Shown here piece by piece: positions 1 to 64,000 of a stretch of DNA of 64,000 bases. The DNA is taken from contig JAJTUQ010000004.1 of NCBI GenBank assembly GCA_021399445.1, positions 682,001-746,000 of the forward strand, in the 5' to 3' direction. This stretch comes from Xylogone sp. PMI_703 (taxonomy: Eukaryota; Ascomycota; Leotiomycetes). A model generated the notes under the pieces. That model ran no database searches, had not been told where the DNA came from, and saw nothing but the letters and a program-made list of their open reading frames with translations. Position 1 is the stretch's first letter, and the number at the start of each line of letters is the position of its first letter. The position numbers and the translations under genes are program-made.

Positions 1-1130
1 TTTTGAATTAGTACAACACCGGTACAGGCCCTGGATGGTATACGTCCCTTCTAATGACTGCATAGTGCCCATGTATCTTGATGATAAATCCTATACGTCT
101 ATCCCGATACATTAGCTCCTAATCATAGGTGTGATATCAAGCAGGTATGAATATTACCCATGCAGATTTCTCTAGACAGCAAGAACTTCATTCTCTCCTT
201 CTGCCGAGAGCAGATCTTCACGTAAGAACTTTATTTGCTTGTCCTCACAAGAACAGCTTTTCACGTAAAATTTCACACAACTGTAGAACATGAAACATTC
301 AGATTGGAGCGATAATAGGCCAAATGGTATCATGGGGGCGTTATGGCGATCACAGCGCCGTTATAGGCAAGTGTCATATCCATAAGCATGGGTTATTAGC
401 TGTTCAAGATAATACACAGAACAGCCGTGCACTCTTTACAAGATAAAGCTGTATTTACCCATGTAGGAAGTATTTGTCACATAGAGTTTTGCAACAGTAT
501 CTTCCAATATTTAGCACATGTTGTCCCACGTATCTTTTTCTAACAAACCAGCCTACTGACCCAAATGTGTACGCGTATAAGTGGATTAGGTTACAGGGGC
601 CAAACCGTTGAGTGGAGTCTGCGGATATACCGTGCTCCCGCGGATAACCATGCCCCTCAGTGGCTTGTCATTCTCCCGAGGTCCATGATATTAATTTGCA
701 CCCCTGAATTCTATACTTATTTTAACTACAAAGCGATACCACCTCGAGGAAGGCAATTCGGAATTGCAGACTCCACAACTAAAGATGCAGTCATATGCGA
801 TGTGACCGACTGCAGTATTTACGATTTTCGCATATGCAATGTAACAGAGGATCTGGCCTTGTCTTCCCACTACGTACACACCAGTTGTCACTGCGTCTAC
901 AATGCATATGAGGAAACTATTAGCGGGTATGCTTGAGTGAGGGTATCTTGTCCTACCCAGATTGTAACAGACCAAGTCTCTGGTAGGATACGGGCCATCT
1001 TTTGATGATCTTCAACTTTTCTGCTTTCGTCTCGGGACTTAGGATTGACAGCAGGCTCAAATATCTCTGTGCCAAAACCTAGAGTACATGAAGGTCTACC
1101 AAAAGCCAAAACCTTTGGAGAACTGTCGAC
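1..1130. other. Gene-poor left edge
   Basis: I see no supportable gene here. Open frames exist on both strands at about 565-975, but they overlap each other, have no recognisable domain and lack splice partners. The last part is probably the promoter and 5' leader of the UstYa-family gene that starts at 1131. Confidence 0.5.
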
Positions 1131-2235
1131 ATGTCTCCCATATCATCTCTTTTTAGCAAGAGCAATGATCTAAGATATTCTTTAGCAAGTGATGACGATG
1201 AGACCTCGGGGAGTGAATCACACTCCTTTCTTCCAGAGAAGGCACATATACATCCGAGAAGTTCCTCAACTTGGTACCTAGTGATCCCTTGGATAGTATT
1301 AACCGTGGCTTTTGCTTGTCTGAGTTTATATTTGTACGTAACGACTCGTCCCTCATACCTTGGAAAGTTTGAAACAGGTTGGAAGACCGACTTTGGTATG
1401 TGTCGTATTTCCAAGAGAGCCATTACAGTGCTAAAACATAACTTAGGACCCGCACGACAGCATATCTCGACTGAGCAAGTTGTATTTACAGGCAGTCCAG
1501 CTTTTGATTTGGACTTGAACTATTACGTCCCTCACCCGGATCCCATCAAATATGTCGGAGATCCTTCTCCAGATATTGACAATGCATGGGAGGAGTTAAC
1601 TTGGGGTGTGTACTTTGAGCATTTCCGAGGCTTTACCTTTATTTACTGGCTGTAGGTCGGTATATTTTGATCACGGAGGAAGAAGCAAGATCTTCTCTCG
1701 CAGATCAATTCGGTGATATTCAGCAATTTTGGAGCCCAAAGAGAGGTGGATATATAGGAGGCTTGGATATGTTCCACACCTTGCATTGTCTGGTAAGGTC
1801 CAGTGACAAGAGTCTTAAGCTTAAGATCTGAGCATACGGCTGACTATGCACGGCACAGAACCGATTAAGGAAGGAATTGAATCCCGAGTACTATCCAATG
1901 ACTCCTCACCCGAATCATAAAATACATCAATGTAAGTTTCATAGCTAAACCAGGTATTAGAGAGGAGCTAAAACTTCCATCCAGCCCATTGCATTGAGCA
2001 GATTAGACAATACATTATGTGCGCGGGCGACATGTCGTTGACACCGACTCGGTATAATCCGAGCCTTGGTAGGAGCTATATTGAGTCCGACGTCAAGCAT
2101 ACATGCCGTAATTTTGGTGCCCTGCGGCAATTCCTCAGTGATCGTTTCAATGGCAGCAAAGCAGTGCCTCCTATTTGTCCTGAGGACAAGACCTTCCCTG
2201 AAGAGGGCTCAAGGAGCTGCGTAATTACTGATTGA
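1131..2235 (+). CDS. UstYa-family (DUF3328) membrane oxidase-like protein
   Basis: Five exons (1131-1395, 1447-1605, 1656-1792, 1859-1931, 1985-2235) join in frame to 294 aa. The order is a short acidic cytosolic N-terminus, one transmembrane helix at about residues 45-67, then a lumenal domain. The domain carries the two UstYa signature motifs of the HxxHC type: HTLHC, and HQSHC, which is split across the last intron. After the second motif comes the usual IRQxxMCxxD segment and a late HTCRNF motif. UstYa proteins act in secondary-metabolite pathways, where they oxidise or cyclise peptides (ustiloxin, asperipin, victorin) in the secretory pathway. Every intron has GT-AG ends and restores frame, so the gene looks intact. 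It lies 46 kb from the repeat precursor and has no obvious biosynthetic partner here; its own cluster may lie to the left of the window. The substrate cannot be told. Confidence 0.88.
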
Positions 2236-5200
2236 GCGAAGTAAGGGAATATAAGTAGAAAATGGAAGTAGTCAAGCTCTCTTTAAATGTTCACAAGTAC
2301 ATAAACCAGATAAATTTAGTGAAGTCGGTGTCACTTGTTTAAGTGTTAAATATTTAAGTATTTTACTATAATATAATTTTCAAGTACTGTTAATTCTATC
2401 ATTCTTTCTCTTATTACAAGTTGTAACATTTATTTGTTAGATACTATTATTACAACTTCTATACGTACGTTTTATTATATTCTTAATGTTGAATCAATCC
2501 TAAGAATTAAAGAATCTTTCAGTTAACTTTTTACAATTGACTACTTGTAAAAAGAAAGAACCACTCTATTTCATGTTATATACTTCCTTTTAATTTATAA
2601 GAGGTACAACTGCGGTTTGAACTCACGAGTTACTTGAGCCTGAAATAATGGTCCATTCCCATTCAATGGCTATGTTTATTGGCAGTGATTCTCATATGAT
2701 TGGATATAAAAGATTACATTCCTGAAAACCACAGCGGAAGTCTATAATATGGTATTACTTTCAATGCCAATGTTAAGAAATGTATGGCTACAATAATCAG
2801 TCCTTATTTAACATGCGTGGAGCTACTACGACTCCATTAGCTAGACCTCCACGCTTGTCTAAAATATTTTCGAAACATTAAAGGTCCGGAATTAGCTGGC
2901 ACTCTATATTTTTCTGTTCTAAAAAGTTAGGTCTAGGCATCACAAACGCTTAAGGTAATAGCAACAATATAGCTCTTCGATATACAGAGTGAGTTAATCG
3001 ATTATTCTTTCTTCAATACAGCCAAATAGAAAACCGATGTGTATAGGTTCAATGTTCTTAAATTTCATTAAATAGCCAAGCTGCCATTGTGAAGGTCCTT
3101 TGCATGCTCCAACAGATACAAAATTTAGTTTCATTAATAATAGAGACTAAACTGTGTTGAAGAAAATGACGAAACTAAGGGTCAATTAAACCAGGTTATA
3201 TGATATCATTACCTACCGCGTAAATTGGCGTATGCTCTCTCTGGAGGTACATGTCAAAGATTACCACCAATGCGAGATTCTTCAGAGCTATGTGACAGCG
3301 AATATTTCAACTTACGCCCATGAGCAACAACTTCTAGTAAGTAAAAGCATTACTCTCTCTCTCCTAGAGTAACATACCAGGAAATACATAGCGAAAAGGC
3401 CTACTATAGCCAAAGAACACACAAGAAGACCGCCACCGTGATAGAAGTTGGGCCAAAACACAGTACTGTCTACGGTACCACGTTACCGATTATTTCTATA
3501 ACTGATGCTATATAAATAATTCCATTTCACTGTAGGTACATGAGACAAGAACTTTACGAGATGATGGTCCTACTGAAAGAAAACGATGGAAGTATATGAA
3601 GATCTCGTCTTTGTGTCTTGCCAACCCGTATCAGCCACGCGAGTTAATCACAGCCGTACTAGGCAGATATTGCCCTCGGCGAAAGGAAATGGATAGTAAC
3701 TGTAACGTTTGCCTTGTGACAGTTCCATTTACCTATGCTAGCTTTCACGACTTGCTATTAAAGCGAAGGTCACGCCCCACATCTGCGACATTATTCAATG
3801 ATCTATATAGGGAAATTCCTATTATAATTGATACAATGACGACGCAACATTTAGAGCATGGGATTTGTACCTTACAACTACTTTTAGTCATACGAATCAC
3901 AACAATGAGTTTACTGATATCCAAGATGGACTGGCCACGGAACCTGGGGCCACAAGGGATATGCCAACAGACTTACCAGGGCTCCAATAAATGAGGGTAC
4001 ACTAACAATTTTATAGAGCCACCATGTAGTTTATGAGAGAAACATCGATTCAGAAGTTCAACAACAAAAGTACGCGCCATCCGGAGCCGTATTGAAATTC
4101 AAACTGCTCATAACGTCAGACCCGGGTAGAACCACATCCATGGTACTAGACATAAAGGCCACCAAGTAATCCTTCGCTATATTGTTAATAATAAACGCCC
4201 ATGTTAACGTACGCCTCGTCGTAGCAGCTGAACTGTCCTGTAATTAGTCTTCGCCGCACAAGATAAATTCCTGCAACGACCTCGGAGTTTTGACATTAGA
4301 ACTTGGATTAAATGAAACTTCCTCAAGCTGTATAATGACGTCTTGGATATAGTGGTTGTGTCTTCCAGAGCCAAGCTGATATCCTTGGTATGTAGTAAAG
4401 TCAAATTGTGTAAGGAGATCTAGGATCCACAAGATACATCACTGAGTGAATATGTTATCCACCAACTGCCTTTGATGTCATTGTGCCTTTAATGCCGATT
4501 GCTGATCAATACAGTGACCTCCATATCTAAGTAAGATTTAGCGCCAATACCGAGCTTGATCTAACGCAAATCCAAGGCATAGTAGGATAACAGCAAGCAG
4601 AAAATTATACACAGATACGCCTACCATGTGGGATGTCCATTCTTATTTATGACCCAATAGAGAGTGCACATAAGCTTCAACAGCTATGATGTGGCTTCTG
4701 AGTAGGTCAAGCATCTTCGTAGCACAGTAGTGTATAATTACACCATCATAGTCGATGATAGCCAGATATGATCCTTTCATGGGCTTAAGGGAAAAGGGTT
4801 GAGATGGCCACGTAGATGGTGCAGCATAGCACCGACGTAAAGGCTAGAACAGAGCATGGATTACGTGCTTTTTGGTCCATATTATCTTAGCTAGCTGAGC
4901 TCACTGTAACAGCATCCTATGTTACAATTGTTCTCATCCCAAAGTATGCACACGGCATCTCAAAGCTTGTAGGCGCCACACAGTGCAAGTACCCGCATCA
5001 ACTGCATAATTATGGCTACACAAGTAGGATCTATAGTATAGATAATGCTATCTGTCAGCAGATTTGTCACTCATGAGGCTAGCATACTTCCCGCTGTTTC
5101 ACTAGCTCAGTAATTATACCCTAAATATGGCTCATCCGGAAATTATGCTCCCGTCAGCACAATTGTGGCGCATATGGATCGTACCATGAATAAGCAGTCC

Positions 5201-5720
5201 ATAACCACAGCCATATCGGGCATAATAATCAGGAGGGTCTGCTTATATCATATTTGGCAGTTCCTTTTGGTATGCTATGATGAAGTTTGACACATATTGT
5301 ATGATAGTAGTGATGTGGGATGGTTGATTCAGTCGATTCTAGTGCTTCTGACCATATCAGATATATGTTCTCTCAAGGGCTATCTATAGCACAAAAAGCT
5401 CCGTGCTCTTGGTATCGAATATTAATAACCTTGATTAACCATAATATCGTAAACTCTTAACGCTCCTTCACCATTTATTAATGCAATTTCCAGAATATGA
5501 ACGAACGTTTTTTGTTTAGTCACCTTTGGTTCTCCTTCTCTACACGAGTAGACGGTTAAATTTCCAATACACTGCTATTATCCGATGCGGACTGCTCTGA
5601 AATAATTGCATTGAGTGCCCAAGTGCCACCTAAACTTCCGCCCTATCTTTCTTCCCAACTCCTATCCAGCTAAGAGATCCAAAGTTCATTCTCATACATG
5701 ACCCCAAATTTCCCTACTCC
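2236..5720. other. Long A/T-rich gene-free stretch
   Basis: About 3.5 kb of visibly A/T-rich sequence with no convincing coding region. The longest open frame (3596-3994, plus) has no recognisable domain and no start context that I trust. A small imperfect hairpin with 8-bp arms GCGTGGAG/CTCCACGC lies at 2814-2854. The texture (rich in TA, CA and TG) would fit an old transposon eroded by repeat-induced point mutation, but I could not identify any transposase or reverse-transcriptase fragment. Confidence 0.4.
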
Positions 5721-6749
5721 TTATAAAGCAATATATCCCTCTTCCCAGCCCAGTTTCGCATTCACCCAAGTCCTAAAGTGGTAATTAATGCGGTACGCAA
5801 GGAGGAGTCCTGCGAACAAAAGAAGCAGACCACCGCCAATTCCCAGAATCAAGCTGAGAATCAATACAAAATTTCCCTTCTTCGCCTGCTTCCATCCGCC
5901 CGGCTTGGTCATATCAACTCCGTCCAATCCATCGCACCAGAAAGTCATGCTGCGGATCTCATCCGTTGGTACGCACCATCCAACAACTCTGTCATCCCAC
6001 TTCGTGAACGGGTCTTTCAAGGGAGACGAAGTGGGATCGCAGTTATCTCCTTTAAAGCCCGCAATTAGTGCCGCGGTACCATTCTTGCAAACCGCTGGCT
6101 GGGTGAATTCCAAGCCCATTCCCTCGTTGACAGAGAGACAGGTGTCTGGGGCGTGGTAGGTCGCTGCTGGCTTGTTTTTCTTCGAACATCCCTTCTTTTC
6201 ATACTTGATCACTCCACCTTTACTCGGCTTCCTGGCTGGTTCCTTCTTAGGAGGTGTGACGACTTTGAGCCCATCGCAAACGAATCCCAAACTTCCTGTC
6301 ATCATAAGGATATTGCACATGTTCATCGATTCCTTCTTGGTAGCCAAGGTATTGAGCGCAGCTTCCTCGCAGCGCGTGCCTTGGGGCCAGTAGTAAGCAA
6401 GCTTGGCATCCTCGCCATTACTGCATATGGGCCATGGATCTGATATCTCAAGAGAGCCGGATTTATAGGCGGTGTCCGCGATAGGGACACATACGTCTAC
6501 GGGAATGGTTGTCTCAGGGGTAGAACGGGAGCAAGAGCCCTTGGACTGGTGGCGGTTAGCACTCTATCGTTAATATTGCCTGAAAAAGAAGTTTTTGATA
6601 TGTATTTTCATAGAGCGAATAATAGTAGCCCGATCAAATAAGACCTTCCTAGGAGAAGATGATGATCTACATACCAGACGAACGCGTGCCTCAAGCGCGA
6701 GCGTAGAAGAAGCGAGGCTGAGGAGAAGGGCGGCTTTGAGAGACAACAT
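5721..6749 (-). CDS. Cysteine-rich secreted/membrane protein of unknown function
   Basis: Two exons. Exon 1 (6749-6675) encodes a clear signal peptide (MLSLKAALLLSLASSTLA). A GT-AG intron with acceptor GATAG joins in phase 0 to exon 2 (6563-5721). The extracellular part has about ten cysteines, a lysine/proline-rich linker and a WCVP...FWCDGLDG segment. One transmembrane helix (about 22 residues, Gly/Leu-rich) follows near the C-terminus, then a short cytosolic tail. This gives a type I membrane topology of roughly 305 aa. I do not recognise the family. Choosing 6749 as start depends on the signal peptide; the upstream in-frame extension to 6803 is not needed. The plus-strand frames overlapping this gene are shadows. 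Confidence 0.7.
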
Positions 6750-7125
6750 CCTTAGTCTCGATGGTGTCAACACCACAGCTAGATGCGCTTTCGATATAAC
6801 CAAAAAGAATACCAGAAAACGAGCGAAAACGGAGAAGAAACGAGGGACTTTTGAAATAGAAAAACTATCGAAGAAAAGAAGAAAGAAGGGCGGGACGAAG
6901 TTTTACCCCCTGATTCCAATAAATAGGGCACTTGGCGATGGGCGCTGGGCTAGGCTCCAGGCCACTGTGCCACCAGCTGCTTATGTGGGGAAGGCGCAAT
7001 GTTGGTCCGAGACAGTTCATGAGGCTCTTAAAGGGACTTGATTATTATCAGGGGCATCAAAACAACAACAGACAAAGAAGTGTATACCAGATATAATCCC
7101 TATCTTCAATGATAACTAAGTCCAA

Positions 7126-7150
7126 AATATATATTATATATATTATATAC
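7126..7150. repeat. AT-rich microsatellite
   Basis: Short run of alternating ATAT/TATATTA units in the intergenic region between the cysteine-rich membrane protein gene and the small ORFs near 7.5 kb. Confidence 0.6.
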
Positions 7151-7467
7151 TAGACTGGAAGTTACCGGTAATTGAATGAGTATTTTTTTCTCTTCTTATC
7201 TTATCTGCAGTATCCCGAGGTCTCGAACGCCACAGACAGAAGTGGCACAAGCTGCGCCACAAACCCTACCTGTTTCGGTCTAGAACCTCAAGGGTCACAA
7301 CAAAGTAGACTTGGAACTGTACAAGTTAGGTGAGATATTATAGAGTAAAATAAGGATAAAGTTTGGAATACGAGTCAGTTGGGATTGTCGAGTATAATCT
7401 GTGAGTTATGATTACAAGTTCACGATTATATAGCGGAGAGTGTTTTAATGCCAGCATTTTAATTTCA

Positions 7468-7686
7468 CTAAACTAAAAAGTCAAACTAAGAAGGAACGGT
7501 CATAGTTGGAGAAAACAAATGAAAACTTCTCCTCCTCATCTCGTTTTCTCTCACCTTCTCTCCGTAGTATTCAGAGTTTGACCCTCTAGCAACAGGTGTT
7601 GACTGAGAAAGAGCGCACGCGGTCGCTGAACCAAACATCATTAGCTTGAAGAGCAGTAGGACTGGTGCTGCAGAACTCGTCGTCAT
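7468..7686 (-). CDS. Possible very small secreted peptide (about 49 aa)
   Basis: ATG at 7686 opens a frame with a hydrophobic signal-like N-terminus (about residues 7-25, ending near TACA/L). Eighteen or so polar residues follow to YYGEK. A GTGAGA donor and a CTTAG acceptor about 68 bp later would define an intron. Removing it adds only five codons before a stop. The predicted product would be a tiny secreted peptide with no known domain. It could equally be a relic or a chance frame. Confidence 0.25.
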
Positions 7687-7753
7687 AGATTATGACTGGA
7701 ATAAAGCAATGTGAAGTCAGTTTTCAAAGGCTACCTAGTAAAAGCAAACATCT

Positions 7754-8059
7754 TTAATAGAAGGGAGCTGTACCGGTGCAGCTCTGGTCAGAGATGGACC
7801 CAAAACCAACAGCTCCATATCCTGCGGGGATAGATTTGCATTCACCACATTGAGCAAACTCAATGGCATTTGGGGGCTGTCCATCGTGGAACTCAAAGTA
7901 TAAGTTGACAGATCCGCTGCCAGCACGCTTCTCGAATGCTGATGCTGGGACTTTTGATATTGAGTCTGGTGATGAAAATGGTAAGCGAGTGGAAATTGAC
8001 CCGCTTGCATTTTCGCAGGGCTTCGATTCTCGACCTCTGGAGTTTAAGGCGCGTTTCAT
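7754..8059 (-). CDS. Possible small cysteine-containing protein with a KR site
   Basis: The frame starts at ATG 8059 (MKRALNSRG). A KR dibasic site splits it into a propeptide-like half and a C-terminal part of about 56 residues with three cysteines (CGEC and a later C), rich in Gly, Phe and Tyr. The C-terminal part resembles small secreted fungal proteins in composition, but no signal peptide is joined to it in this frame, so an upstream exon would be needed or the gene is broken. A plus-strand frame (7863-8168) overlaps it, and I cannot rule out that it is the coding one instead. Confidence 0.25.
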   Translation of the reverse strand: MKRALNSRGRESKPCENASGSISTRLPFSSPDSISKVPASAFEKRAGSGSVNLYFEFHDGQPPNAIEFAQCGECKSIPAGYGAVGFGSISDQSCTGTAPFY

Positions 8060-8312
8060 CGTCCGCAGTCCATCCAGGAGGGTCGTTGTGGAAAAGACAT
8101 ATGGAGAGTCTGAAAAGAATATTGATATTATATTAGATAAGATTCATGCGTCGAAGAATAAGCAATAGCGGCTCTCTCCTAGTTTCTTACGGGTTGTGAT
8201 ATTGGAAATCGAGTTCCTATGCTGTATTTAAGTAATACACTTTCATTGACTATCAAGGCTTGTCATATTTTGGTTTGAAGTGCAGGCAATTGTATTGGGT
8301 GAGGATTCAATT

Positions 8313-9241
8313 TTAGACGTTAAAGATTCCTCCCAAAACGGGTAAAATAACGGCCGCACCGAGGTGTAAATTAATTGAAGCTCTGTTAGAGCTCGTTGAT
8401 CCGGCTGCCAGAGAACCTGTAGCAGTAGGGAGCGCGGAGGAAGTGGTTGATGACCCAAAGTAGTCTAAATTAACCCGATTGCACATATCTTGGTTTTCAT
8501 CCCGAAGCATCAATTGGCGTTTGGAGCTGGTCTTATTCGTCGTCAATGTGATATAGGCACACTGTTTCATGTAATTGGTTAGTCCTCTCACCACTGGAAG
8601 AGATAGAACATGAAACATAAAAGTAAAAGAAACTGATATACGGAAAAGCACACCTGATCTACCTCCTCCCACACAGTCCCTCCCCAATTCGGGTCGCCTC
8701 TATATGGGCCTCTCCCGACCGACACCAGAAGCGCAATTGTCATATTCATTCCATCCAGTAGCCCTACTGCCGTTTCATTGTCGGGCTGTCTTAGCAAACT
8801 CGTCATATCAAACGGCACAGAACAGGTCCAACCAGTCTCAAATCCTTGCCAGAATTCCATCCTCCTCACAAGATTGCCCCACCTGAAGAAGTAATCCGGA
8901 GAGTAATCGACATGGTCATCCGTAAAGTACATGTCGATTGAAAATTTCTCGTCTGTTGGATCTGGACTCGGCGACGCCGTGTTATTTGTAAAGCTGAAGA
9001 CGAGCGAGCCACCAGAGGCAGGGAAGAGGCTACGAGTTACATTTGCGGGAGTCCGTTTGTTAAGGCAGGAACCCAGGTGGTTCGCGGCTCCTGGTTGGGT
9101 GACGCCGGCTTTGACCATGTATGCATCGCCGATGTCTGTGGTCCAGCGCGGAGGGACGACGAGGTTCATGTAGGCAGAGGTGGTCCATGAGGTGCCTGGT
9201 GTCGCAAGCATGGGGACGAGAATCGCGATTTTGAAGAACAT
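8313..9241 (-). CDS. Predicted GPI-anchored secreted glycoprotein
   Basis: Start at ATG 9241 gives a signal peptide (MFFKIAILVPMLATPG...). The mature domain has several N-glycosylation sequons (NVT, NNT, NET, NMT) and cysteines spaced as in secreted fungal cell-surface proteins. The 3' exon encodes a Ser/Thr/Ala-rich stretch followed by a hydrophobic C-terminal tail (HLGAAVILPVLGGIFNV), typical of a GPI-anchor signal. One intron of about 55-65 bp lies near 8600-8660; the exact splice sites are not certain because the obvious donor and acceptor differ in phase. Start choice: the upstream in-frame extension to 9334 would bury the signal peptide. Function unknown; cell-wall or plasma-membrane surface location is inferred. 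Confidence 0.7.
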
Positions 9242-10204
9242 TGTGGTTGGTGTCTCGCCCAGAGTAGGATACCGGGCTACCACGGCACGGGAAGGGGATG
9301 CAAGTCCGTATGTAAGGTCAAGATGTTTTAACATTTACGTCTTCTGCAATGAGACTGGCAGGATATGTGTGTCGCGGCGATAGGCTTGGCAGACTGCGCC
9401 GCATACGAGTAAACCGCGGGGAGTCTGTCGGCCGTGAGGCTGGATATAAATCCAGAGTCTTGACCCGTATCCTCCCTCGAACTTCCCATGCTGGCCATGT
9501 CTTCCATATCGGATTGGATAGCTTATTTTCTTGGATTCTTTCCTTGCTTCACTTTACTGCCTCACTTAACTCTACTAGTACAAAATATTTCATAAACTTT
9601 CGGCTACCCCCTCAGCTTTATATTTTACCTTACAATTCTGACCCTCTCTTTTACTATTAATTATACTAATTCTAAGGCTGTAAAGTTATAGTTAAATTAG
9701 CTGAAAATTTTAAAAGTGTAACGTTCTTATTATGGTATAAAGCTCTATCACTCAAATGATAGAAGAAGTTAAAGGGTGTTATAAACCAGCTAGGATGTAT
9801 ACTAATAACTAAGTAATTACTCAGATCCCGGTTATATAACAGGCTTATGTGTTGACCATAATTAAGGAGTCAATCCGGTGTACGCTATTCTGGATGGAGG
9901 CACACGAAGGAGACGCTTGCGGGGTAATGGTGCACCCAGACTGCTTGAGACACTGCGATCCCGTGAAAGGCGATTATTTCGTTTTAGGTGCTAATGCTGT
10001 TTGTTCTACCTTTCAGGGCATGGGTTTCGCACCTTGATTCTTGGGAATAGTAGAGTGCGAACATATCGTTTGCATTCTCACTACACTCCTTTTTACCAAA
10101 CCCGTCTATAATTTCGAGTCCACTCCCTAGACCAAGCGCTGAAGATGTCATACACTACGTCTACAGAGGCCAAACACTCTATCCTTCCAACGTAACATGA
10201 CGAT
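9242..10204. other. Intergenic region
   Basis: No supportable gene. It holds the promoter side of the GPI protein and the upstream flank of the M20 peptidase remnant. A short frame at 9849-10037 does not resemble the N-terminus of Cps1-like peptidases. Confidence 0.4.
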
Positions 10205-11900
10205 ATGTATCATGTAATATCCAAGACAGTGGAATCCAACCAATTTACAGGCTTAATAGCTCATCGACTGTCAGATGCTGTCAAGATACCGACCGTTGTG
10301 GGCGACGGCATGGGACATATAGGAGAAGATCCACAATGGAACATATTCTATGAATTCTCCAAGTACATGCAGAGCACCTTCCCTCTAGTGTAAGTTACCA
10401 AAAAATTACATCTTGCTTATCTATTGAATCCCTTTGTTACAGTTTCTGTCATTTGGAGCGTACCATAGTGAATGAGCATGGCTACATTTTCACGTGGAAA
10501 GGATCGGACCCGGAACTTAAACCACTTCTGCTCATGGCGCATTCGGATGTTGTCCCCGTGTCCGATGCGTCGACTGATACCTGGACATATGAACCGTTCT
10601 CTGGTTACTATGATGGGCAGTATATCTGGGGGCGTGGTTCGGAGGACGATAAATCAAATCTTGTCGCAATACTGTCAACCATAGAACTTCTTCTGGGTAG
10701 CTCATTTAAACCGCCTAGAACGGTAATCTTTGCAATTGGATTTGATGAAGAAGGAGGGTCAGAAGCTAGTTATGGGGCACGGTTCCTTGCAAGTGAATAG
10801 TTAGCGAAGTATGGCAAAGAAGGAATCGAGTTGATTGTAAGTCACATTCTGGGAAACAAACCGCTACTGGATTAGTTTTAACTATCGATAGTTTGATGAG
10901 GGTATGGCAGGATTAGAAACCATATCTGGTACAGAGGTCGCCTATCCAGCTACCTCCGAGAAAGGTTATATGGATGTAACGGTCAGGATTAAGACACCCG
11001 GCGGTCATTCCCAGGAGCCACCAGAACATACAGCAAGTAAGTAAAAGAGAATAAATGTTTCCATAGATTACGGAGGGTATCTAATGCTGATAGTTGGATA
11101 CCTCGCACAAATAATCCAGCTAATCGAAGACAACCCACTTCCTCCGGTGGTATCAATAAAGAAACCACCAGGTTCTTGCCTCCAAGATGGCAATCTTTCT
11201 CAAAACAAAGATTTGAGTACTACAGATAAAGGTAGAATCTATAAATCATATCGTTTGTTACTGACCCAATCTAGAAACGCATGAATTGATCCAGACAACT
11301 ACGGCGGTAACAGTTATTCATGGCGGTGACAAAGGTCCCTTTCTCCGATGCTCTTGCTCTCAGACGTTATTACATGACTAATTGTCTGCGATAGTAAATT
11401 CACTTCCGGAATCTGCTTATGCTCTCGTGAACCACCGAATCGCACCTCACGATGCAGTCCATGTTGTAAAAGACAACTACATCTCTCTCCTCTCACCATG
11501 GTCCGAGAAGTACCACTTTAATTTCGAAGCGTTTGGGGAGAGTTTATCGCAATTCTCTCAGGCATCAGGTTCGTTAGAACTCACATCCGCATATGATCTT
11601 GATCCATCCCCAGTATCTGATCCGAAGGATCCACGATTTTCGCTGCTGGCCGGTACGATCCGCGGCGTTTTCGGTGAACACGTTGCTGTTACTCCGACGA
11701 CTTTATTAGGAAATACGGACACTAGGTATTATTGGGATTTGTCTAGCCAGATTTACAGGATGAGTCCATGGAGAGCGAGCCACGACCCTCGAGGAACGAG
11801 GATGCATACAGTGGACGAAAGGATGCCGATTGCAGGGTTAATAGAGATGGTCCGATTTTATCATGCTTTTATTCTAAAAGTCGATGAGTATCGAGGTTGA
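10205..11900 (+). pseudogene. Broken M20 vacuolar carboxypeptidase (Cps1-like)
   Basis: The translation follows the Cps1/Gly-X carboxypeptidase family in order: an IPTV...GEDPxWxIFY segment, the zinc-ligand motif MAHSDVVPV, GRGSEDDKSN with its bridging Asp, and FDEEGG with the catalytic and ligand Glu pair. A TPGGHS dimerisation-domain motif and a C-terminal SLPESAYALVNHRIAP region follow. Introns with GT-AG ends are still visible, for example after GGDK near 11332. A TAG at 10798-10800 interrupts an otherwise conserved exon just after the catalytic Glu region, and the coding continues in the same frame downstream. The usual N-terminal membrane anchor is not evident, and the 11100-11280 part reads poorly. 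I call it a pseudogene; a sequencing error at the TAG or an unusual splice are the alternatives. Confidence 0.75.
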
Positions 11901-13166
11901 GAGTGTACATCCAAGCCCTACTTCGGATGCCGGCATCAAATACCATCCTAGATTGCGGAGAATAGGAGCAAGGGTTCTGATATCAAAGTTTCCATAGATT
12001 ATTATCCAACTTAAAGTGACCTTTGCTGGAAGCGAGATACAACGTCTGCCACCTTTGCCTTGATTTGAAGATCGCTCCGCACGCACTCGATAAGAAAACC
12101 TTGGCAGATCCAATATGGGGGATTATTGTAACATAGCGACAACTTGGTTAGTTGTTGTTCCTGGCTCGTTCTCCCTGGGCGTGCGTCAAGCTATAAGCAT
12201 GGCCAAATAAGCAATTTTTTCCGTTGAGCCGTAAACTTTACTTTCCCTTTCGCGTTACTCATGGATTCCCTCTTTTGTAGATTAGTTGGTGAAGATAGTG
12301 TCTGAGTTAAGAGGTAAGAATAAGTGAGTTTAAAGTGAATATGTCCCGTTAATTCTGTTTATGACGTTGAGTTGGCAGAAGGTGAGCTGAATATGATTAG
12401 CGCCTGACCAAGAGTGGCAACCTGCCTACCAAATGCGATAAATGTACAGAACACTCTCACTTAATACGCTAGCAAAGTAGCATGTAATATAGACTTAATT
12501 TGCTAGCTTGTTCAGCATCTTATAACTTGCGCACTCCATATGAAATAAGCAGCCCTCTCTACTTCATATTGGCACTTGGCGTTGTTGGATTTAGATATCT
12601 CACATCATCAGTACGTATATACGATGCGTCTACGAAGTTGTCTGGTGCCAGTATTTGCTCATGTGATCTCCAATGTAATATCTTATTACTACAGAGTAGG
12701 GATAGTTACAATTAAGGTGGTTACTATTTAGTTTAAATATATTCTGATTGATAATTTATTAGTCATTGTTTCTTCTTAAGTTTCGGAGGATATAAGTTAC
12801 GCATCCAGGCCAAGACTAAGCTAATGTGCGAACATGCGCTCCTCATAGGTTGAAGACAATGTATTTACGTACAGACTATAAATCAAAGTGCACGAGCTAG
12901 TGAATAGTGCTCAGGAAGGGAATTACGGATCCAGGGAAAACAGAAACATAGACGCTTTTGAAGATGACTGCAGAGGTCCACACCACTGTATCATGGTGTA
13001 GTAGCCCTACAAAAACTTCATACTCCTGATAGCTCAACTACAACACGTCTTATTTCCACTTTTGGTTTGACACTTGTATTATGATTACTATAGGTATTGT
13101 TACGACACTTCTCCAACATACTAAGAGTACCCGTCTCCTAGAGAGGCATATAATTCTGTGAGTTAT
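11901..13166. other. A/T-rich intergenic region
   Basis: About 1.2 kb with no recognisable gene or RNA. It probably contains the 3' ends of the peptidase remnant and of the MFS gene. Confidence 0.4.
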
Positions 13167-15128
13167 TTAGTAATGGAAGGAGCTTTCCTTCATTGCTTCT
13201 CCGACCAGTTTGTAATATCGCTTCCTCGATCTTTCCCTGAGTATCGGACCGTACTTGATCATAGGGAAGGCAGTCAGCATAGTGGCCATTCCAACAAAGG
13301 CAGCCACCAAGTAAGCATTCTGTAAACCCAAGTTAGTAACCCAAGGTGTGACAGCGTAGCCGATGCCGAAGCTCATGGAGTTGCGGATAAGGACGATGCT
13401 AACAATCGCATCGCCACTCAAGTCCTTGTAGCTGTCAATCAGGTACGAGACCGAGAGCTGCGCAATGATTGTCACTACCAAGCCCGTAAGAAATTCAGAG
13501 AAGACCAGCCCGAACCAGTGGACCTTGTGTGCTGCTCCGAGACCCCAGAGGAGGAGCGAGAAGGGTAGTATAAACACCGGCCCAATGAACAGCCAAAGCC
13601 TATATTCAGCTTTCCAAATTCCACCCCTATGACGCGCCATACGTACAATAATGTAATCGCCCATGAACCCTACGAATGGAAGGGCGAGAATTACACCCAA
13701 GATGCAGGCGAAGTAGGACACTCCAACAATAGATCTAAGAGTCATACATTAGTGAATAGTGCACATATGGTTGGATAATACCCTGAACTATTTGATACTC
13801 ACGATGAAAAGTTATAAGGAGGGCTGCTGAGGACCAACGAAGTCGTAGCATTGATGACATTGTACCAGATCAAGCCGCATCCGCAAATAAAACCAGAGTA
13901 GGAGATGACAGGGAATGTCAGCAACCAGAATATGCGCCAGATTTTGATGTGGACGGTAAAGCTGCGTTTCTTGTCCCTCAGGCTCATCCGCTGGAGGAAC
14001 GATTTCGTCTTCTGATCTCGCAACTGTGGGCGATTCGAGCCCTCCGTAGTAGTTGCAGCCATTTTACTATCAATATGGGTTCCTTGGCTTTCGATATCTT
14101 TGGCATCCTTTTCGCTAGTCGTGGATGTGGTTTCGTCTTGATGCACGACTCTGGCGCTATCCTGAGTGGTGCCGAGGGGAACACGATCGTAGTTTGTCTC
14201 CTCCATGAAAAAGAAGTTGAATATGAAGCCAACAGCTAACCAGATTGCTGTCCAGTACTAGGATATCTTGAGCATATGTCCTTCAGCCATCACAGAAGTG
14301 GAGAAGTGGGATGCTTACCTGAACCCATTTCCAGCCCTGCCCATCGTTGATGAAACCACCCAAGATCGGGCCCAAGAAGCCCGCACCATATAAAACAGCA
14401 GCGTATACTGCCATATATGTGCCTCTCTGATGAGAGAAGTAGACATCTGCAACGGAGATCTCTCCCAGGGACTCAATAGGAGCACCGACGAATCCTTGTA
14501 GGACTTTCAAGGCAATCCAAGCTCCATTTGAATGGACATGTGCCTGCCCTACCATGATGGGCTATGATAATATTAGTTATTTTGTCCGCCCAACTCCCTT
14601 TCCCTTTCAGCTACTCACAATAGAGCACAACATCGATGCAAGATAAGCTGGTCGCTTGCCATATTGAAGGGCCATGGGTTGCCTATCAATGTTAGTGCAC
14701 CAGAAGATATATTAGGAAGATACCAGGATTACCATATCAAGTTGCCCCATCCAAATGCAAGATACATATATCCAGTGCCGGAATTTATGTCTTCAAAACC
14801 AGTTAGTAGGAGAGTAACATGACATCTAGCATCACCTACCGGCTACACTGAGCCCTGTGTCTTCCGAGATGGGTACAATGGCCGCATAGATTGCAGATGA
14901 TGCCAAACCGACGCCGAGGATGTATACGGTCATGCAGATAGTTGACATCAATTTTCGCGCTTTCGACCAATTCAATGGATCATCTGGGTCATCTGAAGGA
15001 GTCGGGATGAGGACGATGTCGGAGTTGCTCCCCTTCGCATGCTTGGCAGATAATGTGCCCTCGATATCGACGAGATGCATAGTACCAGGGATGGCATTGT
15101 AGTCCAGGGATACCTCGGGAGTCGCCAT
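13167..15128 (-). CDS. MFS transporter (drug:H+ antiporter type)
   Basis: Start ATG 15128. The N-terminal cytosolic part carries the DDPDDPLNWSKARK signature seen in fungal DHA1-type multidrug transporters. Membrane segments spread over at least five exons follow. Introns near 14227-14320 (joining KWVQ to YWTAIW) and 13745-13800 restore frame. A long Ser/Thr-rich cytosolic loop (about 14206-13960) separates the two six-helix halves. The last exon (13745-13167) holds four to five hydrophobic segments. Substrate unknown. It runs away from the P450 at 15881 with a shared 750-bp intergenic region, which suggests co-regulation and a role in export of the P450's product or substrate. Confidence 0.85.
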
Positions 15129-15880
15129 GATGGATTCACAGTAATAACCTTAAGTTGGCCTTCTGATCCACTGTGGAATTGAATTGACGTCAAAACATGA
15201 AAGATAATGGGATGAGTTTCAGTGCTCTTCTCGCTCAGAAAGAGCAGCTAACGAGTATTGTTTATAGTGCATGCTCACCAGGCGACTGCTACCCTGCTAT
15301 ACTAAGCTTGTACGAGAGCGGCACAGAATGAGTAACCAAGTCCAACAATATTCCAAATGGCTTGAATGGCTTGAATCGATGCGACCGTCTTTCACCGCCC
15401 ACCAGAAATGGGGCTGATCCGTCCAAATCTGGGGTATCATGGCGCACCGGGGAGAGCCAGAACCTTCGCCTAAGGGCCTGCGATGCTGCTGCACCAAGGA
15501 TCTGAAACCTCGTCCAGCGCCATCAACAAACTCCGCGCATCGCCGCGCTTTGGTGTCCAATTGCAAGTCGATTGCAAGTCGATTTGCTAGAGGCGCTGCC
15601 GGGTGAGAGAACCCGTGAGACCCAAAAGATCCCGCGGGTCGGAATGCTACCTAGAGCCCAAAAGGGTGCGGGGAAGGCGGTCCACACGAGAACAGACGTG
15701 GCCGGGACGACGAGATACTAATACTGTGTATCTCTACTCACGGACCGTAAATTTCCACCAGGGCTGTCGTCCAAGGCTGGAATGATGACCAAATCCAATC
15801 CTACTCCTTTAAACTGAATGGTCTCACTGTCTCTGTCAAGCCAGCTCTATCCCTAAATCGCCTCACAGCTGACCACCAGC
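15129..15880. promoter_or_regulatory. Shared divergent promoter region of MFS and P450
   Basis: Gene-free 750 bp between two divergently transcribed genes. No gene is seen. Its position makes it the likely bidirectional control region; I did not identify a specific operator for the nearby Zn2Cys6 protein. Confidence 0.45.
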
Positions 15881-17440
15881 ATGTCCTCCACTCTAGACAA
15901 CCTCGCGATCACGAGTCGGGTCCAACCGGTGCTGACTGAACTTGGCCTCTTTCGGACAACACTGTCCCTTGTGGGGATATATCTTCTGTGGCAGCTCGCA
16001 CAAACCATCTACAGCGTCTACTTCGGACCCCTGAGCAAGATCCCGGGACCCAAGCTCGCTGCCGCCACCGATCTCTGGTTGTTGAATCGCCTATACCAAT
16101 ACCGCAAGAACAGGTCGATCAATGACTGCTTCGAAGAATATGGCCCTATCGTACGCATCGGTCCTAACAAGGTGGCCTTGAACACTGAGCAGGACATCAA
16201 GACGGTCTATGCCATTGGCACCAAGTTCGTGAAGAGTTCTTGGTACCTGACCTGGTCACTGATGGGCTACGACAATGTGTTCACCTTCATTAACACGAAG
16301 GTACACGCTGACCGGCGTAGTATCACTGCGAAGCTCATGGCCAAGAAGAGTGTCGTGCTCTATATGGACGACATCAGTCAACATATTCGAGACTTCATCC
16401 GACTCTGCCGTGAAGCTACAGCCGAAGGCCGTCCCATCAATTTCATGCACATGTATCGATACCTGGCCTTGGATGTTCTTGGTTCGGCCGCCCTCGGCAA
16501 GAGCTTTGGTCTCATGAAGACAGGAAAGACGCATCCATTCGTATACGATCTCGATGCCTGTGTTATGGCAATCCCGCCACGAGGCTACCTCCCAAGCTGG
16601 CTTTGGTGGTTCATTAAACGGATTCCCAGCAAGCAGTGGCAGTTCGAACTTGGAGGCGAAGAGCGCATCTTCAACTACTCCAGTGACATTATCGAGGAGA
16701 AGATTCAGCGAGCCAGTCAAAACGGTGGCAAACTGTCTGAGCAGGATTCCAAGACCATTGTTGGGAAGTACATCGAGCATCGTGACGATAACGGCAATCC
16801 ATTGCCACGGGGTGAGGTTAATGCAGAGTTGGGCAACATCTACTTTGCGGGGACGGATACCACTTCTAACACGCTGTGTTTCCTGTCTTGGGAGCTGGCT
16901 ACTAAGCCTGAAATTCAAGCACGTCTGTTTGCCGAGCTCAAGGAGAAAATGCCAGTGCCTTCCGAGATTCCCAAGTTAGAAGACGTCGAAACATGGCCGT
17001 TCTTGAACGCCGTCATCAATGAGACCCTGCGCAAATATGCCGCCGCGCCGTCTCAGCTAGAGCGGGTTGTGCCTCCAGGCGGTGCAACGCTTCACGGCCA
17101 TTACCTCCGTGAGGGTACAATCGTTGGTGTCCAAGCCTTTTCCATTCATCGCAAGAAAGAGGTGTTCCCTGATCCCGAGACCTTCAATCCTGACCGATGG
17201 CTAAATGCAACTGAGGAGATGAAGCGGCATTTCATGCCATTTGGTCTAGGCTCGCGAATCTGCCTCGGTATGCACATTGCGATGTTAGAGATGCGGTTAG
17301 CAGTAGCCAGTTTGGTGCGTCAATTCGAGTTGCAGCCTTTGCCGACGCAGGATCCGGCGGCGATGGAGATGAAAGATTTCTGGCTGGCGTTCCCGGCTGG
17401 GAAAACGTTGGAGTTGACGTTGACTCCAAGACCGGAGTGA
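15881..17440 (+). CDS. Cytochrome P450 monooxygenase
   Basis: Uninterrupted 519-aa frame from ATG 15881, the usual P450 length. Visible in order: N-terminal membrane anchor (about residues 25-45), proline hinge KIPGPKLAA, I-helix oxygen-binding motif AGTDTTSN, K-helix ETLR (ExxR), PERF-type NPDRW, and the heme-binding loop FGLGSRICLG with the Cys ligand. It is an ER-anchored, NADPH-P450-reductase-dependent oxygenase; its general appearance is that of the large fungal group that includes benzoate hydroxylases and pisatin demethylases. The substrate is not predictable. It lies between a divergent MFS gene and a convergent Zn2Cys6 gene, suggesting a small detoxification or metabolite cluster. 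No introns and no lesions are seen. Confidence 0.95.
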   Translation: MSSTLDNLAITSRVQPVLTELGLFRTTLSLVGIYLLWQLAQTIYSVYFGPLSKIPGPKLAAATDLWLLNRLYQYRKNRSINDCFEEYGPIVRIGPNKVALNTEQDIKTVYAIGTKFVKSSWYLTWSLMGYDNVFTFINTKVHADRRSITAKLMAKKSVVLYMDDISQHIRDFIRLCREATAEGRPINFMHMYRYLALDVLGSAALGKSFGLMKTGKTHPFVYDLDACVMAIPPRGYLPSWLWWFIKRIPSKQWQFELGGEERIFNYSSDIIEEKIQRASQNGGKLSEQDSKTIVGKYIEHRDDNGNPLPRGEVNAELGNIYFAGTDTTSNTLCFLSWELATKPEIQARLFAELKEKMPVPSEIPKLEDVETWPFLNAVINETLRKYAAAPSQLERVVPPGGATLHGHYLREGTIVGVQAFSIHRKKEVFPDPETFNPDRWLNATEEMKRHFMPFGLGSRICLGMHIAMLEMRLAVASLVRQFELQPLPTQDPAAMEMKDFWLAFPAGKTLELTLTPRPE

Positions 17441-18057
17441 AGGATTTATTCACTCTTTTCTAAGGTCAGGCTAATCTAGTATAATAATGAACATTTAACT
17501 TTGTTATTACTACTGCTGCTATATGGCTTGTAGATAACATAAACAAGTAGTGAATAAGTCGTTGAGATAGGCTTTACTGCACTCTTAAGGTAAGTCCGGA
17601 ATACTTGGCAGTCCAATTAAGAAGGTACTCGGAAATTTAATACTTTATCCTTATATCCATACGACGTCGTGTAACATGCCCCAGATGTGATATATCACTA
17701 TACCCACACACTCACTACGTCACGAGCCACAATTGATGCCCAACCAGGATTATGAACTGAGGGGATAGCCTTAAGTTTAAATTAACCTTAGTTATCAGTC
17801 CTTGGCAATCCATTATTAATATACATCGATGTAATGATTAGCAAGAAGCAATAAAAACTCCTATATCCCAGTACTCCTCATCCCAGATAGACCAAAAATG
17901 ATGCTCATCTGCACCATGAGATACTAAAACTCCTTAAAATGAATGAACGAATGCCCTTTTCGCTAACTTTTGCAATGCCTTTTCCATGTCCCCATGTTTC
18001 TGCCTATCTCAAATGATAGTCCACACATTTAGCACGTATATCGCTAATAAATCGAAA
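17441..18057. other. Convergent 3' intergenic region
   Basis: About 600 bp of A/T-rich sequence between the ends of the P450 and regulator genes. No gene is seen; it presumably carries both transcription ends. Confidence 0.5.
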
Positions 18058-20046
18058 TTACCATGGAAATCCTGACGGTGCTAACCACTGCTCGCAAGCG
18101 ATCTCATTCATCAAGCTCTCTAGCTGTGGAGGTGAGTTCCACATCTCCATCTCGGGATGAGGCTGGAAGGCCTCCCACGCAAGAGAATTCAGCGCCGGAT
18201 TCTCTGCCACAGGAGCTACGCCTACTTGGCTCGTTGCTGGTCGATTGGTCTCTCTTTGCAACTCCTGCATGATGGGGTCTAAAATTGAAGTTGCCTTTGC
18301 ACAGATTTCGCTTCGAGCAGCGGTATTACGGAATAGATACAGGCACTGCTGCATTGCTTTCTCCATCCTGATCCTCGACTCTTCGGGCACGTCATGTTGG
18401 CCTAGGAGGACCAGGACGGTTGTTACTGCTAGGAAGGCGTGGAATGAGCCGAGACCATGAACGTACCAGCGATATGGTTTGAATTCGGTTTTGGAATGGA
18501 GGATTTCGTAGTTTGAGAGCACATTCATTGCTGCTTGCTCACATTTCTCGATACTTTCGCCTCGAGGGTCATAGTGCTGGGGTGATCTACCTCCTCCTGA
18601 AGCACCGACATATGGCCGGTGCAATAACAACAAGAGATGGTTGGTGTAATTGCTAAGGATGAAGAAATGAGCGATGTGATAGACCGGAAGAGACCATATA
18701 TCAGCAAAACGGGTGATATGGCACTGTTGTTCAGATCTCAGTCTTTCATCCAGCCGAATAGCCACGTCTCGGTCCGGGACTGATGCTGATGCTACTAGCT
18801 GGCAGATATCGCCGGCCAGGTTATACAGACGGAATTTGAGCAGAATATACGACATTTTCGTTGGTGGTGCTTCAGACATCCCCGGTTCGATCACGTGCAG
18901 ATGCCTTCCAGAGCCTATATCCTCGTCATCAACATCAGCAGGAGGAGCAACATCGGCCTCGACCTTAGTAGGCGAAATATTCCCCAGACATGTATTCTGG
19001 ATAGTATACAGCATGGTGAGAGCCGCCCAGCAGCGTCGTCGCTCTTCTGCTTCAATAGGGTCAACGTTTAATCGGTCTGGGTCGACTGCACACCCAATGG
19101 CAACGGCGATATGGAGAGTTGTCCCTAACAGCGGCCACGCAGGACCGTGTGCGTGATTAATGGCATATATCAGCAATACCAGACATTGGACTGTGTGAAG
19201 GTTATGCTGCCACATAAAATTATCCGCAGACAGACATCGCATCGCTGCAGAGCGGTACTGGGCCGCAATGCTGCGTATATTTGCCGCTGGAGTGCTTTCA
19301 CGACCCAAGTCTGCGAGAAGAGGGTGTTGGTCATCCAAGGCCGTGATAGCTAGGGATAGGACTACGAACAGCAAGGCCAGGAACGCTAACGGCGTGGACT
19401 GCGGATCGTGCTGGAATTCCCGGTATCTGTCCATGAAACTGGGGTCGTGCAAGATGTGGAAAAGGGGTGAAAAGACGTTGAAAAAGATCGTTATCAACTC
19501 ATCGCAATACTTCGTTGGCGGGAGGCTGTAGAGAAGTTCCTGGCGCTGAAACGGGACACTGTTGGGGAAACAAGGGAAGCCACCTGTCATGCTCACAACG
19601 GGCTCCTCCATAGCATCGAGCAAGTTGGCATCGCCCATTCCCTTGTAGGGAACATAGCGAACATGTTGCGATGCCGATACTATCAGCCGGCCACTCGAGA
19701 TACTCGCTGGAGGCGATGGTTCGGTGCCCTGGCTGGATGACGCTGCGCCCAGGGCAGAGACAGGTGAAGGGATGCCATGATCGGACCTGGTTCTTGTGTC
19801 GGCCGTCTGTCGGATCAAGTCCTCCAACGCCGCGATCCTGTTCAGGAGCTCTGAGTGCTGCTCGTTGGTCGAAACCGAATCTCCCTCCCTCCTGAAGCGG
19901 CACGTCGAGGCATATCCGCGTCGCAGGCACGTGTCACACGGCGTGCGGTGCCCGACCCGGATGCAGCGGATCTTCCGTTGCCGGCAGTTTTCGCAGCTGA
20001 GAGGTAATCGGCTGGTGAGGTTTGGGGCCATAGAGACTGTACTCAT
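18058..20046 (-). CDS. Zn2Cys6 transcription factor
   Basis: Single-exon 662-aa protein starting at ATG 20046. The binuclear zinc cluster is at about residues 18-49: CENCRQRKIRC, then CDTC and a last Cys, six cysteines in all. A short heptad-like segment (about 65-85) fits a dimerisation coiled coil. A large middle region resembles the fungal-specific transcription factor domain, including an RRRCWAALTMLYTIQ stretch. It is probably the pathway regulator for the neighbouring P450 and MFS transporter, since it sits directly next to the P450. Target sites are not identified. Confidence 0.93.
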   Translation of the reverse strand: MSTVSMAPNLTSRLPLSCENCRQRKIRCIRVGHRTPCDTCLRRGYASTCRFRREGDSVSTNEQHSELLNRIAALEDLIRQTADTRTRSDHGIPSPVSALGAASSSQGTEPSPPASISSGRLIVSASQHVRYVPYKGMGDANLLDAMEEPVVSMTGGFPCFPNSVPFQRQELLYSLPPTKYCDELITIFFNVFSPLFHILHDPSFMDRYREFQHDPQSTPLAFLALLFVVLSLAITALDDQHPLLADLGRESTPAANIRSIAAQYRSAAMRCLSADNFMWQHNLHTVQCLVLLIYAINHAHGPAWPLLGTTLHIAVAIGCAVDPDRLNVDPIEAEERRRCWAALTMLYTIQNTCLGNISPTKVEADVAPPADVDDEDIGSGRHLHVIEPGMSEAPPTKMSYILLKFRLYNLAGDICQLVASASVPDRDVAIRLDERLRSEQQCHITRFADIWSLPVYHIAHFFILSNYTNHLLLLLHRPYVGASGGGRSPQHYDPRGESIEKCEQAAMNVLSNYEILHSKTEFKPYRWYVHGLGSFHAFLAVTTVLVLLGQHDVPEESRIRMEKAMQQCLYLFRNTAARSEICAKATSILDPIMQELQRETNRPATSQVGVAPVAENPALNSLAWEAFQPHPEMEMWNSPPQLESLMNEIACEQWLAPSGFPW

Positions 20047-20480
20047 GCAATCGTCGATACCAAGAGGGCGACGGGTTCGTGTGTTGAACTAAAAGCTGTG
20101 GGCTGGGGATGCGGGGACTTGCCCGCCTTCTTATAACGACCCACAAGAGTAAGCTGCGAGAGACCAAACAAGCTGCTTACGTAACGCAGCAGGGCGATCT
20201 GAGACAGTGCATCTGTTTCATCGTATCGGCGATTATTGCCTTTTATCTATATAATTCCCCATATATTCTACAAGCATTGCGTAATTGTGGTGGAGATAAG
20301 GCGAAGTTTCACTCAAGTCAATATTGAGGCTTCAAGAGGTGCTCAAATATCTGCATTGGTAAAGTTTGAACTAGTAAACGACCGCAAGCCAAGCCCATCT
20401 GTAGACATAATTACAAGTGGTTCAATCTTGTTCGCATTATCCACTACATCAAACAAAACATTGAAGGAGATTCCAACAAG

Positions 20481-22286
20481 TCAGTAAGCCTTTTGCATTG
20501 GAGCCTTTACCTCCAGATATTCCACAATTGGCACCACCACTTGCTGCGATGCGGGTAGGTACTCATGTCGTGCCGCCTTGTGCACGCGACCATTGATGAT
20601 AATGATGTTTAACTTGTCATGATCCTGTAAAATCTCAATATTTTTGAGCGGGTCGCCATCTACGAGGACGCAGTCGGCAAAGTTGCCCTCTTTGATCTGG
20701 CCCATCTCGTGAGAGCGCATGAACAGCTTCGCTACCCCATAGGTGGCAGCAATGATGGCCTCATGCGCAGTGAACCCCAAAAGATTTGTAAAGTGCGCAA
20801 GGTCTCGAGCATATGTGCCATGAGGTGTCCATGCAAATCCGTAGTCACTAAATGCAGTCAGCTAAGAAGCCTCATACAACTTAATGTGGGAGAACCTACC
20901 CTCCTGGAAGAACCACTATTCCTCTTTTATGCATTTCACGTAGTCCTCTGATAGCCGTGTTCAGTTCAATTCGATACCCAACCTGCTCTGCCTTTTCATT
21001 TGCATAGCCGAATGTAGCTGCATCTTCCAATGTAGCAATAAGCCAGTTAATTCCAGGGGCCACCACATGCTTTGTTTTCTTCTTCTCCAAGAGGTCCATG
21101 CCTACAAAATGACAAGTTAGCGAGCGAAACGACTTTTGAGAAAGCCTGCTACTCCATGAAGAATCTCAGGCATCAGCATCGATCATGGCAGGGGTTTACC
21201 TTCTTCATCTATGTAGGAGCCATGGTATATCACTTCGATTCCGTGCTCTAAGCACTGCTTGACTGAATCTCGGGCACGAGCATGAGCACAGAGCCTAATT
21301 CCGTGCTTGTGAGCCTCATCAACGCATGCGGCCGTCTCCTCATTTGTGAAATAGCAGTCATGGGCGTCTCGGATTTCTGTAATCTGTGGTTGCAGTCATG
21401 GTTAGCAAGATAATGTGGCGCTGCAACGGCGACTCTGGTGAGACATACGGACTCCCCGGACATGGATAACTTGATCTGATCGACACCAACCTCAACGTGC
21501 TCTCGAATCCTAATTAGATTTGGGTTAGCCCCAAAGGCAATATTTATGCAAAGTAGGGTAGCCTTACACTTTGCGCATCTCATCCGGGCCATCGGCGTAG
21601 GCGGTGATGCCAGCTACCAGTTCGCCATCATGTCGCGCTATCTCCATTCCATTAGCCAGATATCGAGGCCCTGGAATATCTCCAGCATTGATGGCGTCGC
21701 GAATGACAACATCCAGCCGCCTCTTGGCTGATGCTGCGCCAAAGCACCTATAACAGCCTCACCATTAATAGCAGGTTCAAAGCAGTGAAACACAATAAAT
21801 AGGAGTAGCATACATGGTATAGCCAGAATCAAGGTAGCATTGCGCACTGCGAGCTGTTAAGAGGGTATGTTCCTCCACGCCCAGTTCCCCAAGGCGATCC
21901 AGATCCCCTCCATTCCACGACAAATGGGTATGTGCGTCGCCCAACCCAGGAATCAGGGTGCGTCCCTTTCCACTGAACACTCGTACTTTGGGATCCTTCT
22001 GCAGGGCCTCCTTTTCGGACACTGTGCCAACGGCAGCAAATCGCTGGCCTTTTATCAGGACGTCGCCGCGATACGGTGGCTTTCCTGTGGCTTCCAAAAT
22101 CTCCACATCAAGCAGCAAAACTGTGGAATCAGGGTGAGTACCCGCCAGCTCATAGGGCTTAGGCTGTAAAGCTGAATCAAAGGTCAAAGCATCGATAGAT
22201 GCGACATTTCTGGGAGGCCCATCGTAGTCAGGCACGGGGTAGTCAGGCGAGCTCCAGGATAGAGTAGTGGACCCCATCTCGCCCAT
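20481..22286 (-). CDS. Metal-dependent amidohydrolase
   Basis: Start ATG 22286. Exon 1 shows the amidohydrolase beta-sandwich start (GDVLIKGQRFAAVG), a TLIPGLGDAHTHLSW strand with the HxH metal ligands, then an intron near 21814 that joins ...GYTM to CFGAASAKRRLDVV. Further exons carry a HDGELVAGITAYADG segment, a GGDYGFAWTPHG-like turn, and the C-terminal KEGNFADCVLVDGDPLKNI closing strand (stop at 20481). The architecture matches fungal members of the imidazolonepropionase/Xaa-Pro dipeptidase-like amidohydrolase group that includes ochratoxinase-type enzymes. Hydrolysis of an amide or carbamate is likely; the substrate is unknown. It is divergent from the cytochrome b5 gene at 22851. Confidence 0.85.
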
Positions 22287-22850
22287 TTATTACTCTGTTG
22301 CTTATCTCTGTTTCTGGCTAGAGCCTATTGCAATTACTTCAAGGGTAATAGTGACTGTTTAAAGGAAGCATAAGTACTCAGCTCTGCCGCGCTCGGTCCA
22401 AAGTCTAAAGTACTGCCAGTGTTCGAGCAGTAATAGGACCCTTCCCTCAAGCTCCCCTCTTCAGCACGGCCTTCCCTCGGCAATTATTACAACGGCTTCC
22501 CCATGGGCAGCTAGAAAGGGTCTTGGGCTCCAATCACAGCAGCCCGCGGATGATCCGGAAGTCTTCCGCTGTTCACCGCAGTTCAGCGCCTTCTCCTCTA
22601 TTTCAACTGCTCTCTTTGGCTGCTGTTCTAGACTGTTGCTGTTGGGTGCAACTCTGTGCTGTAACTCTGTGCTGCAGCAGGCGTCAGGCCAAAGCTGTGG
22701 CTGGGAGAATAAAGCGAACAATAGGGGACAATGCTTTGGACAACAACAAAAAGCAATGCTGTCAGCATCCAACTGCATAATCAGTAACTGCACTTGACTG
22801 CGACCTAACTGCTTTTTTTGTTTTCCATTTCCGCTGTTGCATGCATAATT

Positions 22851-23366
22851 ATGGGCTGGCTCAGCCTATGGCAACAGGACGCTGCCCCGCCAAGGCCTAT
22901 CTCGCCCTCGGAAACATCGAGGGTCGCAGATTCCAATTTAAAAAAGCAATATCAACGTAGCAGCCATATTGAACACGCAACCAATTCGATGGGATCTTCG
23001 CAAGCCAGCCAACAAGAAGCTTCATGCAATACAACGCTGGATTCCGACCTGCCATGGATTGATCCCCAAGAGGTTGCCCGCTCCGCCGGATCAGACCCGG
23101 CCCGCAAGCTAGAACGAATTTGGATTGTCATTGGTGACATCGTCTACGACTGCACTGATTTCCAACACTCTCATCCTGGAGGGGAGACGGTTATTCAGAG
23201 CTTCAACGGCCAGGACTGCACGTGGCAGTTCTGGCGCTTTCATTCCAAGAGACATTTGGAAGAATTCGGTGACAAGCTTCGAATTGGCCGAACAAAGGGG
23301 GTTCCTAATCGATATCAGGAACAGCCTCGCTATGTAGGGCTTCGAAGGTTAGGGGACGAGTGGTAG
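22851..23366 (+). CDS. Cytochrome b5-like heme-binding domain protein
   Basis: 171 aa from ATG 22851 (MGWLSLWQQD). The in-frame extension to 22818 has no ATG. A low-complexity N-terminus of about 75 residues precedes a cytochrome b5 fold with the axial-ligand motif HPGG and a second ligand in HSKRH. There is no transmembrane tail, so the protein is probably soluble or peripheral. The short b5 domain could supply electrons to the nearby P450, but this rests only on proximity. Divergent from the amidohydrolase with about 560 bp between starts. Confidence 0.85.
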   Translation: MGWLSLWQQDAAPPRPISPSETSRVADSNLKKQYQRSSHIEHATNSMGSSQASQQEASCNTTLDSDLPWIDPQEVARSAGSDPARKLERIWIVIGDIVYDCTDFQHSHPGGETVIQSFNGQDCTWQFWRFHSKRHLEEFGDKLRIGRTKGVPNRYQEQPRYVGLRRLGDEW

Positions 23367-24268
23367 CAGGTATCTCACGTGACATCCACGTGAGATACCC
23401 CCCGTCACATTACGTAACCATACCAAAGGGACGCTATTTAGTTGACTAGTTTAAGTAACGATAACGTTAAATCAACATCCTAAGAGACTAAGCTTTGAGA
23501 AACTCTATCAAACTGCGATGATTCTTTCTAATTCCATTCTCTCTTTTACGTGATCTTAGCAACAAGACTATAGCTATTGCCATGCTTCCCATATCGGGTA
23601 TTCCCTCATGTGACCTCCAAGAGATTCCTTATTACGAACTTTTTCCACTTTTCAATCCCATTATTCACGATGAGAAAGTAGATCATTACACGGGGTTTGT
23701 CCGAGATGCGGGGAAGAGCGGGGTTTGAGGTTCTCTTGTCCTCGACAGTTACCATCATACTGTCAGGAAAGTGGGTTCTCCAAAGAGTCACGAGATTTGA
23801 AGATAGAGATCACCTATGAGCGGAGAACAGCGGAGTTGAGCTTTGTACTAGTCGATAATAGTCTAATTAGATTCTAACAAGTACACTCTAACCTCCAATA
23901 ATAGCAAATACTCCCAAGTAGCATATGTAGCACATGCCTCATGAACCACCCCATACTACTGCCAATGGGATAGAGGATAACGACGAGTTAGATTCACCTT
24001 ACATCTCGTTTCCTGCGTATATGGTATCCCCAACACATATCAGGGAGCTGATGTGGTTCAGAACTAGCAGATACTACACAACCAACTTCCGAACAGACTT
24101 GTGAAATGACGACCCAGCTACAATTGATATTATGCCCAATAGGAACTGGTAGAGTTATTTCAACTACCCAACTAGCAAGAAAACATAACATAAATCTCTT
24201 AACCTACAACACTTGGAAAGAGACTGATGTCTATAATGGAGTGTGGTATCGCGTTTCAAGTTCACCGT
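23367..24268. other. Intergenic region carrying repeat copy A
   Basis: No gene is supported. It contains the first copy of the direct repeat described separately. A palindrome-like stretch, TATCTCACGTGACATCCACGTGAGATAC, lies just after the cytochrome b5 stop (about 23370-23397). Confidence 0.5.
23621..23847 (+). repeat. Direct repeat copy A, downstream flank of NLR gene
   Basis: Aligned by eye with 29796-30017: shared blocks include GATTCCTTATTACG, a GGGAAG-GCGGG-TT block, and the end block GCGGAGAACAGCGGAGTTG followed by GCTT and GTA. By eye most of the length matches, with scattered substitutions and a few small gaps. The same orientation on both sides of the NLR suggests solo LTRs or copies of one non-autonomous element. 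Confidence 0.7.
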
Positions 24269-27200
24269 TCAAACAGGAAGTGAAATAAAGGATACTTTTC
24301 CGCGTCTATGACCAAGCGCCAGAATACCATCTTTTATTGCCCAGCAAGTGGGACGATACTCGGGAGGAAGCCACAACTTCCTTTCGCCTTGAATACATAT
24401 CCATTGCTGCTTGAATAGGGATATTCCAACATTGGTATCCGACCAGATCCATTGAGAATGACCCTCGAAAGTTTGACGTAGTTCGCCCGTGGTTGAATCC
24501 CAGAGCTGTACCTTTTTAGGAGACCCCGGTTCTTCCCTTTCAGAGCAAGATGCTAGCAGTCGATCATTAGGTGAAAAGGTGAATGACGTGACTATACTCG
24601 AATGAGTCTTCAAGATCTGATGCAACTTGCCCGTAATGAGATCCCAGACCTTGATAATCCCATTTAAAGTACCAAGCGCCACCCGCTGACCATTCGGCGA
24701 GAAGGCGATTGTCTGATTCCAGCCAGAGCTGTCGTGGAAAGTTCCGTATAATTTACCATTGTCGATATCCCAGAGCTTGATATCATCGCTGTCACGGGAG
24801 CAGGATGCCCACAGCCGGCCTTTTGGCGAAAAAGCAATTACTTCAGTGGGAAGCGAAACACCGTCCCGGAAAATCTGCACGACTTTGCCTGTAATAAGAT
24901 CCCAGAGCTTATAAGCAGGATGAAGAGGGCTTAATACTAACAGTTGGCCATCTGGCAAGAAGCCAATCAACTGACTGAATAAGTCCCTTTCGAAAGTTCG
25001 ATGTACTTCGCCTATAGTAGGATCCCAAAGTTGGATGATATCTTCACCCCAAGAAACTAGCAGTTGACCACTTGGCGAGAAAGCAATTGATTCGACCCAG
25101 TCATTCTGGTCCTCAGAGCTCTGGTATATCTTGTCCATGCTAGGATCCCAGAGTTTAATAGTGCAATCATTAGAACCAGATGCTAGCAGTTGTCTGGTTG
25201 GTGAAAAAGCAATTGATCGAACCATACCATGATGGCCTCTAAGAGTCTGGCATAACTCGCCTGTGGTAGGATTCCAAAGCTTAATAATTTTATCGCCAGA
25301 ACTGGATGTAAGGAATTGCCCATCTGGTGAGAATTCAACTAAGGATATCCGACCTGGGGAACTTGACTGGTGTGTAATATCTGTAATAGTCTGGCACAAC
25401 TTCCACGTAGTGAGATCCCAGAGCTTAATGCCAGAAGAAGAGCCACATGCTAGCAATTGGCCGTTTGGTGAGAAAGTAACCGATAGAATTGCTTCAATGC
25501 GATCTTCAAGGACATGAGGTATTTCGCCTATGGTAGGATCCCATAGCTTAAAATGTCGCCAGATTCATTACTAACAGTAAATGCTAGCAATCCGCCATTT
25601 GGTGAAAATGCAGCTGAGTTGATATGACCAGAGTGGCCAGAATAACCCTCCATAATCAGATACAACTGGCTTGTAATGGACCAGAGCTCAATGACTTGGC
25701 CATTAGAGCTAAATACTAACAATTGCCCATTTGGCGAGATGACGACTGGTCCAGAATGGTCCTGGAGAGTTTGATATAGCTCGCCTGTGGTAAGATCCCA
25801 AAGCCTAATAATTCCATCAATAGAGCCTGATGCAAGCAATTGAATATCTGGAGAGAAAGTGACTGATAGAACATTAGAGTAGACATTAAGAGTTTGATGT
25901 AACTCGCCTGTGGTAAGATCCCAGAGCTTAATAGTTCCGTCAGTAGAGCTGGATGCCAGAAGTTGACCATTTAGTGATATAGCGACTGAGTTAATAGGAC
26001 CAGAGTGACCTTCAAGAGTCTGTATTTCTGCACTCCATGACTCTTCAACTTTGGTTGTCGAAATAACCAGGGAGATCTTTCTTTGATAAACAGTCTTCTG
26101 ATCATCGAGTCATTTGGTGCAAATGTAAGCCCGGCACAGTAAATCTGCAGGGGTATAATATCAATTATCTGCCTAAATTTCAGTATAAATCGCCCGGCAT
26201 CGTGAAGGAACTCTGATATGCTAGGATATGTCCCGTCCTATATTCGTCAGTACTTATGTGCATATCGTGATTCCTTAACTTACTCATATAATCAATTGTA
26301 ATCTATTGATTACTTCTATAGCTTCAGATACAATTCCCAGAATACTCATAGTCTCCACCCAGTGAAGAAAATGCACCTCAAGAAATGGGAAAGCTCTAAT
26401 CAACTCAGTTACTGGATCTTGGCTCTGCATTAGGTGCTGAGTCCAATAACGGCAGGCGTACTGTAGTTCCGGTGGCAGGTGATAATTAATCGAGTTTACG
26501 TCAATATTGCTGCGCTCTGTACCATCTCCCGGCAAGTTACAGATATTCTTCCTTAAACTGTGACACATGAGTTCAAGGCACTGGTTAGTGAGATATTGAT
26601 GTACCGCTCTCTCATCTATCCAGAACCTCTCGCTTTCTCTTGTCTCCTTCGTCTTGGTGTCCAAAAGAAAGTCCCGAAATGACAGATGCAAAAGCCTGAC
26701 TGGCATATATGAAGTGCGAGGTACGTTGAGGACTGAGTGAAGGTGGTCTAACCGCGTACTAATGTGAGCTGCTTCTATATTGAGGAGTTGAGAGAGTGCG
26801 TTAACTGAGAGCGGAGTGGCAAGAACAATTATCACACCAACTATCTTCTTAAATTCTTGAATAAGCTGATGAGACTCCCATTCGTCCTGTCGTATAAGAA
26901 GCTGCTTTAAGACTGATAGATATGTGACGCTCATTTTTGATATATAAGCAGATTGGTCTGCAAGAATCGCTTCGAGGCGTTTCTGAGGGTTCCAATTTCT
27001 ATCACCAATGAATCGACTTAACGTAGCAGCAGAAATGAATAATGGCACTGTTTTTGCGATCAGAGTTTGAATAATATCCTCACCAGGCCAACTTAATGGG
27101 AAGTTATGGTCTTCGCAAATTTGCGAGAAACTATGCCTCAGAAACAGCTCAATATCTGATCCAATATCTGCTCTGGGAATATCATGAAGGTCCATATCTT

Positions 27201-28965
27201 GATAATTGCCTATGATTTCCTTAAATCCCAATCGAATCGGTAATTCGGGTCTGCTGGTCAGGAAGAACCGAAGCTTCACACGTGTCAACGTCCGTACCCG
27301 TGGTAAAAGCTGGAGAATAGCTCTTATATCATCTATATTTCCTTCTGATTCGCACTCATCTAAAGCATCAATCACGATTACCATAGTCACAGTGTGATCG
27401 AAGTGAACAGTAGAGAGCGGCTGAAGAAGTAGTCTCTCAAATTGTTCTCCAAGCGCCTTTTCTGAAATATATGGATCCTCTTCAACTACTTTCTGGATAC
27501 TGTCAATCAATTCAGGAATTCTGGCTACCAATTGGTGTACGAGTGTTGGGAAAAGCGTTTTTGCATTCCCTCGATCCTCTTCGCCCCTCTTGAAGAAGAA
27601 GCTTGCTCCGAGTGATTTCTTTCCTTTGAAAAGTTTTGCAATTGTTCGGGAAATTGTGGACTTCCCAGTCCCTGCCATGCCATTCAACCAAAATATGCAT
27701 TTTCCGTGAGGTGACTCTGCCCACTCTTCAATCTGACGAAGAAGATAACTCCTAGTCCCGGGAAGACACTCACAATGCATATTCTCATAGGCATCAAATG
27801 TCGCCCCTTTTGCAGGTTTCAATCTGAGCAGATTCACTCTTTGGCCGATGTAATCGGCGCTTTTTCTCAAGTCGCTGAGCTCTTCAGCGATTGACACTGT
27901 AAAACAAAAGAAGTTCGTTTTGCGGTTACACAAACAGCTATGGAGCTTACACAAGTCTCACTTACTACAGGTATCCGTCACTAGCTTCTCTTGTGATACT
28001 TGGCCACGAGGCACATATCCGAGTAACTCCTTTGTGTAAGATGCAGCCGCTAATGCGGCATATCCTTGCCACTGCTTGTTCTTATGTGAATCGGCATAGT
28101 CACAAATGCCTCTGATAACAATACAAGGGAAGTCTACCATCAACCCCGCAGCTTCCATTTCAAAACACAACGCGCCAGTTTCTTTGCGAAGATGCTCTCT
28201 TGTTCTGCCATGCTTTATAACAGCGTTCCCTGATGCAATAATGCCATAGTGTGGCTGCGGCTCACTGTCATCGTGCTTATCCCTTTCTACTTCCCATTGC
28301 GCTAAACAGCTATCACAGGTGGCTTCAGTTGAAGGATGATCATACTGGAATTGAAATAGGCGATCATATTGCGGGCCCGGTCGACTGAAGTTTCGTCGTG
28401 TACGCGTGTTTTTCTGAATTACCTTGTTGATATAAGAAGGATAAAGAGGGTCACTAGTTAGCTCAGCCGCTCTCATCTTGTTGACTGCACCTAATAGCAG
28501 TCTGGGTGGGCTGGGTAGTGATCCAGTGCGAGTAAACTTCCCCTCTTCGCCGATTTTGCCCATGTCATGCTGGAGCACGCCGCCGCATGTGCCTGTAGGA
28601 TAACTAATCACTATGTCTCTGAGTCGTATATCTTTATCAGAAAATGGAATTCCTCCACCAATACCGACCATCAAGCCAATCCATAGCGATTTGGAAAAGG
28701 TGCGCATCATGTTATTAGCAACTGTTGTGGCTGAAGTCGTCCCATTTTGACCGCCCAGGCATGCGATCACGACACAATGTTTGCCAATTCGACCCAATGT
28801 ATATATATTTGTGTCCGCATTATCTTGCTCCTCAAGAGTCCCGAAATTTTCATCGAGCATCTCCTGTGCAGCAGCAGCCTCGATGGGCAAAGCACATATC
28901 CAGCCGATCTGATATTCTTCTAATGAGGGAGAGGCTATCGAGGCCATAGTCTGGCTGCCGGACAT
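24269..28965 (-). pseudogene. Decaying NLR: nucleoside phosphorylase-NACHT-WD40
   Basis: ATG 28965 opens a purine/uridine phosphorylase-like domain (QIGWICALPIEAAAA..., MVGIGGGIP, and a FEMEAAGLM/RGICDYAD end). A GT-AG intron (about 27905-27964) joins it in frame to a NACHT NTPase with Walker A GMAGTGKST and Walker B VIVIDALDEC. WD40 repeats (many SPNGQLLASGS...IKLWD units) and a typical NLR tail (WLPPEYRPTC) follow. Three lesions separate the parts. A TGA at 26284-26286 lies directly before a GTAAGT donor. A one-base loss near 26050 breaks the frame entering the WD40 region, and another at a T/A run near 25551 interrupts it again. Such STAND proteins act in fungal non-self recognition (heterokaryon incompatibility). 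The NACHT half alone could still be expressed. Confidence 0.85.
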
Positions 28966-31418
28966 TCTTGTGCACGCTAGGTCCAATCTTTCGCTACCAA
29001 GCCATGCGTATCACTATTTCCAGAAAGAAAATAATTGCAATTCGGGGAGCGATGGTACCTGGATGAGAAAAGCATCAGACGGTAGGTAAGCCAGCCTTAC
29101 TTTGAAGAGCGGTAAGCGCTAAAGGGCGAGGCTGTACGCATCTCCATTGTTACACAAGAGGCCAGGGTTTGTTTCGGAATCACAAGAGCTTTAGACATTC
29201 CGTAACAACCAATCTTGTGTCTACGGCCATTAGCTTTCAAACTAATGCGAATGTTTAATTGGATTTCGTATCAAATAATACAGCGCTAGTCCATTCTTGC
29301 CTCATTATAAGACAAATATCCTTTTTGGCGACAAGGCTCAGATTAATTGCACAGAAGGGAACTCTAATCAATATTAAGCAAGAGACTAGATTCGCGTGCC
29401 TATGATTTCAGAGCTTGCAGGACCCCTGGTTATATTATGGAGCTACGAGGCTCCATAGACTCCGAGCTCCAACAATCACACTCATTATAAGTATGGATTC
29501 CTTGAAAGATAAGAGCTTTGTACTTAACTCAGATTGATGTTCTTATCGTTGAGATCATATAATAAAAGAATGTAATTAGAAAGAATCACCAAAGCTTAGG
29601 GCTTTTCTTAGTGGCGAATCTTAGATATGTTATTTTAACGTTATCAACTAACCCAACTAGAGAACATCAGTACAACCATAACAAGCACATGTACGTCACG
29701 TAAAAGCGATTCTACTACTCGTTTCCCTAGCCTTCAATACCATTCGCAGTATGGCTTTTCCTGTGTAATGCAATAGAGCCTTAGATGGCTGCAACAGATT
29801 CCTTATTACGCACTTTTGCTCATTCCTGCTCCCATCTTTCACAGTGAGGGAATGATCGATGCATAGGGCTTGTCTGAAAGGCGGGAAGTGCGGGATTGAG
29901 ATTCTCGTGTCCTAGAGTCAATCGCCGTTTGTATTAAGGTAGTCAGCCTCTTCAGAGGCCGTGTGACTTGACGATAGAATCACCTAAGAGCGGAGAACAG
30001 CGGAGTTGGGCTTCGTAGATATAATGACTAATCCAAGCCGCTATATTAAATTTCCCGTTAGTGTGTTGAAATAAGTCGAGGAGGCTTGAAGAGGAGGGTG
30101 TACGGAACTCAACCTCAGCTTAACTCGGATAAGCCCCAATTGACAGAAGCGCCAGTCTCATTATGGTTAGCACAATATTAGTCATAACAGCTGCCCAATG
30201 AGATCTCTCCAGCCGTCTGTCTCCCTCTCGGCCAAATATAATGCCGAAATCTCATGGTATCTGACTTCGTGACTTCCACGTGACACTGCTCTTCCAACCA
30301 TGCCTACGTATGTATCCAGATTCCTACATGGTAAAATGAAATGTTGCTAGCCCCCCTCCAAATACCGAGGCTCCGCAGACGGATTGAATACAATTTGTCA
30401 CTTAATATTTCAAATTTCCGGATTCAATTCAATATTCAAGGGTAAATTATAAATTAAATTCCAGAGATCATGAGAATATATGCTGGCATAGAAACATAAG
30501 CATTCGGTACAGGTATAAGGTTAGAAGCATGATGCCAACAAATATTGCTAAATGTCAAAATGAAATATATCTGAATATATCGACTTGAAAGAGTATAATG
30601 CTATCCGAAACTCATACCCTGAATTAAACTTCACGATATGACCACACATGGCACTCCAAGAATAAAGCATTGGTACTCATCCGGGCCATGCACATGGCTC
30701 CTCATATTTGCTAGGAGAATCAGCCATCAATTACCAGCTTATGGAGTTCAAAGTTGGAAACTTCTACGGAGGAATTCCCGCTGGTAATCCTAGCGGCCGA
30801 GTGACCGCCCTAGCCATGGACGATGAAGTTATCACAGAGACGCAAACAATACTCATTGCTATCCCACATCTTGCCTTCGATTCAAAATTAGCACCACAGC
30901 ATTGGAGATTATTCATGTGTAAGAGCGGTTATACTACCTCTCTAGAATGCTACTTGGTCAAGGGTATATGGAGTTCTGGAGCCCGTTGAGGTTAGAAATA
31001 AACATGAAGTGCACACATCTCACAGTATTTTCGGAGAGGAATTCAAAGAGGGGATCCGTTCTAGAGGCATTTGAGGAAATAAATATGTTCAAAGGAAGCA
31101 GCAAATAATCGATATATTAAAAAACTTAGACACATGCATTCATTTATTTATTTCAGAAAGTACATGCATGGCCACATTTGGTCTACTCGGTCTTTCTACA
31201 ACGATTTGGTACTGCTCTAATTTATCCGTTTCTTATACCTACAATATATTGATTTACGTGATTGACAGGAAGATCAAGTTAAAAGACTGTTAGCATCAAT
31301 GTTGCATCACAGTAAGCATGGCTACGGGACGCGATTATCCGCTTCAGTGACATTTGCCGCGGGATGGCTTCAGCGGTCGGAGACTTTCCCAAACCTGCAA
31401 TCCTACTCCGTAAATTTT
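28966..31418. other. Intergenic region carrying repeat copy B
   Basis: About 2.4 kb. It contains the second direct-repeat copy (29796-30017). Short frames such as 30708-30989 have no recognisable domain. The right end is the promoter of the Zn2Cys6 gene. Confidence 0.45.
29796..30017 (+). repeat. Direct repeat copy B, upstream flank of NLR gene
   Basis: Partner of the copy at 23621-23847, in the same orientation, about 0.8 kb upstream of the NLR start. The most conserved part is the right end (GATAGA-TCACCTA-GAGCGGAGAACAGCGGAGTTG). Similarity may extend to the left toward 29635 (an AACGTT-ATCAAC stretch), but there it is weak. Confidence 0.7.
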
Positions 31419-33710
31419 ATGCCCACGATTTCTCCGGTAACGAGTGGATTCGTGCATGAGGACAGAATCGCCTTCATTGACGGAAGCTCTTCCCAGCTGA
31501 GGTCCCCAGGCGGGTCCCGCGACAAGATGAACGCGTGCTTGGAATGCCGCAAGGTGAAGATGAGGTGTCGGCTCGATAAGGGAGATACGGTCTGCGAGCG
31601 CTGCGCGAGAAAGTCGTTTGAATGTGTCTTCCGCGAGCATCGACGTGGTAGAAAGCCCGGAACGAAGTAAGTGAGACCTTGTAGGCTGTCACGAGGCGAC
31701 TGCTCACTGGGAGCACAGGATAACCAGGAAGAAGGACGCCTCTGACCGCCCCGGTCATGATGGTCCTCCCATCAACTACGACTACATGTCGGATAATGGC
31801 CCAGCACACGTGGATAGTGATGCAGAGCGCCCTGCGGATCCCTCTAGCTTGCAGCCAGCAGGGGTGCTAAATCGTGAAGCAATGAGAGGGAAATTCTCTC
31901 TCCAAAGTATTCTCAGTACCGACCATCATCCAGTTGGTGATGTATCTGAAGAATTTGGACTATCCCAGGCTCAAGATGTAATCACCCTTGGCCTGGTGAA
32001 CCCGACACTCGCCGAGTCTTTGTTTGATAGGTAAAATGGGATAGAGTGCTTTCCTCTATCGGTATCACTAATACAGGGTAAAATAGTTTCATCAACGTTC
32101 TTAATCCATATATAAGCCAGCTAGATCCTGTTCTCCATACGTTCCCTTACGTCCGCCGAAAGTCGCCGTTTCTTCTCAATTCAATTCTAGCAGCTGCGGC
32201 GAAAATCTACAATCCAGCTTTGTATCCGAGCCTCCGCAAGCATGCAGAAGATGCGTACTTGGAAACTGTTCGTACGGGAGCGAAGTCCACGGAGATAGTC
32301 CAAGCTATCATGATTCTCACTTATTGGAAGGAGCCAGAAGATACTCGTGCCTGGGTCACACTAGGCTATGTCATTCGAATGTGTATGGACTTAGGCTGGC
32401 ATAAACTGAATGCCAAGTCAACGCAGCACCGACAGGGTATGACGGAGAAGCAACGGAGAGAGGCTCGAAATGTCGAGAGAACATGGCTTGTCCTGTTTGT
32501 CTATGACCGCAGGTTAGTAGCTAGTGATGACTGCACATATCAATGCCATTCTAACTATGGTTTCCGACTAGCATCAGTCTGCAAACAGGCAGACCTTGGA
32601 TGATTGAGCGTAATGACTTCATAGAAGGCATCGAAGTCTGGGGAAAGGACGTCTGGGCTAACGATAATGATGTTCTCCTGTGTGCATTTGTGACATTACG
32701 TCTCGTGACTTCAGAAGGATTTGGTTTACTTAACCATCGAGGAGGCTCCCTCCAAAGCATGGAGTCCCTCCTAAAAGTTCTTAACAACTCTATCGACAAA
32801 TGGGAAGAAAAATGGCTGTGTATAGCTAGGGGCGGTATGTGCACATAGCAAACCCATGACTCCATGACCAACGGCTGATAATGAATGATATATAGAATCC
32901 GAGAGCTGTCATCCGTTCCTCATTCGCTTCTATGGTACTCACCTTCGGCTGCAGTTGTTCTCGTTACCTCTCCACAAAGTGTTAGGCTCGAAGAGCTACG
33001 AGATTCCACATAATCTGGAATCTCTCTGGATCAGTTACTCCAGCGCAATTGAGATGCTGAAATTAGTATCAAGCTTCTCCTCGCGGTTATATTTCGCACA
33101 AGATTCGGTACATATCATGACCGCATATTCGGCCGCATTCCTTATCAAGGTACGCATGAGATACAATCCGGTTTGCTCTTGCTTTTAACAAGTGTCGTCG
33201 TAGCTCCTTCTTTCTGCTTCTTCGTCTATTGTCAACCAGATTGAACAAGACACAATAGAAGTAATCCGCACTGCAGCCCGCGTCTTTTCACAGCAGGCCG
33301 CTCCTCCAGGCTCCAGCTGCTTTCTTCAGGCCAAGTTCCTCGCAAACGTCGTTTTGAAATATGAAGAAGCGCGCAGGAAGCCTCGACCAGGGAGACTACC
33401 ACGGAATGATGAAGAGACGGACTACAAGTCCGGGATAGCGGCATCCAGTGGGATGATTTTTAGCCAGCCCAGTACTCCTGCTGATGGTCATCAGCAGCAC
33501 CGCGTGCCGCTGCACACTGGAGCTTCCCGAGTTGGAGCAGCCGAAGATACCACTAATTTCGACTTCGCACAGTACGACACATCGAGATATAACCCTCCCG
33601 AACTAATGGAATCCACGGGAGGGGACTATGGGTTCATGGATGATGAGGCTTGGGCAGCCATGTTTGCTAGTGCAGGATTCAACCTCGAAGAAGGGGTCTT
33701 CTTCTCCTAG
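31419..33710 (+). CDS. Zn2Cys6 transcription factor
   Basis: Six exons with frame-restoring GT-AG introns near 31669-31730, 32032-32090, 32513-32572, 32835-32895 and 33151-33205. The first exon holds the zinc cluster (CLECRKVKMRC...CERCARKSFEC) and a basic RRGRKPG tail. Later exons match the fungal-specific transcription factor domain (NPYISQLDP, a long helical middle region). The C-terminus is acidic and rich in Phe, Tyr and Asp, suggestive of an activation region. The start could be 31419, the upstream in-frame ATG 31299, or ATG 31527 directly before the zinc cluster; I chose 31419 because the sequence before it does not look coding. No lesions are seen. It may regulate the adjacent amino-acid permease. 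Confidence 0.85.
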
Positions 33711-34492
33711 AGTAGTTAGGAGCTTGTATATTACATTCTTAATGGGTGATAGAATAGGAATATGGCCGGTGTATTTGAGATTCATTGTATCGGAAAATGC
33801 TCTTGAGGTCAGTATCCGATGTGTTAACAAGCTGTGAATCTTTGATATCCGCGCTCGACGAGAGATAATGACAACACTCGGACATCTTTGCTAAGTCGCC
33901 GGGGGCACTTCCATGCATAGAATCCTTCCAGAGCTTATCTGCCCTATTAGTGGGTTACAAGCATATGCAAGTGATGTATGACTACCCCAGATTTGTAGGG
34001 TGAATACGAAGAATGCTCGTTATCATCGCCGGTAATTGCTTTTTACAGCATCATTTCTGCTTGGCTCCCCTCGTACAGTAGACCCAACCGGCGTTCAATA
34101 TGGCTCACCGGCATCTCAACGGCAACGCTGCAGCCCGCCTCTGTCTTATGCACCTAAGCAGTTCTTATCCGGCCAATCTGCAACGGCGCACGCGTGGCAA
34201 GCAAGGGAGCAGCCGTCCGGATGCCGAAAGTATAAATGTAAAAGCTTCGACATGAGTGTAATAAGCTCCACCTTTGAAGTTATACCATCTCCATTGCATG
34301 GTCACGATGAATTGCGCTTCCTGCGCTTCCTAACTGTGTTTCCCAGGCAATTGGAAATCCTCGCTCTCAAAGACCCGTCCCCGCTCTGTGCACGGTGTCG
34401 CTGATTGGAATTTCATGCGCGTCAGCAAACAACATCATTCCGTGAATCTTGATCGCGGAGAAGGGGAATAGAACACTTCGAGGCGAGCGAAA
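33711..34492. other. Intergenic region between regulator and permease
   Basis: No gene is supported. It likely includes the regulator's 3' end and the permease promoter. Confidence 0.45.
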
Positions 34493-36550
34493 ATGGAGAA
34501 GGATCAGAAAACCGCTGCCTTCAATTCAGCGCATGATGTCGAGGTCGGCGGCGACGCCAGTGTGTCCATTGGGGATGTGGAACAGATCAAGAGGGACTTG
34601 AAATCGAGGCATATCAACATGATTGCCATCGCGGGAATGATTGTCAGTCGTCCAATCCAGCCCTCATCTATCACCGGTATGAGTCCAATGGCAATTGGCT
34701 AACAGCTCGAATTATAGGGTACGGGTCTCTTCCTCGGCTCGGGACAAGTCATCGCAACAGCAGGGCCGGCTGGTGCTTTTCTAGCATACATCATCATGGG
34801 GTTTGTGACATCTGGGGTCTCTTACACCACCGGAGAGATAACTGCATTCATGCCGACAACAGGCGGGTTCGTTCGCCATGCGACCAAGTTTGTCGAACCG
34901 GCGCTCGGCGCTGCTACCGGGTGGAATTTTTGTACGTCTATCTCCAAACAGAATCTGGCAATTACGCTCATTAACTGCAAGTCTGAATAGCTAATATGGC
35001 GTCCTAGGGTATACAATGACTATCACTGTGCCGGCTGAAATAAGTGCAGCTGCCACTCTGGTCCAGTTCTGGAACGACTCCGTGAATCCGGCAGTGTGGA
35101 TTACTGTCTTCCTTGTCTTCATTGTAGTCATCAACTTCTGTGGTGTAAAATTATACGGCGAGGTTTGTACAGTATCCGTGCCCGTTTAATTCCTGTTGTT
35201 AAATTTCATCTATAGTCCGAAGTCGTCTTTGCTACGCTCAAGATCATGCTAATCATCGGCCTGATCATTGGCGGTATTGTCATTGACCTTGGTGGTGCTC
35301 CCGGCCACGATCGTCTTGGATTCCGTTATTGGAAGACCCCTGGTGCTTTCAATGAGTATATCGATACTGGATCTACCGGTCGCTTTTTAGCCTTTTGGAA
35401 AGTTCTCCTTGGAGCGGCATTTAGTTATGGGAATATCCAAGTGGTTGCCATTTCAGGATCAGAGACGCGGAATCCAAGGAAGATCATTCCTGCTGCAACG
35501 CGAAAGACATTTATTCGCGTCTTTTTCTTCTATGTGCTAAGCATCTTTGTGGTTGGACTTATCGTGTGAGTTAATTAACGGCTGTTGCTCTATCTGTATA
35601 ACAAGTTCTGACACGCCTATCACAGACCTTATAACGATCGAGCTCTTTCTATCTCAACAGGCACAGCGCAGCAATCGCCATTTGTTATTGCGTTCACTCG
35701 ATCTCATGTATCGGTGGTCCCATCAATAGTGAATGCAGTAGTGTGCACCTCAGCCATTAGCAGTGGTTCGGCCTGTATTTTCATTGCTTCTCGGACACTC
35801 TACGGACTAAGTAGGGATGGATTTGCCCCGAAATCCTTCCAGAAGTGCAACCGCTTTGGTGTTCCCCACTACGCTGTTGGTTTCACCTGCATTCTGCTGC
35901 CTCTTGTTTATTTAAATGTTGGACACAATACTTCTGTCGTCTTTGGGTGGTTCGTTAACATCACCACTGTGGCTGGGTTGATTGGCTGGGTGGTTATTGA
36001 GATCACCTATTTGAGATTCTATGCGGGATTGAAAGCGCAAGGCTACTCGCGCTCTGGTAATCTGCACTCATTCTCTAGATGCCCTTGCTCTTTACTGACT
36101 AAACATAGAACTTCCCTACAGAAGTCCATGGCAACCTTACACAGCATGGGCAACTATGTTCTTTGTGTGTCTGGTCATACTCTTCTCCGGTTTGGCCCTC
36201 TATTTCCCTATCTAAATATAATTAGTTAACGTCTTCGCTATGTATAGGCTTCGACGTATTTGTCAAAGGCAAATTTACAGCTTCGGGCTTCTTAACTTGT
36301 TATCTCAACGTTGGTATCTTCGCAGGTATGTTGTCATGGGGTGTTTTGGCTTTGTCCTGTGCTAACACTAAGGCTAGTTTTGTACATTTTTTTCAAAATT
36401 TTCCTGAGGTCGAAGGTGATTCCCGTCTCAGAAATTGACTTTAGAACCGAGTTTGCGAGTATTGCGCAGGAAAATGAGTTGTGGCAGAATGAACTTGCGG
36501 AAGAAAGCAAACCTAAATCTCTCATCAAGCGATTCGTACACTGGATATAA
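34493..36550 (+). CDS. Amino-acid permease (YAT/APC family)
   Basis: ATG 34493. At least seven introns can be removed by GT-AG sites that restore frame, including one with a weak GTTTGG donor near 36190 that joins ILFSG to FDVF. The product is a 12-helix APC-family permease. It has a cytosolic N-terminus ending KRDLKSRHINMIAIAG, helix 1 with GTGLFLGSG, the conserved TTGEITAFMPTTGGFVRHA region, GSETRNPRKIIP, and SRTLYGLSRDGFAPK. A short charged C-terminal tail follows. It is expected in the plasma membrane, importing amino acids with protons. Specific substrate unknown. It appears intact. Confidence 0.88.
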
Positions 36551-37862
36551 CTAGTTATATACTCTGCCGCCGTCGTAGTTACTCAGATATACCACAATTG
36601 AGCTAATGCATGGTTGATGCCGCATTTCATCTATTGCCCATGCATTAGGTATAACTTTAACCCTGGATGTTGTATTTATAGACTTCTAGTGTTTACTCTG
36701 GGAAAATAGTGACCGGACTCTTGCTCGATTAGGGACTCAACTTACTTAACCATACGATGTACATACATTATTAACAGAGTGTTGCAATCAACTATGCGAT
36801 CGCTCCCCTGTGTTATATCCAAGTCTATACGGTAATTAAAAAGGAGGGCTAAATCTAAAATCTCCATTACTTTATGGCTTTACAGCAGGCGGTAGAAAGG
36901 TAATAAGAACATATAAAATAGCTGAGAACTTAGCCTCCAAGTTTACTAAGCAATTAGCCATGGCACTGCCAATACTGTGGTGTTTGGATTAATACGCTGG
37001 GCCCTGGTAAGTGGCAATACTCCTCCGTACTATCGGCAAACCCCTTTCTAGCCAAACGAATAGAGCTTACATGGTGTACTTATCAGACTACTTGTACGTT
37101 ATTAATCTAAGCACCAATAATACACCAATATTAGCACTAGTAACACTAATCCGATTAAGCAAATCTCTATTGGCATTGGATAGCTAATATGTTGTTTGAC
37201 CAGTAGAATCGATTACATTTGATTACACTTTATTATCTTAGCCAAAGAAGTATGGATCTGCATATTACGCTTCCTAAGCTGAGGGAATTAATTAGTTATC
37301 TTGCCACCGCTATGGCATAGTGCCTCCGATCCTTGCCAGTACAGCAGCTAACGGCTGCATATCCTCGATATGGTAAAGTCCAATTGCCACTTATTTTTAG
37401 AGATTAAATACTCCGTAGGCCCAACTCAGAGAAAAAAACTAAGCAATGAATCAAAGCAAGAACTTGATCGTATCGCAATCAGTGCGCAGGCTCAGAAAGG
37501 GGATAAATCCATCCTCAATTGTTTTAAAATGACATTTGACCTCACTTTGTTAGGCTCCGTTCCGCCTGAAGCATGGATCAGTCATCGGCCCGGAGATAAC
37601 ATTATTTTGATCAACACTCACGCAGAGCCAGGGTACCGTTGGCACTAAATTGACGGCAGGGGGAGCTTCGATCGTCCCTAACATGGGAAAGGAAGGTCGG
37701 GGTTGATACAAAGGAAAAGGGAAGGTGAAGCGCATGCAAGAGTAGATTATAAGGAAGCGCGTTTCCGGTCGAGTTCCCTTTCGCTTTCTCTCCCTCGTGG
37801 TTCCCTATCGTCCTCTCCAATTTGGTTCTTGGGATCTGGGCGACCGCGGTGAAGCTTCAATT
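36551..37862. other. A/T-rich intergenic region
   Basis: About 1.3 kb without a supportable gene. A short frame at 37370-37648 has no domain. The right part is the sedolisin promoter. Confidence 0.45.
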
Positions 37863-39755
37863 ATGCTTTCCAAGACAGCATTTTATGCAGCGCTGCTGTG
37901 CCAGGCAATTCCTGCGCGAGCTGTCGTTCACGAACGTCTCTCTGCTCTGCCTCTGGGATGGTCGGCCCGCTCTGCTGCACACGACAATACGCCCATGTCC
38001 TTCACGATTGCGTTGGCACAGCAGAATATCGATCAATTGGAAGCGAAGCTTAAAGCTGTCTCTACTCCTGGCTCTTCCAATTATGGTCAACATTTGGACA
38101 TCGACGAGGTAAACGCATTGTTTGCACCAGTTGAGGGATCAGTGAATGCTGTTCAATCCTGGCTTAAGAGCGCGGGAGTGAAGCAGATCTCTGTCAATGG
38201 TGCCTTTATTTCTTTTGCCACCACGGTGGGAACAGCCAATTCGCTGCTCAACACGACGTTTACGCATTTTGAAAATAACGGAGTGTCCAAGATCCGTACG
38301 ACTGAGTACTCTGTGCCGTCCGAGCTGGCTAGCTATATCGATATAATTGACCCCACCGTATTCTTGGGCAAGACAGTTGCTGCTGCTCCAGCCATCCCAA
38401 GAGAATCTAAGATAGAGCAGCGTGTGGATGCCAATTGCTCAACGTCGCTCACCCCAGCTTGTATCCAGGAAATGTACAATACTGTTGGCTATAAACCAGA
38501 TCCTAGGTCCGGCAGCCGCGTTGGATTTGGTAGCTTCCTCAACCAATCTGCCGTTTATAGTGATTTATTCTTGTTTGAAGACCATTTTGGCATTCCGCAC
38601 CAGAATATATCGACTATCCTGCTTGCTGGTGCCACAAACGACCAGAATATCCTTACGGCCCAGAATGGGGAGGCCAATTTGGATGTAAGATGCTTCCCGG
38701 AGCGTTGCCTTATTTATGCGTTAACCCGAGTTCTTATAGGTACAAAATATCATCGGTATCAGCCATCCTCTTCCAGTTACAGAGTTTATTACTGGCGGCT
38801 CTCCGCCTTTCATTCCCAACCTGAATGAGCCGGTCGATAACACGAACGAGCCCTATCTGCCGTATTACCAATATCTGCTCTCAAAGCCAAATTCTGCTTT
38901 GCCCCAAGTTATCTCTAACTCCTACGGTGATGACGAGCAGACAGTTCCTGAGAAGTATGCCGTCAAAGTTTGTAACTTAATTGGCCTGATGGGTCTGCGA
39001 GGTATCACCATAATTGAGTCAAGTGGTGACAATGGTGTTGGAGCGCCCTGCCAAAGCAATGACGGGAAGAAGACTCCTCAGTTCACACCTGAATTCCCTG
39101 CTACCTGCCCATATGTCACCGCCATTGGTGGAACTGTTAGTATTTCTCCAGAATCTGCCTGGCAGGGAAGTGCTGGCGGTTTTAGCAACTACTTCCCTCG
39201 TGCCTGGTACCAAGAATCGGCAGTCGAGAAGTACTTGGACTCCCACATTAGCGCTGCGGTAAAGAAGTACTACAAGCCATACACTAACTTCAATGGAAGA
39301 GGGTTCCCTGATTTTTCAGCCCACAGCGCCAGCCCATAGTAAGTTATTTCCTCACTATATTTTCTCCTTGATATCTAAAGACGATGTTGCTGATGGGATT
39401 TAGTGAACAAGGATTCTACAGCGGACAGCTAAGCGTGAACGGAGGAACTTCAGCTGCTGCCCCTACCGTAGCTGGCATTATTGCTCTTCTCAATGACGCC
39501 CGTCTACGTGCCCACAAACCGGTGCTCGGCTTCATAAACCCACTGCTGTATCTCATTGGCTCCAAGGCACTCAATGATATTACATCCGGCGGAAGTATTG
39601 GATGCAATGGCTTCAGTTTCCAATCCGGTGCACCCATCCCTGGAGCCTCTATCATCCCATTTGCCTCCTGGAATGCGACGGCGGGATGGGATCCGGCGAC
39701 TGGGTTGGGTACTCCTGACTTTGAGAAGTTGAAGGCTTTGGTACTGTCTATTTAA
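37863..39755 (+). CDS. Sedolisin (S53) tripeptidyl-peptidase
   Basis: ATG 37863 gives a signal peptide ([20 protein letters not shown]). Two introns (about 38683-38739 and 39338-39403) join in frame. A pro-kumamolisin-type propeptide (about residues 25-190) precedes the catalytic domain. The S53 residues are present: Glu and Asp in GEANLD, the oxyanion Asp in SSGDNG, and the catalytic Ser in NGGTSAAAP. The C-terminal calcium site is also present (DITSG...[13 protein letters not shown]). It is a secreted acid protease that autoactivates and removes tripeptides from N-termini or cuts internally. Intact. It lies about 9 kb from the repeat precursor; a role in its processing is possible but not suggested by specificity. 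Confidence 0.93.
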
Positions 39756-41203
39756 GACGTGTCTGTGCTTGCAATGGGAACGTATCTCTAGAAGCAATTA
39801 ATTGGAATATATAGTGCATATTGCTTCGAATAACCTTCTGCTATCACTATTTTGCTGCTAATTTAAGTAACTTGCAAGCGGATTAAAGTGCTGCTTAATG
39901 AGCTAGTCTACTAAGTTCTAATCATTAGACCAAGTCTTATCCACCAAGTCCTTCATTATATATATATTAGAAGAGTAAAGTCTTGTAACACAAGGAGATT
40001 ATAGCTAGCCAGGATCTTAGTTACAGTTAACCAAGGCACTAGTGCCAAACTATCAATTGGTAGTCAAATAATTTTTAGTATGGACAGATTATACCGGTAC
40101 TGTACCCTATCGCTAAAGCCCCCTACGGCTGTTAGCTTCTTTAGCTTGGTTACAGGCCGAAGGCCTATAGCCTGTAGGGCTTGTAGTGTCTACTGTGCCT
40201 ACAGCGTTCGCATTTGTTTAGCCATAATGCACAGACACCGGTGGTATAGGATTTAATTGAGATAGGAACAGCTAAATATACAGAAGATAGTTAAAAGCAC
40301 GAAGATTTTGTAAATGCATACTATTTAGTTCTTTGATTATTTGTCGCTATAACACGGGTCAGCCCTATGTGGCCTAAAATGAGAAACTTTGCCGCCCGCA
40401 ACATAAAGACCTGAGAGGTGTTACTGTAAATCCGTCTCTAAGAGTTAAACCACACCGATACCGGTATTGGCTCACTATGGCTTTACTACACTGGGCTAGT
40501 CATAACGACCCTTAGTTAATTTCGAGTTAACTGTCTTTGATAATACGATAATTTCATTGTAACTCTTGGACCCTGAGGGCATCAGTACTTTAGGAAGTGG
40601 TAACGTACTCTTTCTTACTGGACAATATCAGAACCCCAGAGGCGTTACATGCTGAGTCTAGTGCTTACTTGCCGGTGTTGCATCGCGCCGGCACAACAAA
40701 AGTACCGGCATCTCACACGACCAAATATGGGACTAACTCCTGCTAAACGAGATTGTAGTCTTAGGAAGACCTGTCAGAGCCACAGATAGGGGTACAAACA
40801 ATCATGGCGTAGAGGATTCGCTTTTCCGATCTAACAAGACACGACTAGCGTGTATATTACTAGTAAAATTTGTTGGATGTCGAATCGCACGCAAGATTTT
40901 GTAGACACGCGCGTACATGCCTAAATGGTTAATGTGGTTTATTGGATTGTGTGATTGGGAAGGGGGTTCGGAATGTTCCACGAGTTCGTAATAGCATGAA
41001 GATGATGACTGTATCGACCTGGATGAGTGGAGAATAACGGTTAATGCCAGCAAGGAGATCTCGGATCTTGTCCGAGAGCGTTGCGGTAGCTGCGGCAGTT
41101 GATGGAGAATATATAATTCAACCGTTCGCTCTCCTTTCGTACCTTTGTACTTTAGATTCGGAAGCCAATATCGTTGCGAATTCTAAGCAGATCAATTCCA
41201 ACC
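39756..41203. other. A/T-rich intergenic region with scattered short inverted repeats
   Basis: No gene is seen. A block at about 40090-40210 contains overlapping short inverted and direct elements (CCTACGGC..., GGCCGAAGGCC, TAGCCTGTAGGGC) that may be the remains of a mobile element. The right 100 bp is the promoter of the DUF3431 gene. Confidence 0.4.
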
Positions 41204-42034
41204 ATGGCCCTAAGCAATGTGTCAACATGTTTGATACCAAGCATACCGACAGCCTCACTGGGTATCATGCCAACAAACTCCCCAAGTGTTAATTACTCAC
41301 CGTTGGCCATTCCCACATCCGAGATCAGCTTTGTTGTCACTCGATACAAAGAACCACTCGACCCATGGGAACTCGTGGCGAATCGCACATACCTATACGA
41401 TAAGTTCGGCTCACCACAATCCAGCGATGCTGTCCAGCACAGCTCCTTCCTCGAGTACAATCTAGCTCAGAACATTGGTCACGAACAACAGACTCTCTGT
41501 CTCCACTCATACAACCACTACGATGATCTCTCCGATGTTGTGATCTTCTCCCAGGCCGAGCCTTTCGACAACTTGCTCAGCCCTGCTGTCAATACCACAC
41601 TGCAAATGCTCGAGCTTGCTGCAGCTCAACCATTCGATCCGGCTTTTGCGCCCGCACTTATCTTCAACTGGGAACTCATCCACGATCTCGACCAATGGGA
41701 CCGCATCAACTGGTCATCGCCAGCAGAGGATTACTGGATTTCGGCATCTGAGAGAAAGACGTTGGCGCCGGCTCCGTATACCATGGGTGAATACTGGCAG
41801 TTCTTGTTTGGAAAACCTCATCCGGCGGCAGTGAGAGTAAATCATGGTGGGACATTTGCAACTACACGCGAGGCTATTCTGCGACACCCTAAAGAGTTCT
41901 ACAGTCGTTGTCTGGATGCGTTCAATTCCTGTGGACAGAATACGAGTAATGCCGAGCTTGGATTTTTCATGGAGAGGATGGATCTAGCGATCATTGATGA
42001 GACGTTCTGGCTGCCGCGAGTGTATCATCCTTGA
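41204..42034 (+). CDS. DUF3431-family protein
   Basis: Single-exon 276-aa frame from ATG 41204, in good context (aaccATGg). The core reads SFVVTRYKEPLDPWELV...YDKFGSP...FLEYNLAQNIGHE..., then a HSYNHYDDLSDVVIFSQAEPF strand and a C-terminal FWLPRVYHP. This matches the fungal DUF3431 group, which looks like a glycosyltransferase-related fold with an unproven function. No clear transmembrane anchor is seen in this start choice. Intact. Confidence 0.8.
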   Translation: MALSNVSTCLIPSIPTASLGIMPTNSPSVNYSPLAIPTSEISFVVTRYKEPLDPWELVANRTYLYDKFGSPQSSDAVQHSSFLEYNLAQNIGHEQQTLCLHSYNHYDDLSDVVIFSQAEPFDNLLSPAVNTTLQMLELAAAQPFDPAFAPALIFNWELIHDLDQWDRINWSSPAEDYWISASERKTLAPAPYTMGEYWQFLFGKPHPAAVRVNHGGTFATTREAILRHPKEFYSRCLDAFNSCGQNTSNAELGFFMERMDLAIIDETFWLPRVYHP

Positions 42035-42877
42035 GATGGATCACTGACCCAACTGTCTATGAGACATCTGTAATATCTGTATATTTATGTATTACTTACT
42101 GTACAACTATATTTTCATGGTTGTTGTAGATAACTTCAAGTTTAAACTTCGGCATTTGTCCGATCCAAATTACTCAAAGCAATTCCGCAGAACATCCTCC
42201 CCTTATATTGTAAATCTCGAATGCATAATGATTATTCCACGAATCTAAGTAATGTAGACTCTTTCTAGATATCAAAACCACAAATCACGGAAGCCAGGAA
42301 TTCCCAAGTTGAAGACAATGATGTGTTAATATTGGTAAAGCTGTAGTAGGTCAACGTAGGGATGAGCTGAGCGGATAAACAGAAGTTGGTATATTGGCTA
42401 AAAGAACTTGATTATTGTCTATTGGCAGTAGACAGCCAATATTGTCTCATAATCATTGAAGCCCTGCTGGTAAGTTATTGAAAGGGGGCATATTGGCTTT
42501 CTATGCCGAATAAGAAATGTCTAGAAGTGTGCTGGAGGAGTACTAATGAGAAAACAAAACCGGGTAATGTGAAATTTATGCATCAGAAACCTGTTGTAAA
42601 GTGAGACATCTATTTGACGTAAGATAAATATAATTAGTTCATTTTAGCTATTAGTGTAATTACATGGTATCCATAAAGCATATCATTATTATTAGATCAA
42701 CCCTCTCATCATTCTAGCATAGCACATGCTAAATAAACAAACCAGTGAGCAACTTCGTCCACCAGTTACTATTGTGCTGTTACACAAGACATTTGGGCCC
42801 GTCAAACTTGGGCGGCGGTATATTGGAGCGAGGGGTCTAGGCGTCCTACATATTGGTAAATTTTCTAAAGGGTGCCT
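42035..42877. other. Convergent intergenic region
   Basis: No gene is seen between the DUF3431 gene and the opsin gene, which end toward each other. Confidence 0.45.
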
Positions 42878-43836
42878 TTAGACTTGCTCGCCGTTGGTCG
42901 TACCCATGACTGGATCGGCTGTAGCCGGGGTAACATTCTTCTCATGAAGCCCGTTCTTCTCATCCACGAGCCTCTGTCTATCCATGCGGTCATAGAGGCG
43001 GAGATCCAATTCGGTGATGTCAATGCGGGTATGACCGAATAAGAGAATGAATGCAAGAACAGGCTTAGTAAGGAGATCAAGAATGCCGTAGAAGATCTGT
43101 TCTGAATCAGGTGCAATGACATTACCACCTTCTGAAATGCCCCAGCAGATGGGGTAGAGGAGCCAGAGGTGGAAAATGTAAGGACAAAGGATGCGGTAGA
43201 GAGATCGGATATTTCCTCCCATAATGCTCGCGTGCCGGATGCCTGCGATGACGAGGCTCTCCAATACGAGAGCTAGGGCAACCATGCCGATGGTATAGTA
43301 ACCCCAGCGGTAGCTGTTGGGAACGAGAGTGCCGACATAGAGCATGAGCACATAGACCATTTCCAGCACAACGGAATAGAGGATGGTGTGCCAATAGACA
43401 CCAGCGGTCAAAAGGAGATTGAGGATAATCAGTGGGTGTGTAATGGCCCTAGTTTGTAAGCTATCAATTCCTAATCATAAAGAGGGATGATGTACCAGTC
43501 CACGTATCGGATCCAGAAGACCTGGCGAGTGCTGCCTGCAACGTCAGAGTCGCTTCTAGTCCACTCAACTGGAATAGCCATAGAGCCAATATCTGATGCA
43601 ATAGTGAAGTAATCAATCGCATTGACCACGACAATCAGGACACTGATATAGTGGAAAATGCGATCAGTGCGGGGCTTGAGAAAGAGCAGACCGAGAATAA
43701 CAAGCAAGGAGCAGAAGTCTACAGCGCAGACTGTCCACAGCCAGTCACTCCCACGGGCTGTGATGTGAATGTCTCCGGGCGGAGGGTTGTGTGATAGCAC
43801 ATCGTTACGTCGAAGGATTGCTGAGAAGCTCTCCAT
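42878..43836 (-). CDS. Microbial-type rhodopsin (fungal opsin)
   Basis: Two exons (43836-43496 and 43448-42878) join in frame to 303 aa with seven hydrophobic helices. Helix C reads RYVDWAITHPLIILN, so the proton-acceptor Asp (bacteriorhodopsin D85) is kept, while the D96 donor position is Asn. Helix F keeps the WLLYPICW retinal-pocket residues. Helix G reads LDLLTKPVLAF, with both the D212-equivalent Asp and the retinal-binding Lys (K216). It should therefore bind retinal, unlike Hsp30/Yro2-type opsin relatives that lack the Lys. It is expected in the plasma or an internal membrane as a light-driven pump or sensor. The join at VDW|A uses a GTACAT donor and CTAG acceptor and gives the conserved helix C, which supports it. 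Confidence 0.92.
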
Positions 43837-45662
43837 GGTTGAATTGGTGGTAATTGGGACTAATCGACAGAGTACTGCTGGGGGGAAGTAGGAACAGGGC
43901 TGTTCTAGTCTTATAACCTGTGTGGTTGGACAAACAAGCTGATTGCTGCTTGTATAATGAGGTTCGTGATTGAGGGGAAATGGCTCCAATTTATTCCTCC
44001 ATCTTGATTGTCTGATTAAGATGTGAAAGTGTCGTCGGAGGGAAAAAGTTGCACGCACAATGACGGCAACCTGATTAGATCCATCGAGTGGGACCAGTGG
44101 TGTTCCGTGACCGTTGCAGCAATACCGGCACTCTGTTGGGCCGTTGTCGCTGTAGGTCAACAGTTTCGAGATCCGTACAGGGAAGAATTCAACATCACAC
44201 AGGACGATTGTCTACAACGACAGGGACGTTCTCCAGCTGACCACTCTCAGCACTTCCATAGTCGGTCAGCCTCTCCACCGCGGAAAGCGTCGGGATGGAA
44301 AAGAGTTTCTCAGATGACCGAGTTGACATGATGGGACAAGAGACAGACCACCAGCCATCGTGCTGTCGAGACTCGTGGCGTGATAGACGAGAAAATGGCA
44401 TTGTACAAAGGTTTATAAACCATGCGCAATGTGACATCATTCAGGCCTGAGTCTGACCCAGTCCGTGATCTCCAAAGCTGCAGCTCAAAGGAGCAAAAAG
44501 GCTCCAGAGAGGGTCGAAAAGGTTGAAATGTGGATCTGCAGTCCAGTGCCGGAGTCAGCAATGGAACATCAGAGAGTTGGGCGCGGAGAAGAGTTCATCC
44601 AAAGGGGACATCAACGAATCCCCATCTATCATTCCCTTTGCATGCTACCAGCACATTAACAGCAGATTCCGAAAGATCGTATGGTGTTGAAAGTGGAAAC
44701 CTACCAATCGAGAACTTTTGTGTCTGCAGCATGATGATTTGGGTGGAACTAGGCGGATGCTTCCGCCCGCGACCCAGACTCCGAAGTTGCCGGCATTGTT
44801 CGGCTTATGTCAGCGCCAGCTTGGAGGTGGTGTGGTTTTGTTGCTTGGGGCATCAGGCGAGAATAATGCCTGTGACTGTGACGACAGTTATGGGATACTT
44901 CTTTAGAATGGTGATGAGTAGTTGAGCGTTTTTCTACGTTTTAGTATTACTTTAGTTAAGCTGTTGAGTCCGCGTGGGTTGCCATTTTACACCAAGACTC
45001 ATCTATTCGTCAACTTTGCACAAACTTATAAGAGAGAAGAAAAGTATTATCATGCATAGTAATATTTGACTCAAGTTTTGGTAATTTCCAAGGAGAAAAG
45101 CGGGTTGGGAAAAGCAGTAGCTATATTGAGATACGATTCTCATCAGCGAGTCCGAATATCGACTATGGATTTGCCATTCTACGGTCGTTGTAGTGTTCTC
45201 TGCTAGATCACTAACGCAACTCGTAGGTAACTAACTATTGGGGGATCATATTCCCAGTAACCTTTACGACATTACAATAATCTGCAAGCACGAATATCAT
45301 ATGTCCCTAAATGAACAGTGGATGAGAAGTTGGAATGACTAAGCCGAAAGACTGTTCTCTTGGATATCGTATTATAATTATTTAATGACAAGTTTTTAAG
45401 GGAGAGCTCCGGTTGTCACTGTGTTTAATCTTTGTTTTCTGACCTAGGAAATGTTCTAGACGCCTAGAGCAATCCAACCCTTCTCTACGCCGTTCCGTTG
45501 CTAGTTGCACACAGCAGAGCTCCAATAACCGCGTAAGTACGTATTAAATCTAGCCATACCTTGAACTCCCGGTGAAATGATGATTCGAGTAGCTAAACGC
45601 TAAAAGCCCTGACTTAAGACTATAAGAGGGTAGATGATCGAAGTGAAGGAGGCCTCAGGGGC
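43837..45662. other. Opsin upstream region and gene-free stretch
   Basis: About 1.8 kb. Overlapping short frames on both strands (44023-44925) have no domain and look like shadows. The left part is the opsin promoter. Confidence 0.4.
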
Positions 45663-46240
45663 CTAATACCGGTACCGCGTAGAGTAATCCTTGAGACTGA
45701 CCACCAATCCGCGCCCTTTCTTGGCTCCACGGTAAATAGTCTCGATGATATCGATAAGTTCCTGCTTGTCCTCAAGAACCCAGTTTAATTTGTTGTTATT
45801 TCCAGTTCCAAAGTCGCACATCATATGCTTATTCCGGAAGAAAAACATGATTGTCATTGGATCATAGAGTTCTACGAAGAGAAATGTTAGCATGATTTTT
45901 GAAAGAATGAATATCTAAATAAAGCAAAGTCAAGCAAATAACAAAGGTGCTACTTACCATACATTTGCGTGAAATCGGGTACTTGGTCGAGATCGCATAC
46001 GTATATTAAAGCAAAGTTCCTGACTTGATCGGCAATACCTATGAACATGCATATGTTAACACACGTATTACCCACATATATCAGAAAATATCGTTTCTTA
46101 CGGTATAGAATCTCATCTTGCCGCATACATGAAGGGTCTCCATCACGTCCGAAGCGTAGGACCACAAGTCTATCCTCCTCGCTCAGGATAGCTTGATCCA
46201 CGTGCCATCCTGAAGTGAGATGCGGAAGCACGACACTTCT
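45663..46240 (-). CDS. Diverged Dib1/DIM1-like U5 snRNP thioredoxin-fold protein, start unresolved
   Basis: Three exons join in frame: the first to DEILY, then RIADQVRNFALIY...DFTQMY, then ELYDPMTIMFFFRNKH to RYRY. The result covers almost the whole Dib1/DIM1 (TXNL4A) protein, a highly conserved spliceosomal tri-snRNP component. The signature LPHLTSGWHVDQAILSEEDR is present. However, the near-invariant D-W-D-P reads D-G-D-P, several other conserved sites differ, and the expected ATG before SVVLPHL is replaced by ATAG. The in-frame extension upstream starts only at a GTG, and no ATG-G donor exon is visible within about 200 bp. It is probably an extra copy, either decaying or specialised, beside the peptide cluster. 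Confidence 0.75.
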
Positions 46241-46701
46241 ATGATTAAATACTGTCTTGCCCGTTATCACTTTTTTGTAGATGAAAGCAGTTGCTCTAGG
46301 TAAGAGGGTCTAGGAGAGAGTGAGAGTGGGTAGCTTTGGCAGTGTCTTCAAAATGAGCTACAATAAAAGCTCAGAGAGAAGATGCTCGAAGAGAGAGCGC
46401 GGTCGGTTCGGCATTTTGTTTCTCCGTTCTTCGGGCGCTAGGGGCTTGTCAGCTACAGCCACCAACCAATCTGGCTCTGATATGGTCCATTAGTTGATAT
46501 CCAGACGCAAATGTCATCAATATCACTACCTGTATGCGCCTCTACTGGAAGCTAATGAACCATATAAACGCTATTATTTCATCATTCAAATCTCGGTTTT
46601 TTGTAAAATATTTTCATACCGCTCGGATTCTACAGACAATAAGCTTTAGAGGCATACTAAATAAAATACATCGATAAAGAAGCTAAAAAAAATTGTAACT
46701 A

Positions 46702-47292
46702 TTAAATACCTCCGTAAAAGTCAGAGTCACCGCCCTCTCTATATTCTTCCCAACCCAAGCGATAGTACGATGCCTCATATCCAGATCGATTTGCAGGCAT
46801 GGCTTTTCTCTTTCCCTTAAAGTCGACCTCAGCGTGCATTTCATGAAAGACGCCCTTGACTGTCTTATCACCCGAAATGGTTACCTGACCACTTCCTGAT
46901 GAAGCTTCCCCGTTCTCAGGGTCTCTTCCACGCCATTTGAATTTCACTGGAGTGCCAGGCGCAATTTTATCTGGGGCTACGTCCAGAAGGATATATCCCT
47001 CCATGATCCCAACATCAAATTGGCCCCAAACTTTCTTGCCTTGCTTGTCGATGTGGAAGCGAATGGTTAGATTGTCAGCCATGTCCGGCCATTCCTCTTT
47101 GACTCCCTTGCTGGTGATGTCGAAAACCCCCGTAACCGCGTTAAGGAAATCCTTTTGATCTTCTTCCGTCCCTTTCGTAGGCTTACTCTTTCCTGGTTTC
47201 TTCTCCGCCTGCTTGGCAGTGCTCTTTTTCACGCGTCCCGTCTGAACGCGTTTGGTAGATGTGTTTACATCTGCTTGCTTCTTTCTTGGCAT
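46702..47292 (-). CDS. Lysine-rich conserved-looking hypothetical protein
   Basis: Intronless 196-aa frame from ATG 47292. The first 45 residues are very basic (MPRKKQADVNTSTKRV...KKSTAKQAEKKPGKSKP) and could be a nuclear or nucleic-acid-binding tail. The rest is a compact beta-rich-looking region with IRFHIDKQGKKVWGQFDVGIMEG and FKWRGRDPENGE, followed by an acidic/aromatic C-terminus. I do not recognise a named family. It sits between the Dib1-like gene and the precursor gene on the same strand. Good codon structure and no lesions argue that it is real. Confidence 0.65.
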   Translation of the reverse strand: MPRKKQADVNTSTKRVQTGRVKKSTAKQAEKKPGKSKPTKGTEEDQKDFLNAVTGVFDITSKGVKEEWPDMADNLTIRFHIDKQGKKVWGQFDVGIMEGYILLDVAPDKIAPGTPVKFKWRGRDPENGEASSGSGQVTISGDKTVKGVFHEMHAEVDFKGKRKAMPANRSGYEASYYRLGWEEYREGGDSDFYGGI

Positions 47293-48560
47293 CGTGGTGG
47301 TGATCTTTGTTTGATATTACGGCCAACTATGGCACTAACTTTGTTTTATCTTATTAAAAGGGAAGTTGGGGGGTTAAAGTGATGTTGGTATGATTTCAGG
47401 GCACGGCATCAGAGTGCGATTGGTCGCAGGGGTGTGGGAATGCGAACGTTACGCTTACGTGTATCCACGCCAGCTTGATGCGGGAGCACGACTATATTCT
47501 AGCCTTATGTCTCATGTGACTCCACTGATGGGCTTTAATCCTTTGTCACGTGCTGGCTTCCATCAGTATGTTCAGAGTACCAATACCTGAAACATTATCG
47601 ATTTCACTGACCATACACATATATCAACAGATTATTCGAACACGTCTTTGTAAAATTCCAATATTTTGCCGAGCTTCGAAGGCCTGGTGTGAGCCGCAGG
47701 CTGGCACCCATGTAAGAGCATGGTGGTAGCTAGGATATTCTCAGCTTTGTACAGAAAACGTAGGAATCCTGGATGAAAAGATCGCGAAAGCAAGAATGAT
47801 GCAGCAGTTATTGGTACCAGTATGGAATTAAATAGATCCGTTGTTGGTCACAAATAGCTTCTACGTGGACATTGTAAAAGGCTTCAAGGCTGGTCTCTAT
47901 AATCTCGTATTTGGCTGTATGCCTGATAAATACCTTACATTTCTATTTGAGTAGACTCTTATAATGTATTACAAAGTTGGCGCAGTTGAAAGTAAATTTA
48001 GAAGAGGTTCCATTCATTATTCGACTTAAATATCACTTGATCTAATTCACGTAGCTATCTTCTAGCATACCTCAGCTGCTCCAGTATTATATTCCAAGGG
48101 AACTTTAAAATCAAAAGTGATGGTTCGTGAATTTCATAAATGGTCGAGATAAGTTTACTTATTCTCTTGAATGACTACATAAAAAATAATTGCGTTTGAT
48201 ATCGGTTCTGGATGTCTTATCTTATTTTTCGAAAATAGATTAACTTGCGCATACAACTTAGTGCTTTTGTATTCATTTCGAAAACAAAAAAGTTCTATAA
48301 TCATTGGTATCTTATTTACGGTGCTGAACTGGATTAGATAACGAGTTATATTGCAGACGTCTAGCTATCTAATAGACATGGGGTAACCAAAACCTTTACC
48401 ATTCATATATGTCCTTTGTTTCATGACTCTTGCTTTTATTTCTGACTACATTAGAGGGGGCTCTGCTACTTCAATAAATTTGACAGAAGGAAATCATCTT
48501 TCAGATGCGAATATCGACATAATCGATGATTTAGAGCTTCTTTTTGGAACCTGGGACCTC
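47293..48560. other. Intergenic region downstream of the repeat precursor
   Basis: About 1.2 kb of A/T-rich sequence. No gene is seen; it carries the precursor's 3' end and the promoter of the lysine-rich protein. Confidence 0.45.
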
Positions 48561-49155
48561 TCAGTTATCGACCTTCTGAGCGGATCTGTTGTCAACCTTC
48601 TGTGCTTCACGGTTATCGACCTTTTGAGCCGAGCGGTTATCGACTTTTTGGGCAGATCTGTTGTCTACTTTTTGAGCGGATCGGTTATCCACTTTCTGAG
48701 GAGATCTGTTGTCAACTTTTTGCGCCTCGCGGTTGTCGACCTTCTGAGCAGACCTGTTGTCGACTTTCTGAGCCTCACGATTATCAACCTTTTGGGCAGA
48801 ACGATTGTCTACTTTCTGAGCAGATCTGTTGTCGACCTTCTGTGGTGATCGGTTGTTGACCTTTTGAGGAGATCGGTTGTCAACTTTTTGAGCAGATCGA
48901 TTGTCGACCTTCTGGGGGGACCTGTTATCGACTTTTTGTGGAGAACGGTTGTCTACCTTCTGAGCCTCTCGGTTATCTACCTTTTGGGCTTCACGATTGT
49001 CGACTTTCTGTGCCTCGCGGTTATCAACCTTTTGAGGCGATCGATTGTCAACCTTTTGGGAAGATCGGTTATCGACCTTCTGGGCCTCCCTGTTGTCGAC
49101 TTTCTGCGCTTCGCGGTTGTCCACTTTTTGGGGAGATCTGTTATCAACCTTCTGG
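48561..49155 (-). repeat. 24-bp coding tandem repeat (25 units)
   Basis: The DNA unit is 24 bp (8 codons). Third codon positions vary freely between units (Val GTT/GTC/GTA/GTG, Asp GAT/GAC, Lys AAG/AAA, Gln CAG/CAA) while the encoded QKVDN stays constant, so the array is old or under selection on the peptide. Confidence 0.9.
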
Positions 49156-49393
49156 GGGCCACGAGCCAAAATATCAGCGGTAAGCTCGATACTAGGCACT
49201 ATCAGTCATTGACGATTAGCACATATTAAAATGTAGACATGTGCAGGAACTTACGAGCACTGCGCTTCTCCCAAGCTTCTGGAGCGTTAAGTCTCTCGAG
49301 CTCGGCTTCCAGAGCCTCACCGGTGAGCTGGGTTGGGTGCGGCAATGCCATGGCCCCGACAAGGAGGGTGGCAAGAATAAGAGAAGACTTCAT
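48561..49393 (-). CDS. Secreted multi-copy peptide precursor (RiPP-like), 25 QKVDN repeats
   Basis: Exon 1 (49393-49255) encodes a signal peptide (MKSSLILATLLVGAMA) and an acidic leader ending EAWEKRSA, with one KR dibasic site. A 56-bp GT-AG intron leads to exon 2 (49198-48561). The 258-aa product ends with 25 tandem copies of QKVDN (copy 13 is QKVNN) from residue 62 to the last residue. Copies are joined by R plus a dipeptide: EA 8 times, SA 8, SP 7, SS once; GP precedes the first copy. The stop follows the last QKVDN directly. This is the layout of fungal multi-core precursors such as UstA-type dikaritin and other Kex2-processed repeat proteins. The sites within the repeats are single Arg, not KR, and the core has no aromatic residue. 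Three UstYa-type genes lie to the right. A pheromone-like or structural secreted repeat protein are alternatives. Confidence 0.93.
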
Positions 49394-51439
49394 GGTGAGT
49401 ATCTAAATGAAGATATTAGCACCACATCCTTATTGAGCCCACAGAGTGACAATACCTGGAATTTGATATTAAAGCGAAAATTCACTTAGACAAGAAGAGT
49501 CCTAAGGCCGAGGATTTAACAGTGTTAAGTTGAAGAGAACAAGTGAGGATGATGATTCTGAGAAAGAAACGGAAGGTTATGGTCATACTTATAGACTATT
49601 CCTCAAACTTCATGAGGTTGAATACAACAAATGAGATTCAACTGCTCAGCACATGTCAGCATGCAGTAAGGGTGAGTTCTGGGCTACATTTCCCCAATTG
49701 AGCAAAAGGAAGTTTGCTTCCTGGTACAAAGCTGAATCAGTATGGCCGTGGGTCCGTATGTGTCAAAATCTCACGTTACTTGATTTAGATGCTGAATGAA
49801 GTATCTACGCTAGTATACCTTGTAGATGATAATTTTGGGATTTGAGAAGATCTTTTGTTGTCTAAGCAGAAGAGTAATGTAGTATTGGCGTAGTACTCCT
49901 AGTTCAATTCAAGAGTCATGACTGAGAGGATGGTAAGAAATCAAGTCTGGCAATAGTTGAATTACTCAGAATGGTAGGTCAGATGACGGTGAATATCTTC
50001 AAGAGCAAGGGGTGTTTTGGAAAGCGGTTTACTTCCTTTTCGGGCCCTCCTGAAAATACTACACACGGCTTATAGTAACCCTGCCTGTCTGATCCAAGCA
50101 AGTGATCCCGGTAGCTCCAAATGATGAAAACGGCCCAAGCATGATAGGGATTCAGATAGGACTCTCGGACAGTTTACTTAACAAGAATGGCACGGCAACA
50201 AGATGGTATATCCTACTCCGCGATTCTGTTTGACGTACATGAAGCTAAAGATCAGTCCCACATCAGATAGTACAGTATTGCCGTAGCATGGCTCTCAAAA
50301 TATTCGACATATTTTTATTATAACACTCAGCTAAGTATACGGTAAATAACATCCTTGCTCGCTAGACAGTACTAGTACAATGAGACGTTCTTCTGAGAGA
50401 CAGTCTCGGCCCAGCCCAGATATGGTTTATGGGTCCGAGGGTATGATCACTACGACGTCCGTATAGCTACGAGTATATCGATCGAATCTGGAACGGGCTG
50501 CATAACCTGCTGGCCATCTTTCACCATGCGCGAATACGCGTGGTGGACTTGATGTGGTTAACCAGGGCCATTGAGTTTACTCCAATCTAGATGGAGAAGT
50601 ATGGTACTACGGAACTCCGTGCGCGGGATCATTGGCTCGGGAAAATAATAATAGTGATAAAAACAATAAAATAAGTTGAGGCTAAATTAAATGAAATTAT
50701 AATATTTTCAGGTACCTCCAAGGATACCAGCTAGCGCTGATGTCCGCCTTCGGGACTTCACACCGTAGTAGGATAGGCTTAGGTATGATTAAGTAACATA
50801 CTTCAGCACTAGTTAGCAGGGACAAAGTTTCAATTAATACTGGATCTACGGTTACTTCGCATGAATATGGTTATTTCCCCCCATGGGTCGGGGTCTGCCT
50901 GTTGCCTACGCTGCGGGCGGACTTCGCTTGAAGTCCCTGGGGCATTAAACCGCCAGAAGGCGAGCGGATCTCTGTCAGCACTATCGTGGGTGATTGCAAT
51001 CACCATCAGCTGTGGGCCTTTGTCGCATCGTACTAATTTATTCCTTTCATACTGTGATGTCTTCAGTTTGTCTGTACGTGAAGAACTAACTTCTCTATTG
51101 ATATCTCTAGCTGGCGCTGTTACCAGGTACTCTACGTTCCATTGCCGATGACCTTACTCATACAACCCCCTTGACGATGTATGGGATGCCGCTGGATGTG
51201 ATCCTGAGGGATAGTTTTTACTTACCTTCTTCGTACGTTGTAGGCAATTGAATTTTGTTAAGTGGAGCACCACATTCACTGCTAGAAACGGAGTTGATTG
51301 ATGCCTATTCTGCCCGCTGTTGATTTTTCAATCCTACAGTCTCATAGCAGAGTGCGCATGCTCCTCTCTTTTTGTTATTCCACTCCAGTCGCTTTTACCT
51401 ATTTTTCGTTTTTGCTTCTTTATCTCTGATCTTAAGGAG
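49394..51439. promoter_or_regulatory. Precursor promoter side and gene-free stretch up to the first UstYa-like gene
   Basis: Two kilobases separating the divergently oriented precursor and UstYa-like genes. No gene is seen. A small hairpin, GGACTTC-gctt-GAAGTCC, lies at about 50919-50938. The first few hundred bases left of the precursor start should hold its promoter; no specific site was identified. Confidence 0.4.
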
Positions 51440-52573
51440 ATGCCAAATATGTTCAAGTACAACAGCCTTGAAGAGAAGGACTTCGCCATCACCCTGCTAT
51501 CCAATTCATCGAGCGGGCCAGACGAACAATGCTACATACAAGATTTGTTAGTCCGAGCAGCTCGTGAAGATAAAGCTTCGAGATACATTTTGGACGTCAA
51601 TAATGAGGTCTTCATATTGTATATCCTCCATGTCAACGAATCTTCGACGTCAACTATTGAAGAGGCGGTTTCAGCGTTTGCGGACTTTGCTCGCTCACGC
51701 CGGACTTGTTCAGCGTCGACATTCTATACAGCCGAGACAAGTTACCTCAATTCACAGCAAAAGAAGGAGATTTCCACATGTTTGGCTACTCTGTCTCGTC
51801 CCTACGGAACTTTTTATAACTCTCTAGCATTGCCGATTGCTGATGCTGAGCTGCTGAAGAAACGTCTGGAATCCCAGCAACGGCAAAGTATTGTCAGCAA
51901 ACTTAAGTCATCTCTCCTGACAGCCGGTCAATCTTGGAGAAATTCTATTTTAGTGAGAGTTGTTTTTTGGACAACAATCGCCGGGATATTTATATTTATA
52001 GCCGCTATCTCTCGTGGAGACTATTCAAAATCTTTTCATCAACATTATGAGCATGGCGTGTGGGTTCGATATGACCTCAAAGGTAGTGAAGGTCCGAAGT
52101 ACCAGCTGCAATTTACCCACCATAATGTTTCTGAATGGGCTGCTAAGAACCCCCATGACCACGGCGAATGGGCTCTCCGTATTGACGACCAAGCTATGAT
52201 TCCAGCACACTTGATGGACGAGGAAGAACTTCGTTATCAACGTTGGTTCCGGCAGCGGTACCCCGAGAAGGATCGAATTCGTCTTAACCAAGACTACTTG
52301 AAGGAGTCCTTCCTTGGTGACCCCGACCAAATCCAGGTTCCTACTGACAAGGCTTTTCATATGGCGCACTGTGTACGCGCATTGAGAAGATACTGGCAAG
52401 CAAAGGAAACTGGGAAGCACGTTTGCCCTAGAGATATTGATTACAGACACATGAAGCATTGTTTGGATTCTATGGATCAGTGGGCATTTCCAGATGGAGA
52501 GCGTGGTTCAGTCAAGCAGATTGTGGATCCTGGAACCTCGCATTTGATTTGGGAGACGAAGGTGTGCTTTTGA
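51440..52573 (+). CDS. UstYa-like protein with a long N-terminal extension
   Basis: Intronless 377-aa frame from ATG 51440 (MPNMFKYN); the extension to 51320 begins with TTG, so it is not used. About 175 N-terminal residues of unknown type, with an aspartate/serine-rich start and a predicted helical middle, come before one transmembrane helix (VVFWTTIAGIFIFIAAI). The lumenal part carries two HxxHC motifs, HMAHC and HMKHC, about 35 residues apart, as in UstYa/DUF3328. Normal UstYa proteins have only a short tail before the membrane helix, so the extension is unusual. It is the gene nearest the repeat precursor and is divergent from it. It is likely a tailoring oxidase in the ER/Golgi membrane, by family inference. 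Confidence 0.8.
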   Translation: MPNMFKYNSLEEKDFAITLLSNSSSGPDEQCYIQDLLVRAAREDKASRYILDVNNEVFILYILHVNESSTSTIEEAVSAFADFARSRRTCSASTFYTAETSYLNSQQKKEISTCLATLSRPYGTFYNSLALPIADAELLKKRLESQQRQSIVSKLKSSLLTAGQSWRNSILVRVVFWTTIAGIFIFIAAISRGDYSKSFHQHYEHGVWVRYDLKGSEGPKYQLQFTHHNVSEWAAKNPHDHGEWALRIDDQAMIPAHLMDEEELRYQRWFRQRYPEKDRIRLNQDYLKESFLGDPDQIQVPTDKAFHMAHCVRALRRYWQAKETGKHVCPRDIDYRHMKHCLDSMDQWAFPDGERGSVKQIVDPGTSHLIWETKVCF

Positions 52574-54382
52574 GTGGCCTTTCACGTTATAGGGGGCTTG
52601 ATTTGGTCATAATTCTTCTTGTTTCCCTAATTTTTGTTTAGAATAGAATGATGCCAGATCATGATAATAGCAAATGTCGAGTTAACTTATTCTAGGAGCT
52701 ATTATAATTAGAGTACAATTTCTCAATGGCTCCGTGAGATATTCCTGTGCAGCAGCCCGAAGTTTGACAGATGCGTCAAAACTCAGCGGTCTCTGAATCA
52801 CGATCGCTCATAACCCCTCATTGTCACTTTCGGTAATCATCGTGAGTGACCTAGATGCTAAAATTGATGCCAAGACAGCGTAATATCTGATGTTGCACTG
52901 TGACGGAGCATTATTCCTTCAGCTCATATAGCCGTAGTTTCATTTAGGTGCCAATGTAGAAGAAGCAAATGGCGGAACGTCCCATTTGCGCTTGGCGATA
53001 TAAACTCACCGCTACTACTAGTACAACGGACCCCTACCCATATTTCATATGGTGCCCCCGCTTACTTCGGAGCATGTAGCCTGTGCCAGTAGGTAAATAC
53101 TCTGTGGGGATACTGTTCAGTAATCTGGTGCGAGATTGAGTATGCAATCTGAGTACCTTGTACTGTAATACTAGAATAGCAAGTTGTCAAAGAGATCATG
53201 AGCTCCTGTACTGATCTTCAACCGAAATGAAACAACAGATCTACATTTTATTCACTGCTACAGGAAAAGAGTGAGAAGAGTTCAAAAGTTAGTCAGCACT
53301 ATACTTGGCGAGGCTGGTATCGCCGCTAAGAAGTAATATACTTACTTTATCAGTATGAGATCAACGGCTGATAAGTTTATTCGATGAAATTATTAAATAT
53401 GATGCTGCTGGATCTAGGTTATAGTAATGGTAGTATTACGGAGTTCCGGATTCAACAGAAACGCACTAGCTTAGACATGTACAGTACTTCATATGGTTTT
53501 GTAGCATCAGCACTAAGCCTGATGGACCTACTTAAAGTAGGAAATACACCTGTCCACGCATTTCTACCGTATCAAATCTGAGGTTTTACGTTACAATAAA
53601 CTGGAGCAAAATTGGGGCGCGGTGAAATAGGCAGTCACACGTAAACATAAGCAATCACGAAGCAATCACTAAGGGGCCAGCTGAATCAACTATGCTTTAC
53701 CATCAAAGTTTAGTAACTGCAGATTCCTACGGAGATAACGTTAACTACTACATTGGAACAACTGTTGCATTGCCACGCTTGCTCAGAAAATCGAGCTAGC
53801 GCTATATTAAGCGGAGGATTATTACTAGGATAGTTATAAGCAGCGGCAATTTTCCTACAGCTGACGGAGTATGTACTGCATGGACAGTAGTATTACCCGA
53901 TAACTTAGTCTGCTGTATTTCCCTACGGCGGTTCATATATCACGAGTCGTTGAGCTTAGGTAGAAAGTAAGGCACGCAAGATCCCCGATAGCGTTAAAGA
54001 ACTCGGGGATGCATGGTAGCAATATTCTCCACCTACTCCGGATCCCCGAACTCTAAATGCCCAAATATATGGGTACATACGCTAGGCCAGTCAGGATGGA
54101 TCAGATCCTCATGTGGATTGGGTGGCGAGGAGATGCATTAGGTGGGAGTAAACCCTGGTCTTGTGCGTTATCCTCATACCTTTGAGCACGTATCTGTATT
54201 AGCGTAACCGTCAGAAAGTAGGTATGAAATTGGGGTGCTAATGATTGGTGTTAGTCGTTGTATGTGATATTGTAGGATCTCTGTTAACGAATCCTCCGTG
54301 AATCAACAGAGGACGCAGCAAAGTCTCTTTAGTTTCCCAATAGTCTGTATTGTTCTCTACAGTATTAGCTTGTCGGGGAACA
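52574..54382. other. Gene-free stretch between two UstYa-type genes
   Basis: About 1.8 kb, A/T-rich. It contains a short inverted repeat ATCCCCGA (53981-53988) / TCGGGGAT (54003-54010), with a third copy at 54042-54049. The frame at 53384-53581 has no domain. No RNA gene is recognised. Confidence 0.45.
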
Positions 54383-55404
54383 ATGTTTAACAAAGAGATC
54401 TATGAGTACAGTCCGACTGAACAAGATGATATAGAATCAGTTGACCATGTGCATTCGACAACATGGAAGAAGTCAACGTGGGATTTCTCATTGTTTTGGA
54501 TGTTGAAGGTCATGCTCGTGCTATTCCTCCTGCTATTTACAATTTTGGGGACATTTAGCATGTTCTATTCACAATTAAAAGATTCCAGAGCTGTTACCAC
54601 TGCGAAGGCTGATGGATATGGTTTTTTCCCTGACTGTATGCTCTATTCTGAGATATCCTTGACGTTTTAGCTAACAGAGTAGCAGTGCCGATGATTCAGA
54701 CAAAGTTCGCTGATGAGGGGGACTACTTACGTTTCGATGAGGTTGGAGATAAAGCATGGGACGCAATGATACCAAGTATAGAAACTACCCGTATTTCAAT
54801 CAGATAGCTAATATTTGATAGACGGAGCTGGTTATGTCCGTGTGCCTTACCCTCGACAGTATGGTCTCAATCCTAGTGTACCGTACGGTATCAATGACTC
54901 AGAAGAAGCTGAAATATTCCAAGCTTCTGTAGTTCACCAACTTCATTGTTTGGTATATTGATCATTCAGGCACGCTACCAAAATCGCTGACACTATTCAG
55001 GGTGCGCTGAGATACGTTCTACAAGCTTATAAGAAGGGCGAGATCCTAAACAATAAATACGATAGTATTCCACATATGACTCATTGTCTCAATAATCGTG
55101 AGTTTACCTGATATTAATAATACAGAATAAAGCTAACATTATCGCAGTCCGCCAGGGAATATTGTGTGCTTGTAAGAAATACTCTGCCTGATCTATACCG
55201 GATAACCATCTCACTAACTTGTGTTACTACACAGCCGATCCGACACTTACATTCGCCCAGCCAAAGCTCTTGGAAGACGGAACATACGAAGGTAAGTACC
55301 AAGGAATTGGAGCGGTCCATCAATGTAGGAACTGGGAAGCTACCAGAGAGTTCCTAGTAGAGCACCGGGCCAAAGAGTGGAACAAAACTATCGGCGAAAC
55401 TTGA
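54383..55404 (+). CDS. UstYa-family (DUF3328) protein
   Basis: Six exons (54383-54635, 54683-54775, 54822-54952, 55001-55097, 55148-55171, 55235-55404) splice in frame to 255 aa. One of them is only 24 bp. A cytosolic tail is followed by a transmembrane helix (about residues 38-60). The lumenal domain has the standard UstYa order: a GVPMIQ-like segment, YLRFDEVGDKAWDAMIP, the first motif HQLHC, the second HMTHC, LRQGILCASDPT, and a C-terminal HQCRNWE. It is the most canonical UstYa protein of the cluster and the best candidate for oxidation or cyclisation of the precursor peptide. All introns have GT-AG ends, so the gene is judged intact. It follows the long UstYa-like gene on the same strand. 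Confidence 0.92.
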
Positions 55405-55878
55405 TGTGCACGCATTTGTATTACGATTTGTATTGACTTTGGCGTCACGCGTTGGCTTAGATATTAGTTCATGTACTATTATATAAACTATGTATTTAAG
55501 AGTGATCTTATCGTGATATTAGCGGGTTTGGTGTGCTATTACACCGTCGTGAATTTTTATCTTTTGAGTATATTCTAGAGTACTAGATTCTTTTTTATAG
55601 ACATGTACAGACAAATCTAAATTAAAAAACCTAGGCAATCCATTTCGACTTGATGAGCTAAATGAGATGGGTATCAAATAACATAGATAAATATGTTCTA
55701 TTCAATTTGCTATCTGTCCAATTTTGTCCTCAAAAGCTGTTTTGTGCTAATCTACAAATCCCACCGTATTCAAGCTATCAAGCTATGCCTGAAATTTGAA
55801 CATATTTATAGCCTTAGAAGCACAATCGATTTGCCTGATCTAGGGTCTTAAATGTGTAAGAGGGACCTAAGTACAAGT

Positions 55879-56635
55879 TTATTTATCCTCAACAATACAT
55901 GTCGAGAAACCAACAGCTGTCGCCACTTCGATATCGTCAATACGGTCTTCACCGATCCCAGCATACTCCATCAGAATCTGGGTGCAGTGGAGCGTATGTT
56001 CATAGTCTCTGGCATTCTTGTCCATTCCTAGACCGCCTGCTAGATATCCTTTATGCTGCCTTCGCCAGCTGTACGCACAGTGTACAATATGCTCTCGCAT
56101 CGATCCCCAGTATCGCTGAGGATATATCATCTCGGACATCTGAGTCTCATTAAGGAGTTCAGTTCCTGCCTTGTCTGCATACCCTTGCCAAAATACGGCT
56201 TGCTTATACTGGTTGTTTGTCTCTGCATCTATGCATTCTCCTGGTATCCAGAGGAATGACAATGCATCAAACTGGCAACCAAGTGCTCTGGCTTCAGCAG
56301 TGGAGGTACCGCAGTGAAGAGTACGCGTCTTTGGAGCCTCACAGGAATCTATCGGCCGTTTGACCGTCAGAATGGCGAGCGAGACACTGGCAAATGTCCA
56401 TGCCACCAATCCGATACCAAAGATGAGTGTTCGTATGGTTTGGTAGCGTGAACGTTGATAACTGTTCATGTCGACACGGCTCTCTTGCGGAAGAAATCTT
56501 TCTGAACTAGATTCCGATACCGTAGTGCTATCATCTGCGAAAGAGAATTCGTCTTTCTCCCTCAAAGGGCTTCTTATCCAGTTAGAAGTTGTGGTGTAGC
56601 AGTGACGATCTCAAAACGTACCTGTGTTGCTCCAT
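55879..56635 (-). CDS. Divergent UstYa-like protein (HxxHC pair)
   Basis: A tiny first exon (56635-56622, ATG plus 11 nt) and a 49-bp intron join in frame to exon 2 (56572-55879), giving 235 aa. An acidic/serine-rich tail is followed by a transmembrane helix (LIFGIGLVAWTFASVSLAIL). The lumenal part has ALGCQFDALSFLWIPGEC, then HIVHC and HTLHC. The GC-x-FD...W...C block is typical of a fungal family related to UstYa by its paired HxxHC motifs but differing in the N-terminal lumenal part. It is convergent with the canonical UstYa gene. A role in the same pathway is inferred from clustering. An alternative start is the internal ATG before NSYQRS, which would drop the acidic tail. Confidence 0.75.
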
Positions 56636-57682
56636 CACAATTCTCGACTGCTTGTTTGTTGTCGGCCAGTCCACTTCACAGAGTGCAATCTTGCAGAGGT
56701 GAAGAGCCAACAATACTACCCGCACAGTACAGTTGTTAAGAACTGGTATTACAATGATTTCGGATATTTTATCACGACAATGTATGTGAGATTGCTGGGT
56801 AGGTTACTCTGGCTTGGTAATAGCTGGGCTCGTCCCTAAAGTGGACTGTAATGAGAGTGTTAGGAGCGGCATCGACGTCTGACTTACTTAGGAGACTGGC
56901 TGAGTGGTAATCTTCGGCGCATTATTGATACTTCATTGAGGCAAAGCATCCATTCTGAGTATCGTGTCATTCTACATGAACACTATTTCCCCAAGGCGAC
57001 TCTCTGGAGTCAGCGGACAACGTACATGGCTGATTGAGGAACTACCGTCACAAGAGCTAATGCGAGCTAACATTGTTACCCAAATAGGGACATAAGGCCC
57101 TCGCGTCCCTTGGCCCAGATCTCGCATTAGAATACTCCGTAGTACGACTAAAATATGCAAGATCTACCATAGGACAAGGGTAGGTACGTATCTTGCCAGT
57201 TCGGTTAATGTTGCATAAGATGAATCTGACGGCTCCAGCTTTTGCCCAGATTTCAATTCACCGGCTAGTTTTGGGTTGTTTTGCAGGGCATAGAGTCGAA
57301 AATCTGATCCATAATGGTTAAGTAAGTGCAATAAGCACTTGAGCAAGACAAGACCAGTTGAAAGTAACGAATACAGTAGTAAAATTACCACTGGAAGGCC
57401 GGGCCATTCCTGCAATCCAGGGAGCAATTGCTACGTTCCAGTTCGCCACTGCGTATCACCGCCTATTGCTAGCAGTTTCGGTGCCCGATAATTATAGCAT
57501 AGGAAGCTGAAGATTCCCGACATCTCTCACATCGCTGAAGGCTGGAGGTGTTGCCCGCACCCTTATCTGCGAATTGTTCTCAGTACTGTTGAAAAACCAT
57601 ACTGCCAGTGACTGGTTATACAATTAAGGTGGCCGTCATTCTCTTCGAGTACCTACACGCTAATTAGTACGACGGTTTCAAA
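56636..57682. other. Gene-free stretch
   Basis: About 1 kb. A minus-strand frame (57164-57427) with two hydrophobic runs lacks an ATG and splice partners; I do not count it as a gene. The right end is the promoter of the b561 gene. Confidence 0.4.
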
Positions 57683-59208
57683 ATGTTCTCAAGAAACGTT
57701 TTGAAATTTGGATTTGCAGTTACTAGTGCCATACTCTCTGGGGCGTTGGCAGTTGCGTCGCCGCTACAATACTGCCAGTTTAATGAACTCCAGCACACAG
57801 ATCAATGTCTCGCAATATCTACGTTTTACAATGAGACCAGCAAAGCCAATGACTTCTATATTCTCCTCTCAGCAAAGTTCGATTACCGAAAAGGTTATGC
57901 GGCCTTTGGAACTGGTAAGACAATGGATGGCTCCTTGATATTTGTGATCTATCCGGGAGAGAAAGACGGAGGTAGGTAATTCCACGATAAGTCATCTAGA
58001 TGCAAAGAACTGAAATGTTGCAGATGTAACTGCGAGTGTTCGAACGACGACGTAGGTTAACAGGTAGCTCTTCTTTAACATCGGTTGTCCGTGCTGATAA
58101 GTAGAAAGTTATCATAACCCGCCTAAGACATCAGACAGCACTCCAAAACACGAGGTTATAAAAACCTGGATTGAGGACTCGTCTTACTACAATGCGCAAA
58201 TAGTCTGCTATAGTTGTGATACATGGACTGGAAATGCTGCCAGCGTGAACTCCACTAACCAAGGATGGATTTTCGCAAGTCACTATACAACTACAATGCA
58301 GTCAAATGACGTTTCAAAGCCGCTAACTCTACACACTGACTATGGTACTGTCTTCTCCTCTTGGCGCTGCATAGCCTTTGTTAATACCTTCAACAGCTCC
58401 GTTTGAACTTGATATGACAGTCAGCCACTATACAGATGTGGCACCCATTGCACCTGAGCTAGTCAAAAATGGCAGAAAGTCTGTAGGAGTGGGATCTGGG
58501 GAAGGTTCTCATTCTAGTTCTTGGACACCACGGCAACTATATGCCATCCACGGTCTGATTCTTGCTTTTGCGTTTGTAATCCTAATGCCACTAGGCGTTG
58601 CCGGGATACGTAGCGGACATCCAAAAGCATTCAAGATACATTGGATTATTCAGATCTCTTCAGCAATCCTCGCCACTTCTGGTATTGCTTGGGGTATATA
58701 CATCTCTCGGGGAGAGGAGCAGGTAATTAAATCTTCATCAATAGATGCAGAAAATTTGCTGAAATTCAGTAATAGGTCACGACGTTGAGGGAGTCCCATG
58801 AACTAATCGGGTTCTTGGTCTTGTTGGGTCTTGGATGGGCCCCTGCACTAGGCTACTGGCATCATGTGCGCTACCTGAAGATAGGCCGTGCAACTGAAGT
58901 AACGAAATGGCATCGAGGGTTAGGAGCTACCGTGTTAACTGCAAGCTGGGTCAATATATTCTTGTAGGTCTCACTGCCGATCGTAAAAGTGCCTGAAACT
59001 AAGTATTAATAGGGGCCTATATGTTGCCAATCAGCCAACGTGGTACTTTGCTGTCGCGTTTTTGTTGATGGTAATATCCTCCGTGGTAATCTATTCATCC
59101 TCAAAATTGAGGGCGCTAATCTACGGGAATACCAGGAGGGACATAGAATACAATACTGTTGCAGAGGAAGATGCCGAACAGAAGTTGTTAGATGATATGA
59201 AACAATAA
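57683..59208 (+). CDS. DOMON-cytochrome b561 membrane oxidoreductase
   Basis: Six exons (57683-57971, 58024-58051, 58109-58344, 58397-58722, 58776-58963, 59013-59208) join in frame to 420 aa. A signal peptide is followed by an extracellular DOMON-like heme domain (residues about 30-210). A Ser/Gly linker leads to a cytochrome b561 region with about five membrane helices and four His that fit the heme ligands (in HGLIL, HWIIQ, HELIG and WHRGLG). A charged cytosolic tail ends the protein. Family members move electrons across membranes and can reduce ferric iron or serve secreted oxidoreductases. Being between UstYa-type genes and a siderophore-type transporter, it could supply electrons to the copper/iron-dependent tailoring step; that is inference. 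Intact. Confidence 0.88.
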
Positions 59209-59689
59209 TTATCATAAGGTCTTATATAACGCCTCGATAGTTGCTAATACATATTAACAATTATGCCTAAATATAGAACTTGAGAGATTTATCCTCATTT
59301 TTGGCCATCATTCAGTAACCGGGTTTTGATCTCATACCTGCTTCTAGACTCTTGGCTATAGCTACGCATATATTACCATTAGTGTTGACCCACCTCTTCA
59401 GTGTAGTTTTCATACGCCCGCCGTGGGCCTTGTGAAGGCGTACATGAAAGGTGGATGTGAATCCATCACTTGACCGGCTTCTATTCACCAAGAAAGAAGC
59501 CTGTAGTTGTTTGAAAAGTCCAAGACAACACAAGCAGAAGGAGTAGAGTACGGAATGGAATCAGTCAAATCACAGAGTTAAGAAGGTAATATCTGGGAGG
59601 AGGAATGGTGCTAAATGTCAAGCAACAGTCGAGGTACAACAATTTATTGAAGTAGATACAAAGCACGAATAAAAAAGCCTGACCTCCAT
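59209..59689. other. Convergent intergenic region
   Basis: No gene is seen; it holds the 3' ends of the b561 gene and the MFS gene. Confidence 0.5.
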
Positions 59690-61761
59690 TTACTCTTCGA
59701 CAAGATTGTTTTTCTCACTGTGTGATACATTAGCATATTTCACGGCTAAGGGCTAATTAAACTTACGGAAGAACTAGGTCTGGCATGAACCATACTAGAA
59801 CAAAACTAGGAATAGAGCTTCCGAGTGCCGTATAAGTCATAAAACGTAAGACATTGGTATACTATCAATCATGAGCCCTGCAATATCTGGTAGAGGCAGT
59901 TAGGACCTTACCGCATAGTTAATCGCGATTCGATCTGGCGTCCCCCAATCTGGAAGAACACCCGTGATAGAATTATACACCTGGTTGACTAATTCTTGCG
60001 AGACGCCGCCTCCAAGTTGGGATGTCAACTGGTCCTTGAAAGTATTCGTATAGATACCACCAGCAATAGACGCTCCGATACTGCTTCCTAAGAATGAGCA
60101 GCAAATGACTAGTGCTGTCATTTGAGACAGCTGTGCGTGTGGCACCACAACCTGAGCAGAGACCAATACCGCAGTTTGAATAATACCACTTCCAATGCCC
60201 TGAATAAGTTGCACAATAAAGAGCTCAGCCATGGAATTGTTTGCGCCTCGAAGTCTAATCATGACTCCATAGCCAATGAGCCGGATCACAACCGCGCCCA
60301 TGAGTAACCACTTGAATCGTCTTGTTTTAAGCATGATGTAACCGGCTATAATTCCAAAGAGACATTGGGTAACGCCATTTGTATATTGGTAAAAGGTGGC
60401 ATTTCTGGTGGAGAAATTGTGTGCCACAGTCACCCATGCGTAAATATACGTATGCGTGCACGAGAAACTCAGCGAGTCAGTGGCAATGAGCAGGCAGGAT
60501 GTAACGATTGTTGCGTTCTTAAAATAGTGGATTGGAACCAAAGGATATTTAGCAACATATTTCTCGTAAAATGGGAGAGCGATAAGCAGGACAGCTCCGA
60601 CTGCGATCAGCGCATCCAGATATGGCGTTCTCCATCGAGAAGTAGTAGTTGATGCCAGCGTCAGAGGCAGGAGCAGCATGGCGAAGCCCGCACAGAAAAG
60701 AATGCTTCCACCAAGATCAATCTGAGAGCAGAACTCATATATGGTTATCTTCTGACGCACAACAATTCCTGCTTTCTTAGCTTTGCTTTGAAAGTAAAGC
60801 AGCGTTGTGATGATGAAGCTAGAACAGAATGGCATGAGAATAGCCATCATACCAATTCCCCACTGCCAGCCTATTCCGTGGACAACGCTATCTACAATGA
60901 AAGCTGCAATCCAAGGCATGATCAGGAACGGAAAGAATGAGATACCGATGGCCAGACCTCTCCATCTTGCTGAAGATATATCCGAAATGATAATATCATT
61001 CATGATATTTGTACCTGATTGACCAATACAGTAAAAGACGTAGCCAGCGGCATAGGCATTGATACTTTTTGCGGAGGCGCAAAGGATATATGATAGGATA
61101 TAGCACGATATCGTAAGGAGGTACGTTTCACCACGTCCAATAATATTGGATAGCTTTGCAATCGGTGGTTTGACTACGGCAAAGATAATCTATAATTGCA
61201 ATAAAGCGACATTAGTATCCATCAGCAGGCAGGCATTGTCGATCTATTACAATATGAGGGCCATTCATAGATAAAATTCTCATTTGACACTTCACAAAGG
61301 TGGCACAGCAGAAGGAACATGAATCTAAAGAGGAGCTTACCACGCCTGCTGTTCCTAAAGCCGCAACTAGAGAAATCTCATCAAAGGATGATGTCGCGTA
61401 TGTCTGATACACATACACCGTGGAATTATCTAGCTCACTAAAACATTTGCATTGTCAAAAATTGTCTCTGGATACAGCAAGTCTGTACTTACTACATGGT
61501 CATCATCATTGCCAAACCTAGAATGATAAGATATCTCCCGTACTTTCCCCATACTGCTTGCACGGCTTCCACTCGAGCAACACCAGATTCAAGATCCGGA
61601 CGGTAAGCCGGCTTTTGTGTAATGTCGGCGTCATCTACATTCACCATCTCGATGTCCTTCTCTAGTGCGGGTACTTCCCTTGCTACTGGTACAACCTCCA
61701 CCACATCGCCTTGTTCAGGCAAAGGGCGGAGCTTGGTAGTGATTGCACTAATGAGGCCCAT
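59690..61761 (-). CDS. MFS transporter, siderophore-transporter type
   Basis: ATG 61761. Exons join in frame, and the 3' end needs two further introns after 59921 to reach VLPEKNNLVEE and the stop at 59690. The tail before it, RFMTYTALGSSIPSFVLVWFMPD, matches the fourteen-helix siderophore transporters (Arn/Mir/Sit group). Other signatures are YLIILGLAMMM...YVYQTYATSSF, ISDISSARWRGLAIGI, LALPFYEKYVAKYPLVP-like and an SIGASIAGGIYTNTF segment. Members import ferric siderophores; several secondary-metabolite clusters use relatives as exporters. Its place at the right side of the peptide cluster suggests export of the peptide or a metal link. Intact by eye. Confidence 0.88.
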
Positions 61762-62361
61762 ATTTTATAATTCAGCCCAAATAAACTATTAGAGACCGAG
61801 GCTCATGATCGACAGCACCCGATATTATGTACTCTCTAGGATTTATTTATGTCAAGGCACTTTTATTGGCCATGGGAATGACCCATTTTATAAGAACTGT
61901 CAAAGTGGTGTTCAGTTTCTGGAAACGTTCCTGAACAGGAAGGTCGTGTAGAGATAGCCAAGATAGCAAATAGCAAGCCTCTTTGAAGGAAAGATGGGGG
62001 TGGAGTGGTCGAAAATGGGGTCAAATAATAGTATTGATGGGATATACATTCAAGCCCATTCGCTAGTCATTTCACGCCGTCAATACGCATACGTCTTGGC
62101 CTGCAATTCTAATAGGCTCCCATAGTAATTTCCATCAATTAGGTACTTGCTGATAAGCCTAGTCCAAGCAATATTGAGCTTTGGCGCTGAGGAAGTATAC
62201 GAAACAAAAGAGTAGTAATAAGTTAAGCAAGATATGGAGGCCGCAATAGGCGCAGATGCCGACGGTTACCAGTGAACAAACTGTCCCTAAAGCCCATGAG
62301 GCGGCGCATAAGCACTAAAGCGATAAGACAGATGGGGATACGATTTACGCCCCTTGTGTTA
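61762..62361. other. Intergenic region
   Basis: About 600 bp with no gene. It is the promoter side of the MFS transporter and the 3' side of the regulator-like gene. Confidence 0.5.
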
Positions 62362-63865
62362 TCAATCGTGCAAAGATACAGCATCAAAGGCAATCTCCCC
62401 GGGCTTATCATGTATCATACCAATCCACATAATTGAATCCAAGTGACACCGAGCCTCACACCACCGACTCGCCTCGTTCGTCTCAATACTCAATCGCAGC
62501 CAAGGCTCCACCCAAACGTCGTCCGATTCTTTAAATACCGAGATAGAGCCGACTATCAAAAGCCAAAGAAGGAGCGGAGGTGATATGTCATCCAGAGATC
62601 TATGATGAAGAAGGCAGTCCTTATAGGTTGCATAAAAATGGTCATATGTCGGTCTAACATCTTGCCACTGCAAGAAAATATTCGAAGCGAAGGCCAGTAG
62701 CCCCAGGCGGATCACTTCATCAAGAGAGCTTATCTCAAATCTCATGTAGAGTAAGCGGTACGTGATGGAAGCCATGGTGTTCAACAGAATCTCCTCGGGC
62801 AGCTTGTACCCATTTTCCGCGGCGATGTTAACGAGCGAGCAAAACCCCTTCGCAGCCGCCCAAACTTCGACCAACTCCTCACATATATTGTTAAGAGATT
62901 CATTAGGAGGATGTTGCGGGATGATTAGGTCTGGATATGGTATGAAAGGTTCCAGAAAAGGGTTGTTGAAGAAAAATGGATTCTCCCCATTGGTGAGCAC
63001 CATTCGTATATCGCATCTATGGTAATTATCAGTACAGCTTTGTCATTCTATGGAGAAGTAGGAGGAAGCAGATTACAAAACACATACCTCAGTAGCTCGA
63101 TTAAGAGCTTTATATTCTCCTTGAAGGTAGTTATCCCCCCTCGTATGTTGATGATCTTGCGGAGGCCGATCATATGATTCTTAGCGGCTTCATGTTCCCC
63201 AATGACATGTGCATACATAGCCAGAGTTAGGATTACATTTATTGTTGAATTTGATATCTTTGCCTCCTCATCGTCCAGCTGCAGCCGCTCTCGCAGCAGC
63301 TGGAGGGCTTTTATAAAGTGGAAAAATGCAGCTTGAGTGCTAGCAAGACTTTTGCGGCCTAGCGCCCAGTTAAAGAAGGATTGTGTCCCAAATGCCATAG
63401 CGTGGAGGTAAGCTGCATCAGATTCCATGGATTCAATCAATACCTGTTGTTTCCTTTCAAAAATGATGCATGTCTCGAGGGGAAATAGGGCTCTTTTGGC
63501 AATAGAAGAAACTAAAAATATGTTAGATCGTCATGGATATGTATAATTATGAGATTGTCAGCAAAGATCCACCTACACTTTATAATCCCCGCCACTAGTG
63601 ATGGATCTATATCATCCGCAAATCTTGTCAGGGACAAGTCTGTACCAACCATTCGGGGAATTGAAGAATAATCCACTCCTTCCGGTAGATCCGCGGTGGC
63701 AGACGCATCTTCATTAGGCTGAGTTGGAGTCTTTGTGCGAGCTCCCCGTTTGCGCTTGACCTGAAGTGTCTTCCCAAGATTCTTCCCCAACATCACGTGG
63801 CTCCTAATAAGCTTTCTCGTCTCGACATTAACCTGCTCAGAGCCATTCTGTATAATGAATGGCAT
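62362..63865 (-). CDS. Fungal transcription-factor-domain protein without zinc cluster
   Basis: Three exons from ATG 63865 join in frame (about 63586/63524 and 63086/63034 are the splice points). The N-terminus has a RKLIRSHVMLGKNLGK motif and a basic KRKRGARTK patch. The next exon begins FSSIAKRALFPLETC. A helical region typical of the fungal transcription factor domain group formerly DUF3468 (PF11951) fills the rest (AFGTQSFFNWALGR, HMIGLRKIINIRGG, FLQWQDV). No Zn2Cys6 motif is present, as is common for this group. It may regulate the neighbouring peptide cluster; this rests on location only. Ends VSLHD with a TGA stop. Confidence 0.82.
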
Positions 63866-64000
63866 GCTTCCTATTGGTTGAGATAACTAACATCAGCATC
63901 TATTTCGAAATTGGAACTATGCATAATTAGGATCCTTACTCGGTGCCTCATTCGACGACATTTTCAACAGATGAACGGCAGTGGTAATTGTGCCTCAGAA
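63866..64000. other. Right edge, regulator promoter side
   Basis: Only 135 bp; no gene can be supported. On the minus strand a short open stretch at the very edge could belong to a gene outside the window. Confidence 0.3.

What the first reader, a model, noticed from the sequence alone, without database searches (positions are those of the whole stretch)
48561..49393. Candidate new fungal RiPP precursor with 25 copies of a QKVDN core
Seen: signal peptide, KR-containing leader, one intron, then 25 tandem 8-residue units to the very last codon. Known: fungal dikaritin and Kex2-processed precursors share this design and are paired with UstYa proteins, and three UstYa-type genes lie within 8 kb. 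I recognise no described family with this core. Inference: the locus makes an undescribed modified pentapeptide or cyclic peptide.
Basis: partly seen in the sequence, partly recalled or inferred. Interest (0 to 1): 0.95.

Follow-up and report, generated by a model that had tools for sequence, protein, structure and literature searches.

The report
Fungal repeat precursor of QKVDN peptide
A fungal gene next to three peptide-modifying enzyme genes encodes 25 copies of a five-residue peptide that look cut out at single arginines rather than at the usual paired basic residues, a design that published surveys for such genes would miss.

Summary
A spliced minus-strand gene (49393-48561) encodes 258 residues with 25 tandem cores, 24 QKVDN and one QKVNN, ending at the stop codon. 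Silent sites in the cores are saturated while residues hardly change, so the peptide is under strong selection. Three UstYa-type genes, each with two HXXHC motifs, start within about 7 kb. The genome is almost certainly Xylogone sp. PMI_703. The extended UstYa beside the precursor has three full copies there, and all three places hold a repeat precursor; 6 of 7 UstYa clusters I read (in part) do. So the RiPP reading is supported. Two features differ from the textbook. Cores are separated by one Arg plus a dipeptide that is X-Ala or X-Pro in 25 of 26 cases (a STE13-type signature), not by dibasic Kex2 sites. And the core has no aromatic residue. A second precursor in the genome (YKITVGQ x12) has no dibasic site and 33 of 33 X-Ala/X-Pro dipeptides. 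Likely product: (pyro)QKVDN, probably oxidised by UstYa enzymes. New variant of a known kind; processing, product and chemistry are untested.

The parts
48561..49393 (-). precursor gene, two exons (49393-49255, 49198-48561), 258 aa
49255..49393 (-). exon 1: hydrophobic start (signal peptide by eye) and leader up to ...EKRSA
49199..49254 (-). 56-nt intron GTAAGT...GATAG; of the two acceptors tried only this one keeps the repeat frame
48564..49154 (-). 25 cores (24 QKVDN, 1 QKVNN) separated by Arg + SA/EA/SP/SS
51440..52573 (+). extended UstYa-type membrane protein (X), 377 aa, two HXXHC (HMAHC, HMKHC), about 170 residues before the membrane helix
   Evidence: PF11807 17.1 bits, below the cut-off of 25; 73 relatives besides itself; invariant His/Cys columns in 41 aligned sequences; helix from model
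54383..55404 (+). canonical UstYa, six exons spliced by me, 256 aa, HQLHC and HMTHC
   Evidence: PF11807 84.2 bits, cut-off 25
55879..56469 (-). short UstYa-type protein (S), two HXXHC (HIVHC, HTLHC), no Pfam match; 37 other matches in the genome
57683..59208 (+). CDH-cyt-like + cytochrome b561-like membrane protein with introns; membership of the cluster uncertain
   Evidence: CDH-cyt 19.1 bits, below cut-off 27; b561 part, spliced by hand, 27.5 bits, cut-off 23
59900..61189 (-). MFS transporter, main exon; membership of the cluster uncertain
   Evidence: PF07690 65.3 bits

Best explanation
The gene is the precursor of a small secreted, ribosomally made peptide in a UstYa cluster. The protein enters the secretory pathway (judged from its N-terminus by eye). 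A kexin-type or other Arg-specific protease cuts after each single Arg (inferred). A STE13-type dipeptidyl aminopeptidase removes the X-Ala/X-Pro pair from each N-terminus, and a Kex1-type carboxypeptidase removes the trailing Arg (inferred from the sequence pattern and from processing of other fungal repeat proteins). The stop codon directly after the last core marks the C-terminus. This frees up to 25 nearly identical QKVDN peptides per protein, whose N-terminal Gln probably closes to pyroglutamate (inferred). One or more of the three membrane-bound UstYa-type proteins then oxidise the peptide, by cross-link, hydroxylation or another change at Lys, Val, Asp or Asn (inferred; which change is unknown). 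Step confidence: peptide precursor 0.95; cut at Arg plus dipeptide trimming 0.75; UstYa modification 0.65; ring formation 0.35.
For: Array, gene model, linker counts. Core residues conserved against saturated silent sites, while the linkers vary more (pN 0.38) yet stay X-A/X-P (25 of 26 dipeptides after Arg). Three UstYa-type genes next door. The extended UstYa X has 3 full-length copies in the 50 Mb genome, each in a cluster with short and canonical UstYa hits, and the other two places also hold repeat precursors, with nine QVMVKYDADE-type and five SSGTAVGPVAEEVVETYD-type cores. 3 of 4 further UstYa clusters, read as one 10-kb stretch each, do too. A second precursor, YKITVGQ x12 at C19:6464014-6463469, has the same Arg + X-A/X-P design, 33 of 33 dipeptides, no dibasic site, and also ends on the core. 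A third, QYRNADW at C1:8783611-8783333, has KR + X-A/X-P ladders and ends on its core. The genome has one match to the kexin-type P domain and one to the DPPIV N-terminal domain. Precedent: a Coprinopsis repeat protein made in Pichia gave QYKAPSW and pyro-QYKAPSW after removal of X-A/X-P, and several products appeared to come from cuts after single Arg (PMC9769878, passages).
Against: Single-Arg sites with Asn or Gln before them are not canonical Kex2 sites. No expression, splicing, peptide or mass evidence. The core has no aromatic residue, so the known UstYa cross-links cannot apply as such. No homologue of the precursor was found, so co-inheritance with the UstYa genes across species is untested. 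UstYa-type genes are very many here (124 gene-like hits in 55 clusters), so some neighbours could be there by chance; of 30 short loci (104 kb in all) around UstYa hits only 2 show a repeat precursor, and one of the 10-kb cluster stretches (L071) shows none. Relatives of X occur in many fungi whose neighbourhoods I could not read.
Confidence: 0.62

Rival explanations
1. Unmodified signal or pheromone-like peptide: the precursor is cut and trimmed like an alpha-factor and releases linear (pyro)QKVDN; the UstYa genes serve something else.
For: X-A/X-P dipeptides after the basic site are the STE13 signature of alpha-pheromones (PMC6339444 section 9; counts). No aromatic residue to cross-link. No alpha-pheromone of the W-C-x3-G-[QE]-x-C type (motif recalled) was recognised in this genome: 6 pattern hits against 5 for the control pattern, none in a repeat or KR setting.
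Against: Repeat precursors sit in 6 of 7 UstYa clusters read here, and published mating-factor precursors, with three exceptions, had no DUF3328 neighbours (PMC7329392 abstract). The core looks unlike known alpha-pheromones (recalled).
Confidence: 0.25
2. Structural or surface repeat protein (cell wall, fibre or repellent type) that works uncut or as aggregated peptides.
For: Such secreted repeat proteins exist: Rep1 of Ustilago maydis is mentioned as giving amyloid-like fibrils (PMC9769878, passage).
Against: Short, charged, nearly invariant cores; linkers restricted to X-A/X-P in 25 of 26; ends exactly on the core; UstYa neighbourhood; a second precursor with the same linker logic but an unrelated core.
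Confidence: 0.08
3. Dead or unexpressed repeat array, no longer a gene.
For: No expression data; no relative found.
Against: Open frame through 25 units with saturated silent changes and pN 0.0066 in the core; intact splice sites.
Confidence: 0.05

Closest known systems
Dikaritins (ustiloxin, phomopsin, asperipin-2a, victorin)
   Same: Secreted multicore precursor beside UstYa/DUF3328 genes with two HXXHC motifs.
   Different: No dibasic sites between cores; no aromatic residue in the core; no tyrosinase or methyltransferase among the eleven ORF or spliced products of neighbouring genes that were scanned.
Epichloecyclins (GigA)
   Same: Multicore secreted precursor, presumed side-chain cross-linking.
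   Different: GigA products are nonapeptides cross-linked Tyr-Ile (PMC9233826, passages); here a pentapeptide with neither residue.
KEX2-processed repeat proteins (KEPs), including the published core motif QKLKVD
   Same: Signal peptide, tandem near-identical cores, protease-cut linkers; QKLKVD shares letters with QKVDN.
   Different: Survey definitions need KR, RR, KK or RK between repeats; here only Arg. Whether QKLKVD precursors are relatives could not be tested: only the motif is in the main text.
Ascomycete alpha-pheromone precursors and alpha-pheromone-like KEPs
   Same: X-Ala/X-Pro dipeptides after the basic site; pyro-Gln products known for QYKAPSW.
   Different: Single Arg, one dipeptide only, unrelated core, UstYa neighbours.

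Membership tests
dikaritin RiPPs | multicore precursor with N-terminal leader | tested here: met
   (signal peptide by eye only)
dikaritin RiPPs | DUF3328/UstYa gene nearby with two HXXHC motifs (class-defining per passages of PMC12048977) | tested here: met
   three genes; the same passages say that DUF3328 genes are not exclusive to RiPP clusters
dikaritin RiPPs | Kex2 dibasic sites flanking each core | tested here: not met
   one KR, in the leader; none between the 25 cores
dikaritin RiPPs | aromatic residue (Tyr or Phe) in the core for the cross-link | tested here: not met
   QKVDN
dikaritin RiPPs | tyrosinase, methyltransferase or peptidase in the cluster (not needed in all) | tested here: inconclusive
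   none among the eleven ORF or spliced products of neighbouring genes scanned; the region was not scanned exhaustively; a sedolisin-like ORF about 9-11 kb away (37746-39755) was named by eye only
dikaritin RiPPs | cyclised product | not testable with these tools
   needs mass spectrometry
KEX2-processed repeat proteins (survey definition) | at least 3 repeats between dibasic sites (KR, RR, KK; also RK in one survey) | tested here: not met
   against definitions
KEX2-processed repeat proteins by processing | kexin does the cut | not testable with these tools
   a P-domain match is present once in the genome; the cut itself is untested
alpha-pheromone precursors | X-A/X-P dipeptides that STE13 would remove | tested here: met
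   sequence pattern only: 25 of 26 dipeptides after Arg
alpha-pheromone precursors | W-C-x3-G-Q-x-C type core (motif recalled) | tested here: not met
   QKVDN

The most novel reading that the evidence does not exclude
A distinct subclass of fungal RiPP precursors uses single-Arg cleavage plus STE13 dipeptide trimming instead of dibasic Kex2 linkers, so dibasic-based surveys miss it; in this cluster three UstYa-type oxidases act on a core without any aromatic residue, giving a UstYa-made peptide of new chemistry (for example at Lys, Val or Asp), with pyro-QKVDN as backbone.
Probability: 0.35. Interest if true: 0.72.

Novelty: new variant of a known kind. Interest (0 to 1): 0.52.

Why it matters
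If right, published counts of fungal repeat precursors (7878, in 1345 of 1461 strains, by dibasic search; PMC7329392 abstract and detection section) are too low, because precursors with single-Arg linkers, two of which were found in this one genome, would not be counted. The genome also yields a usable handle: the extended UstYa led to a repeat precursor in all three of its full-length places. And a UstYa cluster with a non-aromatic pentapeptide core would test whether this enzyme family modifies aliphatic or charged side chains in RiPPs.

Tried and rejected
Homologue searches with the whole precursor (5593 candidates, none at E<=10) and with residues 1-66 (110 candidates, none) led nowhere. 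The database holds fungal proteins, but the precursor's own record did not come back, so spliced genes may be missing or the repeats filtered; absence is weak evidence. Prokaryote and viral contig scans for two neighbouring units gave 0. Pfam matches of the precursor to gp5 trimerisation (42.5 bits, above its cut-off of 30.9), Fibrinogen_BP, Cornifin and Sgo0707_N2 (below theirs) were set aside as repeat artefacts. Alpha-pheromone pattern: control-level hits. Fold of X: mean pLDDT 84.3, pTM 0.48; no PDB match with E<=0.001, so no function from structure. The prokaryotic promoter/terminator scan says nothing about a fungus. Literature: I saw listings (in one search only 15 of 105 papers were listed); of single-Arg processing in fungal repeat proteins I found the remark in PMC9769878 (passages) and background in PMC2515848 (passages); most listed papers were not opened, and supplements were not available. 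The victorin paper is not held, so its processing sites are not compared. One search was a mistaken call (wrong alignment type).

Dropped before the counts: the UstYa list used all hits of three searches, merged exon pieces within 400 bases and had the window's canonical UstYa added by hand, so 124 is approximate. In the repeat scans frames on the other strand or frame of the same array were not counted as precursors; L006 (YGDYGDY, low complexity) and L033 (low complexity, identity 0.5) were not counted; with one stricter rule (lag identity 0.75 or more) one search gives the same precursors and none of these. The 15 control loci (46.8 kb) came from other searches, not from a random draw. In one search, 16 hits to the R-E-[AP] ladder pattern (control pattern 5): 6 lie in the YKITVGQ gene, 2 in the QYRNADW gene, 8 were not read.

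Full report
What is there. The window is C20:682001-746000 of a 50.1 Mb, 25-contig genome. A database protein named for Xylogone sp. PMI_703 is 375/375 identical to an ORF on contig C19, and its listed contig length, 8,055,043, equals that of C19; so the organism is almost certainly that fungus (Leotiomycetes, genus lineage). The finding's gene is on the minus strand: exon 1 49393-49255, a 56-nt intron, exon 2 49198-48561, 258 aa. The leader ends ...EKR-SA-LPSIELTADILAR-GP and is followed by 25 cores, 24 QKVDN and one QKVNN. The 24 linkers are RSA 8, REA 8, RSP 7, RSS 1, and the last core is directly followed by the stop codon.

Selection. All 24 full units differ in DNA. In the five core positions the silent differences are saturated (pS 1.10) and the amino-acid differences almost absent (pN 0.0066); in the two linker positions after Arg pN is 0.38. 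The array is therefore old and maintained, and the core is what is maintained, together with Arg and the class of the dipeptide.

Linker logic. After the leader's KR and every later Arg comes a dipeptide ending in Ala or Pro in 25 of 26 cases (SA 9, EA 8, SP 7, GP 1; the exception is SS). X-Ala/X-Pro after the basic site is the STE13 signature of alpha-pheromone precursors (PMC6339444, section 9 read). There is no KR, RR, KK or RK in the array. The two large surveys cut in silico at KR or RR, otherwise at KK (PMC6339444, pipeline section read), or asked for KR, KK, RK or RR between repeats (PMC7329392, detection section read); this precursor would fail both.

An independent second case. In another UstYa cluster of the same genome, C19:6464014-6463469 encodes MHFSRIATAASVLAIASALP followed by 12 YKITVGQ cores, linked by REAEPEP 6, REAAPEP 2, REAQPEP 1, REAEPAP 1, RNAEPEP 1; 33 of 33 dipeptides are X-A/X-P, there is no dibasic site, and the protein ends on the core. 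A third, C1:8783611-8783333, found by searching for R-E-[AP] ladders (8 of its 16 hits were not read), has QYRNADW cores with KR followed by EAEAEP-type ladders and also ends on the core. So the genome shows KR + ladder, Arg + ladder, and (in the window) Arg + one dipeptide. Precedent for processing: in Pichia, a Coprinopsis repeat protein gave QYKAPSW and pyro-QYKAPSW after KEX2 and STE13 action, and several products appeared to come from cuts after single Arg (PMC9769878, passages).

Neighbourhood. X (51440-52573) is an unusual UstYa relative with about 170 residues before its membrane helix; Pfam UstYa scores 17.1 bits, below the cut-off of 25, but its relatives include two named DUF3328, and several His and Cys columns are invariant in 41 aligned sequences. 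The gene at 54383-55404, spliced by me, is a canonical UstYa (84.2 bits). The gene at 56469-55879 (S) has two HXXHC motifs and no Pfam match. Two HXXHC motifs are quoted as a reliable mark of RiPP-related DUF3328 proteins, although the family is not exclusive to RiPPs (PMC12048977, passages). Further right lie a CDH-cyt-like/b561 protein and an MFS transporter; whether they belong is open.

Is the UstYa link more than chance? UstYa-type genes are abundant here: about 124 gene-like hits in 55 clusters from three searches. X, however, has only 3 full-length copies, and each lies in a cluster with short and canonical UstYa hits. Both other X places (20 kb read at each) hold a repeat precursor: C12:7722575-7722000, nine QVMVKYDADE-type cores with KR; and C19:2206849-2207340, five SSGTAVGPVAEEVVETYD-type cores with KR, the last with RK. 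Of four further multi-UstYa clusters, read as one 10-kb stretch each, three hold one (QTTGDKSPKYEDYEVSKR, DFAEPLLGE-type, YKITVGQ) and one, L071, does not. That is 6 of 7 clusters including the window's, 5 of 6 without it. Against this, of 30 short loci around UstYa hits (104 kb in all) only 2 show such a precursor, L002 and L015; those loci are short. The scan found none in the rest of the window (62.5 kb; its left end also has a UstYa gene) and none in 15 other loci (46.8 kb). The controls are small and not random.

What it most likely does. Secretion, cut after Arg, removal of the X-A/X-P pair and of the trailing Arg, and probable pyroglutamate formation at Gln would free one nearly uniform product from all 25 units. 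The genome has one P-domain match and one DPPIV N-terminal-domain match. The UstYa proteins then probably oxidise it. Comparing the three X clusters, the residue before Asp is Tyr, Tyr and Val (KYD, TYD, KVD); this may mark the modified place, but three cases do not test it. UstYa relatives are reported to hydroxylate and chlorinate as well as to form ether bonds (PMC12048977, passages), so a non-aromatic core is no bar.

What is against it. No transcript, peptide or mass evidence. The sites N-R and Q-R are poor Kex2 sites (general knowledge). No aromatic residue is present; in the survey 65.6% of repeated sequences with DUF3328 neighbours contain Tyr (PMC7329392, section read), so about a third do not, and lack of Tyr alone is not unique. 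No homologue of the precursor was found. A linear, pheromone-like product remains the main rival.

Novelty. QKVDN occurs in two papers of the held library, both unrelated, and YKITVGQ in none; main texts only. One published KEP core, QKLKVD (PMC6339444 section 10), shares letters with QKVDN; I could not see those precursors, so a distant relation is open. Searches for single-Arg or STE13-type RiPP precursors gave the single-Arg remark of PMC9769878 but no described class in what I saw. I therefore file this as a new variant of a known kind: a UstYa-associated repeat precursor with single-Arg/STE13-type linkers and a non-aromatic core.

Noticed in passing
window 51440-52573 and relatives P0002-P0013: The window's X protein is 57-64% identical to its twelve closest relatives, of which the named ones are Pleosporales (Parastagonospora, Bipolaris, Aaosphaeria), while the C19 copy groups with Leotiomycetes (Oculimacula 93/95, Venustampulla 84/38). 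This could mean horizontal transfer of the cluster, or old paralogues with thin sampling.
   Followed up: partly
L066/L067 (C12:7722000-7722575): Repeat precursor with nine QVMVKYDADE-type cores and KR linkers, near X, S and canonical UstYa genes, a Zn2Cys6 regulator and a TAP-like alpha/beta hydrolase.
   Followed up: partly
L065 3038-3330 (C19:2206849-2207340): Repeat precursor with five SSGTAVGPVAEEVVETYD-type cores in a UstYa cluster with a sugar-transporter-type MFS protein.
   Followed up: partly
L069, L070, L002, L015: Four more repeat precursors near UstYa genes: QTTGDKSPKYEDYEVSKR, DFAEPLLGE-type, RDTDNVASYQWKK-type, NNPKFDYPGSPDEALEKR-type.
   Followed up: no
L072 (C1:8783333-8783611): QYRNADW repeat precursor with KR + X-A/X-P ladders about 4 kb from a UstYa hit; its core resembles QYKAPSW of a Coprinopsis repeat protein.
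   Followed up: partly
whole genome G000: Very large UstYa repertoire: about 124 gene-like hits in 55 clusters.
   Followed up: no
window 42878-43474: Bacteriorhodopsin-like membrane protein ORF (PF01036, 59.1 bits).
   Followed up: no
window 41156-42034: DUF3431 protein (42 bits).
   Followed up: no
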